Origin: Lentisphaera profundi | GTDB taxonomy: Bacteria; Verrucomicrobiota; Lentisphaeria; Lentisphaerales; Lentisphaeraceae | Assembly (NCBI RefSeq): GCF_028728065.1 | Contig: NZ_CP117812.1 | Coordinates: 930,001 to 994,000, forward strand | Direction: 5' to 3' | Length of the DNA stretch: 64,000 nucleotides | In this document: piece by piece, positions 1-64,000 of the stretch | Layout: the number at the start of each line of letters is the position of its first letter | Position numbering within the stretch: the stretch's first letter is position 1 | Position numbers and translations under genes: made by a program | The notes under the pieces: model-generated | What the model was told of the DNA's origin: nothing | Seen by the model: only the letters and a program-made list of their open reading frames with translations | Databases searched by the model: none

Positions 1-798
1 CAATGTATCCGATTGTTGCTTGAGTAATTGTTCTTCTTGCTGACTCCGCCATAGGTGAATGACTTCAAAGTTTGGTGCCTTTAACATGGCTAAATAATCG
101 AGTTTACTAAAGAGTACTTGGTATTCATCGGCGAGTTTTTGGTTGATGTAATGTCGCCAATCTCCTGGAAGATCTTCAGAGTTTTCTAGCTCATTCTCGG
201 GTGTTTCTAAGAGTTCCAATGGTTGGGGCTTGGCTCCGATACACCAGCCTTCGAGTATAATGATATCAACAAACTGGTTAGGTAAGGCATCGCCATTATG
301 AAAGCGATCATCTATAGCCTTATTAAATCGAGGTATTTTAAGACTTGAAATTTTTTCGTCACTAGGCAGTGCCGCCAAGCTATCTAAAATTTGATTGGCG
401 AGCGGAAGATCATGAGTTCCTGGGACACCACGTGTTTTTAAAAGTGGGTGAGTAGAAGAGGCCAATTGATTACGTTCATTTTTAGTCAGATAGAAATCGT
501 CAATCGAAAGTGTGACGACATTAAGGCCAAATTCGCATAATAATGATTTAAGTAATTGGGCTAAAGTTGATTTACCTGTTCCTTGTGCGCCATTGATGCC
601 AAGGATAAAGCTCTTGCCGTCCTGAGTTCGTTTTTCTTGCGACCATTGCAGCAGATTGAGAGATAAAGGAAGGTAGTATTGCCAAGCCGTACTCAAAAAT
701 GAAGAAGGGAGTTCGTTCTCCTGGATAAATTTTTTGATTAAATCTAAATGTAGAGCGGACTTTTCGCGCTGTAAATCAAGTTTAGAGAGATCTATCAT
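1..798 (-). CDS. D-glycerate 3-kinase-like P-loop kinase (C-terminus off window)
   Basis: About 266 codons are visible from an ATG at 798; the frame stays open to the left edge, so the C-terminus is missing. My translation shows a P-loop (GINGAQGTGKST, near residue 68), a downstream TRGVPGTHDLP segment, LEGWCIGAKPQ, and a WRSQQEEQL stretch. This order is typical of the plant/yeast-type glycerate kinase branch of the uridine kinase-like P-loop family. By family knowledge it would phosphorylate D-glycerate to 3-phosphoglycerate in the cytoplasm, the last step of glycolate/glycerate salvage. It lies 140 bp upstream, on the same strand, of the end of the heme lipoprotein operon, from which a GC-rich hairpin separates it. 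The substrate is inferred; another small-molecule kinase of the same fold is possible. Confidence 0.72.
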   Translation of the reverse strand, partial: MIDLSKLDLQREKSALHLDLIKKFIQENELPSSFLSTAWQYYLPLSLNLLQWSQEKRTQDGKSFILGINGAQGTGKSTLAQLLKSLLCEFGLNVVTLSIDDFYLTKNERNQLASSTHPLLKTRGVPGTHDLPLANQILDSLAALPSDEKISSLKIPRFNKAIDDRFHNGDALPNQFVDIIILEGWCIGAKPQPLELLETPENELENSEDLPGDWRHYINQKLADEYQVLFSKLDYLAMLKAPNFEVIHLWRSQQEEQLLKQQSDTL

Positions 799-868
799 AT
801 GTCACCTTCATTTAGGTTCGCAATAACTTCTAAGTAATTCATATACATGTTTATAGTTCTTGAAGAAA

Positions 869-883
869 GCGGGCCGGGCCCGC
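869..883 (-). terminator. GC-rich hairpin after the redox operon
   Basis: A perfect 7-bp palindrome (GCGGGCC/GGCCCGC around one base) lies about 55 bp past the stop of the mono-heme lipoprotein gene. On the minus strand it is followed by TTTCTT, a short U-rich tail. It probably ends the nitrate/redox transcription unit before the glycerate kinase gene; the short tail makes it a weak intrinsic terminator. Confidence 0.5.
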
Positions 884-937
884 TCCATTTAACGCTAAGG
901 CAGTATGCAGTACTTTACTGGCTTAATCACAGTAATT

Positions 938-1534
938 TTAATTCATGGGGATACGAATGACAACGCCACCCATGACTTCTCCCATGATAAAATCTGTTCT
1001 GGGGGAATCTTTGTGATCATTATGGCAATCAATGCAAGCATCGGAAACCGCTACGTCAGGATAAACCGCGGTGTAGAATTTTTTGCCACCTAGATCTTCT
1101 GTACCATAAAAGTTTTTACCTGGGTTTGCACCGATAAACTTAAGACCGTCTTTTTCCATGGGGGTCTTTGGAGCATTTTGCTTATTGATGGGCCATTCAG
1201 ATTGCAGCGAGTAGGTAAAGCCGGGGTTCTGTTCCATGGCTAAATCACGACCATAGCGGAACATTTGAGCAGGGAGCATGACGCCATTTTCTTTATCTTC
1301 CCATTGTTCATGAGGTTTGAGTATTTTTTTAGTTTTGCCCAAGTACTTAATGACGTGTTTAGTGTAGGCTGTTCGAGTACCTTTCATGACGGCAAATAGT
1401 GCATCGGCCATTTTTTGAGGTTTAACACTAGCTTCGACTGTTGCCGGGGCAGCAGTTTCAGCGGGTTTATTACAAGAGCTAAAGAAGGCAGCAGCTAAAG
1501 CTAAAGTGAGACATGTCGTTTTGATGAATTTCAT
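938..1534 (-). CDS. Tll0287-like (DUF3365) mono-heme c lipoprotein
   Basis: A 198-residue exported protein. The N-terminus has a lysine, a hydrophobic run and a lipobox-like FFSSC ending at Cys21, so it is probably a lipoprotein. The body resembles the Tll0287/DUF3365 heme-sensor domain, and a single CIDCH heme-c motif lies near residue 167. Family members are small heme c proteins, either free-standing or as the sensing part of signalling proteins. It follows the 11-heme cytochrome gene on the same strand by about 95 bp, suggesting it is the last gene of the redox operon. It could be an accessory electron carrier or a periplasmic ligand or redox sensor; the sequence does not decide which. 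Confidence 0.75.
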   Translation of the reverse strand: MKFIKTTCLTLALAAAFFSSCNKPAETAAPATVEASVKPQKMADALFAVMKGTRTAYTKHVIKYLGKTKKILKPHEQWEDKENGVMLPAQMFRYGRDLAMEQNPGFTYSLQSEWPINKQNAPKTPMEKDGLKFIGANPGKNFYGTEDLGGKKFYTAVYPDVAVSDACIDCHNDHKDSPRTDFIMGEVMGGVVIRIPMN

Positions 1535-1630
1535 AATATTTATTCCTTAAATTGTCTATAGTGATAATGCCTGCAAAATATATTTTGTGGTTTTGGAGAT
1601 GTAGATTTTTGTATATGTATGTGAACCTCC

Positions 1631-2902
1631 TTATTCTCTTTGTTTAGCCCATTCGAGGGATTTGATTTTTTTACTAGGAGCCTTATTGAAATTATGTTTG
1701 ATTAATTCAGGGTCGGCGAGGGCATTTATTGAGAATTCGAGTCCATGACATTTCATACAAGCACTACGGATCATTTTCTCATTAGGTCGAAGATTATTAT
1801 TTTGATTATGGTCTACGATGACTTTGCCATTTTTCTTTATGCGGGGCATGTGGCAGGTGGCACAGGAAACACCCTTGTTGAATTCTTGCATTTCTGAATC
1901 AATCCTCCAGTAGGTGTAATGAGGTGACTTTTTATAATTCAGTGAATGCGCATCATTATGGCACTTTAGGCAGGCATCCATTGCAGCGGTTCGAAGGTTA
2001 AAGCGATGATCATTATGACAGCTAATACAATTCACCTCACGATGGGCCGCTTGTACTTTCATTTCTAAACGAGCATCACCGACTTTCATCGCAGGCAGTC
2101 CCACGTCGAGCCTCATGCCATGGCGACCTTGTTTAAATGAATCAGTCTGAGTTTGATGACAATTCTGGCAGGTTTCTAAGGGAACTTTGTCAGTCCAAGC
2201 TGTATTTTCTTCACTTTGATGACAATCACGGCAATTAACTCCTGCCGCCGCGTGTGCAGTGGAGCTCCAGTCATGTAAAATTTGTGGATTTGGCAATTCG
2301 GGTGAATCGTGTTCAAATAATTGTTTGTTTTTAGCTATTTTTTTATTAATTGAGATTTCACTGGCAGTATGTAGATGAGGATCTTCGCCATAATGCTCCA
2401 CAAGAAAATCTTCATAGAGGGCACGATTATCATGGTAATTATGACATCCAGCCGTCGCACAACTAGTGAAATCGAGTCCTTTATGAGACTCTCTTTCTTC
2501 GCCGATATCCTGGTGGCACTCCATGCAAAAGTCACTTGGTAGAGTGAGTCCCATTTTTGACGTAGAGTGAGGCACGTGCTCACTATGGCAAGTTATGCAT
2601 TTACGTCCATCAAGATTTTGTACCATTTCAAAGTTCCTTGGATCGTTAAATTTCGTTGCAGGGTGAGAATCTTGCCCATCTTTGAGGTCTTGTTGGTGGC
2701 AGTCAAGACAAGCATTTTCTTTGATCCCCATATTGGGAGTATGACAGGCATTGCATTTGAGCTCGATTTGGTAGTGACCATGGCTAGTTTCGTTAGGTAA
2801 AAAATTGGGCTTGAGCTCTTCGTTGAGGAGTTCATTTCCGAAGAAAATTGAAGCCATAGCACTGAGTGCGAGCCATGCAAGTATAGGAATAAGAGTTTTC
2901 AT
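1631..2902 (-). CDS. 11-heme periplasmic cytochrome c
   Basis: The ATG at 2902 is chosen because it gives a hydrophobic signal or anchor segment (residues 3-21) and a 4-bp ATGA overlap with the stop of the upstream oxidoreductase; the open frame extends 35 codons further upstream without a plausible leader. The protein has 423 residues and 11 heme-c motifs, with first cysteines at 50, 65, 102, 126, 148, 224, 245, 292, 311, 347 and 382. Ten are CxxCH; the one at 148 is CX4CH. The N-terminal half resembles cytochrome c7/c3-type modules. The C-terminal half, with a GVSCATCHMP segment and spaced distal histidines, recalls the hydroxylamine oxidoreductase/octaheme reductase superfamily. Translational coupling to the membrane oxidoreductase suggests it takes electrons from it in the periplasm. 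Whether it reduces nitrite or another oxyanion, or only conducts, is unknown. Confidence 0.85.
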   Translation of the reverse strand: MKTLIPILAWLALSAMASIFFGNELLNEELKPNFLPNETSHGHYQIELKCNACHTPNMGIKENACLDCHQQDLKDGQDSHPATKFNDPRNFEMVQNLDGRKCITCHSEHVPHSTSKMGLTLPSDFCMECHQDIGEERESHKGLDFTSCATAGCHNYHDNRALYEDFLVEHYGEDPHLHTASEISINKKIAKNKQLFEHDSPELPNPQILHDWSSTAHAAAGVNCRDCHQSEENTAWTDKVPLETCQNCHQTQTDSFKQGRHGMRLDVGLPAMKVGDARLEMKVQAAHREVNCISCHNDHRFNLRTAAMDACLKCHNDAHSLNYKKSPHYTYWRIDSEMQEFNKGVSCATCHMPRIKKNGKVIVDHNQNNNLRPNEKMIRSACMKCHGLEFSINALADPELIKHNFNKAPSKKIKSLEWAKQRE

Positions 2903-4842
2903 AATGAGAAATAATAAGCTTGGATAATGTGAAAAGTAATGAGTACGGGTAATGGCCAAAAAACGAAGAAATGAACAAAAGTTATGGGGCGTCTCCAACG
3001 TCGACAAAAAGCGGCTATTTTATTAGTTCCATAAAATTCAAAACTGGTGGTAAAGCCGGTGATGACACCAAATGAATTCATTGTAAAAAAGGTCCAAAAT
3101 AAGTATGAATTGAGATTTTTCCCAGAACTAAAACCGGTGTGAGCCATGAGAATGATGAGGCTTAAGAGCGCAAAAATCGCATGAGATAATCGCCATAAAT
3201 TATAGCTTCCCCAGCGGAAAAATTTAAAGCGCTTACGCATACTAATCAGTCCAGCAAAGATACTAAGAGCTAGAATAGTAAAGCCCGTAATTTGTCTCCA
3301 AAGACCACTACGTAGACTTTGGGTAAGTTTGTAAGCGTGTGAGTCGTACGAATCAATAGTCCAATAAGTGGGGGTAAAAAAGAGCAGTAACAAAGCGAAT
3401 AAACATAGGCATGATGAGATCAGTAGTCCACGATTTGGTTTTCTACGGAGTTCAAGTTCTTTACCAGCGAGTTGCGCAATCAGTCCCTCGCAAGATCCAC
3501 AAGCGGTACAGGCCCCCGTTTCTTTTTTTAAAGTAGCGATATCATTGTTACAAGTTTTAAAGCATTGGACGATTTCACCTTTAGTAACTTTTAGGCAGTT
3601 GCAAATGATGGTTTCATCGGGCCATCTTTCTACTGAATCAGTAATGTTCCAAAAGCTGCCTGTTTTGAGAAAGTTTTTAATTTCTTGCTCTGTCAGCAAC
3701 ATGCGATTTTCGATAGCACTTTGGATGCGGCCCAAGTCGGTCCATTCGCCAATTCCGATGGCACCAACAAGATGCTTTTGATCTATGCTTAACATCCGGT
3801 AGGTATTTTCATCTTGATAAGTGATCGATTTGAAAGGCTGTAAAGCAGCTCCTAAACTAACGACGTTTTCCCCCAAAAGTTTTAAACGGGTCGAGGTATC
3901 TGCGCCTAAGAATTTTTGTGTTTGTCCAGAGAAATTAGACGCTAAAATCTCGGCCATTTTATAGGCGGGAGCAACGAGACCATAGATAGTGTTTTGATGG
4001 CGCACACATTCTCCCATAGCATAGACATTTGGAGCTGAAGTTTGGAGTGAGTCATTACAAATTATTCCTCCGCCAAGAGATGTATCAATTCCGGCGTTTT
4101 TTGCCACTTGATGATTGGGGCGAATACCCGCGGAAATGACGATGATATCGCAGTTGATGGCAGAGCCATCTTTAAAAGATATTTCTAGGTGTGAGAAACT
4201 ATTTTTTATTTCCTTTGTAGCCGTTCCCGTATGAACCTTAAAGCCTTTTTTATGAATCTGTTGTTTAAGTCGATTGGAAGCTTCGGGGGTTAATTGTTTT
4301 GGCATCAAAAAATCAGCCATTTCAATGATGTGTGTACTTAAGCCCTGAGCTTGGAGAAAATCAGCGGCTTCAATTCCGAGTAGGCCACCACCAATAACGA
4401 CAGCAGTTTTTTTGTTATTTGAAAATGTGCGGATGGCGTCGGCATCATCAATAGTTCTGTAGGTGAAAACACCTTTTTTTTCCACACCTGGTATAGGTGG
4501 GACAAAAGGAGATGATCCTGTTGCAAATATGAGTTTGTCGTAGCTATAAGTCTTGCCTGTGTCACTAATAACTTTTTGTTGCTCAGTATTTACTTGTTCT
4601 ACACCTTCTCCAAGATGAAGCCCGATGTCATTTTCTCGAAACCATTCAGCTTTAGCTAAGCATATACTATCGAAATTATTATTTCTAGCATAATTTGTGA
4701 GCTTGACACGGTCATAAGCCAGGTGTTTTTCTTTACTGAAAATGATCAAATCATATTGGTTTCCTAAGCCCAGTTTAACAAACTGGTCACAGAAATGTTT
4801 GGCAACCATGCCAAAGCCAATAATGATAATTTTTTCTTTCAT
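2899..4842 (-). CDS. NirB-like FAD/NAD(P) oxidoreductase fused to BFD [2Fe-2S] and membrane cytochrome b
   Basis: A 647-residue three-part fusion. Residues 1-390 are a two-dinucleotide-binding oxidoreductase like the N-terminus of NirB: an FAD motif GFGMVA at 9-14 and an NAD motif VVIGGGLLGIEAA near 148-160. Residues 412-452 form a BFD-type [2Fe-2S] domain with Cys414, Cys416, Cys448 and Cys451. Residues 470-647 hold five predicted membrane helices. Two of these carry His pairs 14 residues apart (His554/His568 and His624/His638), the arrangement expected for two stacked b hemes. The sulfite/nitrite reductase and siroheme domains of true NirB are absent. The inferred role is to pass electrons from NAD(P)H through FAD, the cluster and two b hemes across the membrane to the 11-heme cytochrome encoded next, which overlaps it by 4 bp. 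Its start lies downstream of the tandem hairpins that follow the importer genes. Confidence 0.85.
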   Translation of the reverse strand: MKEKIIIIGFGMVAKHFCDQFVKLGLGNQYDLIIFSKEKHLAYDRVKLTNYARNNNFDSICLAKAEWFRENDIGLHLGEGVEQVNTEQQKVISDTGKTYSYDKLIFATGSSPFVPPIPGVEKKGVFTYRTIDDADAIRTFSNNKKTAVVIGGGLLGIEAADFLQAQGLSTHIIEMADFLMPKQLTPEASNRLKQQIHKKGFKVHTGTATKEIKNSFSHLEISFKDGSAINCDIIVISAGIRPNHQVAKNAGIDTSLGGGIICNDSLQTSAPNVYAMGECVRHQNTIYGLVAPAYKMAEILASNFSGQTQKFLGADTSTRLKLLGENVVSLGAALQPFKSITYQDENTYRMLSIDQKHLVGAIGIGEWTDLGRIQSAIENRMLLTEQEIKNFLKTGSFWNITDSVERWPDETIICNCLKVTKGEIVQCFKTCNNDIATLKKETGACTACGSCEGLIAQLAGKELELRRKPNRGLLISSCLCLFALLLLFFTPTYWTIDSYDSHAYKLTQSLRSGLWRQITGFTILALSIFAGLISMRKRFKFFRWGSYNLWRLSHAIFALLSLIILMAHTGFSSGKNLNSYLFWTFFTMNSFGVITGFTTSFEFYGTNKIAAFCRRWRRPITFVHFFVFWPLPVLITFHIIQAYYFSL

Positions 4843-4890
4843 AAAGATAGAGTCTGTTTTTTAGTTTTTTTGATATGAAACTGTATATAA

Positions 4891-5020
4891 AAAATCCCCA
4901 AGCCATCTCAGTGGAAGTTTGCAGGCGAAAACCAAGACAGCCTGGGAAAGTATTGTGAAAAAAATCCCAGGCCACTTCAGTGGAAGTTTGCAGGCGAAAA
5001 CTAAAGCAGCCCGGGAAAGT
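4891..5020 (-). ncRNA. Tandem pair of hairpin-forming leader/attenuator repeats
   Basis: Two about 58-base copies (about 4893-4951 and 4963-5020) are nearly identical and separated by about 11 bases. They fill the gap between the second ATPase gene (stop at 5023) and the oxidoreductase start (4842). On the minus strand each copy folds with a 7-bp outer stem: CCCGGGC with GCCTGGG in the upstream copy, CCCAGGC with GCTTGGG in the downstream copy. The differing positions keep pairing (G-U to A-U, G-C to G-U). Each copy is followed by a run of 6-7 U. The internal core is 24 bases of perfect identity. It could be a double intrinsic terminator, or tandem regulatory RNA elements controlling the redox genes separately from the transporter. 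No known riboswitch class was recognised. Confidence 0.6.
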
Positions 5021-5022
5021 GT

Positions 5023-5823
5023 TTAAGCGTGTTTTTTCTTTAATTCTTCTTGATCCTCTAAAAAAGAAATTAAGTGTTCACGGTAAGGGTAGTAATTCGG
5101 ATGATTGAGTAAGGCTTGACGATCACGCGGACGAGGCAAGTCATTGACTAAAATGTCACCTAAAGTTGCTTTAGGGCCATTGGTCATCATAATCACCCTA
5201 TCCGAAAGATAGAGGGCCTCATCTACATCATGTGTTACCATCAAGGTGGTGAGCTTGTGTTCCCCATGAAGTTTAACAATCAGATCCTGGAGTTCGTATT
5301 TTGTGAGAGCATCAAGCATCCCTAAGGGTTCATCGAGTAACATTATTTTTGGCTTAAGTGCAAAGGCGCGAGCGATACCTACGCGTTGACGCATGCCACT
5401 AGAGAGTTCCTTGGGTTTTTTATCAATGGCACCACTAAGGCCAACTGCGTGGAGATAGTGCATAACAATTTCTTCTTTTTCCTTGGCACTGGCATGAGGG
5501 TAAACTTTTTTAACCCCTAGCATGACATTTTCATAGGCAGTTAACCAAGGGAGCAGACTGGGCGCTTGAAAGACGACTCCTCTGTCGGGTCCAGGGCCAT
5601 TTATTTCTTTGTCTGCTACAGCGACTGAACCTTTTGTTATATCATTTAAACCAGCAACCATTGAGAGGATTGTCGATTTTCCACAGCCTGAATGGCCAAT
5701 AAGACAAACAAATTCAGATTCGGGTATTTGTAGATTAAAATCTTCTAAGACGACAAAGGGACCTTTTTTAGTTTCGTAAATTTTACTTAAATTCGATAGT
5801 TCTAAATAGCGATTTTTATCCAT
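5023..5823 (-). CDS. Nitrate/taurine-type ABC transporter ATPase (NrtD-like)
   Basis: A 266-residue cytoplasmic ABC ATPase with Walker A GHSGCGKST, signature LSSGMRQRVGIARA (a Gly-to-Ser change in the usual LSGG) and Walker B IMLLDEPLGMLDAL followed by the D-loop. It belongs to the NitT/TauT ATPase family that energises uptake of nitrate, nitrite, cyanate or sulfonates. It follows the other ATPase by 8 bp and is the last transporter gene before the tandem hairpins. The serine in the signature is conservative and does not imply inactivity. The neighbouring NrtA-like binding protein makes nitrate/nitrite the preferred substrate, but this is inferred. Confidence 0.85.
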   Translation of the reverse strand: MDKNRYLELSNLSKIYETKKGPFVVLEDFNLQIPESEFVCLIGHSGCGKSTILSMVAGLNDITKGSVAVADKEINGPGPDRGVVFQAPSLLPWLTAYENVMLGVKKVYPHASAKEKEEIVMHYLHAVGLSGAIDKKPKELSSGMRQRVGIARAFALKPKIMLLDEPLGMLDALTKYELQDLIVKLHGEHKLTTLMVTHDVDEALYLSDRVIMMTNGPKATLGDILVNDLPRPRDRQALLNHPNYYPYREHLISFLEDQEELKKKHA

Positions 5824-5831
5824 AATAAACC

Positions 5832-6677
5832 TCAGATGACAGCCGGCTCAATAGCCGGTAGTGGATAGCTAGAGCTATCGGTAGTGTCGTTTAATTGTTC
5901 TTTGCGTTTTTCTTCATTTAAGAAACCAATGACTTCAGCACGTAGTTTGCGGTATTGCTCATTATGATTGAGGGTTTTTTGATTACGTGGACGAGGGATA
6001 TTGATATCGTAAGAAGGGCCGAGTGTGGCATTGGGACCTATGGTGATTGGAATGATTCGATCAGCCATATAGATGCCTTCATCAACATCATTGGTGATGA
6101 GCACAACGGTTTTTCCTGTAGATTTCCAGATATTGATGATCTGATCTTGTAGTACTGAACGAGTTAGAGCATCGAGGGCACTTAAGGGTTCATCCATGAG
6201 TAAGATATCGGGATCCATGGAAAGGGCCCGTGCTACAGAAACACGCTGGCGCATACCCCCTGAAAGTTCTTTCGGTTTTTGGTGGATCGCAGGTGTTAAG
6301 CTGACCATGTCCACATATTTTTCTATTAAAGCTTTGCGTTCGTGCTTTGGTTTATCTTTGTGGATTTGATTGACTGCTAAGCCGACATTGCCTTCGACGG
6401 ATAACCAAGGAAGTAAAGAATAGTTTTGAAAGATGACGCCTCTGTCAGGAGCAGGGCCCGTAACGGCTTCACCCTTGCATCTTACTTCACCCTCACTGGG
6501 TTCCAAGAGTCCGCCCATGAGGTTGATAAGAGTAGATTTTCCCATGCCAGAAAAACCGACGATGGCGACAAATTCTCCTTCTTTAATCTGTAAATTTATG
6601 TCTTTAAGGATCTCGGCGCGATTTTCTTTTTCGCCAAAGTGTCTACTGACATTATTGAGTTCTAGAATATAGTCCAT
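5832..6677 (-). CDS. Nitrate/taurine-type ABC transporter ATPase (NrtC/NrtD-like)
   Basis: A 281-residue ABC ATPase with Walker A GFSGMGKST, signature LSGGMRQRVSVARA and Walker B DILLMDEPLSALDAL. It is of NrtD length and lacks the NrtA-like C-terminal domain of cyanobacterial NrtC, so nitrate cannot gate this subunit in the cyanobacterial way. A strong ribosome-binding site (AGGAG) precedes the ATG at 6677, and the gap from the permease stop is 13 bp. Two different ATPase genes in one operon suggest a heterodimeric motor, as in NrtCD. Confidence 0.85.
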   Translation of the reverse strand: MDYILELNNVSRHFGEKENRAEILKDINLQIKEGEFVAIVGFSGMGKSTLINLMGGLLEPSEGEVRCKGEAVTGPAPDRGVIFQNYSLLPWLSVEGNVGLAVNQIHKDKPKHERKALIEKYVDMVSLTPAIHQKPKELSGGMRQRVSVARALSMDPDILLMDEPLSALDALTRSVLQDQIINIWKSTGKTVVLITNDVDEGIYMADRIIPITIGPNATLGPSYDINIPRPRNQKTLNHNEQYRKLRAEVIGFLNEEKRKEQLNDTTDSSSYPLPAIEPAVI

Positions 6678-6690
6678 TATCAGCTCCTAA

Positions 6691-8208
6691 TTAAGCGGCT
6701 ACGTCGTCGTTGAAACTTACGAGTTTTTGGAAGATTGACATGATACGGTCGAGTACGGCACCAATGAAACCAATGATGAAGATACAGACGATGATATTGG
6801 CGAGAGATTCAACTTTATTATTTTGGTACTCTTGATCAATGTACCAACCCAGACCTCTTGAAGTAGCCATCATTTCTGAAACGATCAGCACCATCCATCC
6901 CACACCTAGAGTGATGCGTAATCCTGTAAAAATATAAGGGATGGCAGAGGGGATGATAATTTTAAAAATACGGTCAAACCAGCTCAGCTTCAATACTTTG
7001 GCGACGTTCATATGATCGGGGTCTACAGAGCTTACACCAAGCGCGGTGTTAGATAATGTGGCCCACATCGCACAGAGTGCTACAGTGATCCCTGAGTGAA
7101 GAAAAGTATTCTTTACGATGTCGCCAGTGAGAGCATTATCACCGACGAAAATACCATCAATGATCTGAATAGTGATTAATACCCAGGCGAGGGGAGACAC
7201 CGGACGGAAAGTTTGTATGAGTGGGTTAAGGGCAGTCATGATTGAAGGGCTAAGTCCACAAAGGATGCCAATGGGGATGGCAATGAAAGCCGCTAGGAAA
7301 AAGCCAAATAAAACAGTGATGATACTCAGTTTTATATAATCGACAATACTACCATTGGAGTTGTATTCTTTACCTTTAAAAATTTGTTTTTCAAAAGCAT
7401 CGAGTTTCTTTTTGTTGGAACTTATTTTTTTCTCTAATTCAGCTTTTTTAGGATCATTTTGATAGATGAGGTCTTGTTGGTAGTATTTATCAATTTTCTC
7501 AATCTTTTTAATCAAAGCTAAAGCGGTGTTTTCACTGCTTTTATAGATACGAGCAAGGTTCCCTTCGTAAACAGCTACCCGGCGATTATTGATATTGGCT
7601 AGTTTAGATAAACTTTCATCAGAAAGTTTGGGTTTGCCATCTAAGTCCATTACCAGTTCTTTATTGTCGTCATAGACGAATTTTTTCATTGTCTTGAGTT
7701 GAGTCGTGAGAGTAGCTACAGATGCTTTTTTATCACCTTCAGCTTTTTCAACAATAGCTTGATTCACTTTTATCTCATTGCTGAGTTTGCTAAGATGTTT
7801 TCCGATAACACTTTTAAGAGAATTGATTTTAGAAGTAAGAACTTTTTTGGTTTCGCTCATGCTTGTTTGTTGACGTTGCTCAATAAGTCCAGCGAGTTCT
7901 TTTCGAAAGTTTTCGTTGGTGATAAATTCATCTTTGTTAAATTTTTCGGTTTTGTGAGTGGCCCACATGGCTTTGGCCTGACTTAATACGTAAGAGGGAC
8001 CAGGTAATTGACCAACGGATGTTTTTATTTTGGTAGAGCTGTAACTCCATATCATAAAGAAAGATACTATTGCAGCTAGCGGTAGAGCTATTTGACGGAA
8101 GAGGTCTCCCATTTGTTCTTTTGGATCATCTCCAGTACATAATCGTACGATAGGAATGAACCAGGTGAGTCCTGTTAATTCAAAAAAATTGATGAGCTTT
8201 TGTTTCAT
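6691..8208 (-). CDS. NrtB-like ABC permease with large coiled-coil insertion
   Basis: The start at ATG 8208 is preferred (AGGA about 8 bases upstream) over a TTG 15 bases further out, giving 505 residues. One membrane helix near residues 38-58 is followed by LPGPSYVLSQAKAMW, the usual entry to NrtB permeases. About 200 residues rich in Lys, Glu and heptad-like Leu follow (about 80-285), and only then the BPD_transp_1 core (from YIKLSIITVLFGFF to the end, five or more helices). NrtB is normally about 250-300 residues, so the insertion nearly doubles it. By topology it should lie in the periplasm and might dock the binding protein or the neighbouring cytochromes. The position between the binding protein and two ATPases supports the transporter call. 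Confidence 0.83.
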   Translation of the reverse strand: MKQKLINFFELTGLTWFIPIVRLCTGDDPKEQMGDLFRQIALPLAAIVSFFMIWSYSSTKIKTSVGQLPGPSYVLSQAKAMWATHKTEKFNKDEFITNENFRKELAGLIEQRQQTSMSETKKVLTSKINSLKSVIGKHLSKLSNEIKVNQAIVEKAEGDKKASVATLTTQLKTMKKFVYDDNKELVMDLDGKPKLSDESLSKLANINNRRVAVYEGNLARIYKSSENTALALIKKIEKIDKYYQQDLIYQNDPKKAELEKKISSNKKKLDAFEKQIFKGKEYNSNGSIVDYIKLSIITVLFGFFLAAFIAIPIGILCGLSPSIMTALNPLIQTFRPVSPLAWVLITIQIIDGIFVGDNALTGDIVKNTFLHSGITVALCAMWATLSNTALGVSSVDPDHMNVAKVLKLSWFDRIFKIIIPSAIPYIFTGLRITLGVGWMVLIVSEMMATSRGLGWYIDQEYQNNKVESLANIIVCIFIIGFIGAVLDRIMSIFQKLVSFNDDVAA

Positions 8209-8239
8209 GAGTATATCCTGCAAGTTTCCAATTGGTGGT

Positions 8240-8259
8240 GCCCCTCACAGAGGAGGGGC
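8240..8259 (-). promoter_or_regulatory. Hairpin between binding-protein and permease genes
   Basis: GCCCCTC and GAGGGGC pair around a 6-base loop in the 63-bp gap after the nrtA-like stop. There is no U-run. Such hairpins after solute-binding-protein genes usually stabilise the upstream mRNA or partly attenuate transcription, so that the binding protein is made in excess over the permease. Confidence 0.55.
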
Positions 8260-8271
8260 GGAATTTAATGA

Positions 8272-9636
8272 TTAAGGAGCTTTGATTTCGAAGCTATCGA
8301 TGTAGTCGTTAGGTTTTTTTCCGTCATAGACTTTGCCATCGATGAAGATGTCTTCCGTGGTAGCGGGCTTATAGCCCGTTTCACCATCTGCAGGAATTTC
8401 ACTTTCTTCGATATTGCCTTCTTCTATGAGCAGCTTGGCGGCTTCCATATAGAGATTAGGTTTATAGATTTTTTCAGCAGTTTTTGTGTACCACTCGTCG
8501 CTTTGATCTTCTTTGAGTTGGCCCCAACGGCGCATTTGAGTTAAGAACCAAATACAATCTGAGTAGAAAGGGTAGGTAGCTTTGTAGCGAAAGAAGACGT
8601 TAAAATCAGGCATTTCTCTGCGATCACCACGTTCGTAAACAAATGTACCAGTCATAGAATTACGAAGAACTTTAGCTTCTGCACCTACGTAGTGAGATCT
8701 AGAGAGAATTTGTACAGCTTCTTCGCGGTTAGCTTCAGAAGCATCAAGCCATTTAGCTGCACGTATAAGTGCTTTGAGAACTGCGGTGTGAGTTTTTGGG
8801 TTTTTAGCGGCCCATTCTTCCGTTACACCAAAAACTTTTTCAGGGTTGTTTTTCCAGATTTCATAATTAGTGACAACTGGAACACCTAGTTGTTTACCAT
8901 CTTTATCAGCAAATACGGCCTTCTGATTCCAGGGTTCACCTACACAGTAGCCCATAATTGCACGACTATTAAGGTAAGAAGGCATAAGTGGAGGAGCGTT
9001 AGGAGATATAACGACTTCAGCATCGGTATGACCTTTAGAGTCAGATGCGGTATAGAAGCCTGGGTGAATACCCGCAGCAGCTAGCCAGTATCTCAGCTCA
9101 TAGTTATGAGTTGATACAGGGAAAACCATACCCATATTGAAAGGGCCATCCCAGTTTTCGAGTACTGGTTTCAGTGAATCTGCTTTGATAGGATGAATTG
9201 GTTTGCCATCGGCATCTTGAGGGATGTGTTCTTTCATTTGTTCCCAGACATCAGTTGCCATGGTGATAGCATTACCATTTAAATCCATACTGAATGCTGT
9301 TATTACATTGGCTTTTTGGCTGACGCCAACGGTGGCGCCAATAGGTTGACCTGCAAGCATGTGAGCGCCATCGAGTGCGCCTTTAATGACGTTATCCAGC
9401 AGTATAACCCAGTTTTTTTGAGCCGTTAGTTTTACATTGAGGCCTTCAGCTTCAAAAAAACCTTTTTCTTTAGCAATAACTAAAGAGGCACAATCAGTTA
9501 ATTTAATGAAGCCGAAATGGAGATTAGTTTTTTCTACATCGAGAGGGATGGTGTTTTCATCGACGCTTTCTGCCATGCTTGTAACAGTGCAAAAGAGGAA
9601 AAAGCTAAGGATAGCTTTTTTGATTTTTGTTTTCAT
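8272..9636 (-). CDS. NrtA-like nitrate/nitrite substrate-binding protein
   Basis: A 454-residue exported protein with an N-terminal signal peptide (Lys-rich start, hydrophobic core, cleavage near Ala22). The segment [20 protein letters not shown] and the following [16 protein letters not shown] are typical of NrtA/CmpA-type binding proteins, and the length matches NrtA rather than the shorter TauA or SsuA. A long Met-, Trp- and Pro-containing C-terminal half is retained. No lipobox is evident, so it is probably soluble and periplasmic. A good ribosome-binding site (AAGGAAC) precedes the ATG. It is the first gene of the transporter operon, so the promoter should lie within 9637-9916. NrtA and the bicarbonate-binding CmpA are close homologues, so bicarbonate cannot be fully excluded, but the neighbouring redox genes favour nitrate or nitrite. 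Confidence 0.85.
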
Positions 9637-9916
9637 AGTCTTTCGTTCCTTTTTACGTTTATGTAATATAAATCATATAATTTACTATTTTGTAAGTGAT
9701 TATAAAATATAAACCTATCTTTGAAATTCAAGTTAAGGACAGCTGTAAAGTAGTGTATTTTTTTATTGTGAGTATAAGAAGTTTATTATAAGTAGTTTAT
9801 GTATATTTTAGTCCTTATTAATCTCAATCTAAACTACACTTATTAAATCAAGTATAATTCTGTTACTATGAAGGTTTTATAAATATTGATGAGTCAAAAA
9901 CTTTCTTTTTGGGCAC
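9637..9916. other. AT-rich intergenic region upstream of the nrtA-like gene
   Basis: About 280 bases of very AT-rich sequence separate the importer operon from the pspF terminator. It must contain the operon promoter and any nitrogen-control site. I saw no convincing sigma-54 -24/-12 element, Ntr-type palindrome or RNA gene, only the ribosome-binding site next to the start. Confidence 0.5.
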
Positions 9917-9955
9917 AAAAAAACCTCATCTACTTTTCAGTAAATGAGGTTTTTT
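9917..9955. terminator. Bidirectional intrinsic terminator after pspF
   Basis: AAACCTCAT and ATGAGGTTT form the stem around a loop of about 14 bases. A-runs and T-runs flank it on both sides, so it can act in either direction. It lies 18 bases past the pspF stop and insulates pspF from the nitrate operon. Confidence 0.85.
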
Positions 9956-9972
9956 ATAGCTTTAACTTGATA

Positions 9973-10896
9973 CTAAGAATTATACTTCTGGTAGAAATGT
10001 CTGAACTGACTATAGGTCATTTGTAGCAGGCGAGCTGCTTCGCTTTGATTGCCTGAAGCGTCTTCGTAAGCTTTGAGAATCAATTTTCGTTTGAAATTAT
10101 CGACGCGATCGTCGAAACTGAGGCCAAAGCTATCGGCGCCAGAAATAATGGAGGGTAGTTCATGTTCTTCAATGAAGGGAGTATCACCAAAGAGATAGAG
10201 GCGTTCAACGATATTTTTTAGTTCTCGAATATTACCTGGCCAATAATAATCCATCATGACTTCTATTGTGCTAGCCCTGAATTTACGAGGCTGAAGTGAA
10301 GGCATTTCTTCGTGAAGTAGTTTTATAAAGTGGACGATCAAAGCTGGGATATCGTCTTTGCGTTGACGCAAAGCAGGAAGTTCAATTTCGGCAAAAGTGA
10401 GGCGATCATAGAGATCTCGGCGAAACAGTTTTTCTTCCATGAGTTCTTCTAAGTTTGCGTTGGTCGCAGAAATGAGGCGAACGTCAACCTTTATAGGTTT
10501 TGAACTGCCGACTCGTTCGAAAGTTTGGTATTCTACTGTACGTAGGATTTGTTCTTGGAAATTCATCGGCATAATTCCGATTTCATCCATGAATAAAGTT
10601 CCGCCATCGGCTTGTTCCATACGACCAATCCGAGTTTCGTTAGCACCAGTGAAAGCACCTTTTTCATGGCCGAACATTTCTGAAGCAATGAGCTTCTCTG
10701 TGAAAGCGGCACAATTAATGGTGACAAACTTTTCATTATCGCGTGAGCTAGATTCGTGAATGAACTTGGCCATTAGTTCTTTTCCTGTGCCACGTTCACC
10801 TCTGATGAGCAGTGGTCGAGGAACTCGAGCAAATTTTTCAGCTTTCGCTAAGACCGATTTCATGGCTTTTGATTGTGCTATACCTGCATACTTCAT
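9973..10896 (-). CDS. pspF: PspF-like sigma-54 enhancer-binding activator
   Basis: A 307-residue sigma-54 activator with no N-terminal receiver or sensor domain, the layout of PspF. The AAA+ core starts at once: Walker A GERGTGKE near residue 32, the sigma-54 contact loop GAFTGA, GGTLFMDEIG as Walker B, and an arginine-finger region. A Fis-type helix-turn-helix closes the protein (GNQSEAARLLQMTYSQFRHF). In enterobacteria PspA binds PspF and silences it until envelope stress. It is encoded divergently from pspA with a sigma-54-like promoter between them, the classic arrangement. GGGAG precedes the ATG. Confidence 0.9.
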   Translation of the reverse strand: MKYAGIAQSKAMKSVLAKAEKFARVPRPLLIRGERGTGKELMAKFIHESSSRDNEKFVTINCAAFTEKLIASEMFGHEKGAFTGANETRIGRMEQADGGTLFMDEIGIMPMNFQEQILRTVEYQTFERVGSSKPIKVDVRLISATNANLEELMEEKLFRRDLYDRLTFAEIELPALRQRKDDIPALIVHFIKLLHEEMPSLQPRKFRASTIEVMMDYYWPGNIRELKNIVERLYLFGDTPFIEEHELPSIISGADSFGLSFDDRVDNFKRKLILKAYEDASGNQSEAARLLQMTYSQFRHFYQKYNS

Positions 10897-11092
10897 GACT
10901 GACTCCCTAAATAATTCCCTTTATATATAGAAAGATTTTCCAGCTCTGTCAAGGATATGAGGTTTTTCATTAAGTGATATGTTGAAAAACCTCAAGTTTT
11001 TGAGGGTAAGGAGGATAGATGATAGGTCGTCGGATCATTGTGTTAGCCTTAAGTGTTTTATTTATAGTTACTTATGCATTTTAGTGTGTTTT

Positions 11093-11109
11093 TTGGCACG
11101 CATTTCGTT
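11093..11109 (+). promoter_or_regulatory. Sigma-54-like promoter of pspA
   Basis: TTGGCACG (the -24 element) is followed by four bases and then TCGTT, against the consensus TTGGCACG-N4-TTGCA. The -24 half is perfect; the -12 half keeps the first T and the G. It would start transcription near 11120, about 30 bases before the pspA ATG. The divergent PspF gene supports it. Confidence 0.6.
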
Positions 11110-11151
11110 TATGTTCTTAGCATCGAAACAATAAATAAACGAGGAATAAAA

Positions 11152-11853
11152 ATGAATATCTTCAAAAGAATAAGCAACATCATGAGTAGTAAAATTGACG
11201 ACCTCATTGCGGGCTATGAAGATCCTGAAGTGGCACTTGACGCTCTTATTCAGGAGATGGAAAAGGGGATTGCTGAACTGAGAACGAATGCGGCGAGTTG
11301 CATTAGTCAAAAAAAGATGACTGAGAAAAAATTAGCTACGGCTGAAGCAGAAGTAAGCAAGTGGCAAAAAAATGCTATTGCAGCACTAGAAAAAAGTAAT
11401 GAAGATTTGGCGCGCAAAGCTCTAGAACGTAAAAAAAATTCAGAAGAAGAGCGCTTGGCTTTAAGTAGTCAACTGACGGAAGAATCAGCATTAGTAGCTA
11501 AAATCAAAACTCAACTTCACCAAGTTGAAGACAAAATCCAAGAGGCACGTCAAAAACGTGATACGCTAGTTATCAAAAAACGTGCGGCGGATGCTCGTAA
11601 AAAAATGGCTGAGACTTCTCAGGCCTTGGATACAGGTATTAGTTCTAGTACGGATTCAGTCCTTAATGGCTTTGCGGATTTCAACAAGTATGAAGAGAAA
11701 ATTGAACGTGATGTGGCGATGTCAGAAGCGATGATGGAACTCAGTAAAGTTTCGGTGGATGATCTCGAAGAGCAGTTCAAAGAATTGCAGTCGGATGACG
11801 CGATAAGTGCCGAACTCGAAGCTCTAAAAGCTCAGCTTAAGAAAAAGAAGTAG
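11152..11853 (+). CDS. pspA: PspA/IM30 family envelope-stress protein
   Basis: The ATG at 11152 is chosen because it follows a GAGGAATAA ribosome-binding site and yields the canonical PspA beginning MNIFKRISNIMSSKIDDLI; the frame is open 26 codons further upstream, across the promoter. The 233 residues are almost wholly charged coiled coil after the N-terminal amphipathic helix. The motif DDLIAGYEDPEVALDALIQEM, which contains the usual EDP, matches the family. PspA coats stressed cytoplasmic membrane as an ESCRT-III-like polymer and inhibits PspF. It heads the plus-strand array of membrane-maintenance genes. Confidence 0.92.
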   Translation: MNIFKRISNIMSSKIDDLIAGYEDPEVALDALIQEMEKGIAELRTNAASCISQKKMTEKKLATAEAEVSKWQKNAIAALEKSNEDLARKALERKKNSEEERLALSSQLTEESALVAKIKTQLHQVEDKIQEARQKRDTLVIKKRAADARKKMAETSQALDTGISSSTDSVLNGFADFNKYEEKIERDVAMSEAMMELSKVSVDDLEEQFKELQSDDAISAELEALKAQLKKKK

Positions 11854-11871
11854 GAAAGGGGAAGAAGGGGT

Positions 11872-11957
11872 CCACAGATTTCTCAGATTCGCACAGAACT
11901 GAGGATGAAGTGGGTATACGGAAAAAGGAGAGGACGGGTCCACAGATTTCTCAGATT
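11872..11957 (+). repeat. Two direct copies of an 18-bp repeat upstream of the GxxExxY gene
   Basis: CCACAGATTTCTCAGATT occurs at 11872-11889 and 11940-11957, and each copy is followed by a similar GCACAGA.. stretch and a related tail. A third, inverted copy lies at 12381-12398, just past the GxxExxY gene. The gene is therefore bracketed by the same sequence, suggesting a repeat-gene unit that moves or recombines together. Confidence 0.85.
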
Positions 11958-12002
11958 AGCACAGATTTGAGAATGTAGTGGTGGTAATAAAAGGGGAGTA
12001 GG

Positions 12003-12379
12003 ATGAATTATTCAGAACAAGATGATCCACTAACTTATCAAGTTATTGGAGCCGCATACAAAGTCCACGGTGAATTAGGTCATGGTTTTTTAGAGGCGGT
12101 ATATCAAGATGCTTTGGAGCTTGAATTTTCAAAACAATTGATGCCTTACCAAAGAGAAGTGAAACTAGATATTTATTATAGTGGAGAGAAACTTAAGTCT
12201 TTTTATAGAGCAGATTTATATGTTTTGATAAAGTATTAGTAGAGTTGAAAGCGCTGACGAAATTAAGTGGTGCAGAAGAATCACAAGTCCTAAACTATTT
12301 AAAAGCGACAGGTCTTAAAAAAGCTTTGCTGATAAATTTCGGCTCAAGTTCAATACAAATAAAACGTTTTATTCTGTGA
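12003..12379 (+). pseudogene. GxxExxY family protein, frameshifted
   Basis: The first 78 codons run to a stop at 12239 and contain the family motif GFLEAVY. Homology continues in another frame: after about 12217, adding one T to the short T-run in GATTTATATG restores FICFDKVLVELKAL and continues through LTKLSGAEESQVLNYLKATG to a stop at 12377-12379. The complete product would be about 125 residues, the normal family length. GxxExxY proteins are small PD-(D/E)XK-like proteins of unproven function. The start has a strong GGGGAG ribosome-binding site. Either the gene has recently decayed or a base was lost in sequencing. It interrupts the psp-like array and carries its own flanking repeats. Confidence 0.8.
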
Positions 12380-12380
12380 T

Positions 12381-12398
12381 AATCTGAGAAATCTGTGG
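12381..12398 (-). repeat. Inverted copy of the 18-bp GxxExxY-flanking repeat
   Basis: The minus strand reads CCACAGATTTCTCAGATT, identical to the copies at 11872 and 11940. It starts two bases after the restored stop of the GxxExxY gene, so the unit ends in inverted orientation. Confidence 0.85.
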
Positions 12399-12422
12399 AT
12401 GAAAAATTAAAGGAAAGGAAAT

Positions 12423-12515
12423 ATGAAGGGTTTTTTGTATGAGGGACAAAAGCAGCAAACTTTAGCAAAATTGGTCGTGCACCAAGGGAAAATAGCAGGT
12501 TTTTGGCTGCAGTGA
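12423..12515 (+). CDS. Possible 30-residue small protein
   Basis: An ATG behind AAAGGAAAGGAA opens a 30-codon frame (MKGFLYEGQKQQTLAKLVVH and ten more residues) ending at TGA. No family was recognised and there is no membrane segment or signal. The good ribosome-binding site is the only support; it could equally be the remnant of a longer gene whose later part lies in another frame before 12600. Confidence 0.25.
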   Translation: MKGFLYEGQKQQTLAKLVVHQGKIAGFWLQ

Positions 12516-12602
12516 GGGCAATCTTAAATAAAGTTCAAAAGCTCAGTGTTGATTTAGGTTTAGAACAAGTCATATTTAACAATTATTTATTAGGAGTGAG
12601 TG

Positions 12603-13244
12603 ATGTCAGAAATTTTAGATTATGCGATGCGTCTGCATATATTCCCCTTTACGGCTTTATTGGTGCTGATGATACTTTTTTGGCTAAGTGTGATCATTGG
12701 TGCGGCGGATGTCACGCTCTTTGATTTTGATCTGGATGTGGACGTCGATGCGGATGTGGGTTTAGATGGTGACCTAAATGCCGACTCTCAGCCGGGCTTC
12801 TTTCGATCCATAGCCGATTTTCTGAACTTGGCAGAAGTGCCCTTTATGGTGATAGTCACTTTCTTTGTCTTGTTTTCTTGGGCAGGATTAGTGTATGTGG
12901 AATCGCTGGTGAATAGTTCAGGTGGTTCTTTTATACAATGGATAAGTTATTTGCCGATACTTTTTGGAGCTTTGATTGTGTCAAAGTATTTATCATCACC
13001 TTTTGGTAAGATTGTAAAGGTTTTGAATAATAACCCAGAAGATCAAGATAAAGCAGTGGGCAACATGGGAGTACTCTTACAAAATACAGATGAAGAACAT
13101 GGCCGAGCGAGTATCGAAACAAAATCGGCGCCAATTGAAATACTTTGTTATACGGAGAATGAACAAATAAATAAAGGAGAGAGGATTTTAGTATTAAGCT
13201 GGAATGAGGGAAGGCGAAAATATTTAGTTACAAAATATTCATAA
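12603..13244 (+). CDS. YqiJ-like membrane protein with C-terminal OB-fold
   Basis: A 213-residue membrane protein; ATG 12603 is preferred to the GTG three bases upstream because of the spacing to AGGAG. A first membrane helix (about residues 14-36) is followed by an acidic run of alternating Asp (FDLDVDVDADVGLDGDLNAD). Two more helices come at about 78-98 and 107-125, and then a C-terminal beta-rich region that resembles the OB-fold of YqiJ/NfeD-like proteins. These proteins are encoded next to flotillins and thought to anchor or organise them in the membrane. The flotillin gene follows 39 bp downstream. Confidence 0.75.
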   Translation: MSEILDYAMRLHIFPFTALLVLMILFWLSVIIGAADVTLFDFDLDVDVDADVGLDGDLNADSQPGFFRSIADFLNLAEVPFMVIVTFFVLFSWAGLVYVESLVNSSGGSFIQWISYLPILFGALIVSKYLSSPFGKIVKVLNNNPEDQDKAVGNMGVLLQNTDEEHGRASIETKSAPIEILCYTENEQINKGERILVLSWNEGRRKYLVTKYS

Positions 13245-13283
13245 GATTAATTTATTAAAGTAAAAACAAAATAGGAGTGATTA

Positions 13284-15383
13284 ATGGAATCATTATTAAA
13301 TGTGTTTGTTGCCGCCGGCAACATTGTGGGTCTCATAGTTGTAGGTGTTATATTATTATTATTGGTAGGCTTCTTTTTTATGCTTGCCAGTTGGTTCAAA
13401 AAGGTTCCTCAAGGTAAGGCAATTATTCGTACGGGTTTAGGGAAGACAAAAGTTTCTTTCACAGGGATATATATTGTTCCCGTTGCTCATAGACTTGAGT
13501 TAATGGATATAGCCGTAAAAAAAATCGAAATTAATCGCCGTGCTTCAGATGGGCTGATTTGCAAAGATAACATGCGTGCCGATATCTCTGTAGTTTTCTT
13601 TGTACGAGTTAATAAAACTGAGCATGATGTACTTTCTGTTGCAAGTATGATTGGTGTAGATCGTGCTTCAGATCAAGAGGCTTTAGTGGATCTCTTTGAT
13701 GCCAAATTCTCGGAAGCTTTAAAGACTGCGGGTAAGATGTTTGAATTTGAAGATCTTTATACTCAACGTCAAGAATTCAAAGATGAAATCATAAAAATCA
13801 TTGGTACGGACCTCAATGGTTACAGTCTTGAAGATGCCGCGATTGATTACCTCGAACAAACACCGAAAGAAAGATTGAGTGCCGATAATATTCTCGACGT
13901 TGTCGGTCTTGAAAAGATTGCGACCATTACACGTGAGAGAAAGGTAAAAATTAATGAGCAAGAGCGTGAAGAAGAAAAAGCGATTACGCGTCAAAATGTA
14001 GATGCACGTGAAAAAATTCTCGATATGGAGAAAGAATTAGCCGAAGCCGAAGAGAAGCAGAAATTGGAGATTGCCAATATTGAAGCTCGTACTACAGCCG
14101 AAGCGGAAGTCGTCTCTCAGCAAGAATTAAAACGTTCGGAAGAAGCGCGTATTCGCACCGAAGAAGATGTGAAAGTTGCGGAAGAAAACAAAGATCGTCA
14201 GATCATTGTGGCACAGAAAAATAAAGAACGTACTGAAGCAGTTGAGCAAGAGCGTGTGATACGTGATCGTGATTTGGAAGCTACTGATCGTGAGCGTGTG
14301 GTGACTTTAGCGGAAATCGCAAAAGAAAAAGCAGTAGAAGTAGAGAAGAAAAATATCCAGGAAGTTATTCGCGAGCGTGTGACAGTTGAACGTGGCGTTG
14401 TGGAAGAAGAAGAGAAAATTAAAGATACCAAAGAGTTTGCAGAAGCTGAACGTCACAAAGGCGTGGAAATTACTAAGGCCGAAGAAGAAGGTCAAAGTAC
14501 CATGATTCGTGAAGAAAAAGTGGCGACTGCACATAAAAGAGCCGCAGAAATTAAAGCTGAAGAAGAACTCATTGTAGAAGTTAAAGGTGCAGAGGCTCGC
14601 AAGAAGTCTGCAGAACTTTGGGCTGAACAAGAAGTTATTGAAGCTGAGGCGCGTTTTGAAGCAAGTACGAAAGATGCTGAAGCTAAGAAGAGATTAGCCG
14701 AGGGTGTGACCGCAGAAGAAGCTGCCTCCGGTTTAGCTGAAGCTAATGTAAAAACAGCAATGGCGGATGCTATTGAAAAAGAAGGTACTGCTGAAGCAAC
14801 AGTCATTGGCCTCAAAGGCACAGAAGAAGCGAAAGCAACCGGTGCGATGTACACTGTAGAAGCGGAAGGTACTCATGCCAAAGCTGAAGCAATGAAAGCA
14901 CTTGATGGCGTTGGTAAAGAACACGAAGAATTCAAACTCAGACTCAATAAAGAGAAAGAAGTTGAACTCGCAGGAATCCAAATCCAAGCAGATATTGCAG
15001 CAGCTCAAGCAAGTGTGCTTAAATCAGGTCTTGAAAATAGTAAGATCGAGATTGTTGGTGGCGATAGTATGTTCTTTGATAGCATGCTCAAATCTATTAC
15101 AACGGCACGTCAAACTGACCAGCTTATTAATAAATCAGAAGTTCTCACTGATGTTAAAGAAACTTTCTTTAATGATGATAAGAGCTTCAAAGAAAATCTC
15201 GCAGGTTTTGTTGACAAATTTGGCGTGAGCTCAGAAGATTTAAGAAATCTTTCAGCAACTGCGCTTTTGACGAAGCTTTCTGCTCAGGCATCTGGCGGAG
15301 ATAAAGGTTTACTTGATGGTCTCCTCAGTAAAGTAGAAGCGCTTGGAATGGGTTCTCAAAATGCTGGTAAATTCCTTAAATAA
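13284..15383 (+). CDS. YqiK-like flotillin (SPFH/Band-7)
   Basis: A 699-residue flotillin. There is one N-terminal membrane helix (about residues 12-36), an SPFH domain up to about 200, then more than 300 residues of heptad-rich coiled coil with many repeats of AEA, EEE and ARKK type, and a C-terminal region with Ala/Gly-rich and helical parts. E. coli YqiK is about 550 residues, so the coiled coil here is longer. Flotillins form cage-like oligomers that scaffold membrane microdomains. The gene order PspA, YqiJ-like, flotillin, AAA+ ATPase suggests one envelope-maintenance complex. AGGAG precedes the ATG. Confidence 0.88.
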   Translation: MESLLNVFVAAGNIVGLIVVGVILLLLVGFFFMLASWFKKVPQGKAIIRTGLGKTKVSFTGIYIVPVAHRLELMDIAVKKIEINRRASDGLICKDNMRADISVVFFVRVNKTEHDVLSVASMIGVDRASDQEALVDLFDAKFSEALKTAGKMFEFEDLYTQRQEFKDEIIKIIGTDLNGYSLEDAAIDYLEQTPKERLSADNILDVVGLEKIATITRERKVKINEQEREEEKAITRQNVDAREKILDMEKELAEAEEKQKLEIANIEARTTAEAEVVSQQELKRSEEARIRTEEDVKVAEENKDRQIIVAQKNKERTEAVEQERVIRDRDLEATDRERVVTLAEIAKEKAVEVEKKNIQEVIRERVTVERGVVEEEEKIKDTKEFAEAERHKGVEITKAEEEGQSTMIREEKVATAHKRAAEIKAEEELIVEVKGAEARKKSAELWAEQEVIEAEARFEASTKDAEAKKRLAEGVTAEEAASGLAEANVKTAMADAIEKEGTAEATVIGLKGTEEAKATGAMYTVEAEGTHAKAEAMKALDGVGKEHEEFKLRLNKEKEVELAGIQIQADIAAAQASVLKSGLENSKIEIVGGDSMFFDSMLKSITTARQTDQLINKSEVLTDVKETFFNDDKSFKENLAGFVDKFGVSSEDLRNLSATALLTKLSAQASGGDKGLLDGLLSKVEALGMGSQNAGKFLK

Positions 15384-15397
15384 AAATGATTCTCGGA

Positions 15398-15421
15398 GAA
15401 GAAGTTAATCGACTTCTTCTT
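15398..15421 (+). promoter_or_regulatory. Hairpin between flotillin and ATPase genes
   Basis: GAAGAAGT and ACTTCTTC pair around a 7-8-base loop just after the flotillin stop. No T-run follows, so it is more likely a processing or partial attenuation structure than a strong terminator. Confidence 0.35.
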
Positions 15422-15546
15422 CGGATTTACTTAAGCTATCCATTTTCTATGTCTCACTCAGTTTAGAGTCATTCATGAGAGGTGTCGATAGTAGATGGAT
15501 AGAATAAGTTTTTAGATATTTAGGGATCAATTAGAGAGGAGAGTTT

Positions 15547-18500
15547 ATGTCAGAAGAAGATAATAAGGATCAGTTGGGAGGTGGAACCTACGAGCTTTTG
15601 AAGGGTCGTATCGATGCTCAAGTGAAAGAGCTCCAGAGTCGCATGGAGGGACTCAATGGCCAGCGTAAAGAAGTTTTTGGTTCGATAGCTACATCCTTAA
15701 TTGGTAGTGATAAAGTAACAACGCAAAACAATTGTATCGCACAGGATTTTATCACTGTGGGGCAAACTTTCATTTTCGGGTACAATGTTACGCTAGGGCT
15801 CAAAAGTCAGACTGGACTGGAAGATGTATTTGCGATTTATAATTATGCAGAAGGGCGTTTTCACGCGCAGGATCTTAGCTTTATCCAGGATGAAGAATTT
15901 ATAGCCAAGTTTAACGACCTCTATAAATATTATAAGAAAGCCCAGTTTGTTCGTTTCTCAGCTAGAGGTCATACACTTTATATGGTCTTTAGGATTGGAG
16001 ATGCCATTGATGACCTCAAAGTCTTCAAGTGGACAATGAATGAAGGTCAAATTTCCTATGTAGATGACCGTAGTGTTCATGAATATAGTTACCCGGCACA
16101 ACACGAATTCGAATGGAATCGAGCCACGCGTGATATGCATGTGGAAGGTGAGCACCCCCATATCTCTATTGATGATCGCGTCTTTGTGGAAACAGTCGGT
16201 GGTGACTTAACGATCAAGGTAGAAAATAATACTGGTGATGGAAGCGGCATTTATGAAGAAGATGTAGAAAACAAAGACCAAACCCTTGATGATGGAGATA
16301 TTTCCTATTCAATTTTAGATAATCTAATTCTCTTGAAAATCCGTCCTTACCAAGAAAAAGAAGATCGTTATATTGTCTACAATGACAAACTCAAAGAAGC
16401 CGTACGAATTGACCGCATTAAAAACTCTTGTGTACTCTTGCCAGAAGGTCACGGGATCATATTTTCTAATGGATATTATTTACAGAATGGTGAATATAAA
16501 CTTTTTGACCTAGATGTAAGTAATCTTAAGTTTGATCGCAAGCAGGCATCTCCCAATGGTGAAGACATGCTCTATGTTTTCTATAATCGTGAACAGGGGA
16601 TTTATGTACTGCAGTTTTATAATTTAATTGATCAAAAAGTATCAACACCGATTATTTGTCATGGTTTCTCCATGTTTCCAGATGGTAAAATGATCTACTT
16701 TAAAGCGGAAGATGAACCACGTAAGCACCATACAATTCAGGTATGGCAAACTCCTTTTACTGCAGCAGATTTCATTGCTGAGGTAAGTGATGAACAAGCA
16801 CAGAGTCAGATTTATAAGATCGGTAATAAAGAAGTCGTGAGTTGCATGGCCGAGTGTCAGGAAGTGATTAACTTACTTTCGCGTGGTGAGAGCTATTCGG
16901 ATCTCTATGTCGACGTAGTGAAAAAATCGACTGATATTCTCGATGGTTATTTTTGGTTAAAAGAAGAGGGCGTTGGTCAACTTTCTGAGCCTCTAGATGG
17001 TATTCGAATTGCTTCAACTACGGCAATAGACGAATACGAAAAAGTGAAACGTCTGCGCAAAGAAACGGCTAAAGTAAGCAAAGAAGTTGCTGCAGAAGCG
17101 GAAGAACTCTTTCGTCAAATCCCCTACACCTCTTTTGATCATATCGACAAATTTGTCGCTAAACTCAGTGAGCTACGTCAGTTGCGTTCACATATCATAG
17201 AACTTAAAGATCGCCCCTATGCAGATATTGAATTTTGTGAGAAAATAGAACAAGAGATCATTGAGACTTCTGATAAAATTTCAGGGCGTTGCATTGATTT
17301 CCTTGCAGATGAAAAGTCACTCAATCCTTATCGTGAGCAAATTGAAGCTCACGAGGCGCAACTTGAGGTCTTCACAAAAGTAATGGAAGGCCGTGAGCTT
17401 CAAGAAAAGCTTGTTGAAACATCGAGTCAGTTAGAGATGTTGATTGAAACAGTATCGAACCTCAAGATTGATGATCCCACGCGTACAACGCTGGTCATTG
17501 ACTCAATTTCTAGTGTCTTTACGATTCTTAATCAAACCAAGGGCAAGCTAAAAAATCGTATCAAAGATTTGATGTCAGTAGAAGGCAAAGCAGAATTTAA
17601 TGCCCAGCTCAAGTTACTTAATCAGGGTGTGGTAAATTACCTTGATGTAGCGAATGAACCCGACTTAGTAGAAGAATACCTAACAAAAGCGATGGTTCAG
17701 CTCGAAGAGCTCGAGAGTCATTTTTCCGAATTTGATGAGTTTATTGTAGTACTTGCGGAAAAACGAGATGAGGTTCAGAATGCTTTTGAACAGCGTCGAA
17801 TCTTTCTGACAGAAGAGCGCTCACGTAAAGCAGAAGCCTACATGGCTGCTGCTGACCGTATCCTGAAATCTATTGGCAATCGCATTAAAAACTTTAAAGA
17901 AGTGAAAGAAATTTCTTCTTATTTTGCCGCCGATATGATGGTGGATAAACTTCGTGACTTAGTGAATAAATTACGTGATGCGGGCGATTCCGTTCGTGCA
18001 GATGATCTTGAGAGTCGCCTCAAGAGCATGAGAGAAGAGGCTATTCGTCAGCTCAAAGATAAGAATGAACTCTACGTAGAAGGTGAAGATGCGGTACGTT
18101 TTGGTAAGCATGTTTTCTCGGTGAATAAGCAGGAGCTCAAGCTGACAATGGTTTCTCGTGAAGGAGATTTTTATTACCACTTGACGGGGACACGCTTTTT
18201 TGAAAAGGTGGAGTCCGATGAATTAGAACAGACTCGTGAAGTTTGGGCAATGCAAAGTGTTTCGGAAAATACTGAAGTTTACCGAGCGGAGTACTTGGTG
18301 AAATCCATTATTGATAGCTTAGACGAAAAGCAACTTGGCGAACTCCTTGCCATGACGCAAGAAGACTTGCTAGAATACATCCGTCAGTTTATGGCTCCTC
18401 GCTATGAGGATAATTATACCAAGGGTATTCACGATCACGATGCTTCCTTAATTCTCAGTCAGGTTTTACTACTGATGCGCGATATGGATTTGCTGAACTT

Positions 18501-20748
18501 CTCACCTCAAGTTCGTTCTAGCGCCCAGTTATTTTGGTTGAGCCTTGCAGAGGGTGAAGAGAAAATTCAATTCCTTAGCCGAATCAAAAATTTTGGTATC
18601 ATGTATCAACTCTTTCCTGGGCGTAAACCTGGCCAAGATTTGATTGATGACCTCAGTAAAGCTTTTAGAGATTCTGCGGCGGTAGAACTCTGTGAAGATT
18701 CAGAGAATCTTCAGGTCATAAATTATCTTATTCGCGAACTCGGGCGTCATGATCATTTTATTATTTCGCATGCCGCGAGTCAACTTTATCACGCTTTTGA
18801 GGCTCACCTCAAATCGGCGCGCTTTAAGCTCAAGCTAGAAGAATCACTCGATGCCCAATTCGTGGGAAATATATCTCAACGTTTTGAAATCATTAGTGAA
18901 TGGATGAAAGCGTTTATCGATTTACGTGGAGATGAATTTAATTCAACTTATCTCAATGAAGCGGCTTTGATTTTTGCGGCACAGAGCTTCAATCCCCTGC
19001 ATGTCATTCAGGCGGAAATGGAGAAAGAAATCTCTGGCATGGTGGGTTCACATAGCTTACTGAAAGAAGGTGGAGTTTACAGCTTGGACTACCAAGATTT
19101 TTCTCATCGTTTGGAAGAATTTCTTAATGTTACGGCACCAAAATATCGTCGTTATGTTGACCTCAAGCACGAACTCAGTGAAGGCCAAAAATCCTTTATG
19201 CGTTTGCATGAATTTAAAGCTCGTGTTTTAAGTTCTTTTGTGCGCAATCGTTTAATTAACGAAGTTTACCTACCGATGGTGGGAGACAACTTAGCTAAGC
19301 AAATGGGTACATTAGGCGAAAATAAACGTACTGACCTGATGGGTATGTTATTATTGATTTCTCCTCCGGGTTACGGTAAAACAACACTGATGGAATATAT
19401 CGCTTCTTGTTTGGGTTTAGTGTTTATGAAAATCAATGCACCGGCTATTGGCCATGCAGTGACTTCACTTGATCCTGCCGAAGCGCCCAATGCCTCCGCT
19501 GCCGAAGAACTCAAAAAGCTCAATCTTGCTTTTGAGATGGGTGATAATGTGATGATCTATCTCGATGATATTCAGCATTCTAATCCCGAATTACTGCAGA
19601 AGTTTATTTCTCTTTGTGATGGCCAGAGAAAAATTGAAGGTGTTTATAAAGGACAACCGAAAACTTATGATTTACGTGGACGTAAAGTCTGTGTAATTAT
19701 GGCGGGTAATCCCTATAATGAATCGGGTGATAAATTCCAGATTCCAGACATGCTATCCAATCGTGCCGACACCTATAATTTGGGTGATATAATCGGCGAT
19801 ACTAAAGAGGCCTTTTATTCTTCTTACTTAGAAAACTCCATGACTTCCAATCCAAGTCTTGCGAAGCTCGCAACCGCAGGTCGTAAAGACGTAGAAGGCT
19901 TTATTGCTGCCGCAGAAAAAGGTTCGATTCAAGGGCTTGATATAGAAGGTGATTTCTCATCTGCCGATATGAATGATATTGTTGAAGTTCTAAAGAAACT
20001 ACTCGTGGTTCGCGATGCGATTGCCGCCGTGAATTTAGAATATATTCGTTCCGCCTCGGTGCAAGATGATTACCGTACCGAGCCAAGTTTTAAGCTTCAG
20101 GGTTCTTATCGAAATATGAATAAGATCACTGAAAAAATCTTGCCGATTATGAATGAAAAAGAGTTAGATACTCTGATTCAAAGTCATTACGCCAATGAGT
20201 CTCAGACCCTTACGGGTGATGCCGAATTCAACTTACTGAAATTCCGTGAATTGACGGATCATTTAAGTGATGAAGATGTAGAACGGATTGGCGATATTCG
20301 CAAAACTTTTGGGCGCAATCAACTCTTTGCGAATGCAGATGAAAGTGATCCAGTTTCTCAAGTTGTAGTTCAGTTAGGTCAATTTTCAGAAAAACTAAGT
20401 CAGATTAGTGAAGTGATTGCGGCGGCTTCCGCAAAATCAGGAAAAAGCTCAGGCTTTAGTTTAGATGACGAAACGATGGCTAAACTCACAAGTCTTTTCT
20501 ATCCCGATGAGAAAGATAAGCGTGATCGTCATGTGGTGATTCCAGGTAAAGTGGAAATTGTCAATAATGTCCCAGACTTTTTTTCACACATCCTCAAGGA
20601 TCAATTTGAGGTGATGAAAAACTGGATTAAGCCACTGATGGCCGATAATATGACTGAGCGTGATGATATTTCTGATCTTAAGAACTCAATGCTTGATTTG
20701 TCAGCGAATTATCAGCAGCTCTTAGAACGCATGGGTAAGGAAGATTAA
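15547..20748 (+). CDS. Giant DUF3686-type AAA+ ATPase
   Basis: A 1733-residue cytoplasmic protein with no signal or membrane segment. It opens with a short coiled coil, continues with a large beta-rich region resembling the DUF3686 'DNA repair ATPase' family, then a long helical and coiled-coil region (about 480-900). A C-terminal AAA+ domain follows, with Walker A SPPGYGKTT (Lys near residue 1278) and Walker B MIYLDDIQH (Asp near 1340-1341). The database name 'DNA repair' has little experimental basis. The setting among PspA, a YqiJ-like protein, flotillin and a LURP-one protein points to envelope or protein-complex remodelling instead. It starts 163 bp after the flotillin gene behind AGAGGAGAG. 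Confidence 0.82.
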   Translation: MSEEDNKDQLGGGTYELLKGRIDAQVKELQSRMEGLNGQRKEVFGSIATSLIGSDKVTTQNNCIAQDFITVGQTFIFGYNVTLGLKSQTGLEDVFAIYNYAEGRFHAQDLSFIQDEEFIAKFNDLYKYYKKAQFVRFSARGHTLYMVFRIGDAIDDLKVFKWTMNEGQISYVDDRSVHEYSYPAQHEFEWNRATRDMHVEGEHPHISIDDRVFVETVGGDLTIKVENNTGDGSGIYEEDVENKDQTLDDGDISYSILDNLILLKIRPYQEKEDRYIVYNDKLKEAVRIDRIKNSCVLLPEGHGIIFSNGYYLQNGEYKLFDLDVSNLKFDRKQASPNGEDMLYVFYNREQGIYVLQFYNLIDQKVSTPIICHGFSMFPDGKMIYFKAEDEPRKHHTIQVWQTPFTAADFIAEVSDEQAQSQIYKIGNKEVVSCMAECQEVINLLSRGESYSDLYVDVVKKSTDILDGYFWLKEEGVGQLSEPLDGIRIASTTAIDEYEKVKRLRKETAKVSKEVAAEAEELFRQIPYTSFDHIDKFVAKLSELRQLRSHIIELKDRPYADIEFCEKIEQEIIETSDKISGRCIDFLADEKSLNPYREQIEAHEAQLEVFTKVMEGRELQEKLVETSSQLEMLIETVSNLKIDDPTRTTLVIDSISSVFTILNQTKGKLKNRIKDLMSVEGKAEFNAQLKLLNQGVVNYLDVANEPDLVEEYLTKAMVQLEELESHFSEFDEFIVVLAEKRDEVQNAFEQRRIFLTEERSRKAEAYMAAADRILKSIGNRIKNFKEVKEISSYFAADMMVDKLRDLVNKLRDAGDSVRADDLESRLKSMREEAIRQLKDKNELYVEGEDAVRFGKHVFSVNKQELKLTMVSREGDFYYHLTGTRFFEKVESDELEQTREVWAMQSVSENTEVYRAEYLVKSIIDSLDEKQLGELLAMTQEDLLEYIRQFMAPRYEDNYTKGIHDHDASLILSQVLLLMRDMDLLNFSPQVRSSAQLFWLSLAEGEEKIQFLSRIKNFGIMYQLFPGRKPGQDLIDDLSKAFRDSAAVELCEDSENLQVINYLIRELGRHDHFIISHAASQLYHAFEAHLKSARFKLKLEESLDAQFVGNISQRFEIISEWMKAFIDLRGDEFNSTYLNEAALIFAAQSFNPLHVIQAEMEKEISGMVGSHSLLKEGGVYSLDYQDFSHRLEEFLNVTAPKYRRYVDLKHELSEGQKSFMRLHEFKARVLSSFVRNRLINEVYLPMVGDNLAKQMGTLGENKRTDLMGMLLLISPPGYGKTTLMEYIASCLGLVFMKINAPAIGHAVTSLDPAEAPNASAAEELKKLNLAFEMGDNVMIYLDDIQHSNPELLQKFISLCDGQRKIEGVYKGQPKTYDLRGRKVCVIMAGNPYNESGDKFQIPDMLSNRADTYNLGDIIGDTKEAFYSSYLENSMTSNPSLAKLATAGRKDVEGFIAAAEKGSIQGLDIEGDFSSADMNDIVEVLKKLLVVRDAIAAVNLEYIRSASVQDDYRTEPSFKLQGSYRNMNKITEKILPIMNEKELDTLIQSHYANESQTLTGDAEFNLLKFRELTDHLSDEDVERIGDIRKTFGRNQLFANADESDPVSQVVVQLGQFSEKLSQISEVIAAASAKSGKSSGFSLDDETMAKLTSLFYPDEKDKRDRHVVIPGKVEIVNNVPDFFSHILKDQFEVMKNWIKPLMADNMTERDDISDLKNSMLDLSANYQQLLERMGKED

Positions 20749-20777
20749 GCAAGCTTAATAAGGCGGAGGGGGGAAGT

Positions 20778-21272
20778 ATGAAATATATAATGAAGGAAAA
20801 GTTTTTTTCTTTAGGCGATAACTATGAAATTAAAACTGAAAAAGAAAAATTAGCTTATGTCGTGAAAGGCAAAGCCTTTAGTTTCGGTAATAAACTCAAG
20901 GTCTGTGATGCCAATGATCGAGATCTGGCTTTTATTGAGCAGAAAGTTTTATCAATGATGCCTCGTTATCGTCTCTATAAAGGCGAGCTTTTATTTGCCG
21001 AGATTCAGCAAAAAATCTCATGGTTTAAAAAGACCTTTATTTTAGATGTGCCAGGGCCTAATGACTACACGATAAAGGGTGACTTTTGGAATCATAAGTA
21101 CGAATTTTTCCGCAAGGGCAAAGTTGTTGCAGAAGTGAATAAGAAAATGTTTACTTGGTCGGGGACTTATGGGATAGATGTGATTGATGGCGAAGATGAT
21201 TTAGCAATTATCTCCACGGCAATTATTATTGATTTATGTATGAGTGATAATAATGCGAGTGCCAACTATTAG
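20778..21272 (+). CDS. LURP-one-related (LOR/YxjI-like) protein
   Basis: A 164-residue soluble protein beginning MKYIMKEKFFSLGDNYEI, a typical LOR/DUF567 opening, with repeated strands such as AFSFGNKLKV and YTIKGDFWNHKYEF consistent with the tubby-like beta-barrel. Tubby-type barrels can bind membrane phosphoinositides; in bacteria the role is unknown. It lies 29 bp after the giant ATPase gene behind a GGAGGGGGGAAG ribosome-binding site, so the two are surely co-transcribed. It is the last gene before a strong terminator. Confidence 0.82.
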   Translation: MKYIMKEKFFSLGDNYEIKTEKEKLAYVVKGKAFSFGNKLKVCDANDRDLAFIEQKVLSMMPRYRLYKGELLFAEIQQKISWFKKTFILDVPGPNDYTIKGDFWNHKYEFFRKGKVVAEVNKKMFTWSGTYGIDVIDGEDDLAIISTAIIIDLCMSDNNASANY

Positions 21273-21401
21273 GAATAGCTTACGGTTCTTGTGGAGATCT
21301 TGAATGCCAGGGGGATTTCTCATATTATTGAATAAGAAATCCCTCGACTTTCAATTCACAATGCTTAAGTCCAACATTTAGTGAATATGATTTTCAAAAA
21401 G

Positions 21402-21434
21402 AAAGACGAACTCGTGAGAGTTCGTCTTTTTTTT
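21402..21434 (+). terminator. Intrinsic terminator ending the psp-flotillin array
   Basis: AAGACGAACTC and GAGTTCGTCTT pair around GTGA and are followed by eight T. It also lies at the very end of the convergent minus-strand gene and has an A-rich stretch on the other side, so it may act in both directions. Confidence 0.9.
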
Positions 21435-21795
21435 AAGGGCCTACAAGTTTAAAACAGAGCTGCTTTGTTAATGTATCTTGAGCATCAATAGCTTTACGAC
21501 ACAGTAAAGTTTCTCCGTTATGATTATAGTAGTTGAGTTGATTGAACTTACAGAAATCTATAAAAGCGTCACAATGAAAATCTTGATCACAATTAATGAC
21601 GGCCCAGAAATTTTTAAGAGAGTGTTCTACGTTTTTAAGGTTTTTACCTAAATATTTAAAAGAATACTTATTAGCTATTTTTTTGAGCTGAGGTGCTGCG
21701 CCCACAATGCTAACGTCCATGCCTTGTTTAAATGCTTTTTTGAGAATTGCTTTACCGCGTTTTGTGAAGCTGCCAAGTATGAGTATCTTTTTCAT
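21433..21795 (-). CDS. Small Rossmann-like protein
   Basis: A 120-residue protein beginning MKKILILGSFTKRGKAIL. The GSFTKRG segment sits where a GxGxxG dinucleotide-binding loop would be, and the strand-helix pattern of the first 60 residues fits a Rossmann fold. It resembles the N-terminus of saccharopine-dehydrogenase-like or homoserine-dehydrogenase-like proteins but stops where the catalytic domain should start. It could be a truncated remnant or a genuine single-domain protein. No partner gene is evident: it is convergent with the LOR gene and 170 bp from the next minus-strand gene. Confidence 0.5.
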   Translation of the reverse strand: MKKILILGSFTKRGKAILKKAFKQGMDVSIVGAAPQLKKIANKYSFKYLGKNLKNVEHSLKNFWAVINCDQDFHCDAFIDFCKFNQLNYYNHNGETLLCRKAIDAQDTLTKQLCFKLVGP

Positions 21796-21965
21796 AATAG
21801 TATATTCCTCTTAGTTTTAAGTGCTCTAAGAAATTAACAGCAAAACATGATTAAAAACAAATGTTTTCCAAAATAATTTTAAACTTATTTATATATTTAT
21901 ACAAAAAAATATAGCGCGGTAGTAGGGCAGTGTGGGTGGGGAGGAATTAAGAGCAATTTTTACAG

Positions 21966-22847
21966 CTAAAGACTTGCGTAAAAATCTTGGATTGCCAAGG
22001 AGATTTCTTTATTGCTTGAATAGAGGACGCCCTGGTGATTCATAAAAGTCGAGTCTGGGCGATTGAGGTCGAGTTTGTCACCATGAATATTAGTGGCTGG
22101 CTTATTGGCTTCGTGAAAGAGGCAGGCACTAGCAGAAAAATCCCAGAGGCTTCCGCCGCCTAGTTTTTTCTTGGGTAGTTTGAAATAGCAAGCAAACGGT
22201 GATGAGAGTGTCCACATGGCATTCATTGCTCCGCCACCATGACGGATAAGTTCGACTTTTTGACAGCCCATTTCCTCACTCATCTTTTGAATGAATGCTT
22301 GGTATTGAGCAAAGAACTCGTTCTCGTAAAAACTGCGATCACAAATGAAATAAAAGATATTTTCTTTAGATGAATCTGAGGGAGACCAAGCTTCGCGGTT
22401 TTTATAGAGTCCTAAACCTTTGACGGCATGATAGAGGTCATTTTTTAGAGGATCATAGATGACGCCGATTTGTGGAGTACCATCTTTTTTGACAAGGGCA
22501 ATTGAGACAGCATAACCATGTACTCCTTCAATGAAAGGCAGGGTTCCATCTAGAGGATCAATACACCATAAATAATCTTTCTCAAAGCGTTTGCGATCAT
22601 CGCAAGTTTCTTCAGCTAAAAGTGCTAGATCAAACTGACATAAACTCGGTTTGAGATGATTAATAATGACTTCTTGTGCTTTCAGGTCAAGCTCAGTGAA
22701 AACTTCGGACGCTTTGGAACTTGCCCCGGATTTGAAATGATGAGTGAGAGCTTTGTGGTCGCAAGCTTGGATGAGTTTGCCGGCTAGTAAAGCGGCTTCA
22801 ATAGCGAGCTCGCTTAAGTCTTTGAGCTGAGTTGAATTTAAAATCAT
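21966..22847 (-). CDS. Inositol monophosphatase family phosphatase (CysQ-like)
   Basis: A 293-residue metal-dependent phosphatase. It has AEETCDD (first metal ligand region), the family signature WCIDPLDGT, and a late [14 protein letters not shown] that matches the WDxAA site. Members hydrolyse inositol phosphates, 3'-phosphoadenosine 5'-phosphate or fructose bisphosphate; this layout is closest to the PAP phosphatase/IMPase group. It overlaps the upstream kinase gene by 4 bp (ATGA), so the two are translationally coupled and may act on the same small metabolite, one adding and one removing phosphate. Confidence 0.8.
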
Positions 22848-23830
22848 AAAGACTGCTCCAGATCTTTGATGACTTCTCGGCAGATTCTTTCGCTATAGGA
22901 GTTTATTTTCCAATGGCCAGGACTCCAGCCTTTAAGGAAGCGATGGAAATCTGCCCAAGCATAGGGGTAGAGTCTTCTCCAATCTTGCTCCAAGTCGTCG
23001 CAATTGATTTGCGGATGAGTCTTTTGCGTGGCCTTGCGAAGTTCGCAAAAATAGTAATCCAAAATATCTTGTTCTTGGCTCTCGCATTGCTCTTCATTGA
23101 GACAGCTCCCAACAAAATAGGCGAGGTCTTTGATGCCACAGCCCTTGCCGATATATTGAAAATCAACCGCAGCAACTTTCCTTGAGTCCTCTGAAAAGCA
23201 AAAATTGGCGAGTTTGGCATCCCCATGGACGAGTGTTTGGAAAGGGGAAGCTTTGAGTTCGAGATCAATAGCGCTAGCCGCTTTTTTAAGAGCGAGATCA
23301 TCTAAGGCCTCAAGTTCTTGTGGACGAGTTTCTAAATGCCAGTAGCAGCCACTCTCCCAAAGTCCATCAATTGGAGTGTTGAGGAACGTGGCATGAAAAT
23401 TGGCGAGCCAAGATAAACAAGCGTTGAAAGCTTTTTGATTTATATTAGTCAAACGTGCAGGGAAGCCGTAGGCATCCATGTCTTGCAAGATAATTAAAAA
23501 ATCATTGTCACTTTGTTCAGCAGAGATCAAAGAAGGTACCGTGCATGAATCATTGCATTTGGAACTAAAATTTTTATACCAATTTAACTCAATCTGATAT
23601 GATCGGAGTTTACGCAGATGTGAGATGTCGCTATTCCATCCACGGGGATGATTGCTGATGCTGGGAGGATTGACGTGTTTGACAATGGTTGAGGGGTATT
23701 CACTGCCTTCTAAGTTAATGCGTAAAATTTGTCCGTAGCCACTCCAAAGATTTTGAATAACTTGGCTAGATGAAATGGATCCTAGGCCAATAAGCCTAAG
23801 GATCCGATCATGTAAATTTTGACTGAGCAT
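22844..23830 (-). CDS. APH/choline-kinase-like small-molecule kinase
   Basis: A 328-residue kinase-like protein. [13 protein letters not shown] matches the catalytic loop HGDxxxxN of aminoglycoside/choline kinases and [11 protein letters not shown] supplies the metal-binding Asp; the overall pattern resembles the ecdysteroid-kinase-like (DUF1679/EcKL) branch. The substrate is unknown. It lies 24 bp after the TylF-like methyltransferase gene and overlaps the phosphatase gene by 4 bp, forming a three-gene operon. Confidence 0.72.
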
Positions 23831-23854
23831 TAAATTATAAACTCATTGCCTAGC

Positions 23855-24607
23855 TTATTGTTTAGTGATAAGAACCGATCCACTTTTGTCAGGCATAGGT
23901 ACTGGAAGCTCAGGCTTATCAGCGAAAAAATCATCGACAGCTTTTCTAGCACCAATCCATGCATTGTAATCGTGAATAAGGATAATGCCTTGCTTTGACA
24001 TGCGTTCGTAAAAGTATTTTAAGCCTTCGAAAGTGGGCTCATATAAATCGGCATCAAGATGCACAAAGGCAAATTTTTGCTCGGGGAAATCGGCTGGTAG
24101 GCTATCGGGGAAATAACCTTTGTGGAATTGAACATTATCATTTTGAGGAGCGATATGCTCACGAACTTTCTCCATAGAGGTATCAGAAAATTTACTGCCC
24201 TTAGTTTTGAAGTTCGTGTGTCCTGCTTCGGCACTTACGCTACGATCAGTGAAACCTTCAAAAGTATCAAAAAGATGGAAAGGACGTTCAGGCATGTAAT
24301 TGTGAATGAGTTTAGAAGTATTGCCTTTGTAAACACCGAGTTCAGCCATACTACCTTCAATGTCTCTGTCAATCAGAGTGCGTAGCAATAAAGTGATCAT
24401 ATCTCTACGAGTATTATCCCAAGCTTCGAGGTTGTTGATAGTACGTTTTACAGACGAATTTTTAGGATAAAAACCACCAGTCTCTTGCTGGAGATCACGG
24501 TTGGTCCAGCGCGACTTAGGGTTGATGTCCATTTGTCCCTGCATGAAGAAGGAAGTGTTTTGAAAAATGGGGGTAAACTTCTTTAAAATTGACTTAGCTA
24601 GTTTCAT
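23855..24607 (-). CDS. TylF/MycF-like O-methyltransferase
   Basis: A 250-residue SAM-dependent methyltransferase. MAELGVYKGNTSKLIHNY and FHLFDTFEGF are hallmarks of the macrocin O-methyltransferase (TylF) family, and HLDADLYEPT and ILIHDYNAW carry the metal and catalytic acids. Family members methylate sugar hydroxyls in antibiotics or cell-surface glycans. It is the first gene of a unit with a kinase and a phosphatase. No glycosyltransferases are nearby, so the target is open. Confidence 0.85.
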   Translation of the reverse strand: MKLAKSILKKFTPIFQNTSFFMQGQMDINPKSRWTNRDLQQETGGFYPKNSSVKRTINNLEAWDNTRRDMITLLLRTLIDRDIEGSMAELGVYKGNTSKLIHNYMPERPFHLFDTFEGFTDRSVSAEAGHTNFKTKGSKFSDTSMEKVREHIAPQNDNVQFHKGYFPDSLPADFPEQKFAFVHLDADLYEPTFEGLKYFYERMSKQGIILIHDYNAWIGARKAVDDFFADKPELPVPMPDKSGSVLITKQ

Positions 24608-24909
24608 CCGAATCCTATAGTTTAAACGTCTTTCTTCACCTTAGCAGAAGGTCACTTGCTTCGCAAGTGCCTTTCGTGTCTTGAGGGTTTTTTTTTGACT
24701 AAGAAATGGAACACTAGCAATCGAATATGAAGACATATATGAGCTGAGGAATTCGAAGCTGAATGGCGAATTATTTTCTCATGAATTTATTCGACTTAGC
24801 GGCCTTTACTTAGAGAGTCTAAGTAAAGGGCCTTGTTCCGAGTAGGAATAGGCTGATATCGACCCTTTCAGTTGTAATGAAAGCTGTCAGAGAAGAAGAC
24901 TCTTAAGTC
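24608..24909. other. Intergenic region with two inverted repeats
   Basis: About 300 bases lie between the TylF-like gene and the TPM gene. CACTTGC/GCAAGTG around TTC sits at 24653-24669 and a longer imperfect palindrome at 24801-24832. No ORF with a plausible start or RNA gene was seen. Confidence 0.5.
24801..24832 (-). terminator. Long hairpin downstream of the LemA-TPM operon
   Basis: CTTTACTTAGA and TCTAAGTAAAG pair around GAG, extended by GGC/GCC with one bulge. It lies about 80 bp past the stop of the TPM gene on the minus strand. No T-run follows, so it may be a transcript-end stabiliser rather than a classic terminator. Confidence 0.45.
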
Positions 24910-25629
24910 TTACCAACTGCCAGAGGAACCGCCACCGGAGAAGCCACCACCGCCACCGCCCCAGCCACCGCCGCCACCGGAGAAGCCACCACCGCCACCG
25001 CCGAGTCCACTGCCCATGATGAAAAGGCCACCACGGCCACCGCGTCCACGGGAGAAGAAGTTAAGAATAAACATGATGATGACGATAATAAATATCACAT
25101 AGTCAGAAGCAGATTTTTTCTTTTTACGAGCAGCTTTAACTGTAGTGTTAATTTTACCTCCCGAAACTTTTGCACAGTTGGCAATGATCATTACGGTACC
25201 GCCGAAGTAGTCTCCTGTACGGAAATAGGGAGGGAGAGCACGTAGGAAGTCACCGGCTTTAGCATCGGGGATATCACCCTCTAGATTTCTTCCGACTTCT
25301 AGGCGAGTTTTGCGATCATTTTTAGAGATAATAAAGAGTAAATCAGATTTATAGTCTTGATTATTAGCCCATTCATCGACCACTCTGATTGAATAGGTCT
25401 CAATCTCTTCGCCCTCTAAACTTTTGATAGTGAGGATGGTCATCGTCACTTTGGCAGATTGGTTGTACTGCTTTAAGAAGACTGCCAGCTGCTGTTCTTC
25501 CGCTTGAGAGAAAAGTTGAGCTTGATCAATGATGTGTGAGTTTAATTTAGGTTTATTGGGAATTGCGGGTATAGCAAAAACAAAATTGCTTAAACTAAAA
25601 AGTAATAAAACAAAAAAATTAATCTTCAT
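24910..25629 (-). CDS. TPM-domain membrane protein with Gly-rich tail (YgcG-like)
   Basis: The start at ATG 25629 is chosen because it begins a clean signal peptide (MKINFFVLLLFSLSNFVFA); upstream codons of the open frame lie inside the preceding gene. The 239-residue protein has a TPM domain (about 25-150), a lysine-rich linker, one membrane helix (YVIFIIVIIMFILNFF) and a C-terminus of Gly with a few Ser and Trp. This is the standard YgcG/BatZ-like layout. TPM proteins are extracytoplasmic and paired with LemA across bacteria, with a suspected role in envelope or photosystem maintenance. It overlaps the preceding TPM gene by 11 bp. Confidence 0.85.
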   Translation of the reverse strand: MKINFFVLLLFSLSNFVFAIPAIPNKPKLNSHIIDQAQLFSQAEEQQLAVFLKQYNQSAKVTMTILTIKSLEGEEIETYSIRVVDEWANNQDYKSDLLFIISKNDRKTRLEVGRNLEGDIPDAKAGDFLRALPPYFRTGDYFGGTVMIIANCAKVSGGKINTTVKAARKKKKSASDYVIFIIVIIMFILNFFSRGRGGRGGLFIMGSGLGGGGGGFSGGGGGWGGGGGGFSGGGSSGSW

Positions 25630-26047
25630 GAATGATCTCGTTAGGTAGTTCATTGACATCATCAGATTGATAGGGGAAGTGCACTTTGAGCTTTTCGCCA
25701 ATCATATTGATACCCTCTGAGAGGCCTTCAGTATAGGCATTATTTTTGAAATTATCAGTCATGTGTTTGATGACATCATCCCAAAAATCACCTTCGACAA
25801 TGGTGTTGATTCCTTCATCACCAATAACCGCTAGCTTGTGATCTTGATAAGAGAGCATGATAAGTACAGCATTGCGCTGTGCGGTCTTATAAAGTCCTTT
25901 CTTATTAAAGATTTCTTGAGCATAATGATAGATATCTTTTTTACACTTTTTACATATATAGAGGACGACTTCTCCGGAGGTGTTTTTTTCAGCAAGAGAA
26001 ATTGAATCGGAGATTTGAGTTTGCTGTTCTTTAGATAAAAAACTCAT
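25619..26047 (-). CDS. Stand-alone TPM-domain protein
   Basis: A 142-residue protein made of one TPM domain (SGEVVLYICKKC near residue 24, then RNAVLIMLSYQDHKLAVIGDEGI) with no signal peptide or membrane helix. It lies between LemA and the membrane TPM protein and overlaps both (4 bp with lemA, 11 bp with the next), so the three are translationally coupled. The CKKCKK pair is unusual in TPM domains and could bind metal. The typical second TPM gene of such operons has C-terminal membrane helices; this one does not. Confidence 0.82.
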   Translation of the reverse strand: MSFLSKEQQTQISDSISLAEKNTSGEVVLYICKKCKKDIYHYAQEIFNKKGLYKTAQRNAVLIMLSYQDHKLAVIGDEGINTIVEGDFWDDVIKHMTDNFKNNAYTEGLSEGINMIGEKLKVHFPYQSDDVNELPNEIIHED

Positions 26048-26622
26048 GTGGCGAAATCAACTTTAGGAACTTCTTTGTCTGCGGGGTTTTCAATTTCAAA
26101 GAAATCGCGTTTTTCATAGCCCTGCATATTGGCAACAATAGATTTAAACATTTGTCTAATGGCGGTATTATATAATTTAACCGCGCCGTTATAGCGAGTT
26201 CTTGCGACTGCAATGCGATTTTCGGTTCCTGTGAGTTCATCTTGTAGTCTAATAAAGTTTTGATTAGCCTTCAGGTCAGGGTAGCGTTCAACGACAACTA
26301 AAAGTTTGCTAAGGGCGCTATCCATCATCGATGCAGCCATAGATTTTTGCTTCACAGTTTTGGCACTACCAATCTTGGCTCGTGCCTCAGCAATGCCGAT
26401 AAAAATATCTTTTTCATGCTTAGCGTAGCCTTTTACTGTATTGACTAAATTGGGCATGAGGTCAGCACGTCGCTTGAGCATGTTATCAATTTCAGAGAGT
26501 TGTGTATCACAAGCAACATCAAGTTTCACTAAGGTGTTGTGAGACGTCCAGTAAGTAAGTCCTAAAATCCCAAGAATAAGTAGGGGGGTGACAAAGCAGG
26601 CGATGATAATAATTTTTTTCAT
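26044..26622 (-). CDS. lemA: LemA family protein
   Basis: A 192-residue protein with an N-terminal membrane helix (ACFVTPLLILGILGLTYW) and a cytoplasm- or periplasm-facing four-helix domain containing RRADLMPNLVNTVKGYAKHE and the late ARTRYNGAVKLYNTAIRQ signature. These are diagnostic of LemA. LemA proteins are conserved with TPM proteins, as here, but have no settled function. GAGGG precedes the ATG at 26622. Confidence 0.92.
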   Translation of the reverse strand: MKKIIIIACFVTPLLILGILGLTYWTSHNTLVKLDVACDTQLSEIDNMLKRRADLMPNLVNTVKGYAKHEKDIFIGIAEARAKIGSAKTVKQKSMAASMMDSALSKLLVVVERYPDLKANQNFIRLQDELTGTENRIAVARTRYNGAVKLYNTAIRQMFKSIVANMQGYEKRDFFEIENPADKEVPKVDFAT

Positions 26623-26705
26623 TTTAATTCCCTCATTTAGTTTTCTGAATTGTACTCCACTTCTAGTACTTTTCTATAGTAATTAAGGACTTTGGCAAAG
26701 TGAAA

Positions 26706-27782
26706 TTAAAAAGTGAAGCCCAAGCGCAGGAAGTAACGCGTATCATCTTTTGAACGACTATCATTAGGGTGACTGACATACTCTTGGTCCATGCCCATGT
26801 TTAAGCTGAGTTTTAGTGTGTCATCCATTGTAAAAGGTATTTCATATCCACTTTCTTGATTAATGATGAAGCGGTCGAAGTCTTCGATAGAAGGATTGTA
26901 ACGCACTTTGCTGTAAAGAGATCCCCAAAACTTAGATTTACGTTTGAAATCAAGTTCCATTTCTAGGCCATGGCCCGTATTCGTTTTTTCGTCTTCTTTC
27001 TGGTAGTCTTCATGGCGCATAGCGAGGCCGAGGCGACTCCGCAAAGTGTGACGATCATCATCTAGGATATAATAGCCGAAGCCTCCAGCTAAATCATAGC
27101 GATTTTGAATGTCTTCAAAGCGATCTTTTTCCCATCGTGAACGGATGTAAAGTGAGCTAGGATCATTGAGGGCTTTGGGGTGTTCGTAATCTGAGCCTAA
27201 TACATACTCTTCTTCATTGTTGACCTTATTGTTTTCGCCGATGACAAAAGCGCCATAGTTCAAGAGTTTGACACCGTCTTTTTCCCAGCCAACTGAGCCA
27301 CCGCCGCGGTAGTGTTCTTTATCGGAATTACCGGTTTGTTTAGCAAGATTGAGGTAAAGTTTGTATTCCCATGGACTGACGGGGCGAAGGTAGGAGGGGT
27401 GATTTTCTCCGACTTCCCACAAAGATAGGACTTCTTGAGTTTTTATCGAATCTAGGTCGGAGTGGATGAAGACAGATTCTTGTTTTAAGAGCTCATCTTT
27501 TGAAGGGATAATTTCGGATTCTTCAATTGTATAAGAAATATGGCCTAAGGTCGTGTCGTTATCGTTATATTCGATATTTTTGATTTCGTGAGTATCATAG
27601 GAATCGACATGGACTAAGGGGATGACAATGATGCCAGCAAACTTAGTCTCTATTGTGACTTGATCTTTATAGACTTTTTTAATAGTTCCAAAAACGCGGG
27701 AACCATCAGTTAATCGAATAATATCTGCAGATAAATTGAAACTAATAAATAAACAAAGAAGGTAATAGAACCTTCGATTCAT
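26706..27782 (-). CDS. DUF481 outer-membrane beta-barrel protein
   Basis: A 358-residue exported protein with an N-terminal signal peptide. A small N-terminal domain (SRVFGTIKKVYKDQVTIETKFAG) is of the kind that precedes DUF481, and a barrel of alternating strands ends in an aromatic residue (FLRLGFTF). DUF481 proteins are related to YdiY, a salt-induced outer-membrane protein. Its start overlaps the end of a second, broken paralogue (TAATG), so the two are a tandem duplication. Confidence 0.8.
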   Translation of the reverse strand: MNRRFYYLLCLFISFNLSADIIRLTDGSRVFGTIKKVYKDQVTIETKFAGIIVIPLVHVDSYDTHEIKNIEYNDNDTTLGHISYTIEESEIIPSKDELLKQESVFIHSDLDSIKTQEVLSLWEVGENHPSYLRPVSPWEYKLYLNLAKQTGNSDKEHYRGGGSVGWEKDGVKLLNYGAFVIGENNKVNNEEEYVLGSDYEHPKALNDPSSLYIRSRWEKDRFEDIQNRYDLAGGFGYYILDDDRHTLRSRLGLAMRHEDYQKEDEKTNTGHGLEMELDFKRKSKFWGSLYSKVRYNPSIEDFDRFIINQESGYEIPFTMDDTLKLSLNMGMDQEYVSHPNDSRSKDDTRYFLRLGFTF

Positions 27783-28909
27783 TAGAAGTTAAGAATCAAT
27801 TTCAAGTAGTATGTATCATCCTCTTTTTCACTTTCATCAGAAGGCTTACTTGTATATTCACGATTGAATCCGACTTTCAAACTCAAGGTCATAGTTTCCG
27901 ATAACTTATAGGGTAATTCATGGCTGACATCAAAGAAATAAATATAATCTTCTTGTGGGTCTTCCAATACGGGAGCTAAATGATATTCAGCCTTAAATGT
28001 ACCTTAAGAACCGAAGTTGTTGATAAATAAGGCTTGGAAATAACCTGCTAGCTTTTCGTTATCGGCACTGTCATCTTCACGGTATCTTTCAATCCTTTCC
28101 GCGATACCGACACGAGCTCTAAGTGTCATGTCATTGGGATCTCTGAAAAAGTAATGACTCAAACCAACCGCAAAGGTGTGTCGGGCCTCTAAATCGTCAA
28201 AACGATCTTTTTCCCAGCGGTAACGAGAGTACCAAGCTTGCATGTGGTCCAGTGTTAAGGGGCTTTCGTAATCGACTCCAGCGGTATAGGCTTCATCGGT
28301 ATTATCTCCATTTTTAGCCCCTAGATCAAATGAAGCGAAGGCTTTAAAGACAGTTCCATCTTTTTCGTATCGTGTTTTGAATCCACCATCATAATCATCT
28401 TCCTCGGTATTACCTGTTTCGCGAACGAAATCTAAGTCGATACTGTGTTTCCATAGTTTCACAGGCTTGATGTAATCGGGGTGATGGCTTCCCAGTGGCC
28501 AAAGATTTTTAAAATCTTCAGTGGTTACGATAGGCTCAAATGGGTCGATTTTACTTGTTTCTGTTTCTTTTTCAGGAGCTGTGTCTGATTTTTTGAAATC
28601 GGCTTCAGTAACTTGTTTCTTGGGTTTGATCAGAGCTTGGCCATCGGTGTATTCAACTAAGCCTACCACGGTTTTTCTCTGACCGTACTCGAGGTTGGCT
28701 TCTTTATCTGTTTTAAAGGACGTAACTTTACTCAGTTTAATGATTATTTCTCCAGCGAAATCAGTTTGAAGAGTAATGTCTCCCTTCGTTATTTTGGTGA
28801 TTTTACCAGGTAATGTGGCTCCATTTTTTAAAACAACCTCACCTGCAATTGTGTAAGAGAGTGTGAGAAAAAGCAATAAGCTGAATTTGAGAAAGTTTGT
28901 TATTGGCAT
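27782..28909 (-). pseudogene. DUF481 outer-membrane paralogue with in-frame stop
   Basis: Two open segments on the same frame (28909 to 28007 and 28003 to 27782) are separated by one TAA at 28004-28006. Before it the protein reads to LFINNFGS; after it GTFKAEYHLAPVLEDPQEDY continues and ends in a barrel-like YYLKLILNF. Aligned to the intact neighbour, the stop falls where that protein has WGSLYSKVRY, so a leucine codon TTA changed to TAA is a simple explanation. The whole frame is 375 codons with a signal peptide and the same N-terminal domain. It may be a recent nonsense mutation, readthrough or a sequencing error. Confidence 0.82.
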
Positions 28910-28995
28910 GACCTATCCGAAAAGTGATTAAGTTATAAGAATCTCGAACAGTAGTTCACAAGTATGGATTAGGCAAGAAAAATTGGTAAAAATTT

Positions 28996-29751
28996 CTACT
29001 GAAACAAACGATAAAGAGCCGGCCAAATGAGCGCCAAGTCATATTGGTAATTTGGCGCTTGTCTGCGAGAACTAATTAAAATATGAATGAAGGCGAGAGA
29101 GAATCCGTAGGACTCGGATAAAAAAGATACTATGATTAGAAGGAGGCAGGCAGAGGTGACGATGGTTCCAATATTAGTATAGTGGTTAGCGAGTGTTTTG
29201 ATGCGATGTTTTTTATCGCCCGCGCTATCGTGAATATCGCAACAAACGACGTTGATGAAAGCAAGAGCGAAACATAAGAAAAAGTAAGATGGCTTAAATG
29301 AACTTTGAGGAAGGACCGCAGTGATAAGTGCCCAGGAAAGTGCGATGCTAAATTCTTTTGCGAGATAAATTTCTTTAAGACGCTTTTGGGTGAATAGTAG
29401 GCGAGGACTGAGGTATAAAAAAGTGGGACTTGCTGCGATAATCAAAATTAACCATTGCTGCGAATTTAATGCGTTTGAAAATAGTAAGCAAAATAAGAGT
29501 GAAAGGATACAGAGGCACTGAATAAGTTTTTTGTGGCTATTTAAGAATTTTAAACGCTCAGGATGATTGAAACTATCTTCAGGAGAACTTTGATAAACGC
29601 GTTCGAAATTGTAGGTAAAAAAACAAGCACAATAAATGAAGAAAAAAACGGGCCATTTTATATCGTGACTGATGAGGCCATAAAGACTAGTCGCAATGCA
29701 GGTGATTTGACTGGTGTGAAAGAAGATGTCTTTGGTTTTTTTGAGAAGCAC
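28996..29751 (-). CDS. UbiA-like prenyltransferase family membrane protein
   Basis: A 251-residue protein with about seven membrane helices. The first Asp-rich motif NDxxD is replaced by YNFERVYQ, while the second is partly retained as CDIHDSAGDKKHRIKTLA. The fold is that of UbiA prenyltransferases, which attach isoprenoid tails to aromatic or other acceptors. The degraded first motif leaves activity uncertain. It starts with GTG immediately after the tRNA nucleotidyltransferase stop and is the last gene of the bioB-metX operon. Confidence 0.6.
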   Translation of the reverse strand: MLLKKTKDIFFHTSQITCIATSLYGLISHDIKWPVFFFIYCACFFTYNFERVYQSSPEDSFNHPERLKFLNSHKKLIQCLCILSLLFCLLFSNALNSQQWLILIIAASPTFLYLSPRLLFTQKRLKEIYLAKEFSIALSWALITAVLPQSSFKPSYFFLCFALAFINVVCCDIHDSAGDKKHRIKTLANHYTNIGTIVTSACLLLIIVSFLSESYGFSLAFIHILISSRRQAPNYQYDLALIWPALYRLFQ

Positions 29752-30909
29752 TTAAGTGATTTTATTGAGGATTTGTTCTTTATCAAAACCTTCAATTTGG
29801 AGGAGGGCCGCCCTGTCGAGAATAGTACGGAACTCAGGGCCAGGTTTAATCGCAAGCTTGTGCAGATCCCCTCCATTAACAAGAGGCGATTTTATAGAGT
29901 CGATGATTTTATCAAGATGAGTCAAAGTTTTATCGAGTGAACTGGGACGTGAGTTGTGAATCATTACATTATCGGCGTAATTAATCAAGCGTTGAGCGTT
30001 ATCTCCGCAAGCTTTGATTAGCTGATAAGATTTCTCCAATGAAAAATCCTCGCTCATGAGGTAGGGCAGGTGGCTGACCAGTTGAGTCGAAAAACGGATA
30101 ATTAAACGACTGAGTTTATATTCACGACAAGCTTTATCGACTTGCTCGGGGTCATTTAGGGGGCGCATGAGTGAAGCGAAATAAGTCTCTATATCAAATT
30201 TAGAGGCGCGTCCGACTTCCTGCCACCAAGCTGAACTAGAATTACTCTCGGAGCGTTTTGGGAAAAGAAGATCGAGGATGCCCATGCTGTGTAAACAAGC
30301 TAAAAACTCTGCGCCGTGAGCTTGTGCTTTTTTGAATTCATCACTAATGCGTTCAACAGAGACGTGCTCACGTATCTGTGGGGCGAGTGCTTTGGCGGCA
30401 ATGAGTAGGTCAGGATCAATGTCCATGTGAAGGCGAGAAGCAAAGCGTGCGGCTCGAATGATACGAAGATAATCTTCGCAAAAGCGTTCTTTGGCAATGC
30501 CGACAGTTTTTAAAATTCTATTCTGTAAATCTACTTGACCATCGTAGGGGTCAATGAGTTTATCATTGAGCATGGCAATAGCATTGATCGTAAAATCACG
30601 GCGAGATAGATCTTCTTCAATAGTTTTAGAAAAACTCACAGAAGCATTGCGACCATCGCAAGAAATATCTTCACGAAAAGTCGTATGCTCGTAAGGCTTG
30701 CCATCAATCAAGACCGTGACCGTACCATGTTCAATGCCAGTATCAAAAGTTTTGTAGCCAAGCTTATTACAGAGGACTTTGAAGGGGTGAGGGTGAATAG
30801 CGGAGGCAATATCGACATCAAAGACCTCAACGCCTAAGAGCTGGTCGCGAACAGCGCCTCCAACAATATAAATTTCCTCATCAAAAATTTTACAGAAGTC
30901 AGGATACAT
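29752..30909 (-). CDS. CCA-adding tRNA nucleotidyltransferase/poly(A) polymerase family
   Basis: A 385-residue class II nucleotidyltransferase. IVGGAVRDQLLG and the following EVFDVDIA carry the G-loop and catalytic Asp pair. DLSRRDFTINAIA and RIIRAARFASRL match the head and neck motifs of the family, and the C-terminal half is helical. It adds or repairs the CCA end of tRNA; the PcnB-type poly(A) polymerase cannot be separated by eye. It starts at once after the metW stop (TAAATG), within the bioB-metX-metW operon. Confidence 0.85.
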   Translation of the reverse strand: MYPDFCKIFDEEIYIVGGAVRDQLLGVEVFDVDIASAIHPHPFKVLCNKLGYKTFDTGIEHGTVTVLIDGKPYEHTTFREDISCDGRNASVSFSKTIEEDLSRRDFTINAIAMLNDKLIDPYDGQVDLQNRILKTVGIAKERFCEDYLRIIRAARFASRLHMDIDPDLLIAAKALAPQIREHVSVERISDEFKKAQAHGAEFLACLHSMGILDLLFPKRSESNSSSAWWQEVGRASKFDIETYFASLMRPLNDPEQVDKACREYKLSRLIIRFSTQLVSHLPYLMSEDFSLEKSYQLIKACGDNAQRLINYADNVMIHNSRPSSLDKTLTHLDKIIDSIKSPLVNGGDLHKLAIKPGPEFRTILDRAALLQIEGFDKEQILNKIT

Positions 30910-31506
30910 TTATGAGTCCTCCAAAGTAAAAACACAGAATTCGGAAAAGAAGTTTTTATTCATAGACTTAAGGACATGCCCACCACCAGCACTGACATTT
31001 GTGATACGAAAATCTTCTTTATTGCACATGGAATAGAAGTCGCGGATAGAGCCTAAATGAATATTGGGAGTGTTATACCAATCATAGGGCAAGTGCTTAG
31101 TGTTGGGCATCATGCCTTTCAGTGTGATTTGAAGGCGTGATTTCCAATAAGCTAAATTATGAACAGAGACAATGACTTTTTTACCAACTCGCATGGCTTC
31201 TCGAATGAGCTTATCGGGATTGTGTACTTGTTGCATAGTTTGACTGATAATAACAAAATCAAAGCTTTTATCTTTAAAAAAACTCATGCCTTCTTCGAGA
31301 TCTAGTTGCAAGACGGGGACGGCATTGGCGATACAGTCAATCACTTCTTGCTGGCTCATGTCAATTCCTTGTGCGGTACATTGCTTTTCTACCATGAGAT
31401 ATTTAAGAAGTTTTCCCTGGCCACAGCCAAGATCAAGGACTCGTGTATTTGATTCTACGAGAGAGGTGATGAGCGAGAAATTGGCGTCTTGAAGTTGCTT
31501 ATGCAT
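30910..31506 (-). CDS. metW: Methionine biosynthesis protein MetW
   Basis: A 198-residue SAM-dependent methyltransferase-like protein with motif I VLDLGCGQGKLL near residue 23 and DFVIISQTMQQVHNP. GRQL-type MetW proteins pair with MetX in proteobacteria and others and assist homoserine acetylation. Here metW overlaps metX by 8 bp, which strongly supports the assignment. Confidence 0.88.
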   Translation of the reverse strand: MHKQLQDANFSLITSLVESNTRVLDLGCGQGKLLKYLMVEKQCTAQGIDMSQQEVIDCIANAVPVLQLDLEEGMSFFKDKSFDFVIISQTMQQVHNPDKLIREAMRVGKKVIVSVHNLAYWKSRLQITLKGMMPNTKHLPYDWYNTPNIHLGSIRDFYSMCNKEDFRITNVSAGGGHVLKSMNKNFFSEFCVFTLEDS

Positions 31507-32632
31507 TTGCTAGTCCTTCTTGTTGTTGTTCAAGAAAGTTACTGATAATGGGAGCTAAGATATCCACTTCAAGTAAAAAGGCATCGTGGCCAGCATCACT
31601 TTTTATATTGCAGTACGTGGCGGTTCTATGGTTTTCTGCTAAGGCATTAACAATTTCGACGGATTGATAAGGGGGGAATAGCCAATCACTCGAAAATGAG
31701 ACGATACAAAATTGGCAGAGCGTTTTCGCTAAAGCTTGAGCTAAACAATTGTTTTCACTTTCTTCACTGAGATTAAAGTAATCCATTGAACGAGTTATAT
31801 AGAGGTAGGAATTGGCATCAAAACGGTTGACGAATTGTCTGCCTTGATAATTCAGGTAACTCTCAACTTGGAAGTTATGGGTAAATTTATAATTGACATC
31901 ATCCATTTCTTGAAGTTTACGACCAAATTTATTCTGCATCGCAGCATCGGAAAGATAAGTCATGTGGGCAATCATGCGGGCGATCGAGAGGCCTTTTTCA
32001 GGTTGACTTCCCTGGGGGTAATTACCATCATCGAAATGTTCATCTTTAATGATGGATTCGCGTCCAACCCAGTTGAAGCCAATGCTCAGAGGTGAGCATT
32101 GAGCTGCCGTAGCAATGGGAAGGCAGGCGTGGACTTTCTCAGGATAAGTCACTGCCCATTGTAGTGCTTGCATACCACCGAGTGAACCTCCTGTGACAGC
32201 TAACCACTTGTCAATAGTAAGGTGTTGCATAAGTTCATGTTGGACATTGACCATGTCATAAATAGTCGTCATCGGGAAATCGAGATTGTATGGCTGTTTT
32301 GTCTCTGGGGAAATAGATTGAGGTCCAGTGGTGCCATAGCAAGAACTCAGGATATTACTACAAACAATGAAGTACTTATTGGTGTCAAAACTCTTTCCAG
32401 GACCAATCATTTCGTCCCACCAGCCAGGCTTGCGCTCATCCTCTGAATGACGACCAGCGGCGTGCGCAGATCCCGTTAAGGCATGACAAATGAGGATGGC
32501 ATTATTTTTCTTGGTATTGAGTTGCCCATAAGTTTCAAAGCATACATTAACTTCGCTGAGGGTTTTACCGCAGCGAAGTTTGAATGGCTTCTCTGGAGAA
32601 GCAAAGCTGAAAAACTGTTCTTTGACGAGCAT
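31499..32632 (-). CDS. metX: Homoserine O-acetyltransferase MetX
   Basis: A 377-residue alpha/beta-hydrolase-fold acyltransferase. ATG 32632 is used because it lies one base after the bioB stop; a GTG eight codons upstream lies inside bioB. The nucleophile elbow VTGGSLGGMQALQW carries the Ser, SSDWLFPP the Asp and SDAGHDAFLLE the His. It transfers acetyl (or succinyl) to L-homoserine, the first committed step of methionine synthesis. metW overlaps its end. No SAM riboswitch was recognised upstream, and none would be expected within the operon. Confidence 0.92.
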   Translation of the reverse strand: MLVKEQFFSFASPEKPFKLRCGKTLSEVNVCFETYGQLNTKKNNAILICHALTGSAHAAGRHSEDERKPGWWDEMIGPGKSFDTNKYFIVCSNILSSCYGTTGPQSISPETKQPYNLDFPMTTIYDMVNVQHELMQHLTIDKWLAVTGGSLGGMQALQWAVTYPEKVHACLPIATAAQCSPLSIGFNWVGRESIIKDEHFDDGNYPQGSQPEKGLSIARMIAHMTYLSDAAMQNKFGRKLQEMDDVNYKFTHNFQVESYLNYQGRQFVNRFDANSYLYITRSMDYFNLSEESENNCLAQALAKTLCQFCIVSFSSDWLFPPYQSVEIVNALAENHRTATYCNIKSDAGHDAFLLEVDILAPIISNFLEQQQEGLANA

Positions 32633-32633
32633 T

Positions 32634-33740
32634 TTAGCTAGAGGTGCTTGGGGCACAGCCTTGTGCTTTCGTTGTTTTTGGATTTAAAATTGATGGGTTA
32701 TCATCAATAGAAAACTTTTTAGAGGAAACTTCATCATCTTCAATTTGGAAAGCTTCTTCGTTTTCAATTTCAAAACCAGCATCCTTAATGAGGCGGAAAA
32801 CTTTATTTTTGCGATCACCGCGAGTGACTAAGTAGCCTTCAACAAAGACTGAGTTGGCGGCGTAGAGTGCCAAACTTTGTAAACCACGTAAATGACCTTC
32901 GCGACCACCACCCATACGGATTTCTGCTTTTGGATTGAGGAAACGGAATAAGCAGAGGATACGAACGCAGCGGATAGGATCGAGTTGATCGAAGTCATAG
33001 ACACGATTGCCTTCAACTGGAACTAAAAAGTTGATCGGTATAGAGGGGACAGCAAGTCGACGTACTTCGAATACGACATCGACAACATCATTATCACTTT
33101 CGCCCATGCCAGCAATCATGCCCGAGCAGTTTTCGAGGCCTGCTTGACGAGAGTTACGGAGAGTATCAAGGCGGTCTTGATAAGTGTGCGTCGTTACCAC
33201 TTCTGGAGTGTGAGATTCTGAAGTATTGAGGTTGTGATTAAGGCGATCAAGGCCAGCTTCTTTGAGTTTTTTAGCTTGTTCGTATTCGACAAAGCCAGCG
33301 GAAAGGCAAGTTTTGATGCCGACTTCGTCGCGGATGCGGCCAATGATATTGGCGAATTGATCAGTGCGCTTGTCGTTGAGTCCCGTTCCAGAAGAAACCA
33401 TGCAGTAACGATAAACACCACGTTCTTTAGCTTGACGAGCTTCTTCTACAATTTCGTCTTCAGGCTTAAGCGCGTATTTATTGACGGGGAGATCCGAATC
33501 TTTTGATTGACCACAATAACCACAATCTTCAGGGCAAAGGCCATTTTGAACATTGTTGATTTGGTGGATTTTAACTTTTTTACCAAAAGTTTTCATGCGA
33601 ACATCACCTGCAGCAGAGGCGAGTTTCAAGAGGTCAATTTCTGGTGAGGCGAGTATTTCTAAGCACTCTTCACGAGAAAAATCTTCGTTTGCAAGAGCTT
33701 TATCAGTCCATGCTTGGTATTTATTTGACTCAGAAGTCAT
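32634..33740 (-). CDS. bioB: Biotin synthase
   Basis: A 368-residue radical-SAM enzyme with CPEDCGYC, the CxxxCxxC motif that holds the [4Fe-4S] cluster, and LNHNLNTSESHTPEVV, GMIAGMGES and EIRMGGGREGHL, all typical of BioB. It inserts sulfur into dethiobiotin. It overlaps the upstream SH3 protein gene by 4 bp and abuts metX. No other biotin gene is in the window. Confidence 0.95.
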   Translation of the reverse strand: MTSESNKYQAWTDKALANEDFSREECLEILASPEIDLLKLASAAGDVRMKTFGKKVKIHQINNVQNGLCPEDCGYCGQSKDSDLPVNKYALKPEDEIVEEARQAKERGVYRYCMVSSGTGLNDKRTDQFANIIGRIRDEVGIKTCLSAGFVEYEQAKKLKEAGLDRLNHNLNTSESHTPEVVTTHTYQDRLDTLRNSRQAGLENCSGMIAGMGESDNDVVDVVFEVRRLAVPSIPINFLVPVEGNRVYDFDQLDPIRCVRILCLFRFLNPKAEIRMGGGREGHLRGLQSLALYAANSVFVEGYLVTRGDRKNKVFRLIKDAGFEIENEEAFQIEDDEVSSKKFSIDDNPSILNPKTTKAQGCAPSTSS

Positions 33741-35053
33741 CGTTTATTCCTAATGATTTTATATTTATCCATGCGAAATACTGGACGAGACCAGCCTTCC
33801 TTACGTGTTTTTACTCCAGTCATGGCGATTTCCTGCTCATACAAAGTGTGCAGGTTTTCAACCTTGCCGATTACATAACAAAGAGGATAATACTCTTTGT
33901 CAATTTTTACAGCCAAAGCGAAATCAACTATTTGTCTATCTTCATTTCTCACGGGCATGATGATACCTTTAATTCCTACTTGTCCTTGTTTAATAAGGAG
34001 CTCATCTTCTTCAATACTGCCTAGCTTTGCAATAATTTCTTCTGTTGCTTGAACTTCGAATTCATCGCGGCTGATATCATTTGCGGCATTATTGACAATT
34101 TCGATTTTTTCTTCGCCACGAAGAATTGCTTCATTCTTTTCATAGATTTCTTTTTCAGCTTGATTGATGTCTTTTATTTTAGCGGAATTACTATCTTGGA
34201 GTTTAGCTAGTTTTTCCTCAAGTTCTTTGCGTTCTTTTTCGGCTTTTTCAATATCATCACGAAGTGTCTTCTCAATTTCATCAAGTTCTTTTCTACGGCC
34301 TTCAAAATCGTAACTCTCTTTGATTGCCTCATTGACTTCTTTGCTAACTTTATTGTCGCTCGTTAGCTTATTCGATCTTATTGGAATGGCGTGAATATCG
34401 TTAGTTTCTTCTTTGGCCGCTATATGTGATGGGGCTTGGCTATTGTCAATTTTAACGAATTTCTTACTGACCCATGCGCTCATCCAATCTTGAGCTTTGA
34501 TTTTCAACCAGGTATTATCTTTGCGATAAAGAATATCGACATGAGTATTTTTCGGTGCCGTACCTAAAGGTGAGAACTCAATCCCGGCACCTGCGTAGGC
34601 ATTAACATTGTTCTTAATGATTTTTCCTTCATTATCAACACTGCTGGCTGCTATCCATGCAGAGCTATTAGCTGGCGCAACAATTTGTAGCCATTCATTT
34701 GTTTCCTTAAGGATTTCTACGGAAATATCGCGTTTGATGCGGTCGATGATTTCAAAGCGAATTGAGGGACGCGCTCTAACATTGAGTCGAGAGGTGATCA
34801 CTACACCTGTTTTCTTCTCAGCAGTTTTCAATTGCACAATAATCTTTTTCGAATCGGCTGTGCTATCAGCGTTTTTTTCAGTACTGGTTTGAGTGGACTT
34901 ATCTTCGGTCTCTTTTTCAGTTTTACTTGGAGTAACTATTTTCTCGCTACTGACTTCTGCACTAGCGCTAGCAAGCGGCTGTGCTGCTTCAGCTTGCTGT
35001 GATAGCAGAGGGAAAGAAAATAATAAGCAGAGAGAAATTAAAATATATTTCAT
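33737..35053 (-). CDS. Exported protein with two SH3b domains and coiled coil
   Basis: ATG 35053 is chosen because it begins a signal peptide (MKYILISLCLLFSFPLLSQQ); the open frame extends 13 codons upstream. In the 438-residue protein a Ser/Thr/Glu linker is followed by an SH3b domain (TSRLNVRARPSIRFEIIDRI) and a second one (YAGAGIEFSPLGTAPKNT). A coiled coil (about 260-330) and a C-terminal domain follow. SH3b domains commonly bind cell-wall peptides. It overlaps bioB by 4 bp, but no functional link with biotin is apparent. Confidence 0.75.
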   Translation of the reverse strand: MKYILISLCLLFSFPLLSQQAEAAQPLASASAEVSSEKIVTPSKTEKETEDKSTQTSTEKNADSTADSKKIIVQLKTAEKKTGVVITSRLNVRARPSIRFEIIDRIKRDISVEILKETNEWLQIVAPANSSAWIAASSVDNEGKIIKNNVNAYAGAGIEFSPLGTAPKNTHVDILYRKDNTWLKIKAQDWMSAWVSKKFVKIDNSQAPSHIAAKEETNDIHAIPIRSNKLTSDNKVSKEVNEAIKESYDFEGRRKELDEIEKTLRDDIEKAEKERKELEEKLAKLQDSNSAKIKDINQAEKEIYEKNEAILRGEEKIEIVNNAANDISRDEFEVQATEEIIAKLGSIEEDELLIKQGQVGIKGIIMPVRNEDRQIVDFALAVKIDKEYYPLCYVIGKVENLHTLYEQEIAMTGVKTRKEGWSRPVFRMDKYKIIRNKR

Positions 35054-35064
35054 GTTAGGGCGTC

Positions 35065-35844
35065 CTATTTGAGTAAGATAAGAGCGATGCAAAAGGAGAT
35101 GAGCTCTATATATTCTCTGTGGGTGTTGATTTGATCTTCAAATTCTAGACCTTGAAGATGTTTACTTATGTAGGGTGAGGCAAAATAGCAGACAACAAAA
35201 CATAAGGCGATTGGGATTAATTGATGATTGAAAAAACTGGGAAGAACGGCAAGCCCAATGGTTAAGTATAGGCAGGTATTAGTGAGGTTAGTATTCTTGT
35301 TTTTAAGTTCACTCAAAAAACGTATGCTAAGAAAATAAGCCGGAAATAATGGGATGATAATGAGCCACCAGCTTAATCCTTTGTGGAGTAGGTAAGCGAC
35401 TGCGGCCAAGCGAAAGAGGATGACAATTTGGGTGATTGCCGTAGGAGCTTGTTGATGTGCTATTTCGTAAGCTTTACTCGTGGACTCCCCAAATTTTAAA
35501 ATATAAAAATTATTTGACCACGAGAGCAAGCCATTAATAATAAAACTGCCCAAAATAATGGCGCCAGCATTCGATTGTTGCTGAAAGAAGAGGACTGTTT
35601 GAGCGCAGAGCCATAGAGCTAAACCATTTAAAAAACCGACAGCAGCTAGGTAGACACAATCTTCGCTATTGAATTCACTCACTTCGTCTCTTTTGTGTCC
35701 AGAGAAAATGGCCCAAGATTTCTGTAGTGATTCTATATGCTTACTATTTTCGAAAGTTTTCACAATTAAGTGTCTCCATAATGTTTGGGCTAAAGTAGCA
35801 TGAGCCGATTTTTTATCACCTAAAATTTTTATTGCTTTAGGCAA
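35065..35844 (-). CDS. Polytopic membrane protein of unknown function
   Basis: A 259-residue protein with an amphipathic N-terminal segment and about six to seven membrane helices, and no signature motif I recognise. The spacing of helices recalls UbiA-type proteins, but no Asp-rich motif is present. It is the first gene of the operon leading to bioB and metX, 11 bp ahead of the SH3 protein gene, and is divergent from uvrA. Confidence 0.6.
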   Translation of the reverse strand: MPKAIKILGDKKSAHATLAQTLWRHLIVKTFENSKHIESLQKSWAIFSGHKRDEVSEFNSEDCVYLAAVGFLNGLALWLCAQTVLFFQQQSNAGAIILGSFIINGLLSWSNNFYILKFGESTSKAYEIAHQQAPTAITQIVILFRLAAVAYLLHKGLSWWLIIIPLFPAYFLSIRFLSELKNKNTNLTNTCLYLTIGLAVLPSFFNHQLIPIALCFVVCYFASPYISKHLQGLEFEDQINTHREYIELISFCIALILLK

Positions 35845-35977
35845 AAAAGCTATAAACTAGCCTCAGTTTTATATGTCGCTCATCTTTTTTATCTTTGATA
35901 GTGCCTTTTTGCACTTGAGAATTGATATATTGAGCCAGTCTTCCATATTTAAAGAAATTAAATTTTAAGGACGTCAA

Positions 35978-38797
35978 ATGCAAGATATTTTTATCAAGGG
36001 TGCACGACATCACAATCTCAAGAATGTTGATGTGCGAATTCCTCGCAATAAGTTGGTGGTGGTTACAGGTTTAAGTGGATCGGGTAAATCGTCCTTAGCT
36101 TTTGATACGCTCTATGCAGAAGGTCAAAGACGTTATGTCGAGAGCTTATCTTCTTATGCGCGCCAATTTTTGGATCAAATGGAGAAGCCTGAAGTCGATC
36201 AAATCACGGGTCTTTCTCCTGCAATTGCGATCGAGCAACGCGGTGGCGTGGGTAGCCCTCGTTCAATTGTCGCAACTAGTACCGAGATCTATGATTACCT
36301 CCGTCTGATGTATGCTCATATCGGCCAGCGTCATTGTCCTCAGTGTGGCGAAAAAGTTCAGAGTCAAAGTGCCGAAGCGATTGTGCGCAAAGCGCAAGAA
36401 TTTCCAGAAGGCAAAAAGATGATGATTCTTGCGCCTTTGGTAGAAGGAAGAAAGGGTGAACATAAAGACGTTTTTGAAAAAGCGATTCGCGATGGATTTG
36501 CAAGGGTACGTGTTAATGGTGAAATGTGTCGTTTAGAAGACGTTCCAGATTTAGATAAGAAATTTAAGCACAGTATAGATCTCGTCGTGGATAGAGTAAA
36601 AACGGGATCCAAGAGTAGTCGTTTGACTGATTCAGTAGAGACAGCACTTAGATATGGCGGTGGCTCGATTATTTTTCAGTTGGAAAATGAAGATAATGAA
36701 TGGGATGAATATAAGCTTTCAGAGCATCTAGCTTGTGATGCCTGTGATATAAGTTTCTCTGAGTTACAAGCGCGTGATTTCTCTTTCAATAGTCCTTACG
36801 GAGCATGTCCCGAGTGTCATGGTTTGGGTTCGGTTCAGACTCTAGATATCGACATGATTGTACCGGATAAACACAAAGCAGTGAAGGATGCCTTCCCCTT
36901 TTGGAAAAAGGGGCCAAGACGTTTAGTTTTTTACTACAAGAACCTTTTGGAATCAGTGGGCAAAGCCTACGACTTCGATTTGACTACGCGCTTTGAAGAC
37001 CTGAATGATGAGCAGCGCGATGTATTACTTTACGGAACGGGCAAAGCAATACGCATGGTTTTTAAAAATGCAGGGCGTTGGTATGATGTCAATAAACCTT
37101 TTGAGGGAGTGGCACGCAATATAACTCGTCGTATGAATGAAACGGGTTCCGAACGCCAACGTGAGAAAATTCTCAGTCTCATGGTTCGTCGTGATTGTGG
37201 TTCTTGTCATGGTGATCGACTCAAACCCGAGTCCTTAGCCGTAACGGTCAAAGGTTTAGCCATCAATAAATTTTTGCATATGTCTATTGCTGATGCGGCT
37301 GACTTCATTCAAAATCTCGATTTTAATGAAACGGAGAAAGTCATTGCTGGTGAGGTGAGTCGTGAAATTGATTCACGTTTAGGTTTTCTCAATTCAGTGG
37401 GCTTAAATTATCTTAATCTTAATCGTGAGTCGTCTTCTTTGTCAGGTGGAGAAGCCCAGAGGATTCGCTTGGCAACACAGTTAGGAGCCGGCTTAGTCGG
37501 AGTTCTCTACATTCTCGATGAACCGAGCATTGGATTACACCAACGAGATAATGACCGTTTATTAGAAACTTTGGAACATTTGCGTGCTTTAGGCAATACT
37601 GTTGTGGTAGTGGAGCACGATACCGATACCATCATGCGTGCAGATTATTTGATCGATATGGGACCCTTGGCGGGGCGCCTTGGAGGAGAAATTGTTTTTG
37701 CAGGTCCTCCTCAAGATATTATGAAGGCCGATACCCTTACAGCGCAATACCTGAGTGGGCGCAAGGAAATTGCGATTCCCGCAAAACGTCTAAAAGGCAA
37801 TGGTAAGAGTATTAAAATCAAAGGTGCCGAAGCCAATAATTTACAGAAAGTCAATGTCAGTTTACCTTTGGGACGCTTTGTTTGTGTAACGGGTGTTTCA
37901 GGTTCGGGTAAATCGACTTTAGTACACGAAATTATAAAAAAGAGTGTTTTTAAAAATCTTGGAATAGGGCGTGATCGTCCAGGAAAAGTCAAATCAGTTG
38001 AGGGCTTAGACGAGATTGATAAGCAGATTGTGATCGATCAGTCACCTATTGGCCGAACTCCTCGTTCAAATCCAGCAACGTATACGGGGGCATTCGATCA
38101 TATTCGTACGCTTTATGCCTCGACAGTCGATTCAAAAGCTAGGGCTTATAAACCCGGTCGCTTTAGTTTCAATGTCAAAGGTGGACGTTGCGAAGAGTGC
38201 AAAGGAGATGGCTACCGAAAAATCGAAATGAATTTCTTACCTGATGTTTATGTGGAATGTGAGGTCTGCAAAGGGCGTCGTTATAATACCGAGACCTTAA
38301 GTGTTCTTTACAAGGGATGCAGTATTGCCGATGTTTTGGAAATGACTATTGATGAAGCCGTTGAGTTTTTTGATAAAGTTCCAAAACTTAAAAAGATTTT
38401 AGGGATGTTAGAAGAAGTAGGTCTAGGCTATTTACACATGGGCCAAGCAGCTACGACTCTTTCTGGAGGAGAAGCTCAACGAGTGAAGTTAGCTTCAGAA
38501 CTTTGTCGTATTCCTCGTGGTCATACACTGTACATTCTCGATGAGCCTACCACGGGTTTACATATTGCTGATATTGATCGCCTCTTACAAGTTCTTCACA
38601 GACTTCGCGATGCGGGTAATAGTCTGGTTGTTATTGAGCATAATCTCGATGTCATTAAAACGGCGGACTGGATTATCGATATGGGCCCAGAAGGTGGTGC
38701 AGGCGGTGGTCAAGTAATGGTTGCGGGTACTCCCGAAAAAGTCGCCAAATGTGAAGAGTCTTACACTGGTCACTATTTAAAACCGATCCTAAAATAA
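35978..38797 (+). CDS. uvrA: Excinuclease ABC subunit A
   Basis: A 939-residue protein with two ABC modules: Walker [10 protein letters not shown] and GVSGSGKST, signatures [14 protein letters not shown] and [14 protein letters not shown]. The zinc fingers are present (CPQC and [17 protein letters not shown]). UvrA scans DNA for bulky damage and loads UvrB. The length is standard. It has its own promoter region, divergent from the bioB operon. I saw no CTGT-N8-ACAG LexA box in the 130 bp before the start. Confidence 0.97.
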
Positions 38798-38899
38798 GTT
38801 AAAGTATCTAAGGGGTATTAGCTGGGTTTTTGCGAAGCTAATCCGCCCGCCGGAGGCATTTATAGGTTTTAATATATAAGGACTTTGTTCCTAAGCCTA

Positions 38900-38955
38900 C
38901 TCAAGGTCTTGCCACACGGGCGAATAGTTTTTCTACCCGCCCGCGAAGGCATTGG
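38900..38955 (+). repeat. Dispersed GC-rich repeat fragment
   Basis: CTTGCCACACGGGCG (about 38910-38925) and ACCCGCCCGCGAAGGCATT nearby resemble the repeat units at 50612-50637 and 50754-50771, which contain TTGCCACACGGGCGGAT. An inverted-like companion, CCGCCCGCCGGAGGCATT, lies at about 38843-38860. This looks like a degenerate copy of the same dispersed element, placed between uvrA and the convergent reductase gene. Confidence 0.6.
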
Positions 38956-38985
38956 TTTGTAGTTCCTTAGGACCTTGTCTTTATC

Positions 38986-39696
38986 TTATGGATTATTATA
39001 AATGACAGGCATTTGGCCCTTCCATTTGAGCCATGTGCTTTGGTTTAAGATGAGTTCAGTCATGAAATTTCCAACATTAATTCTACTTGTCGCACCAGAA
39101 TTGAAAATGGCATTTCGATTGGGGGATACGTGGACATTATATGCGCTGACGTCATTCTCATTGCAAAGGGCATCAGGACGTACAGCGAGCCATTCAATGG
39201 CATTATCATTTTGTCCAATTTGAGTGCGTAAAAAATCTGCGGCCTTTTCATTGTCTAAGTGCGGGGGCAATAAGACTCGCAGCAAGGCAATCACAATGCG
39301 CTGACTCAAAGGTGCTATTTCAGGGATGTCACGATTGCAATTGCCGGTGGTATTCATGAGGATGATTTTAACTGAATGAGTGGCTTTATTAGCTTTGATA
39401 GCACTGCATATACATTCAATAGTATCCTTGACAAGTAAGCGGGGCTGAGCAAAAATACCTTTGAATGTGAGATTATGGCCTAGGCAAGAAATAACGGCCT
39501 CACAGTCCTTGAGGTGTATAGCCATCTCCTTGCTACTTAGATCATGTACTGAGGCTTGAATTTTATATAAGTTTGGCTTTTCAGCTAATGAATCAAGTGA
39601 ACGAATTATAGCGTGTACCTCAATACCTCGACTCAGTAACTGATCAACAACAAGTCTTCCTGTAGCACCACTGGCGCCAATAACTAAAACTTTCAT
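38986..39696 (-). CDS. NAD(P)-binding atypical SDR oxidoreductase
   Basis: A 236-residue Rossmann protein beginning MKVLVIGASGATGRLVVDQL, with the GASGATG dinucleotide motif of the NmrA/atypical SDR group. Downstream LAVRPDALCNEN is a conserved family turn. It lacks the YxxxK pair of classical SDRs, so it may be a reductase of flavin-like substrates or a redox sensor. It stands alone, convergent with uvrA. Confidence 0.78.
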   Translation of the reverse strand: MKVLVIGASGATGRLVVDQLLSRGIEVHAIIRSLDSLAEKPNLYKIQASVHDLSSKEMAIHLKDCEAVISCLGHNLTFKGIFAQPRLLVKDTIECICSAIKANKATHSVKIILMNTTGNCNRDIPEIAPLSQRIVIALLRVLLPPHLDNEKAADFLRTQIGQNDNAIEWLAVRPDALCNENDVSAYNVHVSPNRNAIFNSGATSRINVGNFMTELILNQSTWLKWKGQMPVIYNNP

Positions 39697-39839
39697 GTTT
39701 CCCCTCTAGCCTTGTGTTATGTAACATTAAATACATGCTTCGATATCAGAGAAAATTTAACGAATGAATTTCTTTGTAGGAGATGTTGACTCTAGCATGC
39801 GGTCGGACTTCTGAAAAGATATATTTATCGCCAAGTCGA

Positions 39840-40916
39840 TCAATTGCTTGAATGAGTCTCGACAGGGTGATGGATATTTCTCTTGCGGCGTTCTTTTTCG
39901 AGTCTAGTATTGATCACTTGGCGTAAATTGAGAGAGAAATTTTCATCTAAGGGAATTTGATTGGCGGTTTCACTTATATAACAAGCGCGTTTGAGGACAT
40001 CGAAAGGCAGGTCGGTGGGGATTCCTTTAAGCTGATAGGAATAGTAATCTAAGATGCCATTGAGAACGATTTTTTGAGAAAGAGGAATTTGGAAGTCTCG
40101 GATTTTATTAAGGTGCTCAATCATACCAGTTGTACAATTACGGCTGATTGAATTGTAGAATTGAGGTTTTTCATTGAGCTTGTTGGCAGCCTCAAGGATA
40201 TCCTTGAGGAATGATTTAGAGTGGGCTACACTTAAGTTCATCGGATAAAGAAAAGTTTCTTCATGACGTATTTTTGTTCTAAGAGGAATGAGGTCACGTT
40301 CATCACCAATAAGGTAAATAAGTTCGTATTGTTTAAACATGCCTCGAAGCGGATCGTAGCTTTCTAGCTCTTGCTTGCGTACCTCTAGAGAAATGGCGAT
40401 ATTTTGACCATCTTTAAATCGAAAGCTGACAAAGGTATGACCAATAGTGCGATAGTTATCCCAATACGAGATAATTAAATCTGTTCCCACAAGTTGATCT
40501 ATATCAAAAGTTTGACTACGGTATTTTTCTTTGGTCTCATTGGGAGTGTATTCAAAATGACGAAATTTTTCTATATGGATTAAGTTTTCATCGTAAGTTA
40601 TTTTAGGAAGTTGTGCCACTGCAGGATCCCAATTTCTATCATTTGAAGCGGGTATGCAAATGAACCAAAGTAGTAGTAAGGCACTGACGAGCGAGAAGGC
40701 AAAGAGAGCTTTCTTAAAGCGCTTATGGAAAAAAAGTAGTATTACTGATCCTAATGAATAGCTAAGCACCGATAAGAGTCGGAGGTAATCGTGGAAGGTG
40801 AAATGAATGATTAAGCAATTGCCAATTAATACGAGAGGGATAAATAAGCCCATGACAGTAAATAAGTAGAGCCTGAAGAGAGCTCTTTTTAATTTGGCTT
40901 TATAGGAAGTTTTCAT
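39840..40916 (-). CDS. Lnb N-terminal-like (DUF4105) membrane protein
   Basis: A 358-residue protein with three N-terminal membrane helices (about 13-33, 40-62, 68-90). A soluble domain follows, containing IGHTFVSFRFKDGQNIAIS, EVRKQELESYD and the late SRNCTTGMIEHLN. The His and NC pattern matches the DUF4105/Lnb family, whose conserved Cys and His suggest a papain-like (NlpC/P60-like) fold. The Lnb protein of Enterococcus and Lactobacillus generates lyso-form lipoproteins. Here a related lipoprotein or lipid modification at the membrane is plausible but unproven. Confidence 0.75.
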   Translation of the reverse strand: MKTSYKAKLKRALFRLYLFTVMGLFIPLVLIGNCLIIHFTFHDYLRLLSVLSYSLGSVILLFFHKRFKKALFAFSLVSALLLLWFICIPASNDRNWDPAVAQLPKITYDENLIHIEKFRHFEYTPNETKEKYRSQTFDIDQLVGTDLIISYWDNYRTIGHTFVSFRFKDGQNIAISLEVRKQELESYDPLRGMFKQYELIYLIGDERDLIPLRTKIRHEETFLYPMNLSVAHSKSFLKDILEAANKLNEKPQFYNSISRNCTTGMIEHLNKIRDFQIPLSQKIVLNGILDYYSYQLKGIPTDLPFDVLKRACYISETANQIPLDENFSLNLRQVINTRLEKERRKRNIHHPVETHSSN

Positions 40917-41067
40917 TCCATTAGTTTAGAAAGTAAATGGGATTTTCCAAGCTTGACTTTAGACTGAGAAGATAAGATAATACTTATTTTTGTAGTGAGT
41001 GTTAATAATTTTGCTTTGTGGACATAGATATAATGACACTGATAATAATCACTAGGATAGATAAAAT

Positions 41068-42516
41068 ATGAAAATCTTTTTTGCATTACTTTTTTTTACT
41101 ACAGCTCTTTTTGCAGGTGACTTACGTTTAGCATCGCTTTTTCAAGACAATATGGTAGTTCAGCGGGATAAGCCTATTATTATCTGGGGTGAGGCCAAAG
41201 CAGGTGAACAAGTGACTGTAGAACTTACGAGCCAAAAAGTATCAATGACAGCAGATACGGAAGGGAAGTGGATGATTAAGCTTCCTCAAATCAAGCTTAA
41301 GGGAGCCTTTGAGATTTCAGTTAAAAGTGGAAATGAAAGCGCAAAAATCAAAAATGCGGTCTTGGGAGAAGTTTGGATTTGTTCAGGTCAGTCCAATATG
41401 CAGATGGGCTATGGCGGCATTCCAGAAATCAAAAAAATGGCAGCAGCAGCAAAAAACATTAGAACTTTTAAAGTGAATAATACCGTATCTTTTACAGAGC
41501 AAAATTACTGCGAAGGGAATTGGCAAGTAGCAGCCCCGCCGAGTGCAGTAGCCTGTGCCTTCGCTTATAACTTACAGCAAGAAATTGATTGTCCAGTGGG
41601 GATCATTTTAACTTGTTGGGGCAGCTCTTCTGTAGAGGGTTGGATGCCGATGGATATGGCAGAAAAATTACCCCATTTTAAAAAGGAGCTAGAGGCTTGT
41701 CGAGCCAATGATAAAGCGCGTGTTGCTGAGATTTTAGCTAAAAAGAAAATGTCAGGAAAAGATAATATTTTCTTGAGAACGCGTCCAAACTTACTCTATA
41801 ATGCGATGATGCACCCACTTATACCTTTTTCACTTAGCGGAATTGTCTGGTACCAAGGAGAAGCCAATACTAAGAGTGTGGAGGCCATGTTGCAGTATGG
41901 TCAGACTTTACCGATGTGGATTCAGCGTTACCGCAAAGAGTGGGGAAATGATCAACTACAATTGATGGGAGTTATGCTCCCCGGTTTTGGACGTAATTTT
42001 AGCAAAGGTAAAACATTAGACTCTCCAGATGCAATTACTTGGGCTTGGATGCGTGAGTCGCAAATGAAAATTTTAGACTTAGATCATACTTCGATCGCCA
42101 CAACAATTGATTTAGGCGATGCCAAAAATATTCATCCAAAAGATAAAGCTCCCATCGGTCAGCGCTTGGCACTCTTGGCGCGTCGTGATGTCCTCAAAGA
42201 AGCTATTGTCGCAGAAGGGCCAGTATTTTTGTCTCAGAAAATCAAAGGACCAAGTATCGAATTAAGTTTTGAAAACTCAAAGGGCTTAAAAACAGTTGAT
42301 GGCGAAACTCCAAAAGCATTTTGGATTTGCGATAAAAGCAAAAAATGGTTGCTAGCCAAAGCCGAAATCAAGGGTGATAAAATTATTTTAAATCACTCAG
42401 ATCTTAAAAAACCCTTGTATGTACGTTACGCATTTGCAGCGATGCCCAAGGTGAATTTCACCAATGTGAGTGCTGTGCCAGCACGTCCATTTAGAACGGA
42501 TTCTTTTACTCCTTAG
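41068..42516 (+). CDS. Secreted sialate O-acetylesterase-like SGNH esterase
   Basis: A 482-residue exported protein with a signal peptide ending near LFAG. The SASA (sialate O-acetylesterase) domain carries CSGQSNMQM (catalytic Ser), WYQGEANT and IHPKDKAPIGQRLAL (catalytic His). It removes acetyl groups from sugars such as sialic acid or xylan. In this organism type it would act with other secreted sugar enzymes. A flanking N-terminal beta sandwich (about 20-115) is typical. Confidence 0.88.
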   Translation: MKIFFALLFFTTALFAGDLRLASLFQDNMVVQRDKPIIIWGEAKAGEQVTVELTSQKVSMTADTEGKWMIKLPQIKLKGAFEISVKSGNESAKIKNAVLGEVWICSGQSNMQMGYGGIPEIKKMAAAAKNIRTFKVNNTVSFTEQNYCEGNWQVAAPPSAVACAFAYNLQQEIDCPVGIILTCWGSSSVEGWMPMDMAEKLPHFKKELEACRANDKARVAEILAKKKMSGKDNIFLRTRPNLLYNAMMHPLIPFSLSGIVWYQGEANTKSVEAMLQYGQTLPMWIQRYRKEWGNDQLQLMGVMLPGFGRNFSKGKTLDSPDAITWAWMRESQMKILDLDHTSIATTIDLGDAKNIHPKDKAPIGQRLALLARRDVLKEAIVAEGPVFLSQKIKGPSIELSFENSKGLKTVDGETPKAFWICDKSKKWLLAKAEIKGDKIILNHSDLKKPLYVRYAFAAMPKVNFTNVSAVPARPFRTDSFTP

Positions 42517-42611
42517 TAAATATGCTTAAAAGGGACTTATTAAAACTTTGCAGATAGCTGCTTTGGATTATAGTTGTTTGATATTAATTCAAATTATGTA
42601 GAGGTACTCTG

Positions 42612-43211
42612 ATGGGTCAACTTGATAACTTATTCAAAAAAAATAGTGAATGGGCTGAAAATATTAAAGGTGAAAATCCGGAATTTTTTAGTAAACTTTC
42701 AAAACAGCAAAATCCTGAATACCTATGGATTGGCTGTGCAGATAGTCGAGTACCAGCTAATCAGTTGATTTCTTTGCCACCAGGGGAAGTTTTTGTTCAC
42801 AGAAATATTGCCAATGTCGTTGTGCATACGGACTTGAATTGCCTTTCGGTGATTCAGTATGCGGTTGATGTACTAAAGGTGAAACATATTGTTGTCTGTG
42901 GCCATTATGGCTGCGGAGGAGTCAAAGCCTCTATGGGCAATACTCAGCATGGTTTGATAGATAATTGGCTCCGTCACATAAAAGATGTTGCTCGTTTTAA
43001 TGCAGAAGAGTTAGAAGGCTTATCTGAATGTGAGAAGTTTGATCGCTTGTGTGAACTCAATGTGAAAGAACAAGTGATGAATGTCTGTGGAACTTCAATT
43101 GTTCAAAATGCCTGGGCTTCTGGACAAGAGCTTTCAGTTAATGGCGTGATCTATGACCTTAAAGATGGTGTTTTAAAAGATTTAGATATATCAGTTACAG
43201 GGCAAAGTTAG
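42612..43211 (+). CDS. Beta-class carbonic anhydrase
   Basis: A 199-residue cytoplasmic zinc enzyme. GCADSRVPANQL carries the first Zn Cys and the Asp-Arg dyad, HRNIANVV follows and GHYGCGGVKAS carries the His and second Cys. It interconverts CO2 and bicarbonate. It has its own ribosome-binding site (GAGG) and is convergent with the anti-sigma gene with only 2 bp between stops. Confidence 0.95.
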   Translation: MGQLDNLFKKNSEWAENIKGENPEFFSKLSKQQNPEYLWIGCADSRVPANQLISLPPGEVFVHRNIANVVVHTDLNCLSVIQYAVDVLKVKHIVVCGHYGCGGVKASMGNTQHGLIDNWLRHIKDVARFNAEELEGLSECEKFDRLCELNVKEQVMNVCGTSIVQNAWASGQELSVNGVIYDLKDGVLKDLDISVTGQS

Positions 43212-43213
43212 TT

Positions 43214-44794
43214 TTATTTCGCTAAGTCGTAGAGCTGCTTAATCTCTTGTTCATTGAGAGCGTAGTTAAAGATGGCGATTTCGTCTAAGCTACCATCCCA
43301 ATGCCCAGGAGCATATCGACTAGGATCACGGTCATTATCATCTATTTTCGTGCCAATTCCTAGCGATTTTAGTTGGCCATGCATGTTGAGACCATTGACT
43401 TTTTCACGGGCAATGACTTCTCCATTACGGTAGAGGCGTACTTCACTTCCTGTGTGGACAAAGGCGACATGCTGCCAAGCGCCAACAGGGAATTTATCAT
43501 TCTCAAAAATATGAACTTTCTTTTTATCATTCGTCATCACTTCCACGTCTAAGAAACCTTTAGGGTTTAAGCCAAAGTGGAACTGACCCCATTGATCTTG
43601 GCCCCAATTTTTCACAATAGTCGCCCATTGAGGACGGCTTTTAGCATAAACCCAAGCGGAGATACTAATCTCACCCAGTTGACTCTTGGGATAATCGGGA
43701 ACGTAAAGATAGCCACGGTGATTAGCTCCAGAAAGTTGTAGAGCATTGCCAACTTTACCAGGAATTAAGAGATTGTCCTTATGAGCAATTCGATTGGCAG
43801 AGGCATCATTTTTATAGGATGACCAATCACTTACAGTAGAGCCATCCTTACTCATTTCCATGGGGAAATAAGCGACAGGATTTAAGCTGCTGACAAGTTT
43901 TGAGTAAGGGGAATTAGCTTCTTGTAAATTGCGGACAAAAAAATCAGTTCTTAGATCTATTTCATTAATACTGATATTTTCTTTCTCCCTCATTTCATTT
44001 TCTTCATAGATGATACGTACGGCATCTTGGGCTATTAGGTTTTTGTACTGTGCGAGTCCATGGGAGTTCAAACTAACTTGTACGGAACCTTTGAAAACAT
44101 GAGCTTCGACAAATTCATTGGCATTTACCCACACAGAGAACTCAGTGCCTAAATCAACGATGTCGGCAACGGGAGTTCGAATCGTAAAGTTCTTTGCTTC
44201 AGGAGGTGCAAAGGCAGAGATCTTTCCATTTTGACAAGCGATTAATTTATCTGAAATCAGTGTAAATTGAGCGGGGGCTTCGATGATCGCATGGGCCCCA
44301 TTTTTATAATTGACTTGAATGATGCCTTGCTTAAGCACGTAAGAACCTTTTTGGAGATTATCGCCAGTTTTAGGTTGTTCTCCATTGGCATTACCGTATT
44401 CAAATTCACTGCCGATACTGGTGTCAAGAATAGCTAAGTTTTGACCTCTAAAAACGCTTGCGGGCTTAGCGGTTCTTAGGCTAAGAGGAATATTTTTTTC
44501 GGAAGGTTTAAAAAGAAAAGCAATAATGAAAAGGGCGGCAAGTGCGCTTATGCTGCGACTGATGAGTCGAAAGGAGAATTTTTTCTTAGTGATTTGAGGG
44601 AGATCTGAGTTCGCGGGAATTTGAAAGTGTTGATGGTGATCATTGAGTAGGGCATGTGTTTCGCAGAGATCTATGTAGAGCTCACGTGCTTCACTGGAAC
44701 TTTGTAAAAGCTGAGTCAGTTCTTTACCTTCTTCTGCGCTGAGTGATTTTTCAATCATTTTGTCAGTTAATTCGGCGATGCGTTCTTTACTCAT
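43214..44794 (-). CDS. FecR-domain anti-sigma protein with C-terminal LamG
   Basis: ATG 44794 overlaps the sigma-factor stop by 4 bp (ATGA), which decides the start over one ten codons upstream; the product is 526 residues. A short cytoplasmic N-terminus (sigma-binding) leads to one membrane helix (about 80-100), a FecR domain (about 150-260; IIEAPAQFTLISDKL, DLGTEFSVWVNANE) and a C-terminal LamG/concanavalin-like domain (GNALQLSGANHRGYLYVP to the end). It should sense an outside carbohydrate or surface ligand and hold or release the sigma factor. The FecR-plus-LamG fusion is characteristic of Planctomycetes, Lentisphaerae and Verrucomicrobia. Confidence 0.87.
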   Translation of the reverse strand: MSKERIAELTDKMIEKSLSAEEGKELTQLLQSSSEARELYIDLCETHALLNDHHQHFQIPANSDLPQITKKKFSFRLISRSISALAALFIIAFLFKPSEKNIPLSLRTAKPASVFRGQNLAILDTSIGSEFEYGNANGEQPKTGDNLQKGSYVLKQGIIQVNYKNGAHAIIEAPAQFTLISDKLIACQNGKISAFAPPEAKNFTIRTPVADIVDLGTEFSVWVNANEFVEAHVFKGSVQVSLNSHGLAQYKNLIAQDAVRIIYEENEMREKENISINEIDLRTDFFVRNLQEANSPYSKLVSSLNPVAYFPMEMSKDGSTVSDWSSYKNDASANRIAHKDNLLIPGKVGNALQLSGANHRGYLYVPDYPKSQLGEISISAWVYAKSRPQWATIVKNWGQDQWGQFHFGLNPKGFLDVEVMTNDKKKVHIFENDKFPVGAWQHVAFVHTGSEVRLYRNGEVIAREKVNGLNMHGQLKSLGIGTKIDDNDRDPSRYAPGHWDGSLDEIAIFNYALNEQEIKQLYDLAK

Positions 44795-45309
44795 GAGTCG
44801 GACTCCGGTAAAGATTTTACACATTGAGTGAGATTGGTACGAGCGCGAAAAAGAACCTGACGAATCGAGTTGGCGGTGCTTTGAAGTTCCTCAGCAATAT
44901 GTACAATACTGGAACCCAGGCCATAGCGTTTTTTGATAAGATCACGCTGACGCTCGGGAAGTTTGGCTAAGCAAGTTTCCATTTTATCTTTGCGTTCTTC
45001 GTAATTGTCGGGTCTTTTATTTTGTTCCGCCATCATCTCTTGGATGATTTCGTTACTGAATATGAGTGGATCTCTCATTTTTTTCTGGCGCCAAGCCATT
45101 ACTTGAAATGAGGCAATGCGAAACGACCAACTCTTGAAACTAGTTCCGAGTTGGAACTCATGAGCCTTGGTCCACAAAATAAGGTTTGTATCCTGTAAAA
45201 TATCATTGGCCGCATCTGGATCAGCGACAAGACTCAAGATAAGTCCGTAGAGACGCCCTTGAAAGGAACTCATGAGTTCAATGAAATCTGCTGATTCGGA
45301 GTTTGGCAT
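44791..45309 (-). CDS. ECF-type RNA polymerase sigma factor (Rhodopirellula/Verrucomicrobium family)
   Basis: A 172-residue sigma factor with region 2 (LILSLVADPDAANDILQDTNLILWTKA) and region 4 helix-turn-helix (LPERQRDLIKKRYGLGSSIVHIAEEL). No region 1 or 3 is present, as expected for ECF sigmas. It is translationally coupled to the FecR-LamG gene. The closest likely targets are the secreted multi-heme dehydrogenase and DUF1080 genes divergent or downstream, but I have no promoter evidence. Confidence 0.9.
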   Translation of the reverse strand: MPNSESADFIELMSSFQGRLYGLILSLVADPDAANDILQDTNLILWTKAHEFQLGTSFKSWSFRIASFQVMAWRQKKMRDPLIFSNEIIQEMMAEQNKRPDNYEERKDKMETCLAKLPERQRDLIKKRYGLGSSIVHIAEELQSTANSIRQVLFRARTNLTQCVKSLPESDS

Positions 45310-45395
45310 AGTGAAGGCTTTGTTTGTTATGGATGATTTATAATAGTATTAGAGCGATTATTTACGAGTGAAAAGTTTCAGGCCTAAAATTGTCG

Positions 45396-45425
45396 AAGCT
45401 TACGGATATTATATCCGTAAGCTCA
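45396..45425 (-). terminator. Hairpin after the multi-heme dehydrogenase gene
   Basis: AGCTTACGGATA and TATCCGTAAGCT pair perfectly (12 bp) around three bases, seven bases past the stop at 45432. The following minus-strand sequence is only moderately U-rich. It is likely to end the DUF1080-dehydrogenase transcript. Confidence 0.65.
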
Positions 45426-45431
45426 AGAGCT

Positions 45432-48400
45432 TTAAAGCTTATTAATATATTCGAAGATGGCTTCAAATTGCTTAGCTGCGTCATTACTATAATCAGGAAG
45501 AGCTGACTTGCCCTTCTCGTCAGCATACTTCGGCATTTTAGTATTGGGAACAATATGAACAGGATTCATCATCCAGCGATGATAGAAATCTTTATTCAGG
45601 CGATCAGCACTATATTTTAAATTTATGCCTTTGACTTCGAACGCGGCCATCGCTTTTTCGCTTCCTACATCATGACAAATGATACAGCCAAAGCCACTGG
45701 TACCAACTAATTTTTTGCCTACGGAGATCTTTTCTGTCGAGCTATCTAAAGTATTTTTCTTTTGAAAGCTAGCATGTTCTAGAGCTAAACTTTTAGCCAT
45801 TTTCTCTGCACGAGCAGGGAAGGAGGGCATGCGAGCGAGTAACCATTCACGACTATTATATTCTAGTGAACCTTCTAGATATTTTTGGATTGTCACTTGC
45901 TTGATTTTCTCACCGACAAAAGTCAGCTGCGGACGACTTTGATCCAAATGACCTTTGTTTTTGTGATGAGTCTTAAGGTCTTTAATGTCATTGGCATAGG
46001 CCTCCCATTTTGAACCGTGATTATCTCGGCTATGGCAGGCATTACAATTGAGTGTTTGGAATTGTCTTTCAGCAAATTCAACAGGAGCATCATTTACTAA
46101 AGAATGGTGCTTACGTTCGAAAACACGTCTCATGTCCTCAAGTTGATTACGATGAATCTTGTAATCAACTTTTTTTGCTTTATTAGCAAAGCAGCCTTTG
46201 CGCTGGCCGCGGATTTTTTCGAAGGCAATGGCCTTTAAGCTACTTGGCTCTTCGCCACCATGACAGTTGATACAACCACGATCTTTGAAGAGAGTTTTAC
46301 CGACTTTGGCATCAGCTTTGAAATCTGCAAACTTATTTCCACGGGCCTTTTCGAGCAGGAATGAACTTAGATCAGTCGCTTCCTTATCAGACAAATTGAA
46401 GTTTGGCATTTTTGTCCATGTGTGAAGCTTCTCAGGAGATAAGAGAAAAGCTTTCAATGCTTGCTCTTTATACTTGTTAGCCACATTGCTTAAGAGTATA
46501 CGCTCGCCTTTAGTGTTTTTTTCTTCAGGTCGAGTGTGACAAGAAATACAGCCTAAATCATAGAAGAGCTCAGAACCCACTTTACTATCACCTTTGAGTG
46601 ATGCCGATAAATCTTGTTTCATATCCGAAGCTAAAAATTCGGCTATATGCTGAGCTTCTTTTTTGTTCACAAGACTAGGCATGTGACTGTGCTTGTTCAA
46701 GTTCTTGGGATTGGCAATCCATTCAGCCATCCACGCTTTATTGAGGCGGCCACCTGCGTTAGCAAGAGAAGGTGAATCCATATATAACTCTGGCATGAGC
46801 TTTGGATTATCACTTTTATGGCAGGAAATACAACGTGATTCGGCAATTTCTAAACGCCCTTTACGGTATTTTTGGAATTCATCAATTTTAGGAGTGCTAC
46901 TAAAACGCAAATTTTTTGAACTGATCGGCTCTAGAGGGAATTTAGTGCCTTGCCATTTCATATTAAAATAAGACTCTTGTTTTGTATCCGATGAGTAAGT
47001 TATTTTAAATTTATGTGTGCCTGGATTTAAGTTTAATGAGGGAGATTTAAGCAGTTTTCCATTTTCCTTCGCATCAAAAATCACTTGGCCATTGAGTTCA
47101 AAGCGTAGAGCTCCTTTGAGTCGAGTTTGGAAATGAACTTGTTCTTTTTCTTGTACTAAAAGGAAGCCAGTGTAAGAAGCAGTGAAGGCCCCTTGAGATA
47201 GGAAAGGACTCGCAAGAGTATTCTTTTCTAGTTGCATGTTTAAGAAACGAGTCGTTTTTAAATCATGTTGCCAGTTTTCTTTGCCTTTAAGTTCAAGTAT
47301 GGCTCCAGTAGGGAAATTATTGATTTTATCTTCCAATTCGAGTTCAGTGACAGAGACCATGTCTTCCACCTCAGATGAATCAGGAGCAAGATTATAAATA
47401 GTATTGATGATTTCTGATTTAATAGTTTTGCCTTTAGCAGTTCGTACCTGATAACTAACTTTCATGTTATCAGAAGGCTTCATGTCATTTAATTTAAGGA
47501 AAATAGTTTTGCCATCGCGCATCAGTTTTACGGCCGTTGCATAAACTTTTTCTCCATCTTGATTTCTCGGGAAGCCTATACGGCCAGCACCTTTACTTTC
47601 GCGATCTTTAAAATCCTTTAAAACATCTTGTGGTGTATCTGTTGCGAAATGCGCAGAACCATATTGCTTAGAATAAAGGTAGTTCCACCTTTCAACAGAG
47701 AAATTTTTAATATCCTTTAATGTTTCGGGATCTAATTGTTCGTTGAAAGTCAAATAGAGTCCCTGTGTCGTCGCTTTAACTTCTACAGGGCGGATCATTT
47801 TTTTCCCTTTATAACGAACGCGGTTAATTGCCGTTGCGCGACTCGCGTTAGTTTGCCAGCCCTTAAAACCTGTAATTATGGCATTGTTACTATGCTTAGG
47901 GTTAAAGCGAATACGCATACCTGAAGACATGAGGCGAATCGGTAATTGGACGACGCCACCCTGAACTTGTCCATTGACTTTTTCTTTGAAGACGGTGTAA
48001 ACTTTACTCTGTCCATAAGATAAATGAATCAGATTCCCGGCTAAGTCACCCCAAGAATTCTTGGGCACCCAGATTTGTGATCCCCCAGAGTTATCTCTAT
48101 TCATGGGTAAGAAGCAAAGAGGTTTATCGTAACCTTGTTCTTCTTTTCTACCATTTCCAGGATGGACAACACCACCAAAGTCACCTTTTTCGAGATAATT
48201 TATTTTACAGGCAGGGACATAAGTACCTTCATTTTCACCCGTGGTAGCAATGGTCCCTTCAGGATTGATGGACATACCGCCCGGAGCACGTAAGCCACTA
48301 GCAAATACTTCGGAGTGTTTTCCATCCTTACTGATTTTGTAAACGACTCCATGATTATCGTGAGTTATATCAAAACCACGACCACCGTTTCTAACGGGAG

Positions 48401-49625
48401 AAGCCTTGGCAAAGTAGAAGTTTCCTGCCGCATCCGTTTGTAAATCAAAAGTAAATTCGTGAAAGTTTTTTGTGATTTTACAATCATTATTAAAGTTTTC
48501 GTAATAATCTGCTTCACCATCATTATTAAGGTCATGGAGGCGCGTGACTTGATCTTTACCATTGACGTAAATAATATCATCGACAATGCGTAGGCCTAAA
48601 GTTTCGTTGAGACCCGCAGCGTAGCGTTTCCACACGACATTTTGTAAATCATTAGTAAGGTTCGAAGCAATCCATACATCACCATTCCAAGTACAAAAAG
48701 CGGCGCGTGAGCCATCGGAGAAGTAATCGAAGCCCCCCAAACGTATTTTAGAGTTATAGGGGTTGTTTTCTGGCACGGGAATTTGATCAACAAAGAAATA
48801 ATCGGATTCTGAGTCAGCTACTTTGCCTTTTACTTGTACAGTTTTTGGCCAGCGACTTTTAGCGCCTTGGGTGAATTTTTTAAGATCAACTGAGCTAGTG
48901 ATCTGATTGATAGACGAATGGCTATAACTAATAGAAAAATTGAGGTTCTTACTTCCTGCGTGAATGCGAATGAAGTAAAGCCCTTGGCCATTATTTTCGA
49001 TTTTGAATTGAGAACTTTTAAGGAAAAAATCCTGATTTATTTTCAGAGATTTGTTATCGATGACTTTAAGCAGCATCTCTTCTTTGGAGTCAGCTATAGA
49101 GAAGTGACGCGAGAAAACTTTGTCGTCTAGCATTTTGGGCATTTCATAAACTAGAGTTTTTGAATCACCCACGGTGTATGAATAAACTACTTTATCATCA
49201 TAGCGATAAGTACCTTTGAAATGACTATAGTTTTTTGCTAAGGGCGCATAATGATTCGCTCTAGGGTCTTTCCATGAACCCTTGTAAGCCCAAGATAAGC
49301 TTGCTGCAGAAGATAAAAATATCTTGCCGTCAACTTGGGAGTTTCCTCCGTGTTTTCCGTCCCAGGGGGTGCCATGAAATTTAATGCGTTTATCTGTCAC
49401 GTAACGCAAGTTCATATCACCGGTATCGTAATAGGCGGTATACTGACTCTTGCCAGAGCCTAAAAGAACTGCATTGCCGCGCAAAACGGCGGCTTCATCT
49501 TGGTAGGAAACGACCTGTGATGAGACTTGACTAAAATCGTAAGTCTCATACCATTGAGCAGCATTTGCGGAAGTCGCAAAAATGCCTATGCCAATGAGTG
49601 CTTTGTAAACTTTAGTGAAAGGCAT
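45432..49625 (-). CDS. Secreted 1397-residue dehydrogenase-like protein with five c-type hemes
   Basis: A signal peptide (about 1-22) is followed by a beta-rich N-terminal region and a six-blade beta-propeller-like section (about 290-600) of the glucose/sorbosone dehydrogenase (PVC-type) kind, with GLRAPGGMSINPEGT. Next come a linker and a PA14-like beta sandwich (about 830-910), then a C-terminal third with five CxxCH motifs: CISCHK, CISCHT, CINCHG, CNACHS and CIICHD. This fused 'membrane-bound dehydrogenase plus cytochrome' layout is common in Planctomycetes and Verrucomicrobia. It likely oxidises a secreted sugar or sugar-derived substrate and passes electrons through the hemes. It is coupled to the DUF1080 gene by TAATG. 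Confidence 0.85.
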   Translation of the reverse strand: MPFTKVYKALIGIGIFATSANAAQWYETYDFSQVSSQVVSYQDEAAVLRGNAVLLGSGKSQYTAYYDTGDMNLRYVTDKRIKFHGTPWDGKHGGNSQVDGKIFLSSAASLSWAYKGSWKDPRANHYAPLAKNYSHFKGTYRYDDKVVYSYTVGDSKTLVYEMPKMLDDKVFSRHFSIADSKEEMLLKVIDNKSLKINQDFFLKSSQFKIENNGQGLYFIRIHAGSKNLNFSISYSHSSINQITSSVDLKKFTQGAKSRWPKTVQVKGKVADSESDYFFVDQIPVPENNPYNSKIRLGGFDYFSDGSRAAFCTWNGDVWIASNLTNDLQNVVWKRYAAGLNETLGLRIVDDIIYVNGKDQVTRLHDLNNDGEADYYENFNNDCKITKNFHEFTFDLQTDAAGNFYFAKASPVRNGGRGFDITHDNHGVVYKISKDGKHSEVFASGLRAPGGMSINPEGTIATTGENEGTYVPACKINYLEKGDFGGVVHPGNGRKEEQGYDKPLCFLPMNRDNSGGSQIWVPKNSWGDLAGNLIHLSYGQSKVYTVFKEKVNGQVQGGVVQLPIRLMSSGMRIRFNPKHSNNAIITGFKGWQTNASRATAINRVRYKGKKMIRPVEVKATTQGLYLTFNEQLDPETLKDIKNFSVERWNYLYSKQYGSAHFATDTPQDVLKDFKDRESKGAGRIGFPRNQDGEKVYATAVKLMRDGKTIFLKLNDMKPSDNMKVSYQVRTAKGKTIKSEIINTIYNLAPDSSEVEDMVSVTELELEDKINNFPTGAILELKGKENWQHDLKTTRFLNMQLEKNTLASPFLSQGAFTASYTGFLLVQEKEQVHFQTRLKGALRFELNGQVIFDAKENGKLLKSPSLNLNPGTHKFKITYSSDTKQESYFNMKWQGTKFPLEPISSKNLRFSSTPKIDEFQKYRKGRLEIAESRCISCHKSDNPKLMPELYMDSPSLANAGGRLNKAWMAEWIANPKNLNKHSHMPSLVNKKEAQHIAEFLASDMKQDLSASLKGDSKVGSELFYDLGCISCHTRPEEKNTKGERILLSNVANKYKEQALKAFLLSPEKLHTWTKMPNFNLSDKEATDLSSFLLEKARGNKFADFKADAKVGKTLFKDRGCINCHGGEEPSSLKAIAFEKIRGQRKGCFANKAKKVDYKIHRNQLEDMRRVFERKHHSLVNDAPVEFAERQFQTLNCNACHSRDNHGSKWEAYANDIKDLKTHHKNKGHLDQSRPQLTFVGEKIKQVTIQKYLEGSLEYNSREWLLARMPSFPARAEKMAKSLALEHASFQKKNTLDSSTEKISVGKKLVGTSGFGCIICHDVGSEKAMAAFEVKGINLKYSADRLNKDFYHRWMMNPVHIVPNTKMPKYADEKGKSALPDYSNDAAKQFEAIFEYINKL

Positions 49626-50311
49626 TATTTGAGCTCTTTAATTTTGAGGTTCTTAAATGAAACTTTATCATTGTGGTCTTGAAGTCCGAGGTGGCCTTTT
49701 TTAGTTTTAGCAAAGCCCTTCCAGCTTTTGAATTTACTTTTACCCACAAGTTCGTTCCATTTATCTGAACCGATGAGGATATCAACTGTTTGAACTTCAT
49801 TTTGCCATACTTGCAGCTGACCTTTATTAAGTTTGATGCGAACTTGATTCCATTCGCCGGCTTTTTTGTGTGACTCAGCAGGAGAAGTAATCATGTCGTA
49901 GAGTGATCCCGAGCGGTGATTAGGCTTCTTTCTATCACTATGTTTTTCATTATCGAGGATTTGAATTTCCGGAGCATGAGAATAAATCTTCTTGCCTTTC
50001 TCATCAGCAAGAATAAAGATGCCGCTATTTCCGCCTTCGGAAATTTTCCATTCCATGCGAAAATCAAAATTTTCATACTGATCTTTAGTCATGATATCGC
50101 CACCACCTTTACCAGTCAGTATCATGGAGCCTTCTTTGACTTGCCATTTTGGGTTGATGTCTTGCTTTTTGAAATTCCGCCACTGATTCATATCGCTACC
50201 ATTAAATAACAATTTCCAACCATCATTTTTTTCGTCGGAACTTAAAATATTGTCTTGGGCAAAAGTATTGATTGTCATGATAAAAAAGAAGAATGAGATG
50301 ATAACTTTCAT
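49625..50311 (-). CDS. DUF1080 (3-keto-disaccharide hydrolase-type) secreted protein
   Basis: A 228-residue exported protein with a signal peptide. DGWKLLFNGSDMNQWRNF and NFDFRMEWKISEGGNSGIFI are diagnostic of DUF1080, a concanavalin-like fold. Characterised relatives act on 3-keto-disaccharides, the products of sugar 3-dehydrogenases. Its coupling to a dehydrogenase gene therefore makes biochemical sense: one oxidises a glycoside and the other cleaves or handles the 3-keto product. It is the first gene of this two-gene unit. Confidence 0.87.
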   Translation of the reverse strand: MKVIISFFFFIMTINTFAQDNILSSDEKNDGWKLLFNGSDMNQWRNFKKQDINPKWQVKEGSMILTGKGGGDIMTKDQYENFDFRMEWKISEGGNSGIFILADEKGKKIYSHAPEIQILDNEKHSDRKKPNHRSGSLYDMITSPAESHKKAGEWNQVRIKLNKGQLQVWQNEVQTVDILIGSDKWNELVGKSKFKSWKGFAKTKKGHLGLQDHNDKVSFKNLKIKELK

Positions 50312-50931
50312 AAGTGAAACTCCGTTATTAATTTGATTACTTGCCCTTGTATATAAAGGAAAATGAAAAACGTTACGCTGAAATTTATAAAATCATTAAA
50401 AATAATTCCTCAAAAGCCATAAATGAATTTTTATTGAATGATTATTTCGGTGTTTGTGAAGGAAAGTGCTAATATTTTTTTGTTATCGCCTCTCAAGGTG
50501 ACGCGCTTTTTATCTGCCCCCGGTGGCAGCCGGACTTGCAGGGAAGGGGACGGAGTCCCAAGGCTATAATAAAATAAAGGGGGGTAGTTATTCCGCCTCA
50601 CTCCGGCGGGGAGGTGTTGCCACACGGGCGGATAAAAAAATTAATTAATTTATCGCCTCTCAAGGTGGGCACACCTTGCAGGGAAGGGGACGGAGTCCCA
50701 AAGCTTCGAGGAAAAATGAGGGGATAGTTTCGCCTCACTCCGGCGGGGAGGTGTTGCCACACGGGCGGATAAAAGGAAAGGGTGGTGAGTTGATCGCTTA
50801 ACAGCGGGTTGCGGTTGCCACCGCGGGCGGATAAAAGGGGGGGGTAGTTTCGCCTCACTCCAGCGGGGAGGTGTTGCCACACGGGCGGATGAAAAAATTA
50901 AATTATTGCCACACGGGCGCGGCTAGCAGCA
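50312..50931. other. Long non-coding region with nested GC-rich repeats
   Basis: About 620 bases without a credible gene. Open frames on the minus strand here are a consequence of repeat units (a common PACGNTSPP-like reading) and have no ribosome-binding sites. The first 150 bases are AT-rich; the remainder is filled by the repeats listed separately. Confidence 0.7.
50483..50925 (+). repeat. Nested array of about 150-bp GC-rich repeat units
   Basis: Two long units (50483-50637 and 50651-50774) share TTATCGCCTCTCAAGGTG, then TTGCAGGGAAGGGGACGGAG, TCCCAA, a variable middle, CGCCTCACTCCGGCGGGGAGG and TGTTGCCACACGGGCGGATAAAA. Unit 1 has extra sequence inside, apparently an insertion of a related element (50498-50530, CTGCCCCCGGTGGCAG). 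Two partial units (about 50776-50835 and 50836-50891) and a fragment (50905-50925) follow. Spacing and sizes vary, so this is not a CRISPR array. It looks like accumulated copies of a short mobile or hairpin element. Confidence 0.8.
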
Positions 50932-51219
50932 TCACTTCATGTAAAGAAATTTTTGTAGGGGGAGCAGTTCAACTTTGATGACTTTGTCTTCGGGAGGGTA
51001 TTTGGGTTTATAGGACGTGATACTTAGTTCCAAGATTTCGCCATCGCGTGAAAGGACTCTTCCTTCGCTATAAATTTTTTTGAAGTAAATATTTTCTATT
51101 TTCACGGTGTCGTTTCTAGAGATGATGAGCACTGAACTTTCGCTAAAGTAATGCTTACTTCCGTCAAAGCTGCTACAGGAGCTTAAAGTGAGAAGGATTA
51201 AAAAGTATAAAAATTTCAT
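50932..51219 (-). CDS. Small lipoprotein of unknown function
   Basis: A 95-residue protein with a lipoprotein signal (MKFLYFLILLTLSSCSS, lipid Cys near 15) and a short beta-rich domain. No family recognised. It stands alone between the repeat region and the Lys/Glu-rich protein gene. Confidence 0.6.
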   Translation of the reverse strand: MKFLYFLILLTLSSCSSFDGSKHYFSESSVLIISRNDTVKIENIYFKKIYSEGRVLSRDGEILELSITSYKPKYPPEDKVIKVELLPLQKFLYMK

Positions 51220-51277
51220 AGGGCTCAGTATTTAGTTTCGTTAAAATAGAGGCATTAAGTAAAGAGACAAATTAAAA

Positions 51278-51305
51278 AGCCCTCAATGATATATCAATGA
51301 GGGCT
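51278..51305 (-). terminator. Intrinsic terminator after the Lys/Glu-rich protein gene
   Basis: AGCCCTCA and TGAGGGCT form the stem with a partly paired loop, followed on the minus strand by TTTTT. It lies about 22 bases past the stop at 51327. Confidence 0.85.
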
Positions 51306-51326
51306 CAAGTAAACTTAATCTATGGC

Positions 51327-51791
51327 TTAAGGTCTTTGTGGTTCAATCCCACCTGGATCAACATCGGGGGTATCTCCTTTAGCGCCTTTTTTACCTTTGC
51401 CTTCTTTCCCGCCTTTGCCTTCTTTACCACCGCGTTTCGCTTTCATTTTTTCTTTGAAAGCAGCTTTTTCTTCATCCGACATGTTTTCAAAATCAGGGCG
51501 TTCTTCGCCTTCTTTACCGCCCTTAGCACCTTTGCCACCACGCTTAGCACGCATTTCTTTAATGAATGCTTTGCGCTCTTCTTCAGTCATGCCTTTCATT
51601 TTTTCTTTGATTTCGGCATGGCGTTTTTTGAAGGCAGCTTTTTCTTCTTCGCTCATACTTGCCATGCGTTTTTCCATTTTGGCTTTGCGATCACCTTTCT
51701 CGCCTTTGCCTTCTTTGCCACCTTTTTTGTCTTCTGCATAGAGTCCAGCACTCATGAAGAGGCTAAGAGTAATGATAAATAATGTTTTCAT
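51327..51791 (-). CDS. Secreted Lys/Glu/Gly-rich low-complexity protein
   Basis: A 154-residue exported protein (signal peptide MKTLFIITLSLFMSAGLYA). The mature part is repetitive: MSEEEKAAFKKRHAE, MTEEERKAFIKEMRAKRGG and MSDEEKAAFKEKMKAKRGG are three copies of one helical unit, separated by GGKGGKEGKG-type linkers. It is highly charged with no Cys. Such proteins may be structural, RNA- or polymer-binding, or disordered. The Phe-rich open frame on the opposite strand is its antisense shadow. A terminator follows and a plausible ribosome-binding site precedes. Confidence 0.65.
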   Translation of the reverse strand: MKTLFIITLSLFMSAGLYAEDKKGGKEGKGEKGDRKAKMEKRMASMSEEEKAAFKKRHAEIKEKMKGMTEEERKAFIKEMRAKRGGKGAKGGKEGEERPDFENMSDEEKAAFKEKMKAKRGGKEGKGGKEGKGKKGAKGDTPDVDPGGIEPQRP

Positions 51792-51936
51792 AATGTTTCC
51801 TTGTAGTTGAGTATTTGATTACTAGATCGCACAGTAGCTAGATAATCTTTCACCTAATCATAATTTTCTTTAAGAATTTTATAGAATGAAGATTTCAGTA
51901 GCTTCTTTTGAACCAAGTTAATCAATCGGAGGATTT

Positions 51937-53277
51937 TTAGCTTAAAATATCTCTAGCAACATCTCCATAGACATCTGTGGGGCGGAAGTCACGCCCAGCA
52001 TACTTATAGGTGAGTCTTTCATGGTCTAGGCCTAAGATATGTAAAATGGTGGCATGCCAATCATGTATGCTCATACGACCCGATTCGGCTTCATAACCCA
52101 TTTCATCGGTAGAACCATAGCGAAAGCCTCCTTTAACACCTCCACCTGCCATCCAAGTAGTGAAACCCTTGGGGTTGTGATCCCGTCCATCGCCATTAGG
52201 TGACTCAGGTGTGCGTCCAAATTCACTTGCCCAAACGACTAGCGTATCCTTCAGTAGACCCCGCTGTTTTAAATCCGTTAATAATCCTGAAATCGGCTTA
52301 TCAATTTCATGGCATCGAGCCGGTAGATCATTTTTTAAATTAAGATGATGATCCCAGCTACCATGAGATAATTCAATAAAGCGAGCTCCGGATTCAGCAA
52401 AGCGTCTAGCGAGTAAGCATTGACGTCCAAATTTATCTGTGGTTTCATTACCAATACCATAGAGGCTTTGAGTTTTTGATGATTCTTTACTTAGATCGAG
52501 AATTTCAGGCATGGAATCTTGCATCCTATAAGCCATTTCATAAGAATCTTGAATGCCTTTGATATTAGGATTGAACTTATCATTCCGTAATTTTTGCTCG
52601 TTGAGGTTTTGAATGAAATCCAATTGTTTACGCTGAAGTTTTTTCGAGATTTGAGGATTATTAATATTGGGGAAATCATCGCCTCCGGAATTAGCACGGT
52701 TACCTCGTATCGCTTGTCCAACAGCAGTTCCTTGATATTGAGAGGGAAGGAAGGCACTACTGAAGTTTGCACTACGACTACTCGGGGGATAGAGTGTTAT
52801 GAAACCAGGCAATGATTTATTGAGACTTCCTAAGCCGTACATAATCCATGCACCAAGGGAAGGGCGGGCGAATTGTACATTGCCAGTATGGATTTTTGTT
52901 TGAGCTTGTGGATGATTGGGCTGATCCGTAGACATGCCATGAAGTAGGCAAAGTTTGTCTGCATGAGTAGAGATATTAGGTAAAAGCTGTGAAATGGGAA
53001 GTCCACTTCGACCACAGCGCTTAAAATCTTTTATAGGTGGCAGCAACTTGCCACCATACTTGCCTCTTTTACCAGCTTGTTTAAATAATGCAGGTTTGTA
53101 ATCAAAGGTATCAACATGAGAGGCAGCACCAGTCATATTAAGGAATATAACTCTTTTGGCAGTCCCTTTGAAGTGAGGCCCGGTGGGAGTGGCCTTATTG
53201 GCGAAAGCGTTTAGATGTAAGCCGCTGAGTGCTGCTGCTGAGCTTAAGCGGAAAAAATCTCTTCTGGAATGTATCAT
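51937..53277 (-). CDS. DUF1501 Tat-exported protein
   Basis: A 446-residue protein beginning with a Tat signal (SRRDFFRLS with a hydrophobic stretch to about residue 27). It has MTGAASHVDTFDYKP, ASEFGRTPES and DHNPKGFTTWMAGGGVKGG, typical of DUF1501 (a sulfatase-like fold found next to PSD1 genes in Planctomycetes). It is encoded 10 bp after the DUF1553 gene. The pair is widespread but biochemically uncharacterised. Confidence 0.9.
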   Translation of the reverse strand: MIHSRRDFFRLSSAAALSGLHLNAFANKATPTGPHFKGTAKRVIFLNMTGAASHVDTFDYKPALFKQAGKRGKYGGKLLPPIKDFKRCGRSGLPISQLLPNISTHADKLCLLHGMSTDQPNHPQAQTKIHTGNVQFARPSLGAWIMYGLGSLNKSLPGFITLYPPSSRSANFSSAFLPSQYQGTAVGQAIRGNRANSGGDDFPNINNPQISKKLQRKQLDFIQNLNEQKLRNDKFNPNIKGIQDSYEMAYRMQDSMPEILDLSKESSKTQSLYGIGNETTDKFGRQCLLARRFAESGARFIELSHGSWDHHLNLKNDLPARCHEIDKPISGLLTDLKQRGLLKDTLVVWASEFGRTPESPNGDGRDHNPKGFTTWMAGGGVKGGFRYGSTDEMGYEAESGRMSIHDWHATILHILGLDHERLTYKYAGRDFRPTDVYGDVARDILS

Positions 53278-53287
53278 TATATTTCTC

Positions 53288-55741
53288 CTAGTTTAAGTAG
53301 CGAAATTCGGCGCTAGCAAATAGTGATTGACATACACTGCTGAGGGCTAAGTTCATGCGTGTGGATTTTTCATTTTTTTTGAGTTCAGAACTATTATAAA
53401 ACATTTGATAGAGTTTTTTTGCATTGCTCAGTTCATGGCTTTTTGGACTTCGACCTAAGCATAACTCAAAGGCAAGACTGATTTGTTTGTCAAGGCTCTT
53501 TTCGTTATGAATAAGACGTTTGGCTAAGCTAGAACTCATGTCGAGGACAAAATCGCTATTGAGCATGTAAAGAGCCTGTGCAGCGGTATTATTTGCCTCG
53601 CGTACCGATGAACTGGTCATTGATGCAGGGAAATCAAAAGCTTGTAAGATATCCGGTAATTGATCTCGTACTATGGGGATATACACGGAGCGGTAAGGAG
53701 CTGCTATATCTATTTCAAGTCGCTTCGCTCTGCCCAATGTTACTTGACCCAGCTTTGCTAGGTCTGAAGCAATAGGAGGAGTAATATCGATCTTGCCTGC
53801 GATTTGAAGAATAGAATCACGAATGGCTTCGGCTTCAAGCTTCTTAGGTTCCACTCGCCAAAAATACTTGTTATCGGGATCAGTTTTGAAATTAGTAGCC
53901 TTATAGGTTGAACTACTTTGATAGGCTCGACTTAAGACGATGCTTCTCACAAGGTTTTTTACTGACCAATCTTCTTTCATGAAGTCAAGAGCTAGGTAAT
54001 CCAAGAGTTTTTGATTGCTGGGCAAAGATCCTGTTTTACCAAAATTGTCGGGACTTCTAACGAGTGCTTGACCCATTAATTTCATCCAGATTCGATTGGC
54101 CATAACGCGAGCCGTGAGGGGGTTATCCTTAGAGCTAATCCAGTAAGCTAATTCTTTGCGACCATTTGTCTTATCTCCAATTTCAATATTTTTCGGATTG
54201 ATGATTTGTACAAAGCCTCTGGGGATTTCTTGCCCTGGGCGGTTGACCTCACCCCTTTCAAGTATTTTGGCATTTGTTAAAGTGCTAGGCTGCATTCCCA
54301 TACAAAAGGAAATGGGCTGGCCATTGGCATCAACCGAATTGATTTGTTCTTGTACTGCGTAGAATTGATTTTGAGTTTTGCCAATATCTCTTTGTAAGCT
54401 CTGAGCATCTTTTCCAGTATTATTCTCCATGGCATTTCTACGGCTCATGCGTGCTTGGCGCATTTTACTCTCCGCATCCTTAAGTTTATCTTTGAGTTGA
54501 GCTAATTCACTAGGGCTAATCGGCTTGGTGATATTGGGGACATTCTTAGTGGGTAATTTAATCAGTGAGCTGGGATGTCTATTTTGTGCATTGGAAGTCG
54601 TGCCATAATAAGTTTTTGAGCTTTGGAAAATTCCCGCTAAAGCATAGTAATCTTTTTGTGGTATGGGATCGAACTTATGATCGTGGCAACGAGCGCAAGA
54701 AACCGATAGGCCCATCACTCCTCTAGTGACTAAGTCGATTTGTTCATCGACTAAGTCGGCATTGAATTTTCGTTTATCATCTTCGGGAAGGGCTTTTGAA
54801 CCAAGAGCAAGAAAACTTGTCGCCACTAAGTTATTTACCCATTCTTCGTCAGTTTTTGTTTTGAGTAAGTCACCTGCAATTTGTTCCTGTAGGAAAATGT
54901 TATAGGGCTTATCTTGATTAAACGAATCAATAACATAATCTCGATAACGCCATGCGTGGGGATAAGACATATTTCGTCCTTGACCCGTAGTTTCAGCATA
55001 GCGAGCAACATCAAGCCAATGACGACCCCATTTTTCGCCGAAGTGGGAACTCATGATCAGTTCATTGGCAGTGTGAGTCATAGCAGATTTAGGATTGTGC
55101 TTATAATGACTATTGAAGCGTTCGATTTCTCCAGGAGAGGGCGGCAGGCCAATAAGATCGAAATAAAGTCTGCGCACGAGTTCATTGGATTTAGCTATGG
55201 GATTGGGGGTGAGTTTGTGTTCACTTAGGTCGGCATATATGTAGCGATCTATTTCATTTTGACTCCACTCGGGAGAACCATTTTTTTGAGCCGCTTGGTA
55301 AGTCGGCTTTTGCATCGACCAAAAATTGCGACCTTCGCGAATATCTTTTTCAGAAACAGTACTTTTAACCGTGATTTTTTCTTGGACTCGTGGATCGGGT
55401 GCACCCATGAGGATCCATTTTTTGAAATCTTCAATGACCGCGTCAGGCATCGGTTCTTTGGGTGGCATCTCATAATCGAGATACTTAATCGATTCCCATA
55501 AGATTGAATCACCTAAGTTATTTGGGACAATTGCAGGGCCAGTATCGCCACCAGTGAGCAAACCATGTTTTGAGTCTAGGACAAGTCCGCCTTTGACTTT
55601 ATTTTCTTTATCGGAATGACAGCGGTAGCAATACTTTTCCAAGGCGGGACGAATTTTCTTTTCAAAGAAAGCCATGCCCTCGTTTGCAGAAGTAGTGAGG
55701 GTGAAAAATAGTAGTGTGGATAGTAGATATAATTGTTTCAT
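53288..55741 (-). CDS. PSD1/DUF1549-DUF1553 cytochrome-domain secreted protein
   Basis: An 817-residue exported protein with a signal peptide (MKQLYLLSTLLFFTLTTSA). Its N-terminal Planctomycete cytochrome (PSCyt1) domain has CYRCHSDKE and GDTGPAIVP. DUF1549 follows (RRLYFDLIGLPPSP) and later CARCHDHKFDPIPQKDYYAL, then a C-terminal DUF1553. These proteins are secreted in PVC bacteria and linked to sulfated or complex polysaccharide use, and the DUF1501 partner follows directly. Expression probably depends on its own promoter in the 235 bp upstream. Confidence 0.9.
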   Translation of the reverse strand: MKQLYLLSTLLFFTLTTSANEGMAFFEKKIRPALEKYCYRCHSDKENKVKGGLVLDSKHGLLTGGDTGPAIVPNNLGDSILWESIKYLDYEMPPKEPMPDAVIEDFKKWILMGAPDPRVQEKITVKSTVSEKDIREGRNFWSMQKPTYQAAQKNGSPEWSQNEIDRYIYADLSEHKLTPNPIAKSNELVRRLYFDLIGLPPSPGEIERFNSHYKHNPKSAMTHTANELIMSSHFGEKWGRHWLDVARYAETTGQGRNMSYPHAWRYRDYVIDSFNQDKPYNIFLQEQIAGDLLKTKTDEEWVNNLVATSFLALGSKALPEDDKRKFNADLVDEQIDLVTRGVMGLSVSCARCHDHKFDPIPQKDYYALAGIFQSSKTYYGTTSNAQNRHPSSLIKLPTKNVPNITKPISPSELAQLKDKLKDAESKMRQARMSRRNAMENNTGKDAQSLQRDIGKTQNQFYAVQEQINSVDANGQPISFCMGMQPSTLTNAKILERGEVNRPGQEIPRGFVQIINPKNIEIGDKTNGRKELAYWISSKDNPLTARVMANRIWMKLMGQALVRSPDNFGKTGSLPSNQKLLDYLALDFMKEDWSVKNLVRSIVLSRAYQSSSTYKATNFKTDPDNKYFWRVEPKKLEAEAIRDSILQIAGKIDITPPIASDLAKLGQVTLGRAKRLEIDIAAPYRSVYIPIVRDQLPDILQAFDFPASMTSSSVREANNTAAQALYMLNSDFVLDMSSSLAKRLIHNEKSLDKQISLAFELCLGRSPKSHELSNAKKLYQMFYNSSELKKNEKSTRMNLALSSVCQSLFASAEFRYLN

Positions 55742-55975
55742 ATTTAACCTGAGTTTATAAGTCTTTACATTCTCAATCGCATTAAAGAAAGAAAAGCTTT
55801 CACCAAAGGTATATTTTTCACGAAAGTTTTTGAAATGAGTAGCTCAGTAATTCCTTGTGAGGCCACAGATTCAACGAAAAAGTATTCTTTCTAAATTAAT
55901 AATGGAGTCAAAAGACTTAGGTAATTCATTTGAAAAATGATGCTTTAGAATTCTATGCCATCCATTAGCTTCATT

Positions 55976-56838
55976 TCATTTCAAGATAAAATCAGCAATT
56001 ACCGAATAGTGGTCTGAGATTTTATCTGTATCAGGGTCATCGTTGATCACTTTAGCGTAAATACATTGCTTGGCCAGGGGGGTGTGGCGAGGATATAGTC
56101 AATGCGTCCACTTGCTTGATATCCTTTTTTCAGAATAGCGGTCGGGAAACTCCCGCGTGAGGGAGCATCTGGTTTCCCTTTGCTTGAGACGAGGTCATCA
56201 AGCCCAGCGGCGTGATAGTTGTCCATGACGACGGTATCTCCCTTACCATCTGCTTGGGATCTGGAGTTGAAATCACCTAAAAGAATAATATTCGTACTCT
56301 TTTGTTTCAGTATCTCGACTTGGTTGAGGATGTGTTGCTGTTCATGAAGGCGATCTTTTGTTTTAAATGGATTGTGGTGTAAAACTACAAAGTCAACGCC
56401 ACGGGTTTGGGCTATGATCAAGCCGTGCATATAGGGGTTGTTGTTATTTCTTTCTTCATAAACGGAGATATTTGAAAGTGGTGTTTTCGAGGTAATTCCC
56501 ACATTGTAAGCACTTTTGGAATTGCACAGCTTAACGTATTCATGACCCCATGTTTTAGCCATCACCGCTAGTTGTTGTTCACTAAAGCCATTCAACTCCT
56601 GCAATGCAACTACATCTGGATTTTTGGCCGCAATCCATTGCTTTGCAAGTTTTAGTCGTGCAGGGTCAAGTTTTGCCTTTCTTGATGGATTTACTTTAAA
56701 GCCAATCCATATGTTGTAAGAGATTACCCGAAATGCGCTACTTGGTTTTTGGCCTTTGGCCTCGGTCGCATTGATAGACAAGCTAAGGAATAGGGCGGTG
56801 ATGATTGTAGAAAAATTTCTGATGATTGCAGTGCGCAT
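55976..56838 (-). pseudogene. Endonuclease/exonuclease/phosphatase family protein, frameshifted near the C-terminus
   Basis: The open frame stops at 56047 after GRIDYILATPPW. Past a run of six C (positions 56077-56082 on the plus strand as G) the true C-terminus is found one frame over: LAKQCIYAKVINDDPDTDKISDHYSVIADF to a stop at 55976-55978. A one-base loss in the C-run explains the break. The protein has a signal peptide (about 1-27), LQELNGF, LGDFNSR and SDHY, the QE, DxN and DH metal/catalytic motifs of the family. It would be a secreted phosphatase or nuclease. Without the frame correction it lacks the essential His. Sequencing error is possible because it is a homopolymer. Confidence 0.82.
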
Positions 56839-56984
56839 ATGACTATCCTTATTACGTTCAATGTGTAGTGATATACGCAGCTATTTCGGGTGTATTACTT
56901 TCTTGATGAAAAAAAATAATGCTTCTTTTTTAATAATATAAAACGCCGTAGGTGCTCCTTATGGTGTAGCCAGGGAGGTAGTAT

Positions 56985-57033
56985 GCGGGCGAGACGCCCG
57001 CGGCCCCAGTAAAAATGAGGGCGAGACGCCCGC
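56985..57033 (+). repeat. Two GC-rich hairpin repeats (GGGCGAGACGCCC type)
   Basis: GCGGGCGAGACGCCCGC at 56985-57001 and GGGCGAGACGCCC at 57019-57032 are near-perfect palindromes around AGA, separated by 17 bases and followed by similar CGGCCC/CGACCC tails. They are probably copies of a short dispersed palindromic element. Confidence 0.75.
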
Positions 57034-57052
57034 GACCCGAGCTTATCAAATT

Positions 57053-57078
57053 AAGGACTTCATTAGAATGGAGTCCTT
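57053..57078. terminator. Hairpin between the CoA-binding gene and the upstream repeats
   Basis: AAGGACT and AGTCCTT pair around a partly paired loop just past the stop of the CoA-binding gene, with TTTT on the plus-strand side and AATTT on the minus-strand side. It may act in both directions. Confidence 0.55.
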
Positions 57079-57088
57079 TTATATTAGA

Positions 57089-57463
57089 TTAATATTGATT
57101 CGTACGCAGTAGTACAAGTGTACAGGCTTCGAGGACATCTGTATTAGCATCCGCAAATTTTTGCATGAGTTCGGGATCTTCCGTTCCAGGGTTAAAAATG
57201 ATACGTTTGGGTTTGAGTTGGATGAGGTCCTGTACAATAGCTTCGAGCCGACTTGGTCGAACATAAAGTGTTATGGTATCAATATCGTCTTCAATCTCAT
57301 TGAGAGCAGTGAAGACCTTGCGATCGTCAATCTGTCTTCCCAATGGATTATAAAGAAGTGTTGGATGGCCTGCAGAATCTAGTGCATGCATGGCCATGTT
57401 GGCATAGCTCGAACTTCTGGGACTAGCGCCAATGATGAGTGTAGTTTTCAAAAAATTCTCCAA
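57089..57463 (-). CDS. CoA-binding domain protein (CoA_binding_2)
   Basis: A 124-residue Rossmann protein. TLIIGASPRSSSYANMAMHAL and YNPLGRQIDDRKVFTAL, followed by VRPSRLEAIVQDLI and FNPGTEDPELM, match the short CoA-binding (YccU-like) family. These bind acyl-CoA or CoA, and the role is mostly unknown. It is monocistronic in this window. Confidence 0.85.
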   Translation of the reverse strand: MENFLKTTLIIGASPRSSSYANMAMHALDSAGHPTLLYNPLGRQIDDRKVFTALNEIEDDIDTITLYVRPSRLEAIVQDLIQLKPKRIIFNPGTEDPELMQKFADANTDVLEACTLVLLRTNQY

Positions 57464-57660
57464 AATTAATTTCTTTAAGTATAAGCCGAACCATGTGTTA
57501 TTAAAACTATATTTGATTCCTTATTTATATAGCTCACGGATTCAGGTGATAGTCAGATTATGGATATTTTTCTTAAGGAGAGAGGGTGTTTATAGCGAAA
57601 AAGATTGACATTGAGCTGAAATTTATGTAATGTATTGAAAATAAGTAAGTTAAGGTTTTT

Positions 57661-58230
57661 ATGAAACTTCTATTAACAATGATACTACTGTTTATATGCA
57701 ACAGCTGTACAATAGGGCCAACAACGGCCTATCTAGGAAATAGCTTAGATGTACACTCTAGGGATAGAAACTTCCCTCTAGGTAGAATGCTGTCTTTAGA
57801 GGGGGGTATTACAAATGATAATAAGTTTATTATAAACAAAATGAGTCCTCCCAAAAACCATATTCTGACTGCGAACGGAAAACCCTTAATAGAAGGGTCG
57901 ATCCAAAAACTTGATGGACAGTATATTTTTAGTGATAAAGTTAAAGGTGAAATAGTGAGACCGATAGCCATATATACAAAAGATCAAATGCCTCAGGAAA
58001 ACGAGGAATATTTAAAGATTATTAAGGTGCAAAAAGAAAGTCTTCAAATGAAGTATCGAGACCCTGAGCAAAATATTCATCTACTCAATATATCATTGAA
58101 CTATCGTAAAAAACCTCACTATATGAAATCTACTGCCTATACAATTATTTATCCTTTTGTATTTGTGGTTGATGCTGTTATCGCAACTGCATTCGGACGC
58201 TGTGTGGTACCTGAAAAGAAACGTAAATGA
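57661..58230 (+). CDS. Lipoprotein of unknown function
   Basis: A 189-residue protein with a lipoprotein signal (MKLLLTMILLFICNSCT, lipid Cys near 16), a soluble beta-rich middle, and a late hydrophobic stretch (TIIYPFVFVVDAVIATAF) that may insert in the membrane. No family recognised. It stands alone and its upstream region is AT-rich. Confidence 0.55.
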   Translation: MKLLLTMILLFICNSCTIGPTTAYLGNSLDVHSRDRNFPLGRMLSLEGGITNDNKFIINKMSPPKNHILTANGKPLIEGSIQKLDGQYIFSDKVKGEIVRPIAIYTKDQMPQENEEYLKIIKVQKESLQMKYRDPEQNIHLLNISLNYRKKPHYMKSTAYTIIYPFVFVVDAVIATAFGRCVVPEKKRK

Positions 58231-58416
58231 ATCCCATTATAGCGCGCTAAATCCTAGGTAAATTGAGTGTGTGGAGATGGCCCGAATATGAAAAAGTGCC
58301 TTTAGCAAGATACGGACGTGTGGGTAAATGCTTTTTATTCGCCTGTCTGGAAAGATCCTTGACCAGGCGACTAAGAGACTTTGCCCCTCGCTATGGGTAG
58401 TCGTGAAAATAAGCAA

Positions 58417-59613
58417 TTAATTTTGAACAGTGGTATTTTGTAGTTTTTTAGATAGGAAGCTGCAAGTAAGTAAAAAACAAAGAGATCCTACTAGGCAGGC
58501 ATTGAGTCCACCAAAATGAAATAATAATCCGGAGAGCAGGGTACCAAAAAGTCTACCTATGGCATTGGCCATATAGTAGAAACCTACGGTCATAGCGGCT
58601 TTATCTTTGTTCGCAAAAGCTAAGATGAGGTAGGAATGTAAAGAGGAGTTGAGAGCGAAAACAAAACCAAAAATCAGTAAGCCAATTATAAGTAAATAAG
58701 AATGTTGGGGGAAAAGTACAGAGCAAAATAATAAGCTTAGCATACTGATACAAAGAAAAATAGAGAGATTAAATGCGGTCTTGGTATCGCGTTTTTCAGC
58801 TAATAATTTAGGCGCAAAAGTTTGGACTATACCATAGCCTATAATCCAACTGGCATGGAAAGTACCTATCTGGGTATAAGACCATTCTAAGACTTGGCGC
58901 ATGAATACGGGCAGAGCGACGACAAACCAGATGTCCCTTGCACCAAATAAAAAGACACGAGCACCCGCTAAAAGGTTTATTTTTTGTCCTTGTTTAAAAA
59001 GATCTTTGAGTCGATTTTTACTCTTGATCTGTCCCATATTGCCTTTGAGGCAAGCAAGGACTAGAATTAAAATAATAAAAATCATGAGCGCCATGATTTT
59101 CAAGGAACTTTGAAAACCACAAGATTGGAGGAGAAAAGCTCCGAAGAAAAAGCCAAGACCCTTGATTGTATTTTTTGATCCCGTGAGAATAGCCGTCCAC
59201 TTAAAGAGTTGTGAAGACTTATCGGGGATTAAGAACTTCACCGCTGTTTTTGAGCTCATTTTGGTGAGGTCTTTGGCAATACCTGAGAGTGCCTGTGTCC
59301 CCATGACAAAAGTCAATGAGAGTGCGAGAGACCAATTCTGGTTCAAGAAGGATAGTAGTACTAAAGCAATTACTTGTAATGAGAGCCCGTAAATGAGGCT
59401 TTTTTTAAGACCATGTCTTTGGGCAAATAAGCCACCAAATAAATTGGTGAGAACCCCGCAGAATTCATAGAGTAAAAAAACAAAAGAGAGTTGAAGAGGG
59501 CTATAGCCTAAATCGTGAAAGTATAAAAGGCAGAGCATGCGCAGGGCGCCATCTGTAAGCATGAAGCTCCAGTAGGCAGCCGTTACAATGCAATAGTCTT
59601 TTATATTTTTCAT
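58417..59613 (-). CDS. arsJ: ArsJ organoarsenical efflux transporter (MFS)
   Basis: A 398-residue major-facilitator protein with about 12 membrane helices. GARVFLFGARDIWFVVALPVF and the N-terminal SFMLTDGALRMLCLLYFHDLG are typical of ArsJ. It exports 1-arseno-3-phosphoglycerate, made by the partner GAPDH, and thereby removes arsenate. It follows the GAPDH gene by 13 bp, the diagnostic pairing. Confidence 0.88.
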   Translation of the reverse strand: MKNIKDYCIVTAAYWSFMLTDGALRMLCLLYFHDLGYSPLQLSFVFLLYEFCGVLTNLFGGLFAQRHGLKKSLIYGLSLQVIALVLLSFLNQNWSLALSLTFVMGTQALSGIAKDLTKMSSKTAVKFLIPDKSSQLFKWTAILTGSKNTIKGLGFFFGAFLLQSCGFQSSLKIMALMIFIILILVLACLKGNMGQIKSKNRLKDLFKQGQKINLLAGARVFLFGARDIWFVVALPVFMRQVLEWSYTQIGTFHASWIIGYGIVQTFAPKLLAEKRDTKTAFNLSIFLCISMLSLLFCSVLFPQHSYLLIIGLLIFGFVFALNSSLHSYLILAFANKDKAAMTVGFYYMANAIGRLFGTLLSGLLFHFGGLNACLVGSLCFLLTCSFLSKKLQNTTVQN

Positions 59614-59626
59614 AGGAAGAGGGGTC

Positions 59627-60634
59627 TTAGATGCTTTTTACAACTTTTCCAAGTAAATCTACCATGCGGTTGATGTAGCCAATTTCATTATCATACCAAG
59701 CGAGAACTTTGACTTGTGTACCATCAATAACAAGAGTGGAAAGAGCATCAATAACGGAAGAACGTTTTTCATCTTTATAATCAACTGAAACTAAAGGCTT
59801 TACTTCATAGCCTAAAATATCTTTGAGGTAAGTTTCGGATGCTTCTTTAAAAAACTGGTTAACTTCTTCAATAGTCGTGGGACGCAAAACCTCAAAAACA
59901 CAGTCGGTAAGAGAACCATTAAGAAGTGGGACACGTACGGCCAAGCCATTAATTTTTCCTTTTAATTCAGGATAAATGACTGTGATAGCCGTGGCAGAAC
60001 CGGTACTAGTGGGGATAAGAGATTCTCCACAGGCACGTGCGCGACGCAAATCTTTGTGGGGAGCATCAATAATGGTCTGGGTATTAGTGATATCGTGAAT
60101 CGTGGTCATGCAAGCATGCTTAATGCCGAGTTTTTCGTTAATCACTTTCACGACGGGTGCTAAGCAGTTAGTTGTACATGATGCTGCAGTAATAATATTT
60201 TGACTACCATCATAAAGATGGTCATTGATTCCGTAGACAATATTGAGTGCACCATCTTCTTTGACTGGGGCAGAAACAAGGACTTTTTTAATACCTTGTT
60301 CAAAGTAGGGATTTAAACTCTCGATACTTTTATGAACACCCGTACACTCCATGAGCAAGTCAATATTTTTTGAAGCCCAGTCGAATTCTGCAGGGCTACT
60401 CGCATTTGAAAACGAAATTTCTTTGCCATTGACAATAATTGAGTTTTCAGTGAAAGTTATATTGCGATCCCAGCGACCATGAACGGAATCATATTCCAGT
60501 AGGTGTGCGGCACATTCAGCATTTCCGTGTAATTCATTTATGTGAACAATATTGAATTGATCACGATCAAAAGCTTCGCGAAAAGCCAGTCGGCCCATGC
60601 GGCCAAAGCCATTTATAGCAATGTTTATAGACAT
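59627..60634 (-). CDS. ArsJ-associated glyceraldehyde-3-phosphate dehydrogenase
   Basis: A 335-residue GAPDH with INGFGRMGR (NAD-binding), [10 protein letters not shown] (catalytic Cys near 152) and [15 protein letters not shown]. In arsenate detoxification this enzyme uses arsenate in place of phosphate to form the unstable 1-arseno product that ArsJ exports. The gene pairing, not the sequence, distinguishes it from a glycolytic GAPDH. No ArsR-type repressor gene is in the window; the 60635-60947 region upstream may hold an operator for a repressor encoded elsewhere. Confidence 0.87.
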
Positions 60635-60947
60635 TATAAATCCTTAGAATAATTAATTTTGTTATTATATAGTCATCTAGAGATGTTAAGGCAAGGTCAA
60701 AATTTATGTATTTTTCTGTTAAGACAGGCTAAAAAGAGATAGAAAAATTTGTTTTAGATAAGAGCACGAAATGAATATTCTTAATCGTTATAGTAATTGA
60801 AGATAAAATATATAGGAAATTATTCATAAGTCAGCTCACAGATTTAGGTGTTAGATATACTGTCAAAGTTGATTTCAAGCTATCTAGATTTTAAATAAAT
60901 AGGGTGAGAAAAGTTTTCACCCTATTTATAAGCATTTTAAAATTTAT
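60635..60947. other. Intergenic region upstream of the arsenate-detoxification pair
   Basis: About 313 AT-rich bases hold the promoter of the GAPDH-ArsJ unit and, near 60897-60927, the terminator of the HugZ gene. No classic ArsR inverted repeat, ORF or RNA gene was noticed. Confidence 0.5.
60897..60927 (-). terminator. Intrinsic terminator after the HugZ-like gene
   Basis: AAATAGGGTGA and TCACCCTATTT form an 11-bp stem around a loop of about 9 bases, followed on the minus strand by ATTTAAAA. It lies about 20 bp beyond the stop of the HugZ-like gene and separates it from the arsenate pair. Confidence 0.82.
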
Positions 60948-61667
60948 TTATTTTGCGAGCTGAACAAGTACTTCACGTGCCTGAGAAGCATCAGTAATAG
61001 CTTCGTCGAAACAGATACGAAGGTGTTTACTGCCAGCGATGGTGATATCAATCCCCTCATTATCAATTCCCGTCATGAGGTAATCTTCTTGCGCATTATC
61101 GAGTTTGAGGTCTTTACAATATTTCACGAGTGAAGAACGATGATCATCGTTCATGTGATCTAAAATGCGAGCTTCTGTTTCGTAATCAAAAACTGATTCA
61201 AGCTCGATTTCGTCATTTTCGAGCCACCAAATTTTGCCAAAGCCTTCGATATAACGACTGCGAACTGGTTCAAGAACATAGAAATTAAAATCGTGAGTCT
61301 GGAAGTAATGTTTTGCGTGAGAGAATTTACGAAGGTAGCGTTCTTTGGCTTCAGCTTCATCCTCAGTAATAACACGCGCATCGGCAAGGTAGGTGAGGCG
61401 AGCATTAGCTTGCACATCACGAGCTTGACTTGTTGCGGTGATCGTGAGAGAAACACGTTTATCGGCATTTATATTTTTTGTATGCTGAGCAATTTCAGAA
61501 ATAAGAATAACTGGACGTCCTAACTTATCCAAAGAATAAGGTGTGACTGAACCGAAAGGGTAGCCTGGAACATCGAGTGAATGAGTGGAGAGGACCCCGT
61601 CTTTTTCAGCTTTTAGTAAACCGCGGCCATTTTTTGCTTTAATCGTGAATTTATTGTCATTACTCAT
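60948..61667 (-). CDS. HugZ-like heme-utilisation protein (PNPOx-like plus DUF2470)
   Basis: ATG 61667 is chosen for its AAGGAAAAT ribosome-binding site and position 1 bp after the ABC exporter stop; the frame is open 24 codons further upstream. The 239-residue protein has a split-barrel PNPOx-like domain (GVLSTHSLDVPGYPFGSVTPY) and a C-terminal DUF2470 domain (DYETEARILDHMNDDHRSSLVKYC). Proteins of this layout bind or degrade heme. It is the last gene in a heme-type unit with the ABC exporter and the decayed HmuV-like gene. Confidence 0.85.
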   Translation of the reverse strand: MSNDNKFTIKAKNGRGLLKAEKDGVLSTHSLDVPGYPFGSVTPYSLDKLGRPVILISEIAQHTKNINADKRVSLTITATSQARDVQANARLTYLADARVITEDEAEAKERYLRKFSHAKHYFQTHDFNFYVLEPVRSRYIEGFGKIWWLENDEIELESVFDYETEARILDHMNDDHRSSLVKYCKDLKLDNAQEDYLMTGIDNEGIDITIAGSKHLRICFDEAITDASQAREVLVQLAK

Positions 61668-61668
61668 A

Positions 61669-63456
61669 TTATTTTCCTTTTGTTTGATAGAGCTTTGAGT
61701 ACACCCCATTTTGATTGATAAGTTCGTCATGTAATCCACTTTGGATCATACTTCCGTTTTCAAATACTTTGATACTATCAGCCTGCTTAATAGCACTGAG
61801 GCGATGAGCAATCGTAATACATGTTCTATTGTGTAAAAATGCTTTGAGTCTTTGCAATACCTTTGCTTCGGTCTCTGGATCTAAGGCAGAAGTAGCTTCA
61901 TCAAGAATCACTACTTGTGGTTTACGTAAAACCATGCGCGCAATAGCCAAGCGTTGGCGTTGACCACCAGATAATTTCAGTCCTTTGTTGCCCACGCTGG
62001 TATCAAGACCTAGTTCTTGAGCCCGAATGAATTCATCTAAGCAAGCAACTTCTAATGCTTGCCAAATTTCACTATCCTCCGCTATTTCACCCATGAGGAT
62101 ATTTTCGCGAATACTAGAATGGAATATTCCTGGGGCTTGTAGAACAACGCCTATATTGTCACGTACTTTATCGAGGCCAATATCGAGGATGTCCATACCG
62201 TTAAATAAGACAGAGCCCTGATCCGCTTTATAAAGACCTGTGATCATTTGAACTAAGGTACTTTTGCCTCCACCAGTTGCACCAACTATGGCAATATGTT
62301 GGCCTGCGGGGATTTTGAAACTCACTTTGTTGAGAACTGGAATGCCTTTTTGATAACTGAAACTCACATCCTTGAACTCAATATCTATATTATCGCCATA
62401 GATAAACTCAATACCTTTACTCTTTCCTTTATTTTCCTCTTCTTCATTCATGAATTTGTTCAGTCGCTCTAAAGCAGCTGAAGCGGCAAACCATGAATAT
62501 TGAATTGTAATTAAGTTTTGTACGGGGGTCATCATGACCCAAAGGTAACTAAAAACGGCAATCATTTCGCCAACACTTAGGTCCACACTCGTGAAAGCAA
62601 TATAAACTGCAGCAGCTCTAAAAAGATCAAAACCCATAAGGAAAATGACAAAGCTTCCACGTGAAGCGGCATCGCTTTTCCATCTCGAGTTAATCGTAGT
62701 GTCACGCATATTAGCTGCGGAATCAATAATTTTATTAAGGAAAAAACGATCCCGGCGACTGATGCGTAATTCGTGCATAGCATCCAGGAAATCGGTCAGT
62801 TTTTCTTGAAAAGAAGCAATAGCTTTATTTTCACTTCTCTTTAACTTTTTAACTTTCTTACCCATTTTTATGGTCGCGAAAACGACAATAGGATTGAGGA
62901 TTAAAATAAAGAGTCCGAGCTGAACATTAATCCACAGAAGAATGGCCGCAGTAGCGATGAGTTGAAGGATAGAAAGGATGAGCTGACTAATAGTTTTGGA
63001 AATGAATTGTTCTACCGTATCGACATCATTGGTAAAAAGAGCAGCTGTTTTGCCACTACCAGTATTTTCGAAATATTTAATGGCTACATTTTTGAGCCGT
63101 TTGAGAAGCTTTATTCGAAGGTCATGACAGATGGCTTGAGATAATCGAGTGAATATTTTACTTTGTAGAATATTTAAAGACAAACTCATGAGCCGAAGCA
63201 AGACAGTGAGGAAAAGAGTGATGGCAATAAAACTCGTGGCCTCGTGCATGGATTCGGGTAAAATGATCTTGAGTTTATTCAGGAGCTTTCCTGGACCATT
63301 CAACAAGAGATCATCTATTAATAAAGGGATGAGCAAGGGTTGAAGTACCGTTGTGAAAGCAGCTGCAACGGCACAAATATGTGCTTTGATCAAAATTGAT
63401 TTATCTTTGAATAGAAGTGCTTTAATTGTATTAAAGTTGATATTTTGTTTCGTCAT
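61669..63456 (-). CDS. ABC half-exporter (six membrane helices plus ATPase)
   Basis: A 595-residue type-1 ABC exporter: six membrane helices (about 18-320) followed by an ATPase with Walker A GATGGGKST, signature LSGGQRQRLAIARM and Walker B VVILDEATSALDPE. It is active only as a dimer. The substrate is unknown; lipids, peptides and heme are all known for this class. It sits between a HugZ-like gene and a hemin-importer remnant, so a role in heme or metal handling is likely. It overlaps the HmuV-like remnant by 4 bases (ATGA). Confidence 0.88.
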   Translation of the reverse strand: MTKQNINFNTIKALLFKDKSILIKAHICAVAAAFTTVLQPLLIPLLIDDLLLNGPGKLLNKLKIILPESMHEATSFIAITLFLTVLLRLMSLSLNILQSKIFTRLSQAICHDLRIKLLKRLKNVAIKYFENTGSGKTAALFTNDVDTVEQFISKTISQLILSILQLIATAAILLWINVQLGLFILILNPIVVFATIKMGKKVKKLKRSENKAIASFQEKLTDFLDAMHELRISRRDRFFLNKIIDSAANMRDTTINSRWKSDAASRGSFVIFLMGFDLFRAAAVYIAFTSVDLSVGEMIAVFSYLWVMMTPVQNLITIQYSWFAASAALERLNKFMNEEEENKGKSKGIEFIYGDNIDIEFKDVSFSYQKGIPVLNKVSFKIPAGQHIAIVGATGGGKSTLVQMITGLYKADQGSVLFNGMDILDIGLDKVRDNIGVVLQAPGIFHSSIRENILMGEIAEDSEIWQALEVACLDEFIRAQELGLDTSVGNKGLKLSGGQRQRLAIARMVLRKPQVVILDEATSALDPETEAKVLQRLKAFLHNRTCITIAHRLSAIKQADSIKVFENGSMIQSGLHDELINQNGVYSKLYQTKGK

Positions 63457-63690
63457 TTTTTTACCCTCGGATTATAGATCAGTATTTGATCATCTTCCTT
63501 GCGGATATCTACATTGATATTAAAAACTTTAGCAATTTTTTCTTGGCTTAAAATTTCTTCCGTATCTCAATAAAACTTAATTTTTCCTTCGTGAAGAAAG
63601 GCAATTTGATCTGCATAGGCGGCGGCTAAATTGAGATCGTGCACTATAACAAAGACTGCGGTACCTTGTTCGAGGGCTTTCTCGGGTTAT
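63453..63690 (-). pseudogene. HmuV/FecE-type ATPase C-terminal remnant
   Basis: Only the last about 75 codons of a FecE/HmuV-like ATPase remain: VFVIVHDLNLAAAYADQIAFLHEGKI (H-loop region) to KIAKVFNINVDIRK and a final KK before the stop that overlaps the ABC exporter start. Homology stops abruptly at about 63690, where the frame reads TAA just upstream, and another in-frame TGA lies at 63567-63569. The rest of the gene is missing. The fragment shows that an uptake ABC system for heme, vitamin B12 or a siderophore was once part of this operon. Its termination codon position is kept, so the downstream genes may still be translated from it. Confidence 0.78.
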
Positions 63691-63751
63691 TTTTATTCAA
63701 CTGTTCGACCTGCTTTCACCTTATCAAAAGAAAGGTTTTGGCTATACAATT

Positions 63752-63770
63752 AATCAATCAATCAATCAAT
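63752..63770 (+). repeat. AATC tetranucleotide microsatellite
   Basis: Four and three-quarter copies of AATC lie in the gap between the HmuV remnant and the right-hand divergent gene, about 150 bp upstream of its start. Slippage in such repeats can change expression or mark recombination. Confidence 0.85.
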
Positions 63771-63836
63771 TAGTATAAATAAGAAAGCTCATAAACACTA
63801 AGTATCTAGAAACACAATGAGAACCCGGATGTGCAA

Positions 63837-63853
63837 ATGAGATAATATCTCAT
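63837..63853 (+). promoter_or_regulatory. Perfect palindrome upstream of the right-edge secreted-protein gene
   Basis: ATGAGATAATATCTCAT reads identically on both strands around a central base, about 66 bp before the ATG at 63919. It resembles a repressor operator (for example, of a Fur- or heme-responsive protein), but no matching consensus was verified. Confidence 0.5.
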
Positions 63854-63868
63854 CTTTTGATTTGAAAT

Positions 63869-63889
63869 ATACTAATTGAGATTTAGTAT
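63869..63889 (+). promoter_or_regulatory. Second inverted repeat upstream of the right-edge gene
   Basis: ATACTAA and TTAGTAT pair around seven bases, about 30 bp before the ATG at 63919. It could overlap the promoter and be an operator half of the control region with the first palindrome. Confidence 0.45.
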
Positions 63890-63918
63890 CAGTTAAGTTA
63901 TATATAATAGGATATGAA

Positions 63919-64000
63919 ATGAATAATAAGATGACCATGACTTTTATGGCTATTTTTACGAGTATAGGAGTAGGTGCGCAAGAGACTGAACTTAAGAGTG
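63919..64000 (+). CDS. Secreted protein, N-terminus only (right edge)
   Basis: Twenty-seven codons from an ATG preceded by AGGATAT begin MNNKMTMTFMAIFTSIGVGA followed by QETELKS. This is a short signal peptide with a cleavage site after GVGA. The TELKS-type opening that follows is often seen in TonB-dependent outer-membrane receptors, and a receptor would fit the heme module it diverges from, but too little is visible to be sure. The window ends inside the gene. Confidence 0.4.
   Translation, partial: MNNKMTMTFMAIFTSIGVGAQETELKS

Follow-up and report, generated by a model that had tools for sequence, protein, structure and literature searches.

An intercistronic RNA hairpin conserved in the nitrate importer operon of Lentisphaera, with a possible antisense function

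Results

The nitrate importer operon and its surroundings

The window, by which we mean the whole 64,000-nucleotide stretch of Lentisphaera profundi DNA analysed here, carries on its minus strand an operon in the order nrtA-nrtB-nrtC-nrtD, nirX, multiheme cytochrome and tll, with a hairpin-containing gap between nrtD and nirX. The importer genes encode an nrtA-like nitrate-binding protein (NMT1_2; 8272..9636), the permease NrtB (6691..8208, start codon ATG at 8208-8206) and two nitrate ABC ATPases, NrtC (5832..6677) and NrtD (5023..5823; TIGR01184, above cut-off). Beyond the hairpins, which follow the nrtD stop codon, lie nirX (2899..4842), a name coined here for a NirB-like FAD/NADH oxidoreductase with a BFD [2Fe-2S] domain, the gene for a multiheme cytochrome c (1631..2901) and, last in the operon, the Tll0287-like gene tll (938..1534). 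NirX lacks the siroheme (sulfite/nitrite-reductase) half. Because the true NirB (836 aa) and a nitrate reductase are encoded in another cluster and not in the nrt operon, we refer to the downstream genes neutrally as redox genes. NirX is the N-terminal half of NirB fused to a membrane domain, and together with the multiheme cytochrome it makes up an unusual NADH-to-haem electron path adjoining the nitrate importer.

TTAC-N6-GTAA palindromes occur in the operon only as a pair upstream of the nrtA start, with none before nirX, nrtB or tll, a placement consistent with a single predicted transcript from nrtA to tll. Sites of this kind, some of them imperfect, lie 15-65 nt before the start codons of nitrate genes, namely nrtA (window 9636), the true nirB (G000:C1:1827537) and narK (G000:C2:925733), and before the orthologues in two other Lentisphaera genomes (G001, G002) and two genomes of the sister genus (G004, G005); nrtA is preceded by two copies in all three Lentisphaera species. 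TTAC-N6-GTAA is likely the operator of some nitrogen regulator.

The gap between nrtA and nrtB holds a compact hairpin (8233-8262) with arms CCCCTCC...GAGGGG in the window and TCCCTCC...GGAGGGA in the relatives, just upstream of the nrtB site discussed below; it is of the kind that separates expression of binding protein and permease. Elsewhere in the window, a long intergenic stretch (50480-50950) contains about three copies of G+C-rich imperfect repeats, GCCTCACTCCGGCGGGGAGGTGTTGCCACACGGGCGGAT, resembling a dispersed palindromic repeat family.

Two hairpins between nrtD and nirX

On the coding (minus) strand, the gap between nrtD and nirX is occupied by two hairpins (4889-5018). As a preliminary description had proposed, two near-identical units fill the space between transporter and redox genes. 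The units are 66 nt each (4889-4954 and 4958-5023), 85% identical and spaced by 69 nt, and each consists of a 17-bp stem and an 18-nt loop. The proximal hairpin (4965..5016; 5′ arm 5016-5000, loop 4999-4982, 3′ arm 4981-4965) begins about 7 nt past the nrtD stop codon. The distal hairpin (4896..4947) has its 5′ arm at 4947-4931, its loop at 4930-4913 and its 3′ arm at 4912-4896, with a covariance-model match at 4895-4949. The loop sequence UUUCGCCUGCAAACUUCC (4982..4999 and 4913-4930) is invariant. A run of seven U follows the proximal unit (4958..4964) and one of six U the distal unit (4889-4894).

Predicted fold energies were -26.4 kcal/mol for the proximal hairpin (z -4.4) and -23.9 kcal/mol for the distal one (z -3.8), and none of 200 shuffled sequences folded as well. 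The plus strand folded no better than shuffles (z -0.6 and -0.7). The 24-nt core CAGTGGAAGTTTGCAGGCGAAAAC occurs just twice in the window even when 3 mismatches are allowed (expected 0.00), and the unit has no other occurrence in the 5.46-Mb genome. Scanning the window against Rfam at two thresholds, the curated gathering threshold among them, returned 0 matches; the best E for the region was 1.9, and nothing relevant came up. A terminator scan with a loop limit of 8 missed both units.

Conservation of the hairpin in Lentisphaera

We compared the window species with two other Lentisphaera genomes, G001, which matches L. marina, and G002, which represents another species. A covariance-model search recovered the unit in both. 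Each has one unit in the same gap between nrtD and nirX and lacks the distal copy; the tandem arrangement is thus confined to the window species and is not essential. In all three species the first stem begins no more than about 8 nt past the nrtD stop codon. Across the four copies, 17 of 17 base pairs are kept, three of them by double changes, and when the pairing partners were slid by 1-3 columns as a control only 35-60% of positions paired. The differences between the two window copies likewise preserve every pair. U-G and G-U pairs in the middle of the stem are invariant. The loop is identical in all four copies, and the upper stem is nearly or fully identical in each. By comparison, identity between species at 4-fold degenerate sites of the operon is 40-49%. 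The window units are less alike (8 differing stem-loop positions) than they are to their orthologues (4-6), so the identical loops are not merely the mark of a fresh duplication.

Conservation does not extend to the U-runs. The preliminary description had each unit ending in a U-run on the coding strand; this holds in the window species (U6-U7) but not in the two relatives, which read GACUUCUU instead. As an internal control we used the terminator that separates nrtA from the regulator gene upstream of it and shows the reverse pattern: its U-run is kept and its loop drifts. A conserved U-run directly after the stem, as an intrinsic terminator or attenuator would have, is lacking in the hairpin unit, and the proposal of a double attenuator is weakened by the loss of the U-run in two of three species and by a loop far larger than in ordinary terminators. 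Selection on structure, on the other hand, is well supported by the comparative data, as a homologous unit stands upstream of the same gene with its pairing intact in both other Lentisphaera genomes.

Beyond the genus, a covariance-model search of 195 further genomes of the class returned nothing convincing (one weak match, E 0.035). When 85,000 species genomes were scanned for the 18-mer loop, eight matches were obtained; only that in L. marina lay in a hairpin with these flanks, and the rest were at chance level.

Complementarity between the loop and the leaders of nrtB and tll

Aligning all gaps of the operon in the three species brought out two further short invariant blocks, GGAAACTTGCAGGA and TTTGCAGGC. 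The former includes the Shine-Dalgarno sequence of nrtB and the latter lies in the leader of tll. Both are complementary to the hairpin loop. At nrtB, the putative target GGAAACUUGCAGGA (8216..8229, minus strand) overlaps the Shine-Dalgarno sequence GCAGGA and would pair with the loop over 7+4 bp, with a predicted duplex energy of -15.2 to -15.5 kcal/mol in the three species. At tll, the putative target UUUGCAGGC (1569..1577, minus strand) is a perfect 9-bp complement of the loop; it lies 34 nt upstream of the start codon and not over the Shine-Dalgarno sequence. Both targets are invariant in the three species. The hairpin had been suggested to act only on the redox genes, but its loop complements the nrtB ribosome-binding site and the tll leader, not the start of the adjacent redox gene.

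We assessed this complementarity against several controls. When the loop was shuffled 4000 times at the dinucleotide level, pairing of the observed strength at two or more of the six operon genes in all three species arose 1 time, and in 4000 mononucleotide shuffles it arose 0 times, figures to be read with the complementarity having been noticed post hoc and the nrtB and tll sites sharing UUGCAGG, so that they are not fully independent. The result did not depend on how the loop was trimmed, and same-sense (reverse-complement), reversed and complement versions of the loop gave no comparable pairing. In a sample of 156 orthologue pairs ranked by conserved upstream complementarity, tll came second and nrtB third; the first was a TrmH-like gene, which pairs inside the apparent coding end of the upstream gene. 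The nrtB start window ranked 4/621, 3/316 and 1/47 in the three Lentisphaera species. The tll leader is the one intergenic place where the sequence TTTTGCAGGCA occurs; elsewhere in the three genomes it falls within open reading frames. In the predicted fold the core of the loop lies open (0.35-0.41 kcal/mol to open), and opening the targets would cost 3-5 kcal/mol compared with duplexes of -15 to -16.

Taken alone, nrtB is no more than moderately unusual (p about 0.01-0.03). When the loop was replaced by the whole 50-nt 3′UTR, p values were 0.10, 0.002 and 0.03 in Lentisphaera and 0.025 and 0.28 in the sister genus. As loop and targets are both invariant in the three species, they offer no compensatory change to read. 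A wider nitrate regulon of the loop was also considered, because the true nirB and narK start regions looked complementary in the window species, and was rejected: G002 has lost the nirB site, and the match at narK falls in coding sequence.

The sister genus and other Verrucomicrobiota

The two genomes of the sister genus are without the Lentisphaera hairpin. Their nrtD 3′UTR starts with UAACACAAGCC, and 10 of 11 positions can pair with the nrtB site GGCUAGUGUUA in G004. None of 3000 shuffles equalled this pairing in G004, and the corresponding fraction in G005 was 0.004. With an 11-nt seed, nrtB ranked 1/122 and 1/206 among genes in the two genomes, although in G005 it fell from rank 1 to 21 with a longer seed. 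These results, dependent as they are on seed length, are only suggestive of an nrtD 3′UTR that would act as antisense of its own nrtB site through a different sequence. Such pairing is not general in Verrucomicrobiota: among 16 other operons with a long NrtB, two (G438 and G381) reached p < 0.05 (Fisher p 0.27), and we did not count these outliers as support. In G438 (L231) the nrtD-nasA gap has an 11-bp match to its own nrtB start region, and in G381 (L227) the complementary sequence is in a hairpin loop after nrtD; the complementarity in the two ranges over 10-11 bp.

An ordinary terminator closes nrtD in the sister genus, where nirX has a strong terminator-like hairpin in front of it. The gap between porin and nirX (L052:1374-1441, L053:3489-3561) contains a conserved GTTTCCCTACCGAGATGAGCG followed by the hairpin GGGGGC...GCCCCC-T5/6. 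This may be an attenuator, or it may simply be the porin terminator.

Discussion

On the evidence of comparative sequence analysis, the hairpin between nrtD and nirX is an undescribed RNA element conserved across species of the marine bacterium Lentisphaera. The best-supported explanation, to which we give a probability of about 0.45, is that it is an antisense hairpin limiting nrtBCD relative to nrtA, and the co-conservation of loop and target sites suggests self-regulation of the operon by RNA pairing. The hairpin would be made as an intercistronic element within the nrtABCD-nirX-cytochrome-tll transcript, its stem displaying the 18-nt loop as an antisense seed. The loop would then pair with GGAAACUUGCAGGA over the nrtB Shine-Dalgarno sequence and with UUUGCAGGC in the tll leader. 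The acting form may be a free hairpin, produced by cleavage or termination in the 3′ region of nrtD, or part of the polycistronic mRNA; we found neither a separate promoter nor a conserved terminator that would yield a free RNA. Covering the nrtB Shine-Dalgarno sequence would lower nrtBCD and the distal genes and spare nrtA, so that the binding protein would stay in excess, in the way that OppZ acts on oppBCDF. In the window species, the second copy would provide a higher dose.

OppZ of Vibrio cholerae is processed from the oppABCDF 3′UTR; by pairing at the start of oppB it reduces oppBCDF and leaves oppA unaffected (PMC7398697). Like OppZ, the Lentisphaera hairpin follows the transporter genes of an ABC importer, has a conserved seed just past the stop codon of its parental operon's transporter genes and is predicted to pair where translation of the operon's second gene starts, leaving the binding-protein gene free. 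The presence of a conserved sequence directly past the stop codon and of a seed complementary to a same-operon translation start is what marks sRNAs of the OppZ/CarZ type. Unlike OppZ, which sits at the operon end and uses its own 5′ end, the Lentisphaera element is intercistronic with redox genes after it, carries its seed in a large hairpin loop and has a second site downstream. It has neither the 3′-end location with a terminator nor, it would seem, the Hfq dependence of that type: a search for Hfq (PF17209) found no gene in the three Lentisphaera genomes and detected it in the controls, which included E. coli and B. subtilis (five genomes). OppZ/CarZ-type sRNAs are furthermore released as discrete RNAs by RNase E. 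The fit is one of logic and not of descent, and we claim no sequence relation. NarS of Salmonella is an sRNA from the narK 3′UTR that is processed by RNase E and represses nirC (reviewed in PMC9438474). As we propose for the hairpin, an RNA originating at the 3′ end of a transcript for nitrate transport acts there on another transporter cistron of nitrate metabolism, but NarS acts on a different operon, and no relation in sequence or structure is claimed.

We consider it a live, if less likely, alternative that the hairpin acts only in cis, protecting the nrtABCD mRNA at its 3′ end or serving as a partial terminator or processing site that lowers the redox genes, with the loop kept for another reason. 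Its position about 7 nt past the nrtD stop codon, its very stable stem and the U-runs of the window species would fit such a role, as would the ordinary terminator after nrtD and the terminator-like hairpin before nirX in the sister genus. However, an invariant loop of 18 nt is more than a stabiliser or terminator requires, two of three species have no U-run, the terminator scan misses the units, and the ordinary terminator upstream of nrtA shows the opposite pattern of conservation.

An invariant loop and tandem U-G/G-U pairs in a covarying stem also look like a recognised RNA, and RNA-binding antiterminators are employed by nitrate operons in other bacteria (PMC3369931, PMC3795266). The hairpin might thus bind a regulatory protein (an antiterminator or translational regulator) or a small nitrogen-status ligand and act on the downstream redox genes. 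In our estimate this rival is live but rather improbable, as it does not explain why blocks complementary to the loop are conserved at nrtB and tll, and the element has a single locus per genome and no Rfam match. The leaders of ANTAR proteins (NasR/NasT, EutV) have a pair of small hairpins, each with a hexanucleotide loop (A1, G4), and an overlapping terminator (PMC3369931). They share with the window species the presence of RNA hairpins in a nitrate-assimilation operon, and two of them, but a single 17-bp hairpin with a loop of 18 nt, not 6, suffices in G001 and G002; loop size and single copy rule out an ANTAR/NasR-type leader. A search for ANTAR-domain proteins gave no match, and none in the control genomes either.

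A DNA-level element, either a transcription-factor site or a mobile repeat, might be read from the inverted-repeat arms and from TTGCAGG, which occurs at three operon gaps in either orientation, but is highly improbable given that the coding strand alone pairs completely, that the stem retains G-U pairs, which would be mismatched in DNA, that the opposite strand folds no better than shuffles and that the unit has one locus per genome, which excludes a dispersed repeat.

The antisense hairpin can be extended to a broader and more doubtful proposal, which we put forward tentatively: an Hfq-free hairpin-loop antisense inside an ABC-importer/redox operon would set the operon's own protein ratios via the ribosome-binding site of the second gene, and the sister genus may use a different, co-diverged sequence to the same end. 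In the literature searched, we found no regulatory RNA of such a kind in Lentisphaerota. If the proposal is true, antisense autoregulation from a 3′UTR or intercistronic region, so far seen in V. cholerae with Hfq, would extend to a phylum in which we found no Hfq. The operon would then be a compact and testable case in which the ratio of binding protein to permease is set by an RNA coded between the operon's own genes.
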